A stretch of DNA of 64,000 nt. Origin: Floccularia luteovirens. Taxonomy: Eukaryota; Basidiomycota; Agaricomycetes; Agaricales; Squamanitaceae. The stretch covers positions 744,001 to 808,000 of the forward strand of contig VSJF01000008.1 in the NCBI GenBank assembly GCA_009739215.1, given 5' to 3'. Below, one piece after another: positions 1 to 64,000 of this stretch (position 1 is the stretch's first letter; every line of letters begins with the position of its first letter). The translations under genes and the position numbers were made by a program. Below the pieces are notes generated by a model. The model was not told where the DNA came from, ran no database searches, and was given only the letters and a program-made list of their open reading frames with translations.

Positions 1-487
1 TTTATTAAATATAACGTGTTTTGTTAACACAGTGATGACCGCACCGAACCAATCTTGTTACGCGACCTCTAGCGCGGTAGATTATCATGCCAACACTTGT
101 ATGATGGGAAAGTCCGAGATTGATACCACCATGACCATAGGACACTGTCACAATCAAGGTAGATGATTGTTCATGTGATCAAAATCAAAGTATCGAACCC
201 CGATTAGTTGCACACCACATGCAATGTTTTTTTTTCCTTTGTACAAACTCCATTATTCTCACAATTATTACCAAGTATGGTCATTTGGTAGGCGCTTATG
301 TCTTCACGTGCTGTCAAATGTAAGTACTTTGTTCACATAAACACCCGCATCTAAAGTTGATGTGGTGATGACCGGTGGTTTTGATGACCCAGGGCCCATT
401 TAAGCCAAGAAATTGACATGCGCGGGATGCTTCTCAGACAGTTCAGAAAAGCTATTCAACTACTTCCCATCAACCCTTCTCGCATCG
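1..487. other. Upstream intergenic stretch
   Basis: No coding region, RNA gene or clear repeat is visible here. It is AT-rich and precedes the FAD monooxygenase start, so it presumably holds that gene's promoter. No convincing TATA box or other motif was recognised. Confidence 0.5.
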
Positions 488-2347
488 ATGCCTGTCTCCA
501 TATCATGGAATGCAAGTAAAGCAGGTATATCCCTGAAGCCAGTTGTCGTAGGAGGAAGTATTGGTGGTATGCATTGCGTCACACTTGAGAAAGCTGTGTC
601 AAGCTGACGGATATGCTGCTGTAGGCCTTGCTGCGGCTTATACTTTGCAGAAGGCGGGGCACCAAGTTATTGTACTAGATCAAGGTTCTGGGAAAGTGAG
701 AGTAAGTCATATCACCAAGATAGAGAGATATTGTTGAAGTGATTCGGCCGTAGAGTCATGGAGGTCTCCGGTACCAGAAATTCTTCGTTATCTTTACGAC
801 CACATACTGAATCGATTTTGACAGTTCACCACCTAATATGACAACGATACTCAATCAATGGGGACTCGGTCGGTCACTTGAAAGGATGGCAACTAAATGC
901 ACAAGATTTGTCCTCCGGAAAGGTAAGTAGCTCCTCCTTATCAACTTGTGCGTTATTCATGAGAGACTGGAATAAGGTGGCTCAGGCGAAGGCCTCAACA
1001 CAATTGTATTGAATGATGAGTTCCTTGAGCACCTCGTTGGAGACTTCATGTTCATCCAAGTAAGACTCTCTATTAATGATGTAGGCTTACTCGCTTAATG
1101 TAGCTGTTGGTGGCAACAAAGCATGGCGATCTCCACTCGCTTCTATATGATTTGTGCATACAGGAAGGCGTCAGAATTCGCTACAAATGTAAGGTTGTCG
1201 AGATAGAACCTGGAGCATCTGCAGTCAGACTGGAAAACGGGGAAAGGATAGCTTCTGATTTTGTCATCGGAGCTGATGGATACGACAGCTTTGTGCGTCC
1301 AATAGTCACAGTCGAGGACACAACAGAATCGAGGAAGATTTTGATGTTGACTTTCGTTGTTCCTGTCCAAAAATTGCAAAAGGACCCTGAACTCAAGCAA
1401 TTGGCGTGTCCAAAGGATGTAAGTGGTGACCAAAACATATTTCTTTTTTTCAAATGAACTGATCCCATCCAAAGTGGACAATATGGCTAGGTAATGGATA
1501 CATAGCACATGGAAATATAGTTGTAGGAAGCCAAATCAACTCTAATGCTCAGTAAATGTAACATTCATTTCAGGGGACACATCGTGATTATACGGTCACC
1601 CTGACGTACGATTTTGAAGGCGATCCTTCAAAATATAATGCCGATCAATGGCAGGAGCATGCATCAATAAATGAGTTTAGTCTCGACTTGCAGATTTTCG
1701 AGCCTCGGTAAGTTTTTTTGACTCTATGGTAGATTGGGGTAGCAAATAATCCTTGTTTCTTGCTTCACAGGATTCGCAAACTATTAGGACTTGCCGAGCA
1801 CCTTTCATCATACGTATACAAGGTCTGGCCCTACCTTGAAAATTTGGTATGTGAACGCGGAAAAGTAGCCTTAGCCGGAGAGGCGGCACACCCGTTGATG
1901 GTGAGACGCATTCTCACATATCTTATTGTGTTTACCTGATGTTGCCTGGATTCAAGCCGGGTGGTCATGAAAGTACAGCTTTGACCATTGAGGATGCTCA
2001 GGTCCTGGGATGTCTCTTATCAAGGATACAACATAAGGGACAAGTTACCACAATTGCTCAATGCTTATGAAGAAATCAGACAGCCGCGATGCGCCTCGGT
2101 TCAAATATATGATAGGGGACAATACAATCTATTGAGCTGTCCCGATGGGCCTGAACAGCAGTTGCGCGATACAACGATGCGGCAAAATGCGTCGAGAAGT
2201 GAGTGGGAGCATATGGACGAGGAAACGTTTACAAGTATATGGGGAAAGGAATTAGACTTGTATGCCTACGATGCAACTGAAGCTGTAGCTGACTGGTGGA
2301 CGAAATGGGGTTCCATTCTTTTGCGGGGCAATAGTCACTACGAATGA
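488..2347 (+). CDS. FAD-dependent monooxygenase (PHBH-like), apparent frameshift near the 3' end
   Basis: A class A flavoprotein hydroxylase of unknown substrate. The first exons join (488..566, then from 625) to give the Rossmann dinucleotide motif VVVGGSIGGLAAAYTLQKAG. Later exons give GDLHSLLYDLC, the FAD/NADPH motif SDFVIGADGYDSFVRP, and the second FAD motif KVALAGEAAHPLMPGG, the last formed across an intron at 1901..1956. Introns follow GT-AG. After EDAQVLGCLLSR the frame runs into a stop, while the homologous continuation (LPQLLNAYEEIRQPRCASVQ) is in the +1 frame from about position 2033. No plausible intron bridges them, so the gene is either broken or carries a sequence error. The ATG at 488 is chosen because it is in frame just before the FAD motif. 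Salicylate-hydroxylase-like enzymes are the closest family; the substrate cannot be deduced. Confidence 0.78.
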
Positions 2348-4312
2348 CCGAATTTGGAGGTGCTCGCCTCCAAGATTGATAACGAAAGGATTAAGATGTT
2401 TGACGACTGGTATAAATACCGATGACATACTATTATTGGGGATAAGCTTACCCACCCGACGTCATACCCTACGAACTTGTAGCTGTATTTATTATTTATT
2501 ACAAACTACGCCTGTCGTGCATTGCTCCAGACGGGATACAGCAGAGTTGATCATACAAAAATTAGCGCTCATATGTATAGCCTCAGTTCATATATGTAGT
2601 TCTGCACCTGTGGCTGACCTACAGAAAAACGGAAATCTCATGATAGGTGAAGTTGCTAACCTTGTACATCTAGAATAAACTAAATCTCACTAGCTGGAAT
2701 GTTGCCGAATGATATTTTGGTTGGGTTTGTGCCTTAACCCGGTCATATTAGTTATTTTTTCGTTTTGGCGGGTAAACTGTAACCTAACCAGATCCTAACC
2801 AGGTATCCGAAAGGGACAATAGGTTTCAGGAGTGCCGAGTATATAGGGAATGTAAGAAAACACCATTAAGTCCATGAAGGGAGTTGTTATATTTTTTATT
2901 CGGGCTTTGCATAAAGTTTCTCAAGGAGATAACATTTTACTTCTACGGGGTTGAACAAACGGTGCACTGTGACTGACTACTTACAATTTGAATTAACCGA
3001 CCAGACATATCACTGCAGATAAGTCCGAGCTGCTTCCAGTCTGATCTCGTTTTCTGAGCATCTTGCAAGGTGTCCAGAGTCACCATCCCAGTGTTTTTGT
3101 CACTTCATTCGGACTTAGCGGCAGACTAGATTTCTCCTTCAAATATGCTAATCTGTGCCGTCTCAGGAATTTCCTGATTCTCTTTTGCTTTATTTTGCTA
3201 GTTGGCGAATTGTTGATGATAATTTTGATAAAGTCTGGGGATAGATATTTTAACAATGGGCGGGGACGTCCAGGTACTCTGGCTTACGTAGAGATGCAAT
3301 TTTTTCAATAATTCGGCTCTGGAGACACAACTCACTATAGTTAACTTGGGAGTTGAAACGTTGAATATTAGCTGGATATATACATGGACTGCATTCATAC
3401 ATGGGTATATGGCTTTTGGATCATTGAATTTTTAGTGCCAGTGAATAGATTAAAGATACTCCAACGGCCGAGAAGATGGAGTACCATTCCCACTAGTTGT
3501 CGATACCAGATATGAGAATTTTGCAACACTGGGTAAGCCATATGTGGCAGGCAAACGACATCAGCGTTGCAAAATCATTTATGTAAATCTCTGCTTTAGC
3601 CGAACGTTCATCGATGAACGTTCTAGACGAAAATCTGCCACCGCTACTTGAGCTATGGAGCTATAAAAGATACAAGGGCAGAAAAGGCTAGAAACCACAG
3701 ATTTATGCATGTGCGTGTGACTCATTCGCATCAAATTTCCATTCACTTCATTATTATTGTCCATCTTGACAGCCGGAGTAGGAGCAGATGGCAGTCGCCA
3801 TAGTCCACGGGGTGTTTGTGGAGCGCAATTTTGGCCAGGTACTATGAAGACATATGCTGGATATAGAAGATTGCGATAGCGCCGTCCTCGCTGTTTACCC
3901 GCGGTACCTCGGATGGAGACAGAGCATATGATGATAAGATCGTCACACCTATATACTCATCCTATACTGGGATAACTGCTGCGGTTCTGGGCTGGACGCT
4001 TGAGGCGTTTTTCGAAAAGCATTCCAAGAACGGTATTTTGTATCCAGTCGGTAGCAAAGCATAGAAGAGGTGGTCATACAACATATCAAAGGTAGAAGGT
4101 TCAAGGCAGGTAAGCTGAAGACTGAGTATCATCAGAGGACCACAGCTTCCCTCCGGAGTGAAGACAGACATGATTACATAAACAGAGGTTAACGCGACCA
4201 CGTGACATGTTCGGATTGACGCGAATGTTCATGTCAACATTTCTAGCAACTGCAAGTTCAGTTTATACAATTGTTCATCGACATCTCATCTCTTTAAAGT
4301 GAATTCTGACTG
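2348..4312. other. Intergenic region without recognised genes
   Basis: About 2 kb with only short unrelated reading frames. A TATAAAAG-like sequence occurs near 3662, but no credible coding exon follows it. I see no repeat structure, RNA gene or recognisable protein fragment. Confidence 0.5.
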
Positions 4313-6834
4313 ATGACAACCTCACCAGCTGCGGCATTGACGTCGCTGCTTAATTCCCTACATTCTCATCTCCAATCTCAGACTCAGCTTTTACCATCTT
4401 TACATGCTCAGTTAGGCTTGCCCTCGACTGCCCTTGAAGATGATCTCAAGACTTTACAACATCAATTAATTGAGGGTGTAGAGAGGCAAATAGATGTGAG
4501 GCGAAAAGAGGTGGATTCATGGGCCGAAAAGTGTACCTCAGTGGAGAAGGAGTGTGTATCGTACTGTAATGTTCTAGGAGGGAACGCAAAGGCTGCAGGA
4601 ACAAGTCTAGGCGAGATGAGGAAAGAGACGGTTCTTCCCAAGAGGTATGAAATGGTGTCTGAGTACCAAGAGAAACTTCGTCAGGTTGGTGCCTATCGTT
4701 TTTCACTCTTGTTTCTGATTAGAGTTTTCATGCGAACGTTTCGTAGCTTTATCACACAAAACTCGAGCAATTGATTACTTTAACAAATCGGTTATCTGCC
4801 CTTGCGCGTACCCTAGGGCCAGACTTTTATGCTCAGGATATCGTTGAACCCATTGTTTCACATGGAAACAACCTTGGTGCAGGTGTCTCATCTCATCGTG
4901 ATGTCACTCCAGAGAGATTTTCAAGGCTTGAAAAAGAGTTGGTACGAGGAAAAGCCGAAGTAGTGAGTATTAGGAACTTGAAGTGTTTTAACTCGCCGCC
5001 TAACACCAAATCTTAGACAAAACGATTAAATCAGTTGTCAACTACATTTATTCAAATTGACTGGCTTTACAGTGAGCTTGGAATGGTGCCACCAACCCTT
5101 GAAGACCTCCCAGCTTCCTCAGGCTCATTCTCCGCTTCTGCGTCTACTTCTCACACAAACCTTTCTTCGAGTATTAATAACGACCCATTCCTTGCTGTCT
5201 CAACGCCCACCCCTTCATCTCGTACCCGACCAATAACACCTCTTCTATTCCGTGATGATGTTCTAGTTGATCCAGATACGGAATATCAACGCGTATTTGC
5301 CAAATTTGTTGCTCGCCTTGAGGAGGCGGACAATGAAGCTTTGCCAGAGAACCAGCATACTCCAATAGGCCTCGAAAATGTAGATCCCACGCCTGGACTG
5401 TTAAGCTGGGCTCATACTTTACAGCTGGCCCTGGAGGACATGAAGAGACGACGAGAAACACATATACAAGCCATGTATGATCAGCTGGAGGGCTTGTGGA
5501 GGAGGCTTGGTGTAGAAGAATCGGATATGGATGCTTTCGTAGAGACTCACCGTGGAAGTACAGAAGAAACTGTACGGGAATACGAAGAGGAATTGGAGAG
5601 GATGCTTGAGCTGAAGAGGGAAAGGATGGGTACATTCGTGGCAAGTGCGAGAGAAGAGATTATGAAATTATGGGATGATCTCATGGCGGGCGGTGATGAG
5701 AGAGCAGATTTCGCTCCTTTCGTTGACGGTAAGCATGTGCATTAGGGTTATGACTTTCAAACTTATCATTCTATAGACGAGTATACGGAAGAACTTCTTA
5801 CAATCCATGAAGAAGAGATTAGACGTTTGAAAGAAGAGAGGAGGTTGAAAGCACCGCTTCTTGCAGGTATCAAGAAGTATTTCGAGATATGTGAAGAAGA
5901 AAGAGAACTCGCGGCTGCAGCTTCTGATCAGTCACGACTACTGGGTAGGGGGCCACGGGACCCTGGAAGACTCCTCAGAGAAGAGAAGATGCGCAAGCGA
6001 GTTTCTAAAGAGAAACCAAGAGTAAGCATCAAATATTTGAATTCATTTATAGTTAACTGATGAAATGTGGGTTAGTTGGAACAGGATCTTTTAGCCTCTA
6101 TTCCTACATGGGAGCAGGAATGCGGTCGTCCATTCCTTGTTCATGGAGAAAGCATATTACAAATCCTTATGGAGACTGTTAGTGCCGCAGACCAAGAAAA
6201 TAAACGAAGACCCCCACGAGCAGGATCAGTACCTCCCCGCTCGACAACGCCGGTTAGTTTGCAGTCTGGCTACGTTCCTGGGGCTAAGTCTGGTGTTGTC
6301 ACACCTGCTGTGCGTGCGGGACCGACTATGACCTCACATTCTGTTCCAAATAAGAGACAGAAATTAAATGATTCCGCATCACTTCATCGAGGTCCCCTGG
6401 GGCCATATAAAGGGGGCAATTCTGGGACAATGAGATCCGCATCACCCACAAAGATTCCAACGAAAACACCAAGTTTCGGCAACTTGCGCCCAACACCTCA
6501 TATTTCTATGCCTGTCCCAAAGGTTGGCACTCAACACGCAGCTCTTGGGCATGGACGCATACCAAGTTCGGTTTATCTCACCAGTGGCGGATTACCTACC
6601 AATAGAAGTAATTCTGTTGAATATGGGCGCTCAAAGAATTCAGCGGCTGTGTATGGTAGACCTGCTGCCGTTAGTGGACCAGGTGTTATGAAGAAGGCTA
6701 CTAGGGCAAGGAGAGAAAGCTTCAAACCCCGTCCGAGTTCTGAAGGGAATTTTGGGCACAGCGTGGGGCTGGCAGGTGGTGCAAAATGGGGAGGTTTTCC
6801 TGGGTGTGTGAAAGAAGAGGATGACGAATACTGA
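4313..6834 (+). CDS. ase1: Ase1/PRC1/MAP65 microtubule-bundling protein
   Basis: Anaphase spindle midzone protein that crosslinks antiparallel microtubules. Five exons assemble cleanly: 4313..4684, 4747..4962, 5017..5728, 5777..6021 and 6076..6834, giving about 767 residues. The N-terminal half is predicted coiled coil, with the family landmark VEKECVSYCNVLGGN and the following YHTKLEQLITLTNRL. The central part (LKRERMGTFVASAREEIMKLWDDL) matches the MAP65/Ase1 spectrin-like microtubule-binding domain. It ends with EEERELAAAASDQSRLLGRG and a basic, Ser/Pro-rich disordered tail typical of Cdk-regulated Ase1 proteins. No frame problems. The next gene (POL2) is on the same strand about 330 bp downstream, with no functional link implied. 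Confidence 0.92.
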
Positions 6835-7110
6835 AAATTTGAAAGTCCATGTAATATGAGATAGATGTGAGGTATGATCTTAACGCCTTAAATTATTCAT
6901 TTTTTTGTCTTTCGCTTTGTGGATTTGGGTGTATAACTTCACGAAGCATTTGTAGTTCATGATGTATTTGTGCTTTTTAGTTTCAATGAATGCCAACTTG
7001 AGGTTGTGAGCGGTCTTTAATGTCGCTATCCATATAATTATATACTATAGTTGGACTTCTCTACAATACGATATTTTTTGCATTGTGTCACTTATAATAA
7101 TTAGTGACAT

Positions 7111-7116
7111 ACGCGT
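7111..7116. promoter_or_regulatory. MCB (MluI cell-cycle box) upstream of POL2
   Basis: A perfect ACGCGT lies 48 bp upstream of the POL2 ATG, followed by a half-match GCGCGTC at about 7122-7128. In yeasts, ACGCGT is bound by MBF (Mbp1-Swi6), which drives G1/S expression of DNA replication genes including POL2. The function here is inferred from the motif and position. A short inverted repeat (TGTCACT...AGTGACA, about 7086-7109) lies immediately upstream. Confidence 0.5.
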
Positions 7117-7164
7117 GACAAGCGCGTCGAGTTGTTACTCTTCCTAACCCTTTACTTGAAGTTA

Positions 7165-10100
7165 ATGGCTAGAGGTCGTGGATCGTTTGGGCTATCATCA
7201 GCTCGTGGACGAGGAAGCGGATCTTTTCGGTCTGGCTATCGTGGTAGGAGCTCATGGCGTGGAAGGGGCCGGGGTCGAGGTGGTGCAACCACAGGTGGTG
7301 ACACTGCACCTGTACGCGAGGACGATGGCACACAATTAGCTGAAAAGTTCGAGAGAGCAGCCCTTAACGATGAAATTGACGAGAAACTTGGGTTTGCCAG
7401 AGTTCAAGAGGGACCACGGAGGGAGGGCTGGTTGGTCAATATGCACCCAGTATGTTATTGATGCCTTATTGTTACTAAGACTAACATTCAAAACCTGTAA
7501 AGACTCTTATAAAAGATCCAGATTGGCCCTCTGGAAGAGCTGCGGTGGACTACTACTTCATACAAGATGACGGAGGGATGTTCAAATGCACCTTTGAATA
7601 CGAACCGTATTTTCAAATTGCTTGCAAGGTAACTTGAGCCCTATTCTCTGTGGCAGTATTTTGAACCGATACCATGTATGTAGTCTGGAACGGAAACGAT
7701 GGTGGAGGACTGGCTTACCAAAAAGTTTGAAGGCCTCATCTGTCGTATTGTACGCGACCGCAAGGAAGACCTCAGTTTACCAAACCACCTCATGGGACAT
7801 CGCCGCCTTTATTTGCAGCTCTGTTTTCGCAACATCTCCGATCTTCTTGCTGTCCGACGCGATATTGTTCCACTTGCACTTGCTAACAGCGCCAAGAGAG
7901 ATGCGGTGGATGCCTATGCAGAAGTCATAAATGAGACTACGGGCCCTAACACTACCATTGAGTTTGAAGACAACGCAAATTTCTTTGGAGGTAGTTCCAA
8001 ACAAACTGGTTCAGTGGGTGACAGAGACCCGAGGGAAAATATAGTTGACGTTCGGGAATATGACGTTCCTTACTATCTTCGGGTTGCTATGGATAACGAA
8101 ATTCGCGTTGGACTGTGGTATGGCATAACATTCAATGCGGGACGTCCCACCTTCACTCGTATCCCCGAACGAGTCAAGCGTGCTGATCCAGTAGTCATGG
8201 CTTACGATATTGAAACAACCAAAGCTCCTTTAAAATTTCCGGACAAAGCTATTGATCAAGTCATCATGATTTCGTATATGATCGATGGCCAAGGTTATCT
8301 TATCACCAACCGCGAGATTGTCAGCACGGATATTGATGATTTTGAATATACCCCGAAGGAAGGTTATGAGGGCCCATTTATTATTTTCAATGAACCTAAC
8401 GAGGTAAGTACAATTCGTATATCTGTAACTAAAGTCATTGTGTGTTTAACTGTGGACAGGCTGCTACTATCAAACGTTTTTTCTCTCATATCCAAGACGT
8501 GAAGCCAACAGTAATGGCGACATTCAATGGGGATTTTTTTGATTTCCCATTTCTTGATGCTAGGTCACAAGCTAATGGAATCGACATGTTCCTTGAAACT
8601 GGTTTTGCGAAGGACTCGGAAGACGAGTACAAAAGCAGGACTTGTGTACATATGGATTGCTTCCGATGGGTCAAACGCGATTCTTACCTACCACAGGGAA
8701 GTCAAGGTTTGAAAGCTGTCACAACATCAAAACTTGGCTATACACCAATTGAACTTGACCCAGAATTGATGACACCGTAATTATTCGACGCCCTACCTAT
8801 CATTAATAACTAATTCTTTAATAGATATGCCGTGGAACAACCACAGATCCTGGCACAATATTCAGTGTCTGATGCGGTAGCAACATATTACTTGTACATG
8901 AAATATGTCCATCCGTTCATCTTCTCGCTCTGTAACATTATACCTCTGAACCCTGACGACGTACTACGAAAAGGCAGTGGCACCCTATGCGAGACTCTTC
9001 TCATGGTAACCCCCGTTCATGTGTCCTCATTTAGAATCGAACTGAAAGGCGTTTAGGTGGAAGCGTTTAGAGGTCATATTATCATGCCGAACCGGCACAC
9101 AGAGGAGCACGGGAACATGTACGAAGGACATTTATTAGCATCCGAGACATACGTTGGAGGACATGTGGAAGCACTTGAAGCAGGTGTATTTCGAAGTGAT
9201 ATTGCAACCGACTTCAAGATTGTGCCTTCTGCTGTCCAACAGGTGATACGGTCTCCTCCGCTGATATCATACAATTTACTCATCATGCCAACAAAGCTTA
9301 TCGATGACCTCGATGCTGCGCTATCATTTTGCATCATAGAAGAGAACAAATCATCCCTGGAAGAAATTACGAACTATGATGTCGTCAAAGCTCAGATCAA
9401 AGAAGCACTAGAGATGATACGTGATAACCCAAAGCGGACGGACAACCCTCTTATTTACCATCTGGACGTTGCGGCTATGTACCCGAACATCATGTTATCA
9501 AACAGGCTTCAACCTGATTCAATGGTTGACGAATCAGTTTGTGCAGTTTGCGATTTTAACCGCCCAGGAAAAACATGTGACCGACGCTTGGAGTGGGCAT
9601 GGAGGGGTGAATTCTTCCCGGCCCACCGTGACGAGTTCAACATGATCAAACATGCCTTAAACCAGGAATCCTTCCCCCCTAAACGACCAGGCGGACCCCA
9701 AAGGCGATTTACTGATTTATCCGAAGCGGATCAAACGGCTCTACTCCACAAACGTCTCGGGGACTACTCTCGTAAAGTTTACAAGAAAACAAAGGATACG
9801 AAAGTTGAAAATCGAGAAGCAATCGTCTGCCAGCGAGAAAATCCTTTCTATGTCGATACTGTTCGCACTTTCAGAGACAGGCGTTATGAATATAAGGGTT
9901 TACTCAAAAATTGGAAGAAGAACCTTGACATTTATTTGGGTGAAGGTCGCTCCGTCACGGAAATCGATGAAGCCAAGAAGATGGTTGTAATCTATGATTC
10001 TTTGCAACTTGCGCACAAGTGTATTTTGAACTCGTTCTATGGTTATGTCATGCGAAAAGGCGCTCGATGGCATTCTATGGAAATGGCTGGTATCACCTGT

Positions 10101-13100
10101 CTAACAGGCGCTACCATTATCCAGATGGCGCGAGCCCTTGTGGAACAAATCGGACGACCGCTTGAGCTGGACACGGATGGAATCTGGTGCATGCTTCCGG
10201 GTGTCTTCCCAGAAATTTTCAAGTTCCAGCTTAAGAATGGAAAGTCAATAGGCTTCTCATACCCGTGCACCATGCTCAACCATCTTGTCTACGCACAATT
10301 CACGAACCACCAGTACCATGACCTCGATCCCGAAACTGGGGAATATGTTGTTCACAGTGAAAACTCCATTTTCTTCGAACTCGACGGGCCATATAAAGCT
10401 ATGATCCTTCCGTCATCAAAAGAGGAAGACAAGCTACTCAAGAAACGTTATGCCGTCTTCAATGACGATGGCTCTTTGGCGGAGCTGAAGGGATTTGAAG
10501 TTAAACGTCGGGGAGAGCTGCAGTTGATCAAGATCTTTCAGTCACAGATTTTCGAGAAGTTCCTATTGGGCACGACTACACAAGAATGTTACGCTGCTGT
10601 CGCTCAGGTCGCTGACCAATGGTTAGATGTGCTTTACAGCCACGCAGATAGTCTAAGTGATGATGAACTTGTCGACTTGATTGCCGAAAACAGGAGCATG
10701 TCGAGGACATTGTCAGAATATGCCGGACAGAAGTCGACATCGATTAGTACCGCAAGGCGACTGGCTGAATTTCTAGGAGACCAAATGGTTAAGGATAAAG
10801 GATTGGCCTGTAAATTCATTATCTCTGCTCGACCTATGGGAGCGCCAGTAACCGAGAGAGCTATCCCTGTAGCCATTTTCTCTGCCGAAGAAAACATTAA
10901 ACGTACATATCTGCGTAAATGGCTTAAAGATAACGGCCTGACACAGTTCGACCTACGCTCTATCCTAGATTGGGATTACTACATCGAGCGATTAGGGTCC
11001 GTCATACAGAAGCTCATCACCATTCCTGCAGCAATGCAGAAAGTTCCTAATCCTGTTCCTCGTATCCGACACCCAGATTGGCTTCACCGTCGTGTTGCTG
11101 GTGCAGTGGACAAATTCAAGCAGAACAAAGTTACAGATTTCTTTACTCGCAAAGGTGAAGAGGATAATGAAACGCAACCTGCTGATATTGAGGACGCCGT
11201 TCGGCCAAAAGGATTTCGTCCTCGTACCGCCCCAGTACCACGTATGACTCGAGATAGCCCAGAACCCATTGATGATACCTTGCCATTACCAAACCCTCAC
11301 GAAAATTACTCTGCTTGGTTGAAAGCAATACGCCCGAGATGGAAGGCAAGACAAGCGTCTCGTTTCAGAGATAGCTCAGCTTCGACTGTTATACCCTCTA
11401 TGTTCAAAAGTGCCAAACCTCGTACGAACCATCGATGGGATATTGTACAAATACGCCCCAGTCAGACACTCGGTCGTTTCATCATGTGGCTCTCGATTGG
11501 CTCGGAGTTGGTTTCTGTACCTCTTCGTATTCCTCGAGAGTTCTATATACATCTCAAGGCTCCAAAGGAGGACCTTTTCCGAAACGAGTACTATACTTGT
11601 CAGAAAGTAACGAAGACTCTTCCTCATGACATTCCTTGCATGAACCTATTCAAAATCACTGTTCGTGAAGACGTGTACCATGAGATACAAGAGCATTTCA
11701 TTGACTTGATGAATGACCCGAATGTTGATGGTGTTTTCGAACAGCAGGTGGGTGTTTGTTTGTTTCATTCCTTACGGCTATTTATCCGTTTACATCAGGT
11801 ACCCCTCATCCTTCGAGGAGTCCTCAAACTAGGCAAAACCTGCGCCACGGGTGATAAAGGATTGTCCTTGACCAGGGCTCAACAAATGGGTTTCGATCTG
11901 AACCAGTTGGACAGATGTAGTACCTCAGCCTCGCGACAGAAATACCTCGATGGTGGAAAATCTGGCAAATATATTCTTCTCTATCATGCATGCTCAGTGA
12001 ACGCACCCATTCATGTATTCGCACTTTTCTTACCTACTGGGACGATAAAACTGCATATTGTGGATCCCGCAACTAGAAGGCAACCAATCCCCCGCTTACA
12101 AGAACTATATGCTAGTCTTCACCAGAAGAGGCAACAAACATATGGTAACTGTAATTCATACACATACCTTCCCAGCCGAGAATTCAGCACCACGTATCAC
12201 TCGAATGACACAATAGCATTGAAGGCAATGTCCCGAGAACTTGGCCTATTAGAGGACAAAGCATTCACAGTTGTGATATCTTCTGCCAAGGATCAATCGT
12301 ACTTTGACGCATACATTCCAAAACTTTTCAAATTCCCTGTACTGTCCATGTCAAAGGCGAAAGGTCCCCACAGCTTAGACGTATTTCCCTGGCATTCACA
12401 TGTTGCCCAGAAGATGATTAATCGTTATCTGGCTCTTGGTTCATGGATCGATCGGTTGGCATCCCTCGCAGATTATTATGATATCCCTATCGGCCACATT
12501 GATGGTGACCAACCGCTTATCGTTTCTGATATTAATTTTGCTCGACGTCTGGTGCAACAAGACTTCGTAATTTGGTGGTCGTTAGGAGACCAGCCAGATT
12601 TGGGCGGAATACAGGACGATAAGCGACCTACAGAGGATTTACCAAAATCTGAATTCCAATCTTCGGGTGTCTATTCAACTGTCTGTTTAGAGATCACAGT
12701 GCGAAACCTTGCAGTGAATTCCGTTTTGCAATCTGTAATGGTCAACGAGCTTGAAGGAAGTGGGGGAACTACGGCTTTTGACTCTGTCTCCCGCACTTTA
12801 GACGAATACAAAAACGGCGAAACCCAGAGGGACATAACACTAGGCGATTCCAACGTATCGGCACAAACTTTTGCAATTCTCAAATTGATGGTTAAATCCT
12901 GGCTCTTGGACAAGATACGAGATAACTTCGACAGTCCTGCTAATTTAGCAATCGATCACTTCTGGAGATGGATCAGCTCAAGCGGTTCATGCATGTTTGA
13001 TCCTAACATCCATAAATTCATTTTTAGTCTCATGCGCAAAACCTTCATTCAAATGCTAGCAGAGTTTAAGCGACTTGGATCTCAAGTTATCTATGCAGAC

Positions 13101-14271
13101 TTCAGCAAAATTCTTCTAGCAACATCGAAACCACCAGGAACAGCCCATGCATATGCAACCTATATCACCACGGCGGTGACCTCACATGACCTTTTTCAAC
13201 ATATGTACTTGAATACCGAAAAGTTCTATGATTTCCTAATCTTCATGGACCAAGCCAATTTTGGCGGCATAATCTGCGAGGATCCGCTGGCAGTCGAACC
13301 ACCTACCGAAATTTCTCTGGAAATGCGATGGAATATCGAACAATTTCTACCACCTGCTATTCAGAACCACTTTAGTTCAGTTGTGCAATACTATATTGCT
13401 GAGCTCTTCCGCTTGAAGCAGAAAACAAATGGATCGTCACGAGCACCATTGAATGTCCTTGCAAATAGGATGCCTGACGCGACACAACCAGATCCGATGA
13501 AAAGCAATGAAACGGCAGCTGTATTAGAATTTATCGGGCGCAAGCTTACGAGGAAAATGCTGAAAGTGGTCGGGAATATTCAAGATCTCTCCCGTGAATG
13601 CACAGACAACCCAGAAATAGATATGAACTTTCCGACTCTCCCAGGTTCCCACCTCCACATGACAAATCCAACGTTGGAGTTCATCAAGTTTACTTGCGCC
13701 GTATTCACTCTAGCCAAAGACTATAATGTAGAAATTGGCCTATTAAAGCGCAATATGCTAGAGCTCATAGGAGTCCGAGAGTTCTCTGGGGATGCCGTTT
13801 TCCGCAATCCATGTGAACCACTCAAGTTGTCAAATGTTCCTTGTCGCCATTGTGACACTCTAAAAGATTTCGACTTCTGCCGTGATCCCGACCTTCTCCC
13901 CAATAACTTGGAGGTCAACCCCAAATGGTTGTGTTTCACCTGCGGAGGGGAATATGATCGCATTGCTATCGAATTTATGCTCATCCACATGGTTCACGAA
14001 TTAGAGCGTACATTTACTCAACAGGATTTACGATGCTCCAAATGCAAACAAATTCAGTCAGATAATGTTTCACGTTATTGTCAATGTTCTGGATCTTATC
14101 AGATGATTATCAACAAAGTTGATGTTCGACGGAAGCTGCGGACAATTGTCAATGTAGCAACAGAATACAACCTTCCTCGTCTTAAGGTATTTCGCTCCGC
14201 TTTATTACAAATTATGGTGTGTTTAACGTCTGCTGCAGGAATGCTCTCAAATTTTACTAGCGAGTTGGTGA
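7165..14271 (+). CDS. POL2: DNA polymerase epsilon catalytic subunit
   Basis: Leading-strand replicative B-family polymerase with proofreading. Exons: 7165..7449, 7503..7628, 7684..8403, 8460..8776, 8825..9005, 9057..11747, 11799..14186 and 14239..14271, about 2246 residues (yeast Pol2 is 2222). The N-terminus is RGRG-rich. Exonuclease motifs: [12 protein letters not shown] (Exo I), [17 protein letters not shown] (Exo II) and [13 protein letters not shown] (Exo III). Polymerase motifs: [19 protein letters not shown] (A), [20 protein letters not shown] (B) and [12 protein letters not shown] (C). The inactive second polymerase module follows, then C-terminal cysteine motifs CRHC...CFTC and CSKC...CQC for subunit and Fe-S/zinc binding. 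The intron at 11748..11798 is 51 nt and stop-free, so it would be missed without splice analysis. The last tiny exon ([10 protein letters not shown]) is inferred; without it translation reads to 14285. Confidence 0.95.
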
Positions 14272-14524
14272 TGGCACCTATATAGATATACCGCTTGCAC
14301 CAATCTCATACTCTCATATGTATTCGTAGATGAAATTAATGCTGTATTATCTTGTCACTCACTAACTACACACAACTTGTTTTTTGTACCCTACAACAAG
14401 CCCTAGCAAAGAAATAGAGTTTGGCAACTTTAAAAGATTGGATATCGGGCGAATAGTTGTGATTAGCTGTACGTAGATAATAATTTATATTGTCAAAAAA
14501 TGCTTCGAAACCTGCGCAATAGGT

Positions 14525-17500
14525 CTACAACGCATCATTTCCATCTACCATAACTCCTGCACGTAATCGACCAGCTTTGGCCCAAAATGCGAGCCAAGTA
14601 TTGACATCACCAACACCTAGTTGAGGCAGATTTGCCGGATGGAGAGAGGGAGAATTCTTCAGAGCTAGCATCGTTGATAGCCTGGGGAAACCAAAGGCCT
14701 CAGAATCGATAGAAGGGAGAGGTTTATTTGCGGAACGATAAAAGTCCAACAAGGGCAGGGCAGGGATTTGTTCCTTGATTAAAATCCTCGGTTCTGATTC
14801 TACTTGTCCTTCGCTTCGAGTAGAATACTCTAATGCCGAAAGCCATTCTGGATATGATACCAAAGGTACCTGTAACATATCAGAGATATGATGGAAAACA
14901 TCGTCCCATTTCGGTGGGTCTTGGATGAACCAGATGAAGGAACATATTATTGCTGGTTCGCATCTCAACAAGCGCTGCCGCTGCGACGTGTACCGGAATC
15001 CAAGAGATATACTGCATTAAGAACAGGTTGTGAGGACATGAAATAGGTATTGAATATTTAACTTTAACATACTCCAAGAGCACTAGGCAAACAGCGAAGA
15101 GCATGTCCAGAAAGGACAATACTTGGAACCCATTCATCGGGATTCCAGTAGCCAGTTCGCCCGCCACTGAGCTGTCCGATACGAACTATGATTGGCCGGA
15201 GGCCTGTATCCTCTGCAACGCGTGTCAGTATTCGTTCTGCAACCCATTTGGACTCTGGATATCCAGATCCGACAGCAACACCTGCTTCCAATACAGGAGC
15301 TTCGGGGACAGTGCCATGTTGCCAGTCTAGTTGGATAAGTATGAAAAGAGACTTGACAAAGATATATATATGAGACATACTTCTGACCACGCCGATAGAA
15401 CTGGCAAAAACAAAACGTGGGAGGTGGTAGTGAGACGACCCTAGTGCAAGCTCTATGAGGTGTCGCGTTCCTGCTATGAGGGGCTCCAGAGTTGAAATGG
15501 CGATATTAAAATCCACATGCCATGCTATCACAACCTATTTTAATACAACTCGTTACAGAGTTTGTTAAAAAACACCCACCAATATGCATGATACAAGTAA
15601 TGCTCTTTCGCAATTCGTTATATATACATTCACTCAAACCTAAGTTCTGTAGGCTCGCATCTCCCTCGATGAATACTAGTTTTGGAGAATCTAGGAGAGC
15701 CAGTTCGATCCCTTTGTCAACAAAAGCCGAAGCCTGTCTAGCCTGACTACCTGTTCCTGGAGCGCTCTTGCGGTTAAATGCGTATATCTTCGACACGCTG
15801 GGATTTAAGATGAGATTTTCCAAGATGAATGATCCCAAGCAACCAGTGCTCCCCGTCAACAAGATGACTTCGCCTCCAGGTAATATATCTGATGGTTCGT
15901 GAAGTGGAAAACTTGTGGAGTATTTTTTCACCAATGCGTCCATTTCTTTGATCGTTCCCTGGAATCCATCTTCATGAGTGAGAGGTAACTTGTTGGCGAC
16001 GCGATACATATAAGACGCCAGGCGCTCAATCGTTGGATTAAGATATACAAAATTATTTGAAATGTTTGCTCTGGTGATACCTTGCAATTGTAGCAGTGCT
16101 TGGGATATTCTGTTCCGTACCCATACAGCTTTGAGACTATTAGAAATTATTTAGCATGTACGCTAAAAATAATAAGAATCAGAGTTAGTTGAACACGCAC
16201 CTGTCACAGCCATTTTGGAATAAGTCATCAGTGTCCTTGGCGATTAACAGTACACTGGTTATCGTTTTTCTGACAAAGCTTACACAATCACCCAAGTCTG
16301 AAAAATTGGGAAGGTCCAGTTCAGTCTCTGAATGTTCTTCGAATGCTATATATGCGCCTTCAATCTCCTCTTCATATTCACTCAGTATCACATGACGCCT
16401 TGGTGTACCTTTCGCCGTGAACTTGAATGGTTTGGATGGGTTTGTCACCAGTATCATCTTTTGTGATAGTCAGAAATGAATATGCTCTTCTGATGAAGAG
16501 AGCCTACTTCTTTGAAGATCCTGCTATGAGAAGGACCAAACCGATTTGCTCCTTCTATGGTTGGCCTACGGTAGGATATGGTTAGTAATTGCTCCGCGAT
16601 ATTGTTACTGGACGCACCAAACTTCTGACTTAAACAAATCGAGGTGGTGGTAGTTCGTAGGATCGAATGGTTCAAGCGGTTCAATAAGTACTCCTGCTTG
16701 AATTCTTCCCCTCCCAAACATCAGGGAGCTCCTTATCATCGGATGTTGATTTATAATTATTTCTTTTCGGGCGTTGAGGCCAGTTTCCATGATATTGGGT
16801 TATATGAAGGAACATACCCATTGGAACAGGATTAGTCTGCATTTTAATTAGCTTCGCATGTTTGAGGTTGATTTCTTGAGTTACCTTTTCACCCGTAGAG
16901 TGCATAATCTGATCATCAACCCTGACGACATGATGTGTGGATATACGAAGTTGATTGAGTATGTAATCAGACTTACCTGCCCGATATCTTCCATAATTCA
17001 GGATCAGTTGGGTGTTGAACTAATAAATCGTTGGTGTCATATAGCCTAATGCCAGTGGATTCCGTGTTCAGAACGGCGGGTTGGTGAGTACTGCACAACT
17101 AAAGAGAACTGAGCAAGACTATAAGATCAGTAATGTGGCTACGAACCTGGAACATGATTCGAAAAACATTTTTGCTCCCTTCTTCTTTCAAAAATGATGG
17201 TTTGGTATGTGGTGATATCTTCATTGTTATCAGAATAGGTCAACACGTCGGCAAAGCACCAACCTTGAAATATTCCCAACTGTCCGCTGGGACTCTATCT
17301 AAAGAAACTCTAGCGCTATTGTGATCAGACGACAACTAAACCATACCAGGCAAAAACTTCGATGTTCCGCCAAGCTCGGTACTATGTACAACACATGAAT
17401 ATATATATATACGTTATTAGTTGGTGAAAATGATAATGCTTACGCGCCGTAGAAGGGGAACAGCTGAACTCCATTCTTATGCAAAGTATCCCCAACCGAC

Positions 17501-18837
17501 TTCTGAATCGGTGCTCCTCCGAAAATCTGCCAAAATGCTGATTGAAGAATGGCATATATGGTTGCAAGTGACATACAACAGCATTAAATTCTTTAAGTTT
17601 GGCTAGACGCTCAGGATATTGAGACCATTCCTAAGAGGAGGTTAATCAATGTGTCGTGTAAATAAGCAGGACATGTACCTCAAGGTAAGTGGGGACACAA
17701 AATATTAGTTTGCTATTTGTGGCTACAGCACTATTGTAAACACTTTCTGAAGTTGTAACAACTGGAGGGTCTCTGGGCGCGAAGTTGGCTAATGTAAGTC
17801 CAGTCATGGCCTGCCTTAGGCCGAAGGTAAAGAGAGGAAGTAATCGAAATTCTAGCAACTCACAGCCCACATCAGTGATACAATTCCCATTGCGTCTGGA
17901 ATTGTTTGTTAGGGCATGACGATCAAAATTAGAGAACATACGCACGGAAGAAAGGGAGCGCATGATTTGATAAGATGCGGCCACATATGTCTACTTCTCC
18001 GTAATCTGTTTGGTATGTTAGCAAAATTAGTATTGAGATTCGAGAAATATCGTCATACATGGCTGGCTTCCCCATTGGATAAGATTTAAATGACTGAGCA
18101 CTATAGGCTTAGGGAATGAAGTCGAACCTATTGCATAGTTATTGCGTGAGTAGGTGAGTAAAAACTAAGGTAGATGTTCGTACCAGAGGAGTGAAGAATT
18201 AACGCTGGTTCCAATACATCCACTCGATGCATAGGGGGGAGGGGAGCAAAAGAGCCGTCACCATTGTACAGCTCATAGAATGAAGGAACTAGTATGAGCT
18301 CGATTGTTGCGCTAGGCTCTGCTGCAGACAAGATTTTGCATGCTGAAGTCGCAATTTTCTGCGTCGCCTGATCTTTGCTAACAAATACATAATTCACGTC
18401 CATCTTTTGAAGAAGGTTTGCCACAGCAACGGCCGAGTTTCTTGGTGATATGGGAAATGGGCAAAAACCCGCGCGCATAATACCAGCTATGAGGGCAAAA
18501 TACGACAGCTGATCTAAGGATTTGTTATTATCTGGTTAGGAATCTTTGAAATTTCTATTGGCTTACCTACAACAGCAAATATTGCGACTGTCGTTAGCCG
18601 ATTTTGTATTGAGTTTATGTGCTTGATACTCCGAACTACTTTTGCTGCAGTATGGATGGCTTGTACTGCATCCCGCCAACGAATTGTTCGGAGGTCGTTG
18701 TCTCGTTCGTCGTATAAAAAAAGGGGGTGGTCCCCATTTTCTCTGTAATTGAAATCATAGATTTCGGGAATGCTCAAAGCACCGTCGAGTGGAGGCGCTA
18801 CGAACAAGGTATTATCCTGTAGAGAGAGCGACGGCAT
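14525..18837 (-). CDS. Adenylate-forming reductase (NRPS-like, A-T-R)
   Basis: Single-module enzyme that activates a carboxylic acid as acyl-AMP, loads it on a carrier domain and releases it reductively as aldehyde or alcohol. The start ATG (18835-18837) gives MPSLSLQDNTLFVAPPLDG. Adenylation motifs: SSGSTSFPKPIVLSH across an intron (A3), STELGGTSKFLP (A5), and NDLLVQHPTDPELWKISG followed by RVDDQIMHSTGEK (A7/A8). The carrier motif FQNGCDSLKAVWVRN carries the phosphopantetheine serine, whose codon is split AG|T by the intron 16137..16200. The reductase domain has the NAD(P)H motif VILLTGSTGCLGSFILENLI and the catalytic Tyr/Lys in SGYPESKWVAERIL. Many short introns. It resembles the basidiomycete adenylate-forming reductase family; the substrate cannot be deduced. 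It converges on POL2 and diverges from the kinase gene. No other biosynthetic genes adjoin it. Confidence 0.87.
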
Positions 18838-19214
18838 TTGTTCTGAATGCACAACATGATACCTTACGATTTACTTATACTTGCTCCCTGGACCGGGGAG
18901 CAGCGGTGATGTGCCAAGCCGGTAGTAGACGTGTCGGATATGTTTTTGCTGATGGCTCTGCATTTGTGGCATGTGTAGACATTGAAACTCTGACATTTGA
19001 TGCACTGTAAGTATCAGAGTTGCAAAAGGGTTATGTTGGTGATGTTTATTGATCTCACGCCACTTGCTTAATTGAGATGTAAAGGTTTCTATCATATCAT
19101 TTGGCCCGCATACTTCCCTGATTCCCTTCAACGATATTCTTTATTTTCTAACGTTTGCTGTCAAGCTTGCTATCAGCCTTTCCTTTTGTCTATTTCATTC
19201 CTGTCCATGTGGCC
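18838..19214. promoter_or_regulatory. Divergent promoter region (reductase / kinase)
   Basis: About 377 bp between the divergent start codons of the adenylate-forming reductase and the CAMK-like kinase. No distinct binding motif was recognised; the promoter role is inferred from gene orientation. Confidence 0.45.
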
Positions 19215-23164
<3,950 letters not shown>

Positions 23165-23839
23165 CCTGCCTATTACTGTTATTATGACTCTTTTTTTGCC
23201 CACTTTCTTTGTTTCCTCATTTTCTATCGATATCTCATGAACAGATTAAGCTCGCTTCAGTCATTTTATTTACCTTACAAAATTTGTGGTTTTGAATGTA
23301 CAAGTACACCGGTCCTAGTACCTACCACTTACTACTACCTGGATATCAGTTTTTTGTTTTTGATACCCCCTCCCACTTTGTCTACCCGGGACAGTTATTC
23401 TTAAATTTCAATTTTTAGATAGTAATTTCTACCTTGACCAGTCAATGTCTGGGACATATGGCATGATTAATATCGTCTCTTTAATCATTTTTGTTGCTGC
23501 TATGAAGAGATGCCAGAATAGAACGTTTAGAACATTTGATAAGCTGTGCAGTAACTCAGTTGGGACCGGAGCACAGGATTCGGGTGATGATGATGTGACA
23601 CAATCCATGTCACGTCCGCAGTCACACCGTGGGTAATAACATGGCTGAATCACTCGTCACTCTATCGCCTTCCCAACAAAACGTCCTTCCTCCTGCATTG
23701 ACCTTACCTCCACTTCCTCCCTTGACTATCGTTTGACTACGGTGACTAGCTTTCTTTGTTTTTATCTCAACCGCTTGCTGACCTTGTACAATCCCTGTGG
23801 ACTTTGCAACACTTGACATAAGACCCACACGCTTTCATC
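23165..23839. other. Intergenic region, kinase to synaptobrevin
   Basis: About 675 bp with pyrimidine-rich tracts near the v-SNARE start. No other gene or repeat was seen. It should contain the kinase 3' UTR and the synaptobrevin promoter and 5' UTR. Confidence 0.45.
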
Positions 23840-24517
23840 ATGTGCGGATTTTCAACAGTTGCATGTGCCTCGTGGTAGTTCATTGACGTCGTTTTTGTTT
23901 ATTAGGTCTGAGCCTTATGACCCGTATATGCCCCGAGGTGGAGGAGCTGCAAACCCAGCTGGGCCCAGCCAAGGAAACCCAAAGACTGCTGCAATCCAAG
24001 CTCAAATTGATGATACAGTCGGGATTATGAGAGATAATATTACAAAGGTGGCAGAACGAGGAGAGAGGTTGGATTCGCTACAGGATAAAACTGGTATGTA
24101 TTTCTTTTATATGTTTGCTTCATCTGTCGTTGCGGTTTTGTTTTGGATGTTGGTGTTGATGGGTATTCTAAACAGATAACCTTGCTGTCTCCGCACAAGG
24201 ATTCCGGCGTGGAGCTAATCGGGTTCGAAAGGTATGTCATCTGTTTTGTATTTGGCATCTGTTACTCATGAGGAGCTACTCTTTCTTTCAGAATATGTGG
24301 TATGTTGATATTCGCTGATGACGAAAGATTTTAACATTTGACACATTTTGAAATTCCTCTCAGGTGGAAAGATATGAAGGTTAGGATTCATATGGTACCT
24401 CAACCGTGAATAACAAACTAATGATATTCTGTCTAGATGCGTATCATTATCGGTGTAGCGATTGCAGTTATTATTGTGATCATAGTTGTGTCGATTGTAA
24501 AAGCAACACACCACTGA
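23840..24517 (+). CDS. SNC1: Synaptobrevin/VAMP v-SNARE (Snc1-like)
   Basis: Tail-anchored exocytic v-SNARE of about 116 residues. Proposed exons: 23840..23841, 23906..24093, 24176..24231, 24292..24299, 24364..24379 and 24437..24517. The R-SNARE core is visible in [20 protein letters not shown] and [19 protein letters not shown], then RRGANRVRK, the juxtamembrane NMWWKDMK and a hydrophobic anchor ([20 protein letters not shown]) ending KATHH. The eight residues NMWWKDMK are encoded by two micro-exons of 8 and 16 nt. The first exon is inferred: AT at 23840-23841 plus G at 23906 recreates ATG TCT GAG ([13 protein letters not shown]). If that is wrong, translation could begin at the internal ATG at 23928 ([12 protein letters not shown]). 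Confidence 0.9.
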
Positions 24518-24936
24518 TTGATTTATCCTTTACTCCGCACCCTTTCTATAACCTGTTGTGATTTGTATCTATGCGCGTACTCCTAATTCCTTATTATTCT
24601 CTTTGACTTTTCGTTTGTCGTCTTGTGTCGACGTTGTTGGGAGTGGTAGAATAGTCCCCTGACAAATTGATTATAGATGATGAGAGAGGGTGTTTCTGCC
24701 TGGTCTCGGACGTAATTCTTATTAACTGTTAAAGAGATATTATGGTAGATACTGTACTGTTTGAAATATGAGGATGGTATCCTACGAACCCGGGTTTACA
24801 TAAGGCTCCGATAAGTTTTGCGCGTGACAAAACTGAGGCCTTAGCTCAATACTTTTATTTACTTTAGACTTCAACTTTTGTTTTTCTTTAAACTCTTGGA
24901 CTTCCGAACATCTTCTTTACCAAATACTACTAATTA
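24518..24936. other. Intergenic region, synaptobrevin to UBX gene
   Basis: About 420 bp holding the synaptobrevin 3' end and the UBX gene promoter. No gene, repeat or regulatory motif was recognised. Confidence 0.45.
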
Positions 24937-27167
24937 ATGGACCAACTGGACCCCGAACAACAACGCGCTTTGGAACAGTTGAGGGAAGTGAACGAATGGA
25001 GGAGACGACGATGTAGCAATTGGTGTACTGAGTAGCGTTGATTGGGATGTCCAGGTATGTCTCTATTTCACGATCTTCAAATTCACCCAGTCACTTGAAC
25101 TGGGCTGAGGACGCATCCGATTTTCGAAATGTATTGCATGTTGTGCGGTATGCTCTGCGGATGCGTACGTGCCTGCCATGTGTACTAACATGGGGGGCTT
25201 TGCCGATACCTTCCTTGACCTCGTTTTCAATTATTCTAATTGTACATTTGTCCACTTAGCGGGCTGCCGAGCTGATCTTTGGTGCTGGGCCTGGAACTGC
25301 CCCTCGTACACCAGCACCACCAGTTGTACAGTCTTCCGCACCTCTGCCAGCACGTCGTGGAGTTATGGACACGTTTGAAATTGATGATACCTTGCAAGGG
25401 AGACAGAGTGGAGGAAGAGGAAGAAGGGTGAGTTGTATTGAAGCCATTTCTTCGTTTAACTAATAAATACTAAGCAGACTCCACCTGGCGCGGGAAGCGG
25501 CGCATTGATGTCGGTTCTACGACCACTACTTCCATTGCTTGCGTTCCCCCTACACATTATCGCAAATATTCTGCGGTTTGTGCTTGGCGTCTTGCGTATA
25601 CCCGTGCCTCAAATACGCTGGGCAGGCGTGTACCGCCCATCCAGCGTTGGCTTGTTTAGCCGCTGGTGGGTCGGAGGCACGCGTGCAGGAAGTAGCTCCG
25701 GTGGAGGTACAGGTTTGGGCCGTGGAGGTGCTGACAGATGGATACGCGAGTTGGAAGAGGAAACTGGCGCTGTGTGTGTGGGGCGGGCTACAGGCAGTAT
25801 GAGGGGATCGACGACAGGGTTTGATGTGGGACCGTCTTCCGGAGGTGTTGTTGCAAGAAATACTGCTGGTGGTGTGGGTATTGGGATGGGAGAAGATGGG
25901 AGGAAGGTGCTGCCTGATTTCATGGTTGGTCAGTACGAGGAGGCTCTAAGACTATGTGAACGCGAGACACGCATAGGGTGTATTGTACTGGTGAGCTCGG
26001 AACATGATGATGTAGCAGAGTTTAAGAGGTGAGTGTATACACGCTGTACTTTATTTCTTCTTATTCATTCTTACATATCAAGGTCGACATTGACTGATCC
26101 AGCGTTTGTAAAAATGCTCGTTGATAATAATGTTGTCGTATGGGGAGGTGACGTACGGGACAAAGAGGCATGGAGTGGTGAGTGTATCCGCCCAGCACAA
26201 ATGAAACTTGGAAGCTTACTCGCTTTTACTAGCTGCTGAAAAACTGCAAGCAACAACATACCCTTTTGTCGCGTTTTTGGCCCTTCAGCCCCGCCGCTCA
26301 CCACTTATGTCTTCGTCACGTTCCTCTTCCTCATCAAGTTCCGTCAATACACCGACACTGACTGTCTTATCACGACACCAAGGGCCTTGCATCCCCAATA
26401 CTTCTGCGCCAACTAGTGCGTCAGCACTTATCGCGCATATGGAGACACAACTTCTACCACGTGTTACACCTTTCCTACAACGTGTACGTGCTGCAAAAGG
26501 AGAGCGAGAACGAGAGAGGCGACTAAGAGAAGAGCAAGATCATGCATTCCAAGAATCAGCTCGGCGAGATCGTGAGAGAATAGAAAGACGTGCACGAGAG
26601 GAGAAAGAAAGGGAAAAAGAGAGGCAGGAGAGGGAAAGAGAAGAGAGAGAACATCGAGAAAACGAGAGGAGAGCTAAGGAGGAGAAAGAAAAGGAAGAAA
26701 CGGGGAGAATGGAGTGGAGACGGTGGATCAGGAGGGAGGTCGTTGGACGTGGTGGTGTCGGGAGCAAAGGAACGCTACGTGTCGCAGTGAGGCTACCTAC
26801 TGGGGCGCGTGTGGTGCAGCAATTTGAAGGAAGCACGACGTTAACAATGTTATACGCGTTCGTGGACGCGCAAATGATTCCCCCAGAGATGGATGTGGGT
26901 GGCGACCCTCGAGAACCACCAAGTGGTGAGATTGGGTCGCCTGAGACGGTACTAGAGAAACAGATTACTTCCACAAGCGGGAGAGGAGCAGCATGGTGGG
27001 GATTCCGTGTTGTGTCGGCGTATCCACGGGTGGAGATACCATGGAATAGTGGGGTGCGTCTTGAGGATGTGAGTGTGCTAAGAGGGGGCGGTCAGATTGT
27101 TGTTGAACTGGTGGGAGGAAGTGGAGACGACGAGGAAGACGGCTACCACACAGAGGAGAGCGAGTAG
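24937..27167 (+). CDS. UBA-UAS-UBX protein, FAF2/UBXD8-like ERAD factor, apparent 1-nt frameshift in exon 1
   Basis: ER and lipid-droplet membrane adaptor that recruits Cdc48/p97. Exons: 24937..25054, 25260..25427, 25478..26028, 26083..26177 and 26233..27167, about 621 residues once one extra base is discounted. Order: N-terminal UBA (MDQLDPEQQRALEQLREV then NGGDDDVAIGVLSSVDWDVQ), a hydrophobic hairpin (LRPLLPLLAFPLHIIANILR), a UAS thioredoxin-like domain (RETRIGCIVLVSSEHDDVAE), a very charged Glu/Arg coiled coil (26500-26720) and a C-terminal UBX domain (GTLRVAVRLPTGARVVQQFE) with an acidic end. The UBA halves lie in different frames: an extra A at 24991/24992 shifts the frame and would give a stop at 25033. 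Every other junction is clean, so a sequence error is likely, but a real mutation is possible. Confidence 0.85.
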
Positions 27168-27251
27168 GGAGATCCGACGATACAGGGATAGAATTATAAT
27201 GGCGACGGGAGATACAGGGAGTAGTAACTAACAGTATTTGACAACTACTGG

Positions 27252-27915
27252 CTACTGACTCAGGATTGTGCGTACAAAAGACTCGTAGTTTATATTTCCG
27301 TCTCTTGTTAGACCATATATCAGCGCCTTTTCCATAGAAATACATTATCGGGATACTCACTGGCTAATCTGGACACCTTTGAGTAGTTCATCAACCTCTT
27401 CATCAGTCATTTTTTCGCCGAGCTGAGTGAGTACATATCGTAACTCTCCAGCACCAATAAAACCATTTCCTTCCTTGTCAAAAACTTGGAAACCGCGAAT
27501 GAACTCTTCTGTAAAAGTAAAATGAATTTGGTAAGGTACTAATTGTGTGCGATATTGAGGATGACAGGAACCTGGAGTGCCAGCTGGTTTGAAGCCATCT
27601 GGGCGGTTGAGAATGGTGAGGAATGTTTTGTAGTCGACTTGATAGATTTTTGTAATTAATGAAAAAAGAGACGTTTCATAGAAGAAGCAATCGATGTATA
27701 CCGTCGCGAGGAGCAGAGGCAACGATCTCAGCTACCTCTGCTTGGGTTGGGTTTTGACCAAGAGCACGTAGAAGGTCACCAAGAGTTTCACGAGGGACAG
27801 CACCTTTTCCGCGTTTATCGAAGAGAGCAAAAGCTTCTTTATATTCGGCGTTGTCGCTCTAAGCAAGGACTTTTGTGATTTGTGGATTAAAACGCGAAAT
27901 GATATGGCTCACCAT
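27252..27915 (-). CDS. cdc4: Essential myosin light chain (Cdc4/Mlc1), EF-hand protein
   Basis: Light chain of class II/V myosins in the cytokinetic ring. Coding exons in transcript order: 27913..27915, 27702..27858, 27572..27637, 27361..27508 and 27252..27303, totalling 141 residues, the same length as S. pombe Cdc4. The first coding exon is only the ATG; the intron begins immediately (GTGAGC) and the next exon starts [19 protein letters not shown]. Degenerate EF-hands: [20 protein letters not shown] and [20 protein letters not shown]. The characteristic linker is [16 protein letters not shown], and the C-terminus is [16 protein letters not shown]. The EF-loops lack several calcium ligands, as is usual for essential light chains. 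It is divergent from the PAC1-like gene 124 bp away. The myosin II heavy chain lies about 32 kb further on. Confidence 0.92.
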
Positions 27916-28039
27916 CGTTACAATATGTTTGAGGTCGTTGTATACAGTGATGAAGGGGGTTTGGTGGTTGAAATTTGAGATTGATCGTGATCCGAATCAT
28001 CATTCATTGTGTCCTCAACTTCATCTTATCTTATCTTCA
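27916..28039. promoter_or_regulatory. Compact bidirectional promoter
   Basis: Only 124 bp separate the start codons of the divergently transcribed myosin light chain and PAC1-like genes, so both must share this control region. No TATA box is evident. The role is inferred from arrangement. Confidence 0.55.
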
Positions 28040-29098
28040 ATGCCTCTCACTGAATCTGACCCTCTTGCAGACTCTCTTCCTCCCCGTTATGCTGTCGAGT
28101 CCGATGAGGATGAGGATGAGCTCAACCCTCTAGGCAAATCCCAGGAGCCATCTTCTTCTCAAAACCTCAAAATTAAAATCATAGGGAAACTTGTTCAACA
28201 CCTACCTCTGGTTGTTGCTTCAGGTAAGGCAGGCTCATACTGGGCTCGTGGCGCACAACTTGGTGAGCAGGTTGGTGCTGTCGCTGTAAACGGCGTTCAG
28301 GTTCGATTTTTTGGTGATGTTCAGCTGTCTTGCTTTTGTATGAAGTCATTCCATTTCGTAGATGGGTCTCCTGTTCACGCCAGAGTGGACTCATTCTCGG
28401 GCTAACATCCTTGTCTCTGAGGCTTTCTCTACTCTCCCGTTATGGGCTATGCACCCTTATGTACAGGTTGTCGTCGAGCAACTTGCCCCCTCCAGGTATG
28501 TTATTCTCCACACGACGTACAGTGATCATTTCTCACTACACCTACGACTAAGGCTATCACTTCTTGACACATATGCCGTCCCTTCATACATCTCGAACGA
28601 ACCAGTAGTTCCTGCTCACGATGCACCTTTGCGGTATCTCACAACTACTGCTGCGCAATCAAAAAAATTTGTATGTTTTACTTATCCAATATTAGAAATT
28701 GCGTTGATATACATCGTAACTAGAATGGAAAAGCAGTACCCTTCACACCACCAAACCTCATTCAATATACTTCTGCCGCCTTCCTCTCATCTACTCAGAC
28801 AGTTCCTCAGATTGAGGGCTCCCTCCTTCTCCTTCCTGCTGCTCACATCCCACCACCACCTCCTCGCACGATGCCTCCTCCTCACCTACCTGATAGTAGC
28901 TCTAGCACAGAGACAGGAAATTCGTGGTCTCTCGACATAATGCGTGTGGTTCATGGTTTACTGTTTGCTGCTATTGGTGAGATTGCAGATATAAGGCAGT
29001 GGGATGATGGAGGCGCGAATGTGGCTGGACACGGTCATGGAGACAATAAATCAAGCGCGAAAAAGTCTCGTATCGGAGATGGAAGCATGTATATCTGA
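28040..29098 (+). CDS. Conserved fungal protein, possibly proteasome assembly chaperone 1 (PAC1/Pba1-like)
   Basis: Exons 28040..28300, 28362..28670 and 28724..29098 encode 314 residues with consistent splice phases. The start is MPLTESDPLADSLPPRYAVE, followed by an acidic patch, then alternating hydrophobic segments (HPYVQVVVEQLAPSRYVIL, LSLLDTYAVPSYISNE) and PFTPPNLIQYTSAAFLSS. The last part resembles the C-terminal region of PAC1-type chaperones (PNIV..LPAAVLSY), which is the only basis for the suggested function. It contains no catalytic motif, signal peptide or clear membrane span. The C-terminal 60 residues are polar and probably disordered. The assignment is tentative; the gene itself is well supported by three in-phase exons. 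Confidence 0.6.
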
Positions 29099-30098
29099 TG
29101 TATATACTTTTCTTTTTTTGCTGTAACAATGTGCATAAGTATGTAAAATGTAAATGGTTAGTTCTTAAAATTGTGATAATTTACATAAATTACCATAAAA
29201 GTAATACTTTTATTGTTTTCTACATTCTTTTTGACCCTCATATTGCTTTATTGTTAATGTTTAATGAACCTCAGGCCCTCCCAATACACCCTATATCCCC
29301 GAATCGAATGTTGGCAACTTTCTGTTGAGTTATTCTTGAGATTGAGACTTGGTTCTGCCATAATGATGGATTTTCTAGTGTATAAAACGAATTGGAAGTG
29401 CACAACTTGCTTCTCTCCTGTCCTCCTTGTGACACACTCTTTCTGCGCGATGCGGTTTCTTCCGATACAAATGATTAACGGATCTAATAACATGCACTAC
29501 TCACAATTAAGTCCTTTTGCTCTCAACAAGCCCGGGTTCATTCAACCCAATACCACACCAACCGTTTCCGACCGCTAGGCACCTTAATTGAAGGCTCATT
29601 CTCAATTTATTATCCCTGCAATAGGGTCTTTCAAGGTTGTCATTAATTATCCCATTATTTGTTCCAGTAAGTCGTTTTTTCCCGCCAAATTTTGATAATG
29701 GAACAATTAATGGGAAAATTAATGGACAACTTTGAAAGGCCCTAATGTACATACGTAGGCCTACATACTTATGATGACATACTCAATTTTTAATTTAGTG
29801 GTGTGGCCCCCAGCTTTTTTTAATTGTTTTTACAGTTTGACGCCACCACCCATCCTTTTGAGGGTCTTCGCGTCTCGGTATTGTGATGGGAAGGACAGAG
29901 CTGTGACCCGATACGCTGCCGCATCGATGAGATTAGTCCCAAACACGCACTACAATAGATGGACGTCAGTATGGGACATTGGCAGATTCCGCATAGAGTA
30001 AATTGCGAACTGCAGAGCACTGACCCTTAGTTCATTCATTGCCCACCCAAAGTTGACTGCACTTGCATCTCCTCGTCCCATCCAAACCAAAATCTTCA
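29099..30098. other. Gene-poor AT-rich stretch
   Basis: No credible protein gene. Short open frames here lack similarity to known families. It contains the MITE-like hairpin at about 29622-29744, and nothing else was recognised. Confidence 0.5.
29622..29744. mobile_element. MITE-like inverted repeat with TA target duplication
   Basis: Imperfect terminal inverted repeats of about 50 nt face each other across a loop of roughly 25 nt. The left arm begins GGGTCTTTCAAGGTTGTC and the right arm ends GACAACTTTGAAAGGCCC. The arms continue to match through ATTAATT, CCCATTA and TTGTTCCA. TA lies on both flanks (29622-29623 and 29743-29744), the target duplication expected of Tc1/mariner-type elements. 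The element is about 119 bp and has no coding capacity, so it is a non-autonomous copy or the remnant of one. Confidence 0.65.
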
Positions 30099-30255
30099 AT
30101 GGGTTCTTTCAATCTCATCGTAGCTGGTATCGAACAACTCCTTGCAACCAGGCAACCAACTGCCACAGATGCTGAGGAGATTAGATACTGAGGAGATTTA
30201 AAAGGATCATGAGGAAAACCCGGGCGACTCAACCAAGTTCTGTATTTTGGCTTGA
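30099..30255 (+). pseudogene. Degenerate lipopeptide pheromone precursor
   Basis: A decayed relative of the precursor at 31494. The 3' part reads KDHEENPGDSTKFCILA then stop (TGA 30253-30255), close to KDHEGNPGDTGGYCIVA of the intact copy and likewise ending in a CaaX box (Cys-Ile-Leu-Ala). An upstream ATG at 30099 opens MGSFNLIVAGIEQLLATRQP in another frame. Two lesions are visible: a near-perfect 16-nt tandem duplication (GAT[G/A]CTGAGGAGATT at 30168-30199), which shifts the frame, and an in-frame TAA at 30199-30201 just before KDHE. Discounting the 16 nt brings the ATG into the CaaX frame, supporting common origin, but the TAA would remain. No TATA box is seen upstream. Confidence 0.6.
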
Positions 30256-31391
30256 GCTCGTCAATGGGACCGCATTTCTTCTCATTTTTGTCAGATAGAT
30301 CTATTTTCTGCAATCCGCAACCTCGAAGCTAACCAACGTTCTTCTAATGACTCCTTTGGCAAATTGAAGATTGCCCTTTCAATTTGTTGGGTCTTGCCAG
30401 TTGGTTTCGGCACACATTATTCGTTCAATTCCCGCATCACTGCTTTATTAATCCCCCAGAAACTCATCTGTCACTACCCGCATATATTCCCTGGTAATAT
30501 TGCAGGGTTTGCGGTGGATGTCATTAAATTACTGGTGAATAGTTGTATACACAACGGATCATAATTACCTTCGAATTTTCTACAAATGATCTGCATGTTT
30601 CTTGATTATATTATATTAATTATTAGTTGCTGCAATTGATTCGATAGAAGTATGGCTTGTTCCAAGTTACATGACAAACTCGAGTTATAGATGTCCAGTA
30701 GCTAGTATGCACTTTTGCAACATCCTGCTTACGCCAATAATCCATATTTTACTATTTTAAGTTTGCCCTTACGGATGATTACTGTATTGTAGAGTTGCGT
30801 TTCTCAACTTCCACTCTTGTATCCCCATTTTTATCTATTGGACATGATAAGAATCATTTTAGATATGACGCGCAGACTGTTGTACCTGTGGTATGTTATT
30901 GTTATTAAACATAGAGAAGAAATTATTTACAAATTTATGTGTGTTAAAAATAACTCAGAAAACACCTCCTCGAGCTTATTGTCTACGCGAACTCGTAATT
31001 CGCTCATCTCACAAGGGTCTTTTGTATTCCACCTTCCTATCCGGTTACTCGCCCAAATGCGGAGCCCTTCTTATTGTTTTACGGGTCGACCTCTTCTTAT
31101 TGTTTTATCGGAGTCGATCTCTTATTGTTTTACAGGTTATTTTGGTGATGGCCCAATGTCGTTGCGTCGGATCAACTTGAAAGCCAGCAACTTGGAATAC
31201 ATGCCAATGTGTTGCAAACCCAAAAAAGCGAGTATGTATGATCAGTTCTATGGAGATGCGAAATGGCTTGGACCTTGATCAGGACCTCGTTCGGCCACAA
31301 CATGACAATTAGGGAGATACCCAAAATTAAGTCTGTAGAATGACTGTCCGATTTCTTGCTAATTGTTCAAGGAATGGTGTTCGCTGACTTG
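30256..31391. other. Intergenic stretch between pheromone copies
   Basis: No recognised gene. A 153-codon open frame at 30817-31278 has no family resemblance and runs through a tandem repeat, so it is not called. The rest is AT-rich sequence without visible structure. Confidence 0.45.
31066..31136. repeat. Short tandem repeat, about 27-bp unit, 2.7 copies
   Basis: The core CTTATTGTTTTA[C/T] occurs three times at a spacing of about 27 bp, followed in the first two units by CGGG/CGGAGTCGA-type sequence. It is degenerate and shows no coding role. Confidence 0.6.
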
Positions 31392-31399
31392 TATAAATA
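31392..31399 (+). promoter_or_regulatory. TATA box of pheromone precursor gene
   Basis: TATAAATA lies 95 bp upstream of the pheromone precursor ATG, a sensible distance for a fungal RNA polymerase II core promoter with a short 5' UTR. An ATTGTT hexamer, a possible HMG-box protein site, lies about 30 bp upstream of it, near 31362. That hexamer is common by chance and is only suggestive. Confidence 0.55.
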
Positions 31400-31493
31400 G
31401 TGGGATGAGAGGGACAGAACCTTATCACCTACACAGGGCATTCAAAGCCAATAAGCTCGCTGCATTTGCACTCCTCTCAATACTACAGCTCTA

Positions 31494-31625
31494 ATGGACT
31501 TCTACTTTCCCATCATCTCTATTATCAAAGAGACCCTCATGCCCGAAAACTCAGAAGCTGAGGAGATCCAGAAGGATCATGAGGGAAACCCAGGAGACAC
31601 AGGAGGTTACTGCATTGTGGCATGA
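31494..31625 (+). CDS. Lipopeptide mating pheromone precursor (CaaX)
   Basis: A 43-residue intronless open frame with all hallmarks of basidiomycete pheromone precursors. It begins MDFYFPIISIIKETLMPENS, has an acidic mid-section (EAEEIQKDHE) and ends GNPGDTGGYCIVA. Cys-Ile-Val-Ala is a CaaX box for farnesylation, removal of the last three residues and carboxymethylation. Processing of the N-terminal part near the charged KDHE would release a peptide of about 10-12 residues with a lipidated cysteine. A TATA box lies 95 bp upstream. A decayed relative at 30099-30255 shares KDHE.NPGD and a CaaX end, arguing that the frame is real. No Ste3-type receptor is visible in the window. The function is inferred from architecture; receptor specificity is unknown. 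Confidence 0.78.
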   Translation: MDFYFPIISIIKETLMPENSEAEEIQKDHEGNPGDTGGYCIVA

Positions 31626-32261
31626 AGACATATCCCTTCACATTTCTCGGTTTTCTTCTGACAGTAAGTTCGGGACCAAAAATTTTATGATGTGCAATTC
31701 TAAAGTTCGTTATCATTCTTCCAGCATAATTAACCAAACATCCTGGTTCATTTTGTTCTGCCATCATCAACCTCTCCACCGACTCTCGTGGCCCCTCTCT
31801 GCATTTTCCATTCATCTGTACTTCCTGGCAAACCTTCGTTCATTCACAATGGATAGATATTATCCCAGATTTTTATAACCGATTGGTTATTTATTTATGT
31901 TCTTCATATTCACATTTGTATGCATATACTCAACTACTGCATCATTGACTAAACTTGTAATGCATATCTTAAATTACTGCAATCATCGTGATAGGCAAAG
32001 ATATACACCCTGATTTTCACTCATGAACTCAGTTTCTATGTCACAAAGCGGTACTGCGTTTCATATTGCTTTCAAGTCCATGATGCATGGAAGAGAATAA
32101 ACGGCTTTATGAACATTAAAACTATTTCGCGATAAAGTATGAAATTAATATGCACGTTTATTGTATATCATACTCTGAAGTAACAAGGTCCAGATGTAAA
32201 GCATGATTGTATAATGAATCTTCAAAACTAGACAGTCTCTGCTGCAGACCAGATAATCACC

Positions 32262-35200
32262 TTATCTTACAGTAGGGAATGCGCCCGGTACAACCTGTCG
32301 TCGCCGCTCAGGATGATGGAAATATGTCCCATATCTTGATGAACGTGTCGGTGTAAGTGGCGTGGCACGAGGGTCATCGTTCAGCTCCGTCTCTGTCACG
32401 GAACGTTCCAACCCGTTCTCTGTCCCGTAATCGTCATCCTCACTATCTATATCGGTATCCTCGTTTAGCCAATCTACATCATCTGGAAGCATGATCACGC
32501 CAGATGCGTGGTCATAACTTAGGCGGTGACTTAGTGTTGCTGACTGCCCACGCCGTAGAACTGGTCGCGCATCTTGCCAAGGGTTATTAATCGCGGCTGT
32601 GTCAACGGCGCCGGATGGTGAAGATGGGCTCAAAAGGTTCATATTGTCGAGGTTTGCCGGACGAGCGCTGCGACGTGGACCAGAGCTGTATCGCTTGCGT
32701 AGAGTGAGAACAACGGCCTGTGCTGGATCTTTAGGTGCACGTTGATTGTCGCCACGGTCGTTGTTTACGAGGGTTTGGCCTTTTTTGAGGGGTAGCCATG
32801 GTTCTGGCAGGACGCCATTGAGTGCGGGGTGGCCATAACGGCGTTTTCCGGTACTGTAGGTATTGTTAAATAATACCACACAATATAAGTAGAATTATTT
32901 ACTTAAGAACCCCATTATACCAGTTAGCCATAGGTGGTTGAGACTGAGAAAATATGGTATTAGAAAGAAAAAAAAGGAAGTCAAGTGAACATGGACTGAC
33001 ATAATCTGTACGTTCATCTTCGGGCGCTACGTACAGAGTATCGTCATTTTGTGCATATCTCCTTCTATTTAGATTGCTGCAAACGCATACCTCGTTAGTT
33101 ACATCGTTCTTCATGCTATAAAATCCTTACCTTTGTGACCAGGTCACAGGATGACCGGCCCTCAATCTCAGTACTTCTGCAGTCTCTTCGCCTCTCTGAA
33201 CCTCAAACACTGAGCTCAGACTTACATACTTGCTGAGTGGTCTGAGCTCCTTGTCAACGAAATATGACCACACGACAGTACCTACGAGCAACGGCACGAG
33301 GAGAGAGGAAAGAATGTATGACTTGCGAAGGGTGAAGATACCGATCATGAAGAGGAGAAATATGATGACACCCCATATAAGTCGGATAAATGTTATCGGC
33401 CATGCTTGTCCTTGCGACTCGTAAGGTTTGTAGAATACTGTGGGCGAAATTGATCTCAAACGTTGAGGACGAGCACAGTGCTACGTACCGAACAGGAGCT
33501 TGTACTTGTACACAACGTAGCCTATGCCAAAATATAATGCTCCGAAGATAACGATCAATGGCTGCACGACACTGTACAGCATAATGATAACAAACATAAG
33601 TATTGCCTGAGGATAGACAAAACCATAGTTTATCATTGGCGGAGCATTTAGTTCCGCAAAGTCTATTTAAAAGTTTGTGTGTAGTGAATTATCAAATAAA
33701 AGGACTGTAACTCACCCCGAGGTGTCCTGGTGAAAAATAGGCGGAAAAAGAAGCGGGGTATAAGAACACCGAGGTTCAAGAGTTGCAGAGGCATGATACC
33801 AAGTCCTGAGTACTATTAGCAAAGTGCAGGGTTTAAAAATAAATAACTTTCAACCTTGTAGGATCACATAGGACAGGAAGAAGTGTCTATATGGATATCA
33901 TTTTGTTGGACGGCTAAACAGACTTCTTATGATGCTGACCTTGCTCTACCAGCTTGTAATGCCACCGCCAATTTCTCTGGCACCTTTGCGGGAGAGTTTG
34001 CGAGATCGCGTACAAGCTGCCAGTAGGTGGTAGCGAGGAGGAAGATGAAGACGACATTGATTAGAAGAAATAAGAAGTACCTGCAGATGGGGCATTCAAT
34101 ATGATGATTCAAGGTTGCATGTAAGTTAGACACGCACTTTCTGAGCAGAGAAAACTCGACCCAACTACGTGCGCGATAACCTTGCATGTATGATAATGCT
34201 GATGCAATGTGAATCATTAGAGTAATGGTGTAGGTGTGGTAGCTTACCTTCCAATATGAATGGAAGAAGTGCATTTAATGTAATCATAGCAACAGAAGGT
34301 AGTGAGTTCTGTACGATGGCACGAACTTGTTCATTAGAGTCAATAAGCCTGCCAAGCCATGGCATGACTTTTTTGATTTCTTTATAACTCAGTAAGCTCG
34401 CAAGAGCAGTGATAGGAAGAACCCAAAAGAATAGAAGCAGAGCCATCGTGAATAAGATGAGGACATCACGGGTTTTGATGTTGGCTGTGGAAGGTGTCAT
34501 ATTTGACCAAACGATGTCACGCGGTTCTGGAGCAGGATAAGTTTTTATTTGCGATGGGTTCGGTGCATGGGCAGCTTGGATAGCAGTTTGCTGTTATATT
34601 TGTTCACTATCAGATGGAAGACAGACAATTTTTTGATACGTACAGCACTGGACATCTTTTCAAACGTGACAAAGGCGGAGTGGGTAGCTTTGAACTTGCC
34701 CATCCTTCTTCTGTTCTTCACCAATTCATCCGCTTTCTTGAATTCAGCCTCCAAGTACTCCAATGTATCGACCTTGCTTTTGAACCATCCTATTCTCATC
34801 GTTGGTCGCTTCCGGTGGGGAATAACTAAGCGGGCTGGGCCACTGGGGCCACCTTCCATATCAGCATCTGCAGGTAGAGCTATGCCACCATCCTCTGGAT
34901 CGTATTCTTCCACTGTGCTAGGATTACCCACGTAATCCACCCAGGCCCGCTCCAAAGCCAGAAGTGCTGTTGTCCTTTTATCTATCAAAGTTTTCAGGGT
35001 ACCAACTTCCCTGCAAACGCTAATGCTTTCTACAGCCATCCCCATATTCTCGAAATATTCCGCTAAAGGCCGTTCACCTTGCAAGTGGTTGGGAAGATTT
35101 GTTACAAGGACAGTTCGTGCCGGTATGGAGTGCACCAACTCTAAAGAGAAAAGCTGCCTAGACCTGATGAATCGTTTGTAGTTCTTGTGAATGAAATAAA

Positions 35201-36046
35201 GGGCGAGCATTGTAAAAAGATAGGTGAAGATAAGATGGACAGAGAGATATGAGTTGGCGTCACTGATGAGGTCTAACCAATCATGGCCTGGTAAAGGTAA
35301 AGTGCCGTTGGTTCCGCCAGCAGCGAAACGTTTGAGAAGAGTAGGCCAATCATTCTCATCATTTGGCCAGTCGTCATCGTCATCGAGGTCTTTATTTTGC
35401 TATGAAAAATGATGTCAAGCCGTCAGATTGCGGGGAAGGAAAGCGCGAACGTACCTTCCAGTTCAACGGCATTAGAATTGACACAGCAAACAGAGAGCAC
35501 ACGGAGAATAGGTAGAACGACATCTTAAAAAAGTTCAGAAGCTGCAGGACAACAGTTTTGTCAATACCCGAACAGAAGGTGCAGTTAGCGTACGCACAAC
35601 TGCCGCATCTAAGCCCACAATTTGCAGAACGGTAAACTCTGACGTTCGAATGGTGGGCATAATCCAGCCAAACAATGCTTGGTGAGCATGGGCTTCATGA
35701 GGGGAGAAACCTAAAAAGTAATACCAAGAATTAACGGACAAACGGTCACTGCGCGTCAGGCTCTGAAACTGACCTTTCAACTTTGTACGCGGTGCAAAGA
35801 GGAGAGGCCATCGTGTGCGACCGTATGAAAAGATCAGAAACGATATAACGCCAACTGTAGCGGAGATTGTGAGCTGTGTTGTAAACCATGGACCCTCAAA
35901 TTTCTCTTGAATCAGGCATGGAGTTGAGTGTATAGTCTGATGATCAGAACAAAGTACTGACGCGTAGGTGGTGTTCCCGGAGGTAGGGTGTCCTCATATG
36001 AGATCTGCAAGAGCGGTGCAGACATTGTTAAATCAAAGGAAGGCAT
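32262..36046 (-). CDS. CSC1/TMEM63 (OSCA-like) calcium-permeable stress-gated channel, DUF221
   Basis: Polytopic membrane protein of the RSN1/CSC1 family. The first exons give MPSFDLTMSAPLLQISYEDT and, after splicing, KFEGPWFTTQLTISATVGV with the first membrane segment. Further exons encode FSPHEAHAHQALFGWIMPTI, the cytosolic RRM-like region (TVLVTNLPNHLQGERPLAEY ... STVEEYDPEDGG), the conserved MTPSTANIKTRDVLILFTMA, and the RSN1_7TM block (FWVLPITALASLLSYKEIKK, SLPSVAMITLNALLPFILE, MPLQLLNLGVLIPRFFFRLF, PQAILMFVIIMLYSVVQPLI). The last 200 residues are hydrophilic with acidic clusters and end RRRQVVPGAFPTVR. About ten short introns. The start could also be the internal methionine at 36025 or upstream methionines to 36130. 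It is divergent from the mtRF1 gene, sharing a promoter of about 150 bp. Confidence 0.88.
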
Positions 36047-36194
36047 CTGGACATTTGTGATGTTGTTGGAGCAATGAACGAGGCGAATGAGGCGAATGAG
36101 ACGATCGGTCAGTCCCATTTTGTTTGGCATCAGCCTTTGAAAAAAATAGTAAACAACCACTCAGGCTTGTATTCTTGAAATTTTGTCGCGGTGT

Positions 36195-37739
36195 ATGTTC
36201 GCGTTCTCTTCCAGGTCATCACATTTTGCACGCCGATGCTTTGGTATACATAGATTTAGAACGAGTGCGATCACTCGGTCCACAATTTTTGCTGATGGCA
36301 TTGCGAAACTGGAAAGTGACAAGGCGCGTTTATTGCATGTCGTGCGACAACGAATCGAGGAACGCGCAAAGTTGCTTTCTGAGGTAGAATTTTAGGAACT
36401 CATTACTCTCTTGAGGTTCACTGTATTATCACAGCTCTCAGAAGAGATGTCCTCAAAAGAAGATATCAATAAACTAAAGCGTCTGAAGGAATCAGAGCCA
36501 CTCCAAGCAGCTTGGAACACATGGGTTCAGACACGGCAGGTTACTGTTTGCTCCTGTACCCCGCACTATTTGTCAACTAACTGTGGAAAGTAGCTTTTAG
36601 ATGAAACAGCTCCGCTTTTGACAGATCCAGACCCGGTTATGCGTACGCTTGCATCAGAGGAGTATAACGCCTTAACTCATACCCTTACTCAAACCGTCGA
36701 AAGTACATTTCCTTCTCTACTCACACCATCATCGCAGACGGCTAAACTTTCTGCTTTGATGGAACTCAAATCTGGTGTGGGTGGTTCGGAGTCAAGTCTG
36801 TTCCTGTCAGAGTTGCTTAGAATGTATGTGCGATTGGGAAATGTTTCGAGATGGAAGGTGCAGGTTATTTCCAAGAACGAAACAGAAAATGGCGGGGTGA
36901 AAGATGCTATTGTTGAAGTTCATGGCGAAGGTGCTTATGATGTCCTTCGATGGGAGAGTGGCGTACATCGTGTGCAGAGAGTGCCTGCAACTGAATCCGC
37001 AGGCAGAGTGCACACCAGCACGGTAGCCGTGGTGGTGCGTTGTTTTGCGCAACATTTCTAAATGTTTGTTGACATACCCGTTCTCTCAGGTCCTTCCTCT
37101 TGTTGAAGAAACTGATGCTCATAATAATGAATTATTTTCGATGGAAGATGTGAAAATTGAAGTGATGCGAGCACGCGGTGCTGGAGGGCAGGTTTGTTTG
37201 TTCTTCCCTACTATCATTATCGTGACCTAATGTTTATCTTTCCTGCTGTAGCATGTGAACAAAACAGAATCAGCCGTTCGTCTCACGCATATTCCAACTG
37301 GGATTACAGTTTCTATGCAGGACGAACGGAGTCAACATCAGGTCTCTTACTTTAATTGACAATATGACAATGACTAAAAATATGGTACAGAATAAACGTC
37401 GCGCGTTCCAGGTCCTCCGCTCCCGTTTAATGGACCAAAAAATCTCTCAAGAAGTGGCTGCACGTCGTGCTTCACGCCAAAACCTTGTACGTACCGCAGA
37501 TCGTAGTGAAAAGATCAGGACATATAATTTTGCACAAGTTCGTGGCTTGTAATTTTTTTTTAACACTGTGACCTATTATCTCTTCTCAAATACAGGATAG
37601 AGTCACAGATCATAGAATTGGGGTGACACTTATGAATCTCACTGCGGTACTCGAAGGTGATGGGCTGCAGGTCTTCCTTGACGCGCTCAGAAAGGATTAC
37701 GAGGAGGCGCTCATGGAAGAAATGCTGAATCAAGGATAA
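36195..37739 (+). CDS. MRF1: Mitochondrial peptide chain release factor 1
   Basis: Class I release factor terminating mitochondrial translation at UAA/UAG. Exons 36195..36383, 36435..36539, 36594..37034, 37090..37191, 37252..37341, 37391..37537 and 37596..37739 give 405 residues, all in phase. The Arg/Ser-rich N-terminus [20 protein letters not shown] is a plausible mitochondrial targeting sequence. The codon-recognition region [18 protein letters not shown] contains the RF1-type Pro-Ala-Thr tripeptide. The peptidyl-tRNA hydrolysis motif Gly-Gly-Gln occurs in [20 protein letters not shown], split by an intron directly after the glutamine codon. The C-terminus is [20 protein letters not shown] followed by a short helix. 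Confidence 0.95.
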
Positions 37740-37893
37740 GAACTATCATTAAATGTTGTTATTACTGAATATGTTATACATGTGAATACACTATAATAAG
37801 ATGACAATCCACAACAAAATACCAATAAGTTTGATATATTAACTGTATAGTTCAACGAGTATTTGAAATTGCTTTGGAGAAACTGATGGAAGA

Positions 37894-39746
37894 TTACATT
37901 ATGATGCATGCCTGACTCGAGTTTAACCCCAATTCTGCGAGCTGTTCTTGGGTGGCTTCTCGTTCATTGCTCTTCAATTTTTCCCTAGACTCTTTAGGGA
38001 ACCAATCTTCCATGAAATTTAGCAGAGCCCAGTCTACATTTGCTTAAAAAGAGAGTCAATACGATCTCGCAAAAATGGTAATGACAAATTTTTACTTACA
38101 TTGGTCGGCAACTAGAACACATGGTGCACGACATATCGGACAATTGGCTTTACCACGTTTCTGCATCTTGACGAGGCAGCGCACACAAAAGAGGTGTCTA
38201 CAGTTTAGGCGAATTGGTTTGAATGCAATGCTGGTACATATGAGACAAGTATAATCATCAAGATGGGGGATGACTGGAAGAAGTTTTTCTCCAACAGCTT
38301 GTACTAGCAATCTTGGGAATGAAAGGACAGGCGGGTGGGAAACCAAAGCAAGTTGACTGGAAGAGAAATCAGAGGTAGAAAGAGAAAAGAAAACAGTTTC
38401 AGAAAGTCCGGGGAAAGGAAGAGAAGTTCGCTTGGCATGTTTCTTTAGAATCTTCCGCGTTCCTTCTGCATTGATATATGAAAACTATATGCAAGGAATT
38501 GGTCATTCATTAAGGAGTTTAGAAAACGAACAATCAGACCTTCTTGATATTGAGTATATAAAGGTTGATTGACAGGAATGTTTCTAACGCTTTCCTGCTT
38601 CCTTTGAGCTTGAAACTCTTGCCATCTCCTAGTTGTTCCATGGCCCTATCGGTAAAAAGTTTCAACCGTTTCTCGCTTTCCTCGAAAGACCGTTCACCGC
38701 GTGATATCTCGCTAACACTCTCAAATATCTCTGCCTCTATATACAATTGGAATATCTCTCGCCAGATATACAAGTCAGACTATCATGACAAGAAATCTTA
38801 GTGTGAATTATGAGGAAGTTCCAAATATAACTTACGGTAGTCAAATGTGATTTGTGCACGCGAACAGAACCTGGATGAGAGGTTAGACCTGAGTGTGGAT
38901 GGAATCGGGGATAAGTAGAAGCAGGTCGAGCAGAGTCACTTATTGTACGAGAAAGGTCTTCGAGGGTGGCGTTGAACTCTGCCTGCACACTGATTAGATG
39001 CAAAGACAGACTCTTAAGGGCATCAGAGAGCATTTGAAAAAATTCACTATCGGATAGAAGCGGTATAATCACGAATTCGTGGAGGTGTTTGTCATGAAGT
39101 GTTCTAGATGTGCCATCACTTTTTTAGACGTGAATACCTCAAGTGAGGAACAGTACACATGGGTACTCACGCCTGAGGTGGATCCATAGCTTCGTATTGA
39201 ATAAAAGACGTGTGATTTGTCGTTGTCAAACGGTGCGCAAACTCCGTAAGACGTGGAGATATTAGGTGTTCTACACCATCTACATCTTCGTCAGATCCTG
39301 ATCCGTCATCACTTCCGTGGATAATTTGACGTTCTTTGATTAGCGAAGGGTTATACTTTGGTATATCTAGAAAGAGTTTAAGGCGGGGTTCGATCCTGGT
39401 AGAACTACTCTTGAGTTCATATACCACTTTGGGTATCTGGGTTGTTCTAGCACTTCTGGCAGATTCGCAGGTGTGACCCGTTGCGTCCGCACTCCCATCA
39501 GGAAGTGGAAGACTCTCGGTAGAAGCGAAGAGGCTGTGTAATGTCGTGGGGGTTAGACCAAGTGAGGAGAGTTCTTCAACGACGGAATTAATGAGTTTCT
39601 TCAGCTAAATATTACAAGTCGGTTCAGCTGATGCATTTTATTCTAGCATGAGAATAATGACTTGCCTGTCGATATTCGATGGCGTTTTCGCGCATGTCAG
39701 GAGGTAAGCTGTTGAGCACCTGTGTGTAGGTTTTGGAGAAATGCAT
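37894..39746 (-). CDS. SPX-RING E3 ubiquitin ligase-like protein with C-terminal CaaX box
   Basis: The N-terminus MHFSKTYTQVLNSLPPDMRE begins an SPX domain, which in this family binds inositol pyrophosphates and senses phosphate. Later SPX landmarks are AEFNATLEDLSRTISDSARP, EESEKRLKLFTDRAMEQLGD and the basic helix NAEGTRKILKKHAKR. A C3HC4 RING follows: CLICTSIAFKPIRLNCRHLF, CVRCL and CPICRAPC. This order matches plant NLA, S. pombe Pqr1 and related SPX-RING ligases that control phosphate transporters. The last codons (37894-37908) read Cys-Ile-Ile-Met-stop, a good farnesylation CaaX box, suggesting membrane anchoring. Several short introns. It shares a convergent 3' boundary with the mtRF1 gene, about 155 bp apart. 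Confidence 0.88.
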
Positions 39747-40104
39747 TAGAGAAAATTACAGGACAAGTATATGTGTGAAAGAACGGAGTAGCAAGTTATA
39801 TAGCAAAAAGCCAAGTACAGCAAATGTGGACTTGATCAACAATGATGGAGCATTCGACGCTGGCAGTACTGCACACGATCAGAAAGGACGTTAAGTTAGC
39901 AGCAAATTGACCGTCTTTCAAAACAAATATAATGCGTGCGAAAAAATTTATAATAACTTTAAGTCAGATATAATTATGTCACATGCTTGATTTATCCACA
40001 TGTTTCTAAGTTAATTTTTCTCCAATATCCAGAGGCCGTTTATTCAATCAAACTTTTAACAAGGGCGTTGGTTTTATGACAGGACGGATCAGCAAAGTAA
40101 AAAC
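39747..40104. other. Promoter region of the SPX-RING gene
   Basis: About 360 bp between two tandem minus-strand genes, AT-rich. No other gene, repeat or known motif was recognised. Confidence 0.4.
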
Positions 40105-42013
40105 TTACGAAGGTTCCTTATCCAGCTTGACGTGGATAGAAGCGTGGTTTGGAACACCGGCAATACGGTGATATGCATTCAAATTTTTGTGCAACGTGAT
40201 CTGGAACACCGAGAAACTTCCTTGACTATAAGTTGCATATTTTATCAGTAAAATCGGGTACCGAAATCACGAAGCAGGAACATACCGAGAAATGATGGTA
40301 CTGTACGCCAAAAAGAAGACCCAGATGCGGTACCACCTTTCTCCGTATTTTTCGACAACCTTGTCCTTATTGCTGATCCAGTTTTTATACCATTGGTAGA
40401 GAGTTGCAGAGTAATGGACACCAAGCACATCGACGTTTTTAACTTCGAAACCAGCATTTTCAAGCTAAAATTGTGTTTAAGCGTTGGCCAAATCCCCAAA
40501 ACACCAGAAGTGTGTACCTTGTTAATCACCCAGCCAAGAGAACAGGACGCATCAGCACCCGGGAAAATATATTTATTCATGAAAAGTCCCCTTGAGCTTC
40601 TGTCAAACCTATTTATAATGGCGGAAGACTTCAAGACATACCAGATTAAATCCTCATATTGCCAACTTGGCCTACATCCAGCGACCTGGAGGACAAAAAT
40701 ACCATCGTCGTCCAATAGCTCATAAACTTGCTCCAAGAAAGCTGAGTACCGGCGAATTCCGACGTGCTAGCAAAACGATTGTAAGACAAATGGGAAAGTT
40801 TTTGAATCAGTACCGACCTCGGCCATTTCCAAGCTGACAATCTTGTTATAGATTCCTTTACCAGCGGGTATTTCACGATAGTCGCAACACAAGATACGAG
40901 CCTTGTCAGGTGCAACCTGGAGGGGCAATTAGTTCACATCATATATAGCGATATATTCCAACTTACACCATTGGCTGCGATTCTGTTAGCACCAAATTTG
41001 GCTTGATTCTTTCCAAGAGTAACACCAGTGGCATCGCAACCGAAGTTCTTTGCAGCATAAGCAACCAAAGTTCCCCATCCACATCCAATATCCAGTAACC
41101 TATTATTGTTATAGAATAAGAATTAATGATCAGAAGATTTACACACTTGTCAGTGGGCTTGAGATCAAGCTTGTTGCATACAATGGCAAGTTTGTTATCT
41201 TGTAGAGTCTCCAAAGATTCTTCTCGGTGAATGTCAAGAACTACTCCAGAAGTATAAATCATACGTGGTCCAAGGAACCTGTAGAGTGGTGATTAAACTA
41301 GAGCATAAATTTTCTCGTTATGACCGACCAGTTGTAAAAGTCATCACCACCTGAAAATATTTAACATGTATCGAGGTTATTAAGTGACGTCAACTTACGA
41401 TCATAGTGCCCGCGAACTTGTTCCTCGTCCTGGCTCTTCGAGTGCATGATGACTTCAGGGATAAGTGCAGTGAAGACATATTTGAACATTTCAGAGGTGA
41501 AATTCATCTTTGCCCAGTCATGTCGCTGTTCCATTATGTCCAGCACATCACCTATTAAAATCAGTCGCGTTAATCGCGACGTACGTAAATAGAATGATAA
41601 ACTGCACCTTTGAAATCAATCTTGCCCTCGAAGTATGCATCATGGAATAGCTGCATTGGAATCTTCTCCTTGCCTCTGTAAATCCTTTGCAAATCCGCGT
41701 CCTTGATATCGATGTATTCCTCGATATCCTTCCCAGGGAGTTGGACCTTCTCGTTCTTGCGTCCACCATAGATACTCATAAGAGTCCAATATGCGACGGT
41801 GGTTGGAACGCCGGTGATGACAAGCATGAATATGTATGTCTTGAACCCTCCATACTTGATCACAGGCAGAAAAGACTTGACTATATATGGCACGACAACA
41901 ACAAGTGCAGCGAGATGGACATTGTTAAAATTCCCGTTGCCCTCAGCAAGCCCAACAAGTGGGGCGTTCTTGATTGCAGGGAAGTTTGTCACCTGCACGG
42001 AAGAGGATGACAT
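40105..42013 (-). CDS. Sphingolipid C9-methyltransferase
   Basis: S-adenosylmethionine-dependent enzyme that adds the 9-methyl branch to the sphingoid base of fungal glucosylceramides. The start MSSSSVQVTNFPAIKNAPLV is followed by two membrane segments (HLAALVVVVPYIVKSFLPVI and YIFMLVITGVPTTVAYWTLM), as in fungal Mts1. The cyclopropane-synthase-like catalytic domain includes RGDDFYNWFLGPRMIYTSGV, the SAM motif LLDIGCGWGTLVAYAAKNFG, VTLGKNQAKFG and IVSLEMAEHVGIRRYSAFLE. The C-terminus reads HRIAGVPNHASIHVKLDKEP then Ser-stop (TAA, 40105-40107). About eight short introns. No anomaly was seen in the motifs. Confidence 0.93.
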
Positions 42014-42442
42014 TGAGGAGGGATAAAGAGCTCTTTGTTGGCTGAGTGCTTGAGTGTTCTACGGGACCACTCGGTTTTTATTTTCTGACCTCATTTGTCT
42101 CTGTTTGGCCGACACCTTAGTGACACGTCGCGTCCAAGAACAGTCACGCTGAACCACGGGATCATAGCGGAATCTGCCGGATTACTGCCCCTCATCATTA
42201 GTGGGTAACCGAGCTAGACAACGCCTGCCCCGACATAAACCCTCAAGGTGAGCACTGTCTCCATTATCTTCGTCTCTTAGCATGCGAGATTGGTACTGGG
42301 GTGTTGGATGGATGTCAATCAGACAGATATTGCTGTTTCCCGAAAGAGATATAGGTTGGATGTTTGAGGCTCAACCTGGATGACGCATGTGTGGAAGTGA
42401 CTATTTCGCTAATCTTTCTCATATCTGGTGTCGCCGTTATAG

Positions 42443-43058
42443 ATGGTATGTTATATTATATCTTGCTACATTCACGTCTGATTTCCTCCTGCAGAAGCTT
42501 GAAATCGACTCTTTCTCTGGCTTCCGCATTTATCCCAGCAAGGGAAAGCTCTTCGTCCGTGGCGACAGCAAAGTAGAATTTTCAACACGAGAACTTGTCG
42601 AAAAAACTGAATTTTCTAATTAAATCCTAGGTATTCCGCTTTGCTAGTTCCAAAAATGCCTCTTTATTCCTGCAGCGCAAGAACCCACGTAAAATTGCAT
42701 GGACCCAAGTGTATCGTAGGATGCACAAGAAGGGTATTACAGAAGAAGTCGCAAAGAAACGCTCCCGCAAAACGGTGAAGCACCAGCGTGGTATTGTTGG
42801 CGCTGATCTCGCTACGATCGCTGCTCGTCGTAATCAAACTGCTGCTGTGAGGTCACAACAACGCTTGGCCGCCATTTCGAAAGCAAAGACAGAGAAGAAG
42901 GAAAAGGAAACCAAAAAAGCAAAGGTGTGTTTGGAATACGTTATGCAATGTGTGTATGGATCTGTGTCTCATCAATATTCTAGCCTGCACGCGCACCAGC
43001 ACCATCTGGGCCGAAGGTCTCCAAACAGCAGATGAAGGGCGGAAAGAGCGGAAGATAA
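42443..43058 (+). CDS. RPL24: 60S ribosomal protein eL24
   Basis: Large-subunit ribosomal protein of 149 residues. Exons 42443..42445 (only the ATG), 42495..42572, 42631..42924 and 42984..43058. The second exon begins KLEIDSFSGFRIYPSKGKLF; the next gives VFRFASSKNASLFLQRKNPR and KIAWTQVYRRMHKKGITEE, the hallmark eL24 sequence. The C-terminus is PSGPKVSKQQMKGGKSGR. The intron directly after the start codon begins GTATGT. It is divergent from the methyltransferase gene, with about 430 bp between. Confidence 0.95.
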
Positions 43059-43237
43059 CCTGCTCTTTAACCTACTTTTTTTATATGACATATATGACAT
43101 GCCACTTCGTATGCGAGAATATATTGTCTATACATTGCCCACTCTATACATATTCAAAACACAACATGTGTATGAGTGGTTTAAGAATGATTTTCTCGAC
43201 TGCTTGCCAAAATATTTTGGTATTGAAAATTAATCGC

Positions 43238-43326
43238 TGCATTAAGAGGGAATCGAACCCCCGGCGGGTCGAAACGACTGTTTCGAGCTATGGCAACGAC
43301 CCAGGTTACCACTACCCCATTAATGC
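43238..43326 (-). tRNA. tRNA-Gly (GCC) with 18-nt intron
   Basis: On the minus strand the acceptor stem GCATTAA/TTAATGC closes perfectly with discriminator A. The D arm GGGT-AGTGGTA-ACCT, anticodon stem GGTCG/CGACC and T arm GGGGG-TTCGATT-CCCTC all fold. The anticodon loop reads TTGCCA then T, with GCC as anticodon. An 18-nt intron sits in the canonical place, one nucleotide 3' of the anticodon. Mature length is 71 nt, typical of tRNA-Gly. CCA is not encoded. Confidence 0.93.
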
Positions 43327-43481
43327 CCATGACAAGCTCTTGCTTCCTCTTCACTTGATCAGTGTTCACATTTAATCATGCTTAAACCAACATCGACAGA
43401 CCTAGAGGACATTCCAAAAGGATGATTCCAACTTGTTGATTATCGTGATGATGTATCTACCAAAGTATCATAAATTATATC

Positions 43482-46400
43482 TCAACTACTCTTCTGGTGT
43501 TCCAGAGCTCTCCTCTTTTCTCGACGTTCCCGACCCTTGGTGATCATAGGTTTAGGCTCTAGGTCTGCAAAGAAATATTTGCACATAGTTTCAATGATCC
43601 AACATCCAGCAAAATCAATGATCATAGACGCGGTAAGTTTGAATTTGAACTGGATAGAGGTGAACAAAGGAAAGAAAGATTTTATGTGACCAATCTGCTT
43701 ACCAGATCTTCCATTTCTACGATCTGAAGCCACCTGTTCAATTCGGGCATGAAATCTGTTGCACCCGAGAATGCAACAGCACTAGCAGCCACTAGTCCCC
43801 ACCATAAAGTAGGATTCTCGCGAATACCTTCACGGAAAGGTCGACCCTTGAAAAATACAGATTAGTGTGAATGTTAAACCCTAGAGGACAGAGTATACCT
43901 GGAAGTTGATTGTGAAAGTGGAGACCTGTTGAGATAGACCTAGGAGATATATCGCTGTGTTCAATAGACTAGGTTCGAACTTTGCTTCAAGGTCGATTGG
44001 TCCACGTCTTGATATAATGATTAGATAACGAACATGATAGCTCATAATTAATGACTCACTCTTCGTAGACATGTGTCAAGTTGGTGATGTATATCAGTGA
44101 TGCAATATGAAGGGCAAACTGCAAAAGAACAGATGACAAGACATAGAGGTTGAAGATGTTTCCTAGTGGTCGTTCTCTAGATAGTTTTTCCACAGGCTTG
44201 GTAGGAATAAGAAAATGGCTATCACGATTCAAACAGATATAGCATACCTTTGCACGAGAAATGCACAAAAAGCAGACGGACATAAGCATCCCAGTAATGG
44301 TAACCTGATAATCTCCAAACTTGATGCCATCCAGATATTGCACGCTGAGACTGTAGGCCGTGATTAAGCAATTCAAAGCGAGGATTTTGTACATTTGAAC
44401 AGTTGCAACCAGGGTGCATCGGCCTTGACGGATAATATGCGTAACTAAAGCCATGTTAGGCAAATGTAATAATAGAAGCCGAAAGACTAAACGCACTAGC
44501 AGATACATGAGATAGTTTCGACGTGAAAGGTGCTGCGCATGAGGCGTCACCGAGTTTGATCTTTGGGACGTCGTCATCTCCCTCCATTTCGGCCATCTTG
44601 TCAGTTATGGCTGCAAGATCAAACTAGGTTGTATGAGAGGGTTGTCATGTTGAATAAAAGAATGTTTAAGTACCTTTTCCATCGGATTCCTCTGCCGAGC
44701 GGCTTGTTGTGCAGCAGCAACTTGCTGTTGCGCCTGAACAGCTTCTGGAAGTAGGTGAGCAATTGCAGGAGGAACTGGGGGTGGGGGTTGCCCAAATCGA
44801 GCGGATATCTTCAATTGACTCTCATAAACCTTTTTCACTCGCTCAAGCTTCTGGCGTTCCGCGATCTTTTGCAAGTCTTCCGGAGTACCATCCAAAAGTG
44901 CTACACCGATATGGGCCTGCTTAAGAGCCCCGACATCATTGGTTCCATCTCCAGCCATCAAAGTTGTGTATCCCAGCGTCTTCAGCGTCGTCAAGATGTA
45001 TTCCTTCTGGGATGGAGAAACACGAGCATAAACCCAAGTATTTTGAACAAGGTCGTTCCAGCCTGGTTTGTCTTCGTACAATCTCATCGCAGCACCGGTT
45101 ATACAGATGTCGTATTCGTCGAAAAGAGAAAGATCCAGAGGATCAGAGGGATTCACCGGGATAACTTTTTTCTCGTCCACAGTGCGCCAAACGAGATCTA
45201 TAAGAGGTTAGGATAAGCAGATAAGATAAATGCAATCACTAACCTGAGGGATGGCTTGGGTTCTCTTTGAGATCTAATATAAGGACATCACGATCAACGA
45301 TTTCGACGTCACGGGCTACGTGCGCAGCTGTCAATGGATTGTCACCAGTAATCATAATGCACTAGAAGTGACTATTCAACACCGCAAGGCTAATATAGTA
45401 GTGGAGATACATACACGATGCGATGAATCCGCGAGCATCTTCAGTGCCTCAACAGCGTCCTGTTTCAGAGGACAATGGAAGACCAGAAATCCAGCAAAAA
45501 CAAGTCGACTTTCCACTTGATCCCTATGGAGCTTATTTATCTGACGCGAGATCAACTTCAAATACAGACATGTAATAACGGTGGACGCTAACCTTATCGG
45601 TAGACATGGCTTCCATCTCCTTTGTACCTAGTGCTAAAACACGACTGCCTTTACGTGTAAACCACTTGTATGTTTCATCATAGTCGGCCGGCAGGCTTTC
45701 AAGCATTCCTTTGATAGTCTCAGGTGCACCTTTGACGGCGACCACTAATTTTCCTCCAGGCAGGGTAGAAATAGTGGACATTCTTTTAAGCGAGGATGAG
45801 AACTGGAAGCGACGCTTGATAGTGAGCTGTGTTTTGTGGGCGGCTGCGGCATTAGCAGGTGAGATTACATCGCCTGTGTCAGAATTAGCCCCCATATTCA
45901 TAGCATTTCCTTATCCCACTGACCTTTGCCTAAATTCCATTCCAAAGCATCTAAGGTAGTCTTCTCCATAGGGTCGCCAACGACTGTACCATCATCTAAT
46001 TTGACTAATGCATGTGCTGCCGCAAGACATAATGTTGTTTCACGAGAGCTTTCTTTGACGTTGACTAATTTCTTTGCATCCTGATGGCTGAATATAGGAT
46101 ACCAAAATCGGTCAATAAGTTGAGATATCAAGTAATAAAAGAATCACGCACTCGACCCCAGCAACACCTTCTAAGATAAGATTTTCTGCGGTAATAGTTC
46201 CTGTTTTATCGAAACAGCATACATCCACCCGCCCAGCGAAGGGAATACGGAAGGGCTCTGTGCAGAATATGGCTGTTTTGATTGTTAGATATTTCATACG
46301 GATAAACTTGAATCGAAGTACGAAGTACCATATTTAGACAAAGCCACCAGAGAGGCATTAACAGCCAGGGATAACTCCATTGGTAGTTCGGGAGGTACAA

Positions 46401-48037
46401 CACTTGTGATGATTAATATGCAATCGAGCAAAAGCTTGGACTTCTTCAGATCTCGCTCAATCCCTTTTAACCGGATATAAGAATTATACTGCAAGCTAGA
46501 GCAATATTTATATACCTTTAACCCAAACGTACCAACTAGCGGCAATTGCGAAAATCAATAGGAAACCAATGAACAAGAATGACTCCAGGTTGTTTGCTGA
46601 TACGCGTTCGGTGGAGAATATCATGGTTCTAACCAACTGACCCTGAGCAGTCCCAAAACCTGTTCGTTGTACAACACCAAGGCAGCCACCATCAGGTGTT
46701 TTGATTGGTGACGGGATCTCCGCTGTGAATAAAATTATGATTAATTAAGGCCTTTGTATAAAGATGACAACATGCCTGATGGACCTGCTTGAAGTACTTT
46801 TGTCCCGCTGAATAAGACGGCACCTTTGTGTGCCCCATCAATGTCAAGCTTATCTGAACCTTCTAAGAGTTGAATAGACTCCTTCAATAATGGTGTCGAT
46901 TCGCCAGATAACATGGCCTCATTTACGATGCAGGTCCCGTTAATTAGTAAGATATCGGCGGGTACTGTGGTTTCGGCTTGGCCACGAGCTGAAGAAATCA
47001 TGAGCTTGTACATAGGCAAGGACAACCAAGCGACACACCAATAGACACAATATCGCCCGGCAATAACTGGTCAGTTTGAATTTCGGACCATTTGGACTGT
47101 CGGTAACATTGTATAGGATAAGGAACAACAGACATTGTCCTGAACTCCGTCAAAGTTCGCACTCGCTGGGTGAAATATGGTCAATTATGTGCATATAACC
47201 ATCGAGGAACTAACTAACCTGCCAAACCACTGTGCATTCAAACACAACCAGCATAAATAACGTAAAAAGACTGTAATACCAATAGTCATCCAAGCACCAT
47301 AATGCGACACAGAAAATCTGGAAGACGAAGAAAGGTGCTGTTGCGTGTTCAACGAATAGCTCGCTGAAAGAAGGGATAGGTATGTTGAATTCGTTTCCTC
47401 CATAAAGTTTTTGCAATGATGGCAATTCCGTATCAGACAGCCCTTTTGGTGACGAAAACGAGGATAGAGTTGGTTTGCCGGATGACGGATAAGGTAGGCG
47501 ACCAAAGGTCAGAGGATCCATGGAAGAGATAACATAGGTGTCGCGCTGATAATTAAATATGCATTTTGACATATCTGCTCCCTCTTTTTTCTCGAGTGGG
47601 ACAATGTCACCCTGACCTTGGTGAAGTTTGGGAATGATGCGTATGCAGTCGGCCTCTTCGAGAGAATAAGCCTGTAGTGTCGAGATACATTATATGGATA
47701 TAAGACAATTAAAACAAACGATACTTACTTTCCTTGTTGTGATCCATGCTCTAGCACCAGCATTCCATTTTGTAACGAGGAAACTCAATGCATGACCAGC
47801 TCCCAACGATGTACAAGCTAAGAATGTCCACTCCTCACTGACCAACCACTCATCATACTTGACATAGTAGGCATATGCTAAGAGTGGGTACAAAGAGAGA
47901 AATGGGATTGTGTAAATGTGTCTATACCATGGAATGGCGACATGTAGGCTTGCTTTTTGAATTTCCGGAGAAACGACCGATACCGTGGCCCTTTTACATG
48001 GTAAGTTTTGCGTTATGGAAAGAATACGAGAAGGCAT
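43482..48037 (-). CDS. SPF1: P5A-type ATPase Spf1/ATP13A1 (ER transmembrane helix dislocase)
   Basis: ER P-type ATPase that extracts misinserted transmembrane helices. The first exon ([20 protein letters not shown]...) carries [20 protein letters not shown] and the P5A-specific first membrane segments. Other landmarks: actuator motif [18 protein letters not shown]5A signature [20 protein letters not shown] in the transport site, phosphorylation site [18 protein letters not shown], hinge [20 protein letters not shown], and an extended cytosolic loop before [20 protein letters not shown]. The C-terminal membrane segments include [20 protein letters not shown] and [20 protein letters not shown]. 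The protein ends in a basic tail [18 protein letters not shown]. Many short introns; all catalytic motifs are intact. The start at 48037 is the first ATG in frame; the conserved region begins about 15 residues later. Confidence 0.94.
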
Positions 48038-48337
48038 ACATTATTGGATACCGATTGATTAGTGCCCCCTGAAGGCAGATATTTATGTAGAGAACCCTCC
48101 CCGGATGGATGGTGTCCGCAAAATTTGTGAACAGCTCTGCAGGAAATTCAAAATATTAACTCGGGTCACGACTCGTCAACGTGGAAACTACACACGTGCT
48201 GATCATGATGTCAGCAGAAACGTGACTCTGGAAGTTACCGATTAACTATAGTGGTTGTGCAAGTTAAAGTTCAAGCCACAAATTAAGGACTTTAACGCCA
48301 ACAAGTGAGTTCTGTATCATACACAAGATTCTTAACG

Positions 48338-48757
48338 ATGGCAAGTATATCCTACTTTTTGGCTTGGAGGTCTGATATCCTAACAAACATACTTTCTAGC
48401 CTAAAGAAGTACGAGATATCAAGCAGTTTATCAAAATCACCCAGAGGAAAGATGCATCCCGTACGTTTGCCTCTATCAATCTAAATGACAGTTATTTATC
48501 TATTCCCCACATCTCGTAGAAGCACGGATAAAGAAGATTCCATCTAAAACCGCCGGTGGAAAGGTGCAAACCAAGTTCAAGGTTCGGTGCTCACGGTACC
48601 TTTATACATTGTCAATAGACGACCCAGAAAAGGCGGATAAATTGAAGCAGAGTCTACCGCCTGGTGCGTGTTGCCATTCTGTTTACCTGACCGCCGAATA
48701 TCTGACAGAAATACAGGTCTTACCATTGTTGAAGTTGATAAACCAAAGAAGAAGTAA
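48338..48757 (+). CDS. RPL38: 60S ribosomal protein eL38
   Basis: Large-subunit ribosomal protein of 82 residues. Exons 48338..48340 (only the ATG), 48400..48460, 48520..48663 and 48717..48757. The second exon starts [20 protein letters not shown], the next gives [20 protein letters not shown] and [11 protein letters not shown], and the last gives [12 protein letters not shown]. The first intron has a GC donor (ATG followed by GCAAGT) with a normal branch-like CTAAC and a TAG acceptor. Reading through it gives an unrelated frame, so the splice is required to make eL38. It is divergent from the Spf1 gene, about 300 bp apart. Confidence 0.94.
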
Positions 48758-48903
48758 CAAATTACAGCTTTACGGGCAGCTCGCACATGGGTGTCGACAG
48801 GTGGACATATCGATTTGGACGTAGCCAACATTACACACACTCCCATACATAATTAGCGTCAGACCGACCCCACCAAAATTCATTATGACAATGAGTAACT
48901 GAG

Positions 48904-50888
48904 TCAAGTCAGATTATATATCGACAAAAATATCCACAACATGACAAGACAAAATGTACAACCTACAATGTATGTCTCTAAGCTATTCTTTAGACGAACC
49001 CGCAGACTGCTCGTATCACGAATCCCATGAGTTCCTGACTCGGTATCAGGCAGACTGTTGTGTGGACTTCCAAAGGCCAGAGCAAGCGTTGAAGATAGTA
49101 GCTTACGTCCATCCAGGTGCGGCAATGGCAGGAGATTAAATAGGTAAAGTGACAAGGTGGCCATAATGAGATATCTTGTTACATTTTAGTACCGAAATGG
49201 AAAAGACAAAGGCTGGACGTACTCCCAAAATATCTGGAAAGAACCTGGTAGCCACAGAGGCAGTAGGTCTAAACGATGTATCCATTTCCCGACCGAGACT
49301 AGTGAATAGTTATCATTGGTTACAGCTTGAAGCTTAGTTATGATATAAGACGGACCCTGCTCCCAAATCTCATCCGATGGACCACTCCATAATAGTACTT
49401 CACCCTTCTGAAACTCCACTACCAATGATCTAAGGATAGAAATTCTCAAGAGCTGCTCCTTTTCGTCAGGCCGAATACAGACGGATTCATTCAAACAATC
49501 ACCGCTTGAAAAACAGCGATTGTGGTTTTCTGAATCCGTGAGTATTGGTACCGGAGAAAGGCATCCGTAAGTCAAATGAGGATCGAGACTTCTGAAACAG
49601 GCGAGACCCTGGGGGCTGTGATTGAGTTGTTGACAGCAATTATCAGGTTCTGGTCCTTTCACAAAAGAATGGTTTTGAGCATCAGATGTTCCTTTTTAAA
49701 GATGAAACCTCACCAACTATGTCACTTTCTACACACCATCCTTGACTAAAAGCCCCACTGTTCTCTGTGAAAAATTCTCTCCAAACATCTCGATCAGAGT
49801 CATACAAGCCGAGTTCCGTGTCGTCTAGATGCGTTATCACCGTCCCGGGGGATAAAAAACCAGATAAATTAGAATTCTGAAGTTGTAAATCTGTCACCGG
49901 TAAAATGAAACCGCCGAAAGAAATTGCATACATTATCAATATCAACGACAACTCTGCCGAGTTTTGAAACATCCTTATATCCAAAGATAAGGCAACCGGC
50001 ATGCCCTAGACCCAACTTTCCAAGCGTAAGAAGAATAAACCAAAATGCCATGTTGTGGTAAGGCCCCGCAGCGATGACACGTAAACGAGCACGGGGCGCG
50101 AGGGTATCCATCGCGGCCAAGGGGAAAGTAACGAATGCGGCTGGAAAAACAAATGTTAAAGAAGCTCCTGCATTGGTTATAGGAACGTGTTCCCTATATA
50201 CTTTGTCATCGTTGGAACTCTTGTAGATAATAATGAATCCAGCAACTTACAAAGCAGCACTAACTGCATGGCCGAATTCGTGTATTAATTGTGAGCAGAA
50301 AACAGCGAAGATTATCAGCGGCAGGTGACGCGATGGCACCGTTACACCTGGTATCTACAAAGATTATTTGAATTTTGAAACACAAAATAAATAGTGAGTT
50401 ACAATAGGTGTAATGAAGCTTCCACTCCCGTTCGGGTTTAGGGGCGAATGCCGAGACGTAGGAGTGGAGTCCCGCTTGGTAACAAGAGGTGATACCATCG
50501 TTGATTCAGAAGCTGTTAAATCGTGGAACAGATTCCAAGCAGTGTCGCCACAGGCACAGATCATGAAAACCAGGATTGCCGCCATCCCCAGGACGCCCAT
50601 GATGGAACCACAATCATAGAAACATTTTAGAACAAAGTTTAGAGCGCGTTGCCTTCTAAACTTGATGTTCAGATTGTCGTGAGTTGAATTCCAGGATGTG
50701 GTCTGGATCCGGAAATGTAAACCTTTGATAATGAATTGGACATTTCTGAAGTAGGTTCGTCGAGATTCCGAATGCAGTGGCAGGAAAGTAATATTACGAC
50801 GTTTATAGTGGTAGCTGAGACCATGTAAGATCAGCCAAAAGCATGCAAGGGGCCAAAGGAGCTGGGCCAAAACCGACGACCATGACAT
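48904..50888 (-). CDS. Site-2 protease (M50 intramembrane metalloprotease)
   Basis: Golgi intramembrane zinc protease of the S2P family; in fungi such as Cryptococcus (Stp1) it activates the SREBP homologue in response to low sterol or oxygen. The start MSWSSVLAQLLWPLACFWLI is a membrane segment. The zinc motif is in SQLIHEFGHAVSAAL (HEFGH at 50268-50282). Next come a luminal-type Cys-rich insert (CCQQLNHSPQGLACF ... CFSSGDCLNESVCIRPDEKE) and the second metal ligand motif NLLPLPHLDGRKLL, whose Asp completes the site. The C-terminal helix is IVGCTFCLVMLWIFLSIYN. About eight introns. All catalytic residues are present. Confidence 0.9.
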
Positions 50889-51015
50889 TACTTGTTCACT
50901 GTAAACCGTTTCAATGAATATATAAATACCTGATCATAAAATGTGTTTATGTAAGCCTTGTTTACAGTAGCTTTCTGGTACGCAGTGTACTACTAACTCT
51001 GCACTGACTATCAAC

Positions 51016-51777
51016 ATGAAGATCTTTTCAATTGCTGTAGTCCTTGTCCCATCATCAGGAGCATCCACGATCCTTTGTAATGCCAGTGACCTTTCGTCAT
51101 TCACATTCTACCAGAAAGGAGCCGTTGGTGAATTCATGACATTCTTTTCCAAGACTGTAGCGGAGCGGACTCCACAAGGCCAGCGGCAGAGCGTGCAAGA
51201 GAACACGTATGTCGCACATGTCTATAATCGTGGTGGTGAAGAACACTTGGCTGGTACTTCAACTCGGTATTTTGAACCATGACATATAAATTGAACATGC
51301 TTTCAGGCGTCATCATAACGGACCAAGAATACCCTGTGCGACCTGCTTTTTCGTTGCTAACAAAGCTCCTTGATGAATTCACGGCCAAAGTACCTCAATC
51401 ATCATTCAACAACCCCTCAAATATCTCGTTTCCAGAAATGACCACATTCATCCAAAAATATCAAGATCCCCGACAGGCAGACACTATCATGAGAGTGCAA
51501 CAAGAGTTGGACGAAACGAAGATAGTTTTGGTTCGTTAGCTATCAATGTATCGGCATCTCTTGGTGGATTTTGACGCAATAGACAGCACAAAACCATTGA
51601 ATCTGTCCTGCAACGTGGAGAGAAGCTAGATAACCTTGTTGAACGTTCAGAAGCGTTATCAACTCAGAGCAAGATGTTCTACAAGACAGCAAAGAAGGTT
51701 AGTAGCTAATCCCTTTTTATGCTTGGACGTGGAAGTGACCAGTTCCACAGCAGAACGCCTGTTGTGTTATCATGTGA
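51016..51777 (+). CDS. YKT6: R-SNARE Ykt6
   Basis: Longin-type SNARE acting at Golgi, vacuole and autophagosome membranes. Exons 51016..51253, 51307..51530, 51587..51697 and 51751..51777 give 199 residues. The longin domain starts [20 protein letters not shown] and continues [20 protein letters not shown]. The SNARE motif is [20 protein letters not shown] then [20 protein letters not shown]. The last 27-nt exon encodes QNACCVIM, whose adjacent cysteines are the palmitoylation site and the farnesylated CaaX (CVIM). All phases agree. Confidence 0.96.
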
Positions 51778-52298
51778 ATATCAACAACATGATAGCACGT
51801 GCTATAATAAGACCTTTGCGACATTGCCGGAATGATAATAATGCGTTAGCAGACTACGTATACAGACTCAACGTATATCGGTACCGCTTGATATATTATG
51901 ACATAATACCAACCTTACAAAGTGGAGAAAAACTAGATGTTTATAATTCTAAGCGATGTCAAGACGACAATTAATAAGGTTAGTACTACAGTGCTGTGCC
52001 CGTAAGTATGAATCTCTATCTCAACAGCGATATTAAGACTGCGATTTTGCGACAGTATCGGAATGATATAAGTGGGGTCTTACCGAACAAATGCACAGCC
52101 CTTGTTTGATATCTATCGAAACGCGCTCATTGACTGATTAGACAGAAGGGTGATGTGGTAACTTCGCAATGAAAGGGACAAAAACAAAGTGCAACACGGG
52201 AACAAAACTGCTCCGATCAATGCATCCAGCTGATTTGTATATTCTATATAAAGAGAACCTCATCAAGTTGAAATCCCACAAATCCTTTTACTTCCCAC
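51778..52298. promoter_or_regulatory. Ppo promoter region with a repeated element and TATA box
   Basis: Holds the Ykt6 3' end and the Ppo control region. TATAAA at 52247-52252 lies 47 bp before the Ppo ATG. A 29-nt motif occurs twice in direct orientation (51815-51843 and 52046-52074), with shared core TTTGCGACA and CGGAATGATA. Its role is unknown; a transcription factor site is one possibility. Confidence 0.5.
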
Positions 52299-55200
52299 AT
52301 GTCTTATCTCCTTGAGTTGTTCGAGAAAAATGTTCAATATGTATCCGCAATGGGAGCCCCACTTGACCTAGATGGTGCCCCTACCCTTGGCTTGAGCGGC
52401 CCTCGTCGCAAAGACATCCATGATCTCATTGAAAAGCCAAGTTTTGAGTTATCTGACTTGGTAATGTCTCGTGTATATTAATAGCATCATATCTCCTTTA
52501 TTCAAAGACATGTTACATAGGGCGCATACTGGGATGCACTCAAGAACATCAATGGTGTTGGACTCGACGATAGGCAGCTCCTGGCAAGTTCCCCTCTTAA
52601 TATAGAAACCTACCAAAGCTGACACAGTCCAAAGCTGGAGAAAGTCCTTATTCTTATGGCAGGACTCAGCAATGACCCGAAACTTTCAAAGTTATCGCAA
52701 AAGATACAGGAACTAGTTATCACAATGCGTAAACAAATTTAATCCATCGCACATCGATGTATTCTGATTGGTTCTATCTCGCAGTCTACAAAGATCTTCC
52801 TCACCCTCCAAGTAGCTATTTATCCATCCTACCCAACCAAGTCCCTGAGGCTGCCACACTCTCACCGTCAGTCAACTACGCATTTCGTTCTGCCGATGGT
52901 TCAAACTACAATCCTCTCTATCCTACCTTGGGGAAAGCTGGCTCCCCTTACGCTCGCTCAGTAGCTTCCATAAATGCTACTCCAATATCATGCCTTCCCG
53001 ACCCTGGCTTGGTATTCGACACATTGCTGCGACGAGACAAGGGAGCTTTCACACCACATCCTGGTGGAGTTTCAAGCCTTTTCTTCGCATTTGCAGATCT
53101 TGTCATTCACAGTATCTTCAATACTAATCACACCGACTGGAAAATCAACGACACAAGCAGCTACTTGGACTTGAGCATTCTATATGGTAACTCGGAAATT
53201 GAACAAAGATCAGTCAGAAAGCAAGATGGTACTGGGCAACTGTACAACGATGTCTTCGCTGACAGCAGATTACTACACATGCCCCCTGCCAGCTGTGCAC
53301 TCCTGGTGCTGCTCAATCGGAACCACAATGTTTGTTCATTACAATTCCCTGAACAGCACCGTTCTGACAGCTATATTCTATGAATTATATTAGTACATTG
53401 CCCAGAAGATCTTGGACATCAATGAGAACAGGAACTTCGTGAAACCACCACCAAAACATGAAGCTGCACGCAAAGCTCAGGATGACGAACTCTTCCATAG
53501 GGCTCGCCTTGTAAACTGCGCATACTTTATGCAGATAATATTGGGTGGTAAGTTTCTCAATGCTATCTGAAGGATGGCACATTACTCACCCATTAAAAGA
53601 TTATGTAGGGGCTATCCTTGGCTTAACGAGGGATGGGTATGATTGGCGTTTGGACCCACTGATGGTCAGTATTCCTCCATCACATCCTACATTACTCCTC
53701 ACTCTCTTTGGTCCATCAGGCGATCAGAGAGCTCAATCATGACATCGCACCTAGAGGCGACGGAAATGTCGTATCCGTTGAATTTAATCTTTTATACCGC
53801 TGGCACCCCACGTTATCCGAAACTGACGATAAATGGATAACGAACGTGTTGACGCAAGCATTTGAAGGCAAAGATCCCAGTAAGGTAAGATTTCCATGTT
53901 CCTTTGGACTTAGAGACTTGCTTTAAAGTTATCATTAGGCCACGGTAGAAGAATTTAAACAAGCTGCACATGCGAAAATGATACCACCCTCTGATGTGAA
54001 AGTGTGGACTTTCGACGGGTATGTTAACATACGATGTGGATTATCCAAGGTTTCTGATGATTCTCCAGTTTGAAGAGAAACTCTGATGGCCGCTTTGACG
54101 ATGGGGATTTAGCGAAGGTTCTACAGGACTCCACGGAGAACCGTGCAGGAGCATTCAAAGCTCGTGGAATACCAGAAGCACTTCGAGTTATAGAAATCAT
54201 GGCTATTGAGCAATCTAGGAGTTGGGGAACTTGCTCGGTATGTTAACAGTATCACTGAGTTCAGATATTCAATTATTTATGCAATCATAGATGAATGAGT
54301 TTAGGAAGTTCTTGGGTCTGAAACGTAAGAACATCCGTTTAATACACAGACTTTAACTGATTAGCTGATGGACTTAGCCTACACGACATTCAAGGAATGG
54401 AACCCTGATCCTGCCATTCATGTGGGTTATTGGAAAGATGCCATGTACACCCATCTAATATGTTACTTTTAGACTGCAGCAGCGGCGCTGTACGATAGTA
54501 TTGACAACCTTGAGTTGCATGTACGTGACAGAACCCTAGTTAACTTTTTTTTATGGATCTTAAATATGACACAGGTCGGCCTTCAAGCAGAGCAAGCAAA
54601 GTCACCAGGGCCAGGTGCTGGTTTGTGCCCAGGATACACAATCTCTAGGGCCATACTAGCTGATGCCGTCTCCCTTAGTCGAGGGGATCGATATATGACT
54701 GTGGAATTCACCCGTTTGTCGATTTGCAACATCTGATTCTTCAGAAATCTGAGCTGTTTGAGTAGCACATAGCCTTACATCATGGGGATACCAAGACTGC
54801 CAATATGACAAGAATGACGGCTCATATGGCGGCATGCTCACAAAATTGCTCTTCCGTACTCTCCCAGACCATTATCCTGTAGGATCCGCATATGCTCATT
54901 TCCCATTCTTGGATCCCGTTTACATGAGGGAGAAGCTAATCACGGCTAACAATCCTATTGTGAATAATTATGCGTGGACTCGTCCTCGCCAACACGCACC
55001 GACACAGGTTATTGATACATATGCTGGGGTCAAACAAGTTATCTCACACCCCAGCTTCATGTCCGCGTATGATGAAAAGTGTTTTACTGTGACGAAGCCA
55101 ATACTTAGATTGGTGCGTAGGCTTGTTCATGCTATTGATAATGGCATTGACAGTATTTCAGGAAGGAAAGGGTGATGCAGAAGTAGAGGCAGCAGAAAAG

Positions 55201-56799
55201 GGATTACTTCAAGGAAGAAGTTTGGTCACTGACCTTCTAGTGCATACATCAAAGCATGGATTAGGAGAATACTTCTCGAATCTGACATTAGAGTTGGTTG
55301 AGGAATCCAAATTCGATCACGTCAATGGAGGTTCCAAATATGTGGATATTGTGAAACACGTGATAAATATGTTGCCGATATACTGGATTTCTCAAGAGAT
55401 TGTTGGTCCACTTTGGCTTCTCTGTCGTGTACACTTATATATCTGTTTCCAGATCGGCCTTCCTCTCAAAACTAAGACCAATCCGCGTGGTATCTGGTAC
55501 GGTAGCGATGTTTATGAGAAGTTTGTAGACCTTTCTAGGTAAGAAGATATCCACGCTTGCACGTTCGGTGGAGAACAATAACTCTTTGCAGCTACATCTA
55601 CCTGGATTTCAATGAAGAAAATGATTGGAGACTACGTGAATCTTCTCAAGGAATATGCAAGGATATTGCGAAGTATATACGGGGACACTTGGAAAGAATC
55701 GAATCCTTGGTTTGTTTCTATGCGTCAACAATTGGAGTTGAACTGATGAAAAATCAAAGGTATCTATCAGTGACACCCATAATCACATGTCTATCCAAGG
55801 TTACCATAGCCACAAATTCTTGAAACTTGTTATGGAAGCGAGCCGGAAAGAGTCTCTTCATGAGTTGGCAGCCCAGGTCTTCACTGCTGTGATTCCCACA
55901 ACAGCCATTTACTCACAAGCCATAACGAATACTGTCGATTTCTTCCTACGAGAAGAAAACAGGGATGCACGAGAGGAGATTGCAAAATTAGCTAGATCAG
56001 GGCTGAAAGATAATGGCTCGAAGATCATGACATATATACGAGAAGCTCTGCGTGAGTTTATCCGGGTTTTTGTTTCCAGAATGTTATTCAAGATAATTCC
56101 TAGGCCTCAAACCGCCTGTCTCATCAATATATCGTGTAGCTGCAGAAAATGTTCCCAGGACAATTAGTCCACAAAGTATAAATGTTCAAGAACGGGTGTT
56201 TGCGGACATTCCAAAAGCAAACTTGGATGTGAGTATCAATCATTATTTTCATTTACCACTGCTTGATGAGGAATTCCTTATTAGCCTGCTATTTTTGGAT
56301 CCGAGGCGAGGAGTGCGAAATATAACCGTTCGTCCGATAGTCATCAACCAATAATCAATGGTATCAATCATGGGTAAGGCTTTTATATTTTTTATTTAAC
56401 GTGTATTCCTAATCGTGCGTATAGGATGCTGGCCCCGACGTTTTTCGAATCGGCAAGTCATTGCTAGATTCGATCCCTTGTTAATGCTTTCTAACGATTT
56501 GAATAGACTGTTCCCTTTATCGTCGGGACCATATTAGGTCTAAAAAATATCCGTCGTGGACCTGGAAGGTCAGGGCACTTGAATGAGTAAGAGCAATTAT
56601 TTTAATTTGTCGTATATTTTGTTAACGAGTATGGCTAGATTTAACGAAGTGATAAATGGTGTGAATAGTGAGCGGTTCATTAACCAGCGAGGGATTGTCA
56701 TACCCTGCGCCAACTCTCTCATTGTGGAGGTGAGTGTTTATTTTTCGAAGTCTTCAGATTAGGTTTTTAATGTTATGGTTCGTATTCCAGTTTGATTGA
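52299..56799 (+). CDS. Ppo-type fatty acid dioxygenase with P450-like domain lacking the heme cysteine
   Basis: Psi-factor-producing oxygenase (linoleate dioxygenase) family, making hydroperoxy fatty acid oxylipins. First exons: 52299..52460, 52521..52583, 52635..52728 and 52785..53329, then roughly fifteen more. The heme peroxidase domain includes YKDLPHPPSSYLSILPNQ, FADLVIHSIFNTNHTDW (distal His region), SSYLDLSILYGNSE and LLYRWHPTLSETDDKW, where Tyr and proximal His of YRWH (53795-53806) are intact. The C-terminal domain resembles the P450-like half (LHELAAQVFTAVIPTTAIYS, IVGTILGLKNIRRGPGRSGH). At the place of the usual His-x-Cys-Leu-Gly, this protein has NHGMLAP, so Met (56426-56428) replaces the thiolate Cys. 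Two introns have GC donors (52584 and 56453). A dioxygenase without isomerase activity, like Aspergillus PpoC, is the likely product. Confidence 0.88.
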
Positions 56800-57018
56800 T
56801 CTCATCCGTCATTCTGTATCGTATGAAAATATATGTAATACATAAATATTTAACAATCCACAACCCTCGACAGCCAACTTAGAAGTTGGTAGGATGGGAT
56901 TTCCAAATTTGTAAATCCTGGTTGAAATACATTAAACCAGTTACATATAAAACGGAGAACAAAATATGATGACACAAGATACAGACAATCGGATATAAAA
57001 TTTAGTTTATACGCGCAT

Positions 57019-59244
<2,226 letters not shown>

Positions 59245-59657
59245 TGTAGAGCGAGAGCTGGGGCTGAATAGCTAAATAAGTTGACATGGAGGTGGGCAAG
59301 GAAGTGATCACTACCAACGACGTTTAAGCCCTGTCTACTGCGATACTGATACTGGAGGGAATCTGTTCCAAAATCAAAGATCGCTCGATGCTGAATGAGT
59401 TGATTGATAACTTTGTATAGATAAGATACGATTTCAGCTGTGAAGATATGAAGCTGAAGGGTGTTTGAATACGAGGTGAAGTGCATCCCTAATCTCACGC
59501 TCCTGACACCCATTTCGATCACATCATAGTTGTCACATGCTCATTGCTGGCCCTCAGCTTACACTTACTCAAGTATCCAATTGCTAAGATAAATGTATAA
59601 CATACAACTGATACTTGTGATATTATACAGATAATGGTACAGCTACAACACAAATTG
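59245..59657. promoter_or_regulatory. Promoter region of the Ypk1/Gad8 gene
   Basis: About 410 bp between the Ypk1/Gad8 start and the 3' end of the upstream myosin gene on the same strand. No other gene, repeat or clear motif was recognised. Confidence 0.4.
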
Positions 59658-62600
59658 CTACTTGCGAGTCGAAGGTGTGGGAGAGCCAACACCGAAAACG
59701 GGTCGGTCAAGGCGATTGTGCAATCTTTCAAGCTCCCTTTCAAGGCTGTAACTAAAGGTCAGGAATCGATTCAATGCGGTGACATGGGATCAAACTTTAG
59801 TGATTTCTGTTTGTAATCGACGGCATCTCTTTCTGCACGTCTCTTGGCAGCTTCAAGATCATTTTCTTTCGTTTGCTGATGATAATCAGGAATATATGAT
59901 ATGCAAAATTATGGCGCAGAGCGTACCATGAGATCCATGGCCTGCCGCAATTTCTGTATCTGCGCTTCATATGCCTTGCGTTCATCTTCCAGCCTCATTC
60001 TTTGTCGGTCGCTCTCAGCCAGCTGTAATTTGGCATCGCGTGCAATTTTATCGGCAGATCGATGCAGACGTGATGTATCGCTTTTCTCCTGATTTACCTG
60101 GTTCAGCTGGTTGGTAAGCTCTTCTATGCGACTTTCCAGGCGACGTGATGAGGGAGGATGCCGGGAGGAGCTTGCATACGACTTTGTTTCTAGGTCTACA
60201 ATACGAACATTCAGCTCCTTTATTTGCTTCTCGAGGTTTGCCTAGACTCAAAGTCAGTGGTTCCATGATTGACTCGGGATCGCGACACATACATTCAATC
60301 GATCGAGTTCAGAGTTTTCCACACGGACTTTACCCAGTTCAAGTTGACATTCGCTAGCATAAGCTTCAGCCTTCTTCATGCGTTCATGCGCATTCGTTAC
60401 TCGGTCACCCTGCTCCTCCAGAGACCTCTCAAGGTCCTGCTTTTTGAGCTGTAGCTTCTGGTATTCGCGGTCAGACGACATCTTGCTCGTGTCCACGTGG
60501 TCAAGTTTGATTGTTTCCAGTTCAGCTTGCAATGCACGTCGTGCTTTTTGGAGTAATGCCCTATCGGCTTCTGCATCATCGAGTACACCGCGCAGTTCTC
60601 TTACTTGGGAATGCAAAGCCACTATTTGGGACTGTTGCTCAGTTTGGGCAGCAGTTGATACCTCATAGGCACTTTCGAGGTCTCCAATCTTTGTTTCCAA
60701 GAGTTCTTTCTCTTTCTTCCAACCACGACTGTTGTACACTTCATCGTCATACTTGAGTTGAAGCTCATCATGATCTGACCGAATCTTCCTGTTCTCCTCT
60801 CGCAAACGACTCAAACCCTCTCGTTGAGATTGTAATTCTGTATGGATGTAAAATGCATGAGTAGGAATTGAGCCATGGAGATATATAGTTACCTTCACTA
60901 AGTTGCGCTAATTCAGCTGGTAAAGTGATGAGTTAACTAGTGTATGTATGATTTATGTGAGCTTTACCTTGGTATTTCTTCCTCGTCTGATCAATAGTGA
61001 AGTCACGTTCCGCGAGGTCTTTCTGATATTGGGCACGCTGGTCTTGTAGCTCTTCAGTCAAACGCTGTCGCAGAACTATCAACTCGGACGATTCTTTCCC
61101 TTCCTCTTCCAGCGACCTTTCCACTTCTCTCAATCTTTGTCCATTCGTTTGAGCCTTTTGCTGGGCAGCTTTACTTTCAGCTACTACCTCCATATGTACT
61201 TTCTCTAGCTCAGCTAGTGACCGTAGCGCTGTGATAATGAAATACGGTTAATATTGTTTCCGTCTTCAAGGGACTCAAGCAAACCAGATGCCTCTGCGCG
61301 AGCTGCCTTGACCCTGGCCACCTCGGCTACCTCCAAACGTTCTTGGTATGATTGTTCTTTCGCTTTATGGGATTCTATGATTGCAAGCAGCTCAGTTGAA
61401 TGGTTTCCCTCCTCCTGTGGGCGCTTCTGGTGTTGCACGCTTATTTCTAAATTTCCTTCAATTGAAAGGCCCCCCATAATTAATATATTGGCTCACTGGC
61501 TGATTCATTTCGTGCTTTTTCGGTTTCTCTAGCCAGATCTTCAGCTTCACCTATAAGCCTCGCTTTTGCCTTCTCCAAGGATCTTATGTAAGCTGCGTTC
61601 TTCTGTAGTTCTTGCTGCGCCTCATGGAGTTGACGGTCGGTCACTCGTTTCGCCTCTTCAAGAACATGTACGTGCTCCACAATAGTTTTGTCTTGTTTCG
61701 ATTCTAATTGTTTAACCTCCCATTCTCTAGCTTTCAGGTCATTTAGAGCTTTGTTCAGTTCTCGATCGAGTTTGATATTGAAATCTTTGAGTTTAGCCAC
61801 CTCAGTCTTGTAGTTCGAAACAGACTTTTCCAAGTGGGCTCGTCTAGTTGACTCCATCTCCAGTTGTTTTTTGACTGTGTCCAATTGCCGGAATTGAGTT
61901 TCTTGTTCACGTTGGAACTGGAGAACCACATCTTCGAAATCTCGGTATTTCGCCTGAGCTGCGGTAAGTTGTCGTTCCAATGACTATCAATAAAACTAAT
62001 CAGTTTACTTTCTTACATCAGGTAAACATTTTTTACCTCTTTACACCGCAAAGCTTCTGCCAACGCACTCTCGCTCTCATGCTGACGTGAACGTAATGAC
62101 TGAACATCTGATTCTAAACGTCGCTTAACCTTTTCTAGATCGCCGAGAGTTGTGCGTGCTTCAGTGAGTTGAGAACTAGTGGCACGTTCTCGCTCCAGTA
62201 ACGACTTGTGACTTTGCTGGAGGGACTGGTGTTCCCGAGTAATGTTTTCAAGTTCGATTCTCGATTTGCTTTGAGCTTCTAAGGTTGTTCGGTGAGCTTC
62301 GGCATGTTCCTGGTGCATCGTGCTAACTTGACGTCTAAGAGTGGCCAACTCCTCCTCTTTGCTTTTCTCTACCTCGTTACGACGGGTTTCTTCGCTAGTC
62401 TTGGCTTGCAGATAAGCACGCAATTCGTCTAATTTTTCCTGCAGTTCGAATCGTATCGAGTTTTCATGCAATCGCTCTCTTTTCTCTACCTCCAGCTGAG
62501 CAGCCAGGTTGTCGAGATCGATTCTAAGTTCGGTAATTTCTTTCATTTTGGCGTCACGATCCCGCTTGGAAATATCTAATTGTTCTATGACTTTTGCAAT

Positions 62601-64000
62601 CTGGGCATCTTTTTTCTGGAGCATCTGAGAATACTCGTTTGCTGTGCGTCCTAGTTCTGCGAGTTGCTCTTTTGCTTGTCGGGCTTCGGTTTCTAGGCTG
62701 TCCGCCCTGCTCTTGAGTATTTCCCTATCCCACATGTCAATCACTGAGAGCATGCTGGTGTGGTACGACTCACTTGGTCTGAATCTCTGCGAAAAGTTTA
62801 CCTTCCATCTCCTTAACCCCGACATCCATCCTTTCTTTTGTCCTGGAAACATCTTCTTCGCGCTGTAGAGCGAGATTACGAAGTTCTTCACCGACTTTGT
62901 GGAGTTCATCAACTGTGGCTCGTAAATTCTCAGCTTCTTCAAATGTAACGTTTAGTTGATCGTTTAATTCCGCCTCCTTTATAGCCCATTCCTTCTGTTC
63001 GGATTCCAGTCGAACGAGATGTTCCGCAGCCTGATCAAATACAAGACGAAGCGATTCCTGTTTCTCTTCACTCTCCTTTTGCAATTTCATGGCGCGATCA
63101 AGTTGGGAATCGAGAACATCAAGGTCTGCTTGTAGAGCAGCAACTTCATCTTCCAATTCACTTTCTCTTCTCTTGCTTCTCTCTAAAAGTGCATCCTTGT
63201 CCAGTGCGAGCGCTCGTTCAGATTCGAGATCCTCTTCAATCTTTCGCTTCTCTGCTTCAAGAGTCATTTTAAGGCTCTCCAATTTCTCCCGTGCCTTTTT
63301 ATCAAGTTCAGCTCGTTCACGGATCAAAGTGAGCTCTGCTTCCTTTCTAAGCAGCTCCTCGTCATTTCTCGTTGCAGCAAGCAGGGGCCGAACCTACGAT
63401 GAATAACGTTAGATCGACCTCACAATAAAATAATTCATGACTTACTTTTGTATAGAGTTGCCACCAAGGCCAGTCCCTTAACTCCCCGTATACACGCGCA
63501 TTCCGCTGGATTGTTCTAACAGCAACAGCTCGATTCAGTATCTTCTTCATCTGCCTTCTGGCGGTCCACATGCGGGATACAGCTTGTAGCCTAGAGAAAA
63601 TATCAAATAATAACAAATCTCGACGTTCTTCGAGCTCGGCCAGGACGCCAGCTTTGAAGAAAATCTTGGAAGTGCCGATTTTATATATCATCTCATCCAG
63701 TTCCAGTGCGTTGACCATGCGTCTGCATGCTTCCCGGCCATCCATATACCCGCGAGGTATTATTCCCGGGGTAATTACTTCATACCGTTGACGGAACTCG
63801 ACGAAAGGGAGACGATTGGGGTACCCAAGACGAGCGATTCGAATCCCTTCTAACACACCATTACACCGTAATTGGTCTAGGACTAGGGGTACATCCACAC
63901 GTCCTGGCTTCTTGTTGTTGTTTGGAACAATGCAACGGATGAAGTGTGGTTGGGTTGCACGAAGCTGAGACATGAGGCTTCCTAGCTGCTCTTTGTGTCT
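59658..64000 (-). CDS. Myosin II heavy chain (5' part beyond the window)
   Basis: Conventional myosin of the cytokinetic ring, partial: the gene enters from beyond 64000, so the ATP-binding half of the motor is missing here. Visible motor end: TQPHFIRCIVPNNNKKPGRV, DQLRCNGVLEGIRIARLGYP, YKIGTSKIFFKAGVLAELEE. The neck has IQ-like LQAVSRMWTARRQMKK and AVAVRTIQRNARVYGELRDW, then PWWQLYTKVRPLL, the head-tail junction of class II myosins. The rest is a continuous coiled-coil rod of about 1200 residues in exons separated by short introns. The end is inferred: splicing a 50-nt intron after KQKSL yields LERELERLHNRLDRPVFGVG and a Ser/Thr/Pro tail ending at TAG 59658-59660; without it the frame stops at 59771. 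The matching essential light chain is encoded at 27.3-27.9 kb. Confidence 0.92.

Follow-up and report, generated by a model that had tools for sequence, protein, structure and literature searches.

A 43-amino-acid open reading frame (ORF) of Floccularia luteovirens very probably encodes a precursor of the pheromone type, whether or not it belongs to the mating-type system. More specifically, it is probably a dispersed, non-mating-type lipopeptide precursor that lies off the main P/R locus. The ORF is at 31494-31625 (+) of the window, which is the whole 64,000-nucleotide stretch that we analyzed (C21:744001-808000; the genome has 27.0 Mb in 22 contigs). Coordinates without a contig name are those of the window. 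Dispersed pheromone-like precursors are already in print, and this ORF adds a new example.

Translation confirmed the frame that a sequence-only reading of this DNA had proposed: a single exon encodes MDFYFPIISIIKETLMPENSEAEEIQKDHEGNPGDTGGYCIVA, followed by a stop codon, so the product ends in GGYCIVA. KDHE occupies residues 27-30, and the cysteine of the terminal CIVA is residue 40. The earlier reading had placed the acidic KDHE block 10-12 residues before the cysteine, and its final E is indeed 10 residues from the cysteine (and 13 from the C-terminus). The ORF has the length (about 35-100 aa) and the CaaX end of pheromone precursors, and KDHE supplies a charged or acidic pair 10-15 residues before the C-terminus. 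(The pairs DH and HE are outside the set ER/DR/EH/NH/EE/DE as quoted in PMC8305134.) A TATA box (TATAAATA) is present at 31392-31399 (+). The distance of 95 bp that had been given for it is correct if counted from the end of TATAAATA; from the start of TATAAA, at 31392, there are 102 bp to the ATG. The TATA box is mildly informative, because, across 264 kb of C21, 304 of the 5,460 ATGs on the plus strand have TATAWA at a similar position (-130 to -60).

We compared the ORFs in these 264 kb (the window and 200 kb on either side; ATG to stop, 25-120 aa) to those in 60 first-order Markov copies. A strict CaaX end was found in 4 of 2,058 ORFs, versus a mean of 3.5 in the Markov copies, so by itself this ending does not rise above chance. 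A start of the form M[DE].[FYWLIV] is present in two of the four as well (0.10 expected), and just one, the 43-aa ORF, also has a charged pair that precedes the cysteine by 8-12 residues (0.033 expected, or 2 of the 60 copies), although these joint features were chosen with the 43-aa ORF already in view. What puts the ORF clearly above chance is a degraded second copy at 30099-30255. The sequence-only reading had suggested looking for further CaaX micro-ORFs within 50 kb on either side, and the 264 kb contain three others. One of these (37894-38013, minus strand) is the other ORF with an M[DE] start; we rejected it as a pheromone, as it appears to form the final exon of a RING-finger gene. There is a RING-finger exon at 38104-38280 (-), and the apparent last exon that follows ends with ...SSQACIIM, which is a possible CaaX end on a RING-finger protein.

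When we searched the genome with the 43-aa peptide, we found two places: the ORF itself and C21:774178-774252 (30178-30252 of the window; E = 0.0014, 56% identity over 25 aa, with one TAA inside). From the protein search, translation, and the list of ORFs, the second place is part of a degenerate tandem copy (30099-30255, plus strand), about 1.3 kb upstream of the intact ORF, which is split across two frames. It starts with MGSFNLIVAGIEQLL...DAEEI, and its tail reads TEEI, a stop, KDHEENPGDSTKFCILA, and another stop, which retains KDHE.NPGD and CILA-stop. The ATG at 30099 opens MGSFNLIVAGIEQLLATRQPTATDAEEIRY and then a stop, in a frame other than the tail's; the N-terminal similarity to the intact ORF is a judgement by eye. 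The copy is disrupted by an in-frame stop and by a frame-shifting 16-bp tandem duplication at 30167-30198 (+), which is where the frame is lost (2.0 copies with 93% match, from TRF). In ungapped scoring of the 264 kb, translated in six frames, the intact ORF scored 138, the tail of the degenerate copy scored 75, and the next place scored just 26. Over 26 codons, the two copies differ at 6, 6, and 10 sites by codon position (the first three codons are poorly aligned), but there are too few differences for this weakly codon-like pattern to prove coding constraint. DNA alignment of the regions around both copies gave short pieces alone among the matches listed, and there is no TATAWA within 300 bp upstream of the degenerate copy. 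Judging from their sequences, the intact ORF and the degenerate copy share a coding ancestor, and one of them has decayed. The neighboring copies, at 30099 and 31494, presumably arose by duplication.

A Pfam scan of the 43-aa ORF found no families at E ≤ 10, not even PF08015, which describes the B-locus precursors (phb/Phe) of Agaricomycetes. PF08015 is not a strict criterion, because accepted precursors from Flammulina scored E = 0.0013-0.45 (PMC3140503), and the recognized precursor of this genome, on C22, is barely past the cut-off (23.5 vs. 22 bits). The sequence-only reading had also proposed aligning homologues from related species. We found none, in those or any other species, among about 5.8 billion proteins; the search required three common 5-residue words, so this is weak evidence, yet fungal receptors are well represented in the set. 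The one relative found to keep the motifs is the degenerate copy in the same genome. A PDB match (E = 1.5) to a designed-sounding protein was judged not to be meaningful.

A search of the genome for STE3-like receptors, which had been suggested as well, gave 24 exon matches to the PF02076 profile, and we grouped these into six genes. Four are on C22 (near 381-382, 385-387, 408-410, and 414-416 kb), one is on C14 (1289742-1290831, near 1290 kb), and one is on C21 (883522-884743, near 884 kb). The statement that no receptor gene lies nearby was correct for the window, but the nearest STE3 match is on the same contig, 107.9 kb downstream of the 43-aa ORF. PF08015 identified one precursor above the cut-off, at C22:383342-383518 (-), which adjoins STE3 genes. 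It encodes 58 aa, ends in CVIA, and has TATAAA at -90; as a query at E ≤ 10, it recovered itself alone in the genome. We dropped a sub-threshold match on C16 (19.9 bits, one TGA), which lacks a CaaX end. Around the receptors, we read C22:379805-402100, 407026-411002, and 413281-417274 (30.3 kb) and 3-kb loci on C14 for CaaX ends. Because four receptors and the recognized precursor are on C22, the main P/R-type cluster is elsewhere than C21. About 22 kb from this cluster, a pair of exons at C22:359.6-359.8 kb matches the PBD domain, as expected of a candidate PAK kinase; in Serpula, a PAK kinase is near the MAT-B cluster (PMC3564976). PBD matches were also found on C19 and C1, and weakly at C21:725171-725290, so this marker fails to single out C22. 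The HD locus is probably linked to neither C21 nor C22, since the Homeobox_KN domain was matched on C4 and C1.

The 43-aa ORF resembles the B-locus precursors of Agaricomycetes in being a short ORF with an MD start, a CaaX end, and a charged pair located 10-15 residues from the C-terminus; such precursors are often overlooked by gene callers (PMC5473757, PMC5100862). It differs from them in having no adjacent receptor, no match to PF08015, and a decayed tandem copy. By eye, its glycine-rich mature part ending in YC is like the non-mating-type precursors of Coprinopsis, Laccaria, and Pycnoporus (the non-mating-type consensus given in PMC8305134 is GGGSGNGAYC or GGGSGNNAYC; the Pycnoporus precursors are presumed to be non-mating-type, PMC4101180). 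The residues themselves (GNPGDTGGYC) are different. Similarly, phb3.2 of Rhizopogon ends with GGYCVIS (PMC5473757), and the GGYC in common is a loose likeness by eye. The C22 precursor (...TTTTFCVIA) has the same MD start, A as the final residue, and a TATA box at a similar distance (-90 vs. -102), but no similarity is detectable beyond these motifs, and neither precursor recovers the other at E ≤ 10. Precursors away from receptors were foreseen for Flammulina (PMC3140503), and Serpula (PMC3564976) and Schizophyllum (PMC8161036) are described as having receptors that lack a neighboring precursor and are regarded as non-mating.

The two precursors also differ upstream. ACAAAGGGA is the pheromone response element of smuts (PMC3248468). 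It occurs four times in the 264 kb of C21, and another four times in what we scanned of C22 (roughly 29 kb) and C14 (3 kb), or about 8 times more densely at these pheromone-system loci. The latter four sites (C22:382874, 383817, and 408197; C14:1291059) are all near pheromone-system genes. One lies 299 bp before the ATG of the C22 precursor. The others precede the first STE3 match of a receptor gene, by 575 and 329 bp for two of the C22 receptors and by 228 bp for the C14 receptor (measured to the matches and not to mapped gene starts). In the loci scanned, ACAAAGGGA is absent at the other two C22 receptors. Pheromone-response control may be common to smuts and F. luteovirens. Near the 43-aa ORF and near the C21 receptor, there is no ACAAAGGGA, and ACAAAG is absent from the 1.1 kb upstream of the ORF. 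Instead, a possible upstream control element is formed by a 26-bp tandem unit at 31067-31137 (+; 2.8 copies, from TRF) that contains three CTTATTGTTTTA; there are exactly three in the 264 kb of C21, all inside this repeat. The reverse complement of CTTATTGTTTTA holds AACAAT, which we take to be an HMG-box-like core. Since ACAAAGGGA is lacking and the CTTATTGTTTTA repeat is there instead, co-regulation of the 43-aa ORF with the MAT genes is somewhat disfavored. The repeat sits inside a stop-to-stop frame without a Pfam match. A scan with bacterial promoter and terminator models, which are inapplicable to a fungus, found nothing.

Overall, the size, the MD start, the acidic block, the CaaX end with X = A, the TATA box, and the degraded paralogue with the same tail support the proposal that the ORF is a pheromone precursor. 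The sequence-only reading had left two options, a mating-type locus outside the window or a non-mating-type pheromone. We favor the latter, since the cluster that combines receptors with a precursor sits on another contig, and the ORF is outside that P/R locus. A mating-type or former mating-type pheromone, in a loosely linked second P/R sublocus with the C21 receptor 108 kb away, seems unlikely. With six introns (51-59 bases) removed, that receptor is open across the full STE3 profile (319 bits). It is also diverged: its identity is 56% with the C14 receptor and about 50% with the best of its relatives (among 120 listed of 549, many of them named Agaricomycete receptors). The B subloci of Flammulina are 177 kb apart (PMC3140503), and around the C21 receptor (C21:868-900 kb) there are eight unspliced ORFs of 20-120 aa with a loosely defined CaaX end, none of them pheromone-like by eye. 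On the other hand, the spacing from receptor to precursor in Flammulina is 0.3-2.1 kb (PMC3140503) instead of 108 kb, and receptors and precursors are usually close together, as cassettes (PMC5473757). The four-receptor cluster with its precursor on C22 and the absence of ACAAAGGGA from both the ORF and the C21 receptor also speak against a mating-type role. It is quite doubtful, too, that a second recognition system, unlinked to the first, resides at the C21 locus, comprising the tandem pheromone pair and the diverged STE3 of the C21/C14 pair, controlled by CTTATTGTTTTA and not by ACAAAGGGA, and either a relic or an active extra sublocus. If so, it would be an extra sublocus for self-recognition or growth.

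The other explanations do not involve a pheromone. CaaX ends are found on other proteins, as in the apparent RING-finger last exon ending in CIIM, but the ORF is very unlikely to encode a short prenylated protein with another function: its size, MD start, distance from acidic block to cysteine, and glycine-rich tail jointly fit precursors, and the Pfam scan found no other domain. We also give little credence to an untranslated chance ORF, or a relic like the neighboring copy. CaaX ORFs are about as frequent as expected by chance, the adjacent copy is broken, and the three-word search of about 5.8 billion proteins found no homologue in another species. However, the degenerate copy matches in frame across the motifs, the intact ORF retains its start, acidic block, and CaaX end, and its GC content by codon position is 0.50/0.34/0.57, while the surrounding stretch has 0.40. 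Finally, the frame stays open for 13 more codons above the ATG, with an acceptor-like ...ctctcaatactacag inside this extension, and the window's other CaaX ORF with an M[DE] start seems to be the terminal exon of a spliced gene. That the 43-aa ORF is such an exon is extremely unlikely, given the TATA box just upstream and the ATG at the matching place in the degenerate copy. Also, no Pfam domain was found in the long upstream frame (30844-31275).

If the ORF is a non-mating-type precursor, then under the described maturation rules of farnesylation, trimming, methylation, and a cut (PMC8305134, PMC8970355, PMC5100862), it would be farnesylated at Cys40, IVA would be removed, and the cysteine would be carboxymethylated. 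A cut near the KDHE block would release a farnesyl peptide of 11-12 aa, (H)EGNPGDTGGYC, which gives EGNPGDTGGYC and HEGNPGDTGGYC, farnesylated and carboxymethylated, as candidate mature peptides. The peptide would be exported and bind one STE3-class receptor of the same fungus, which would signal via the G-protein/MAPK pathway. We infer the processing, export, and receptor binding, as well as the non-mating role. The ligands, if any, of the non-mating-type STE3 receptors of mushrooms are described as unknown (PMC8305134), and this precursor, whose nearest receptor shares the contig at a distance of 108 kb, provides a directly testable candidate. The decayed copy suggests that such a gene has been caught in turnover, and the ORF illustrates how readily these genes slip past domain-based annotation.

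As for the receptors themselves, pairwise identities show that the C21 and C14 receptors, which are both off the C22 cluster, are closer to each other than to any other receptor of the genome. Among the same 120 listed of 549 relatives of the C21 receptor, one from Cyclocybe is 70% identical to the receptor C22D.
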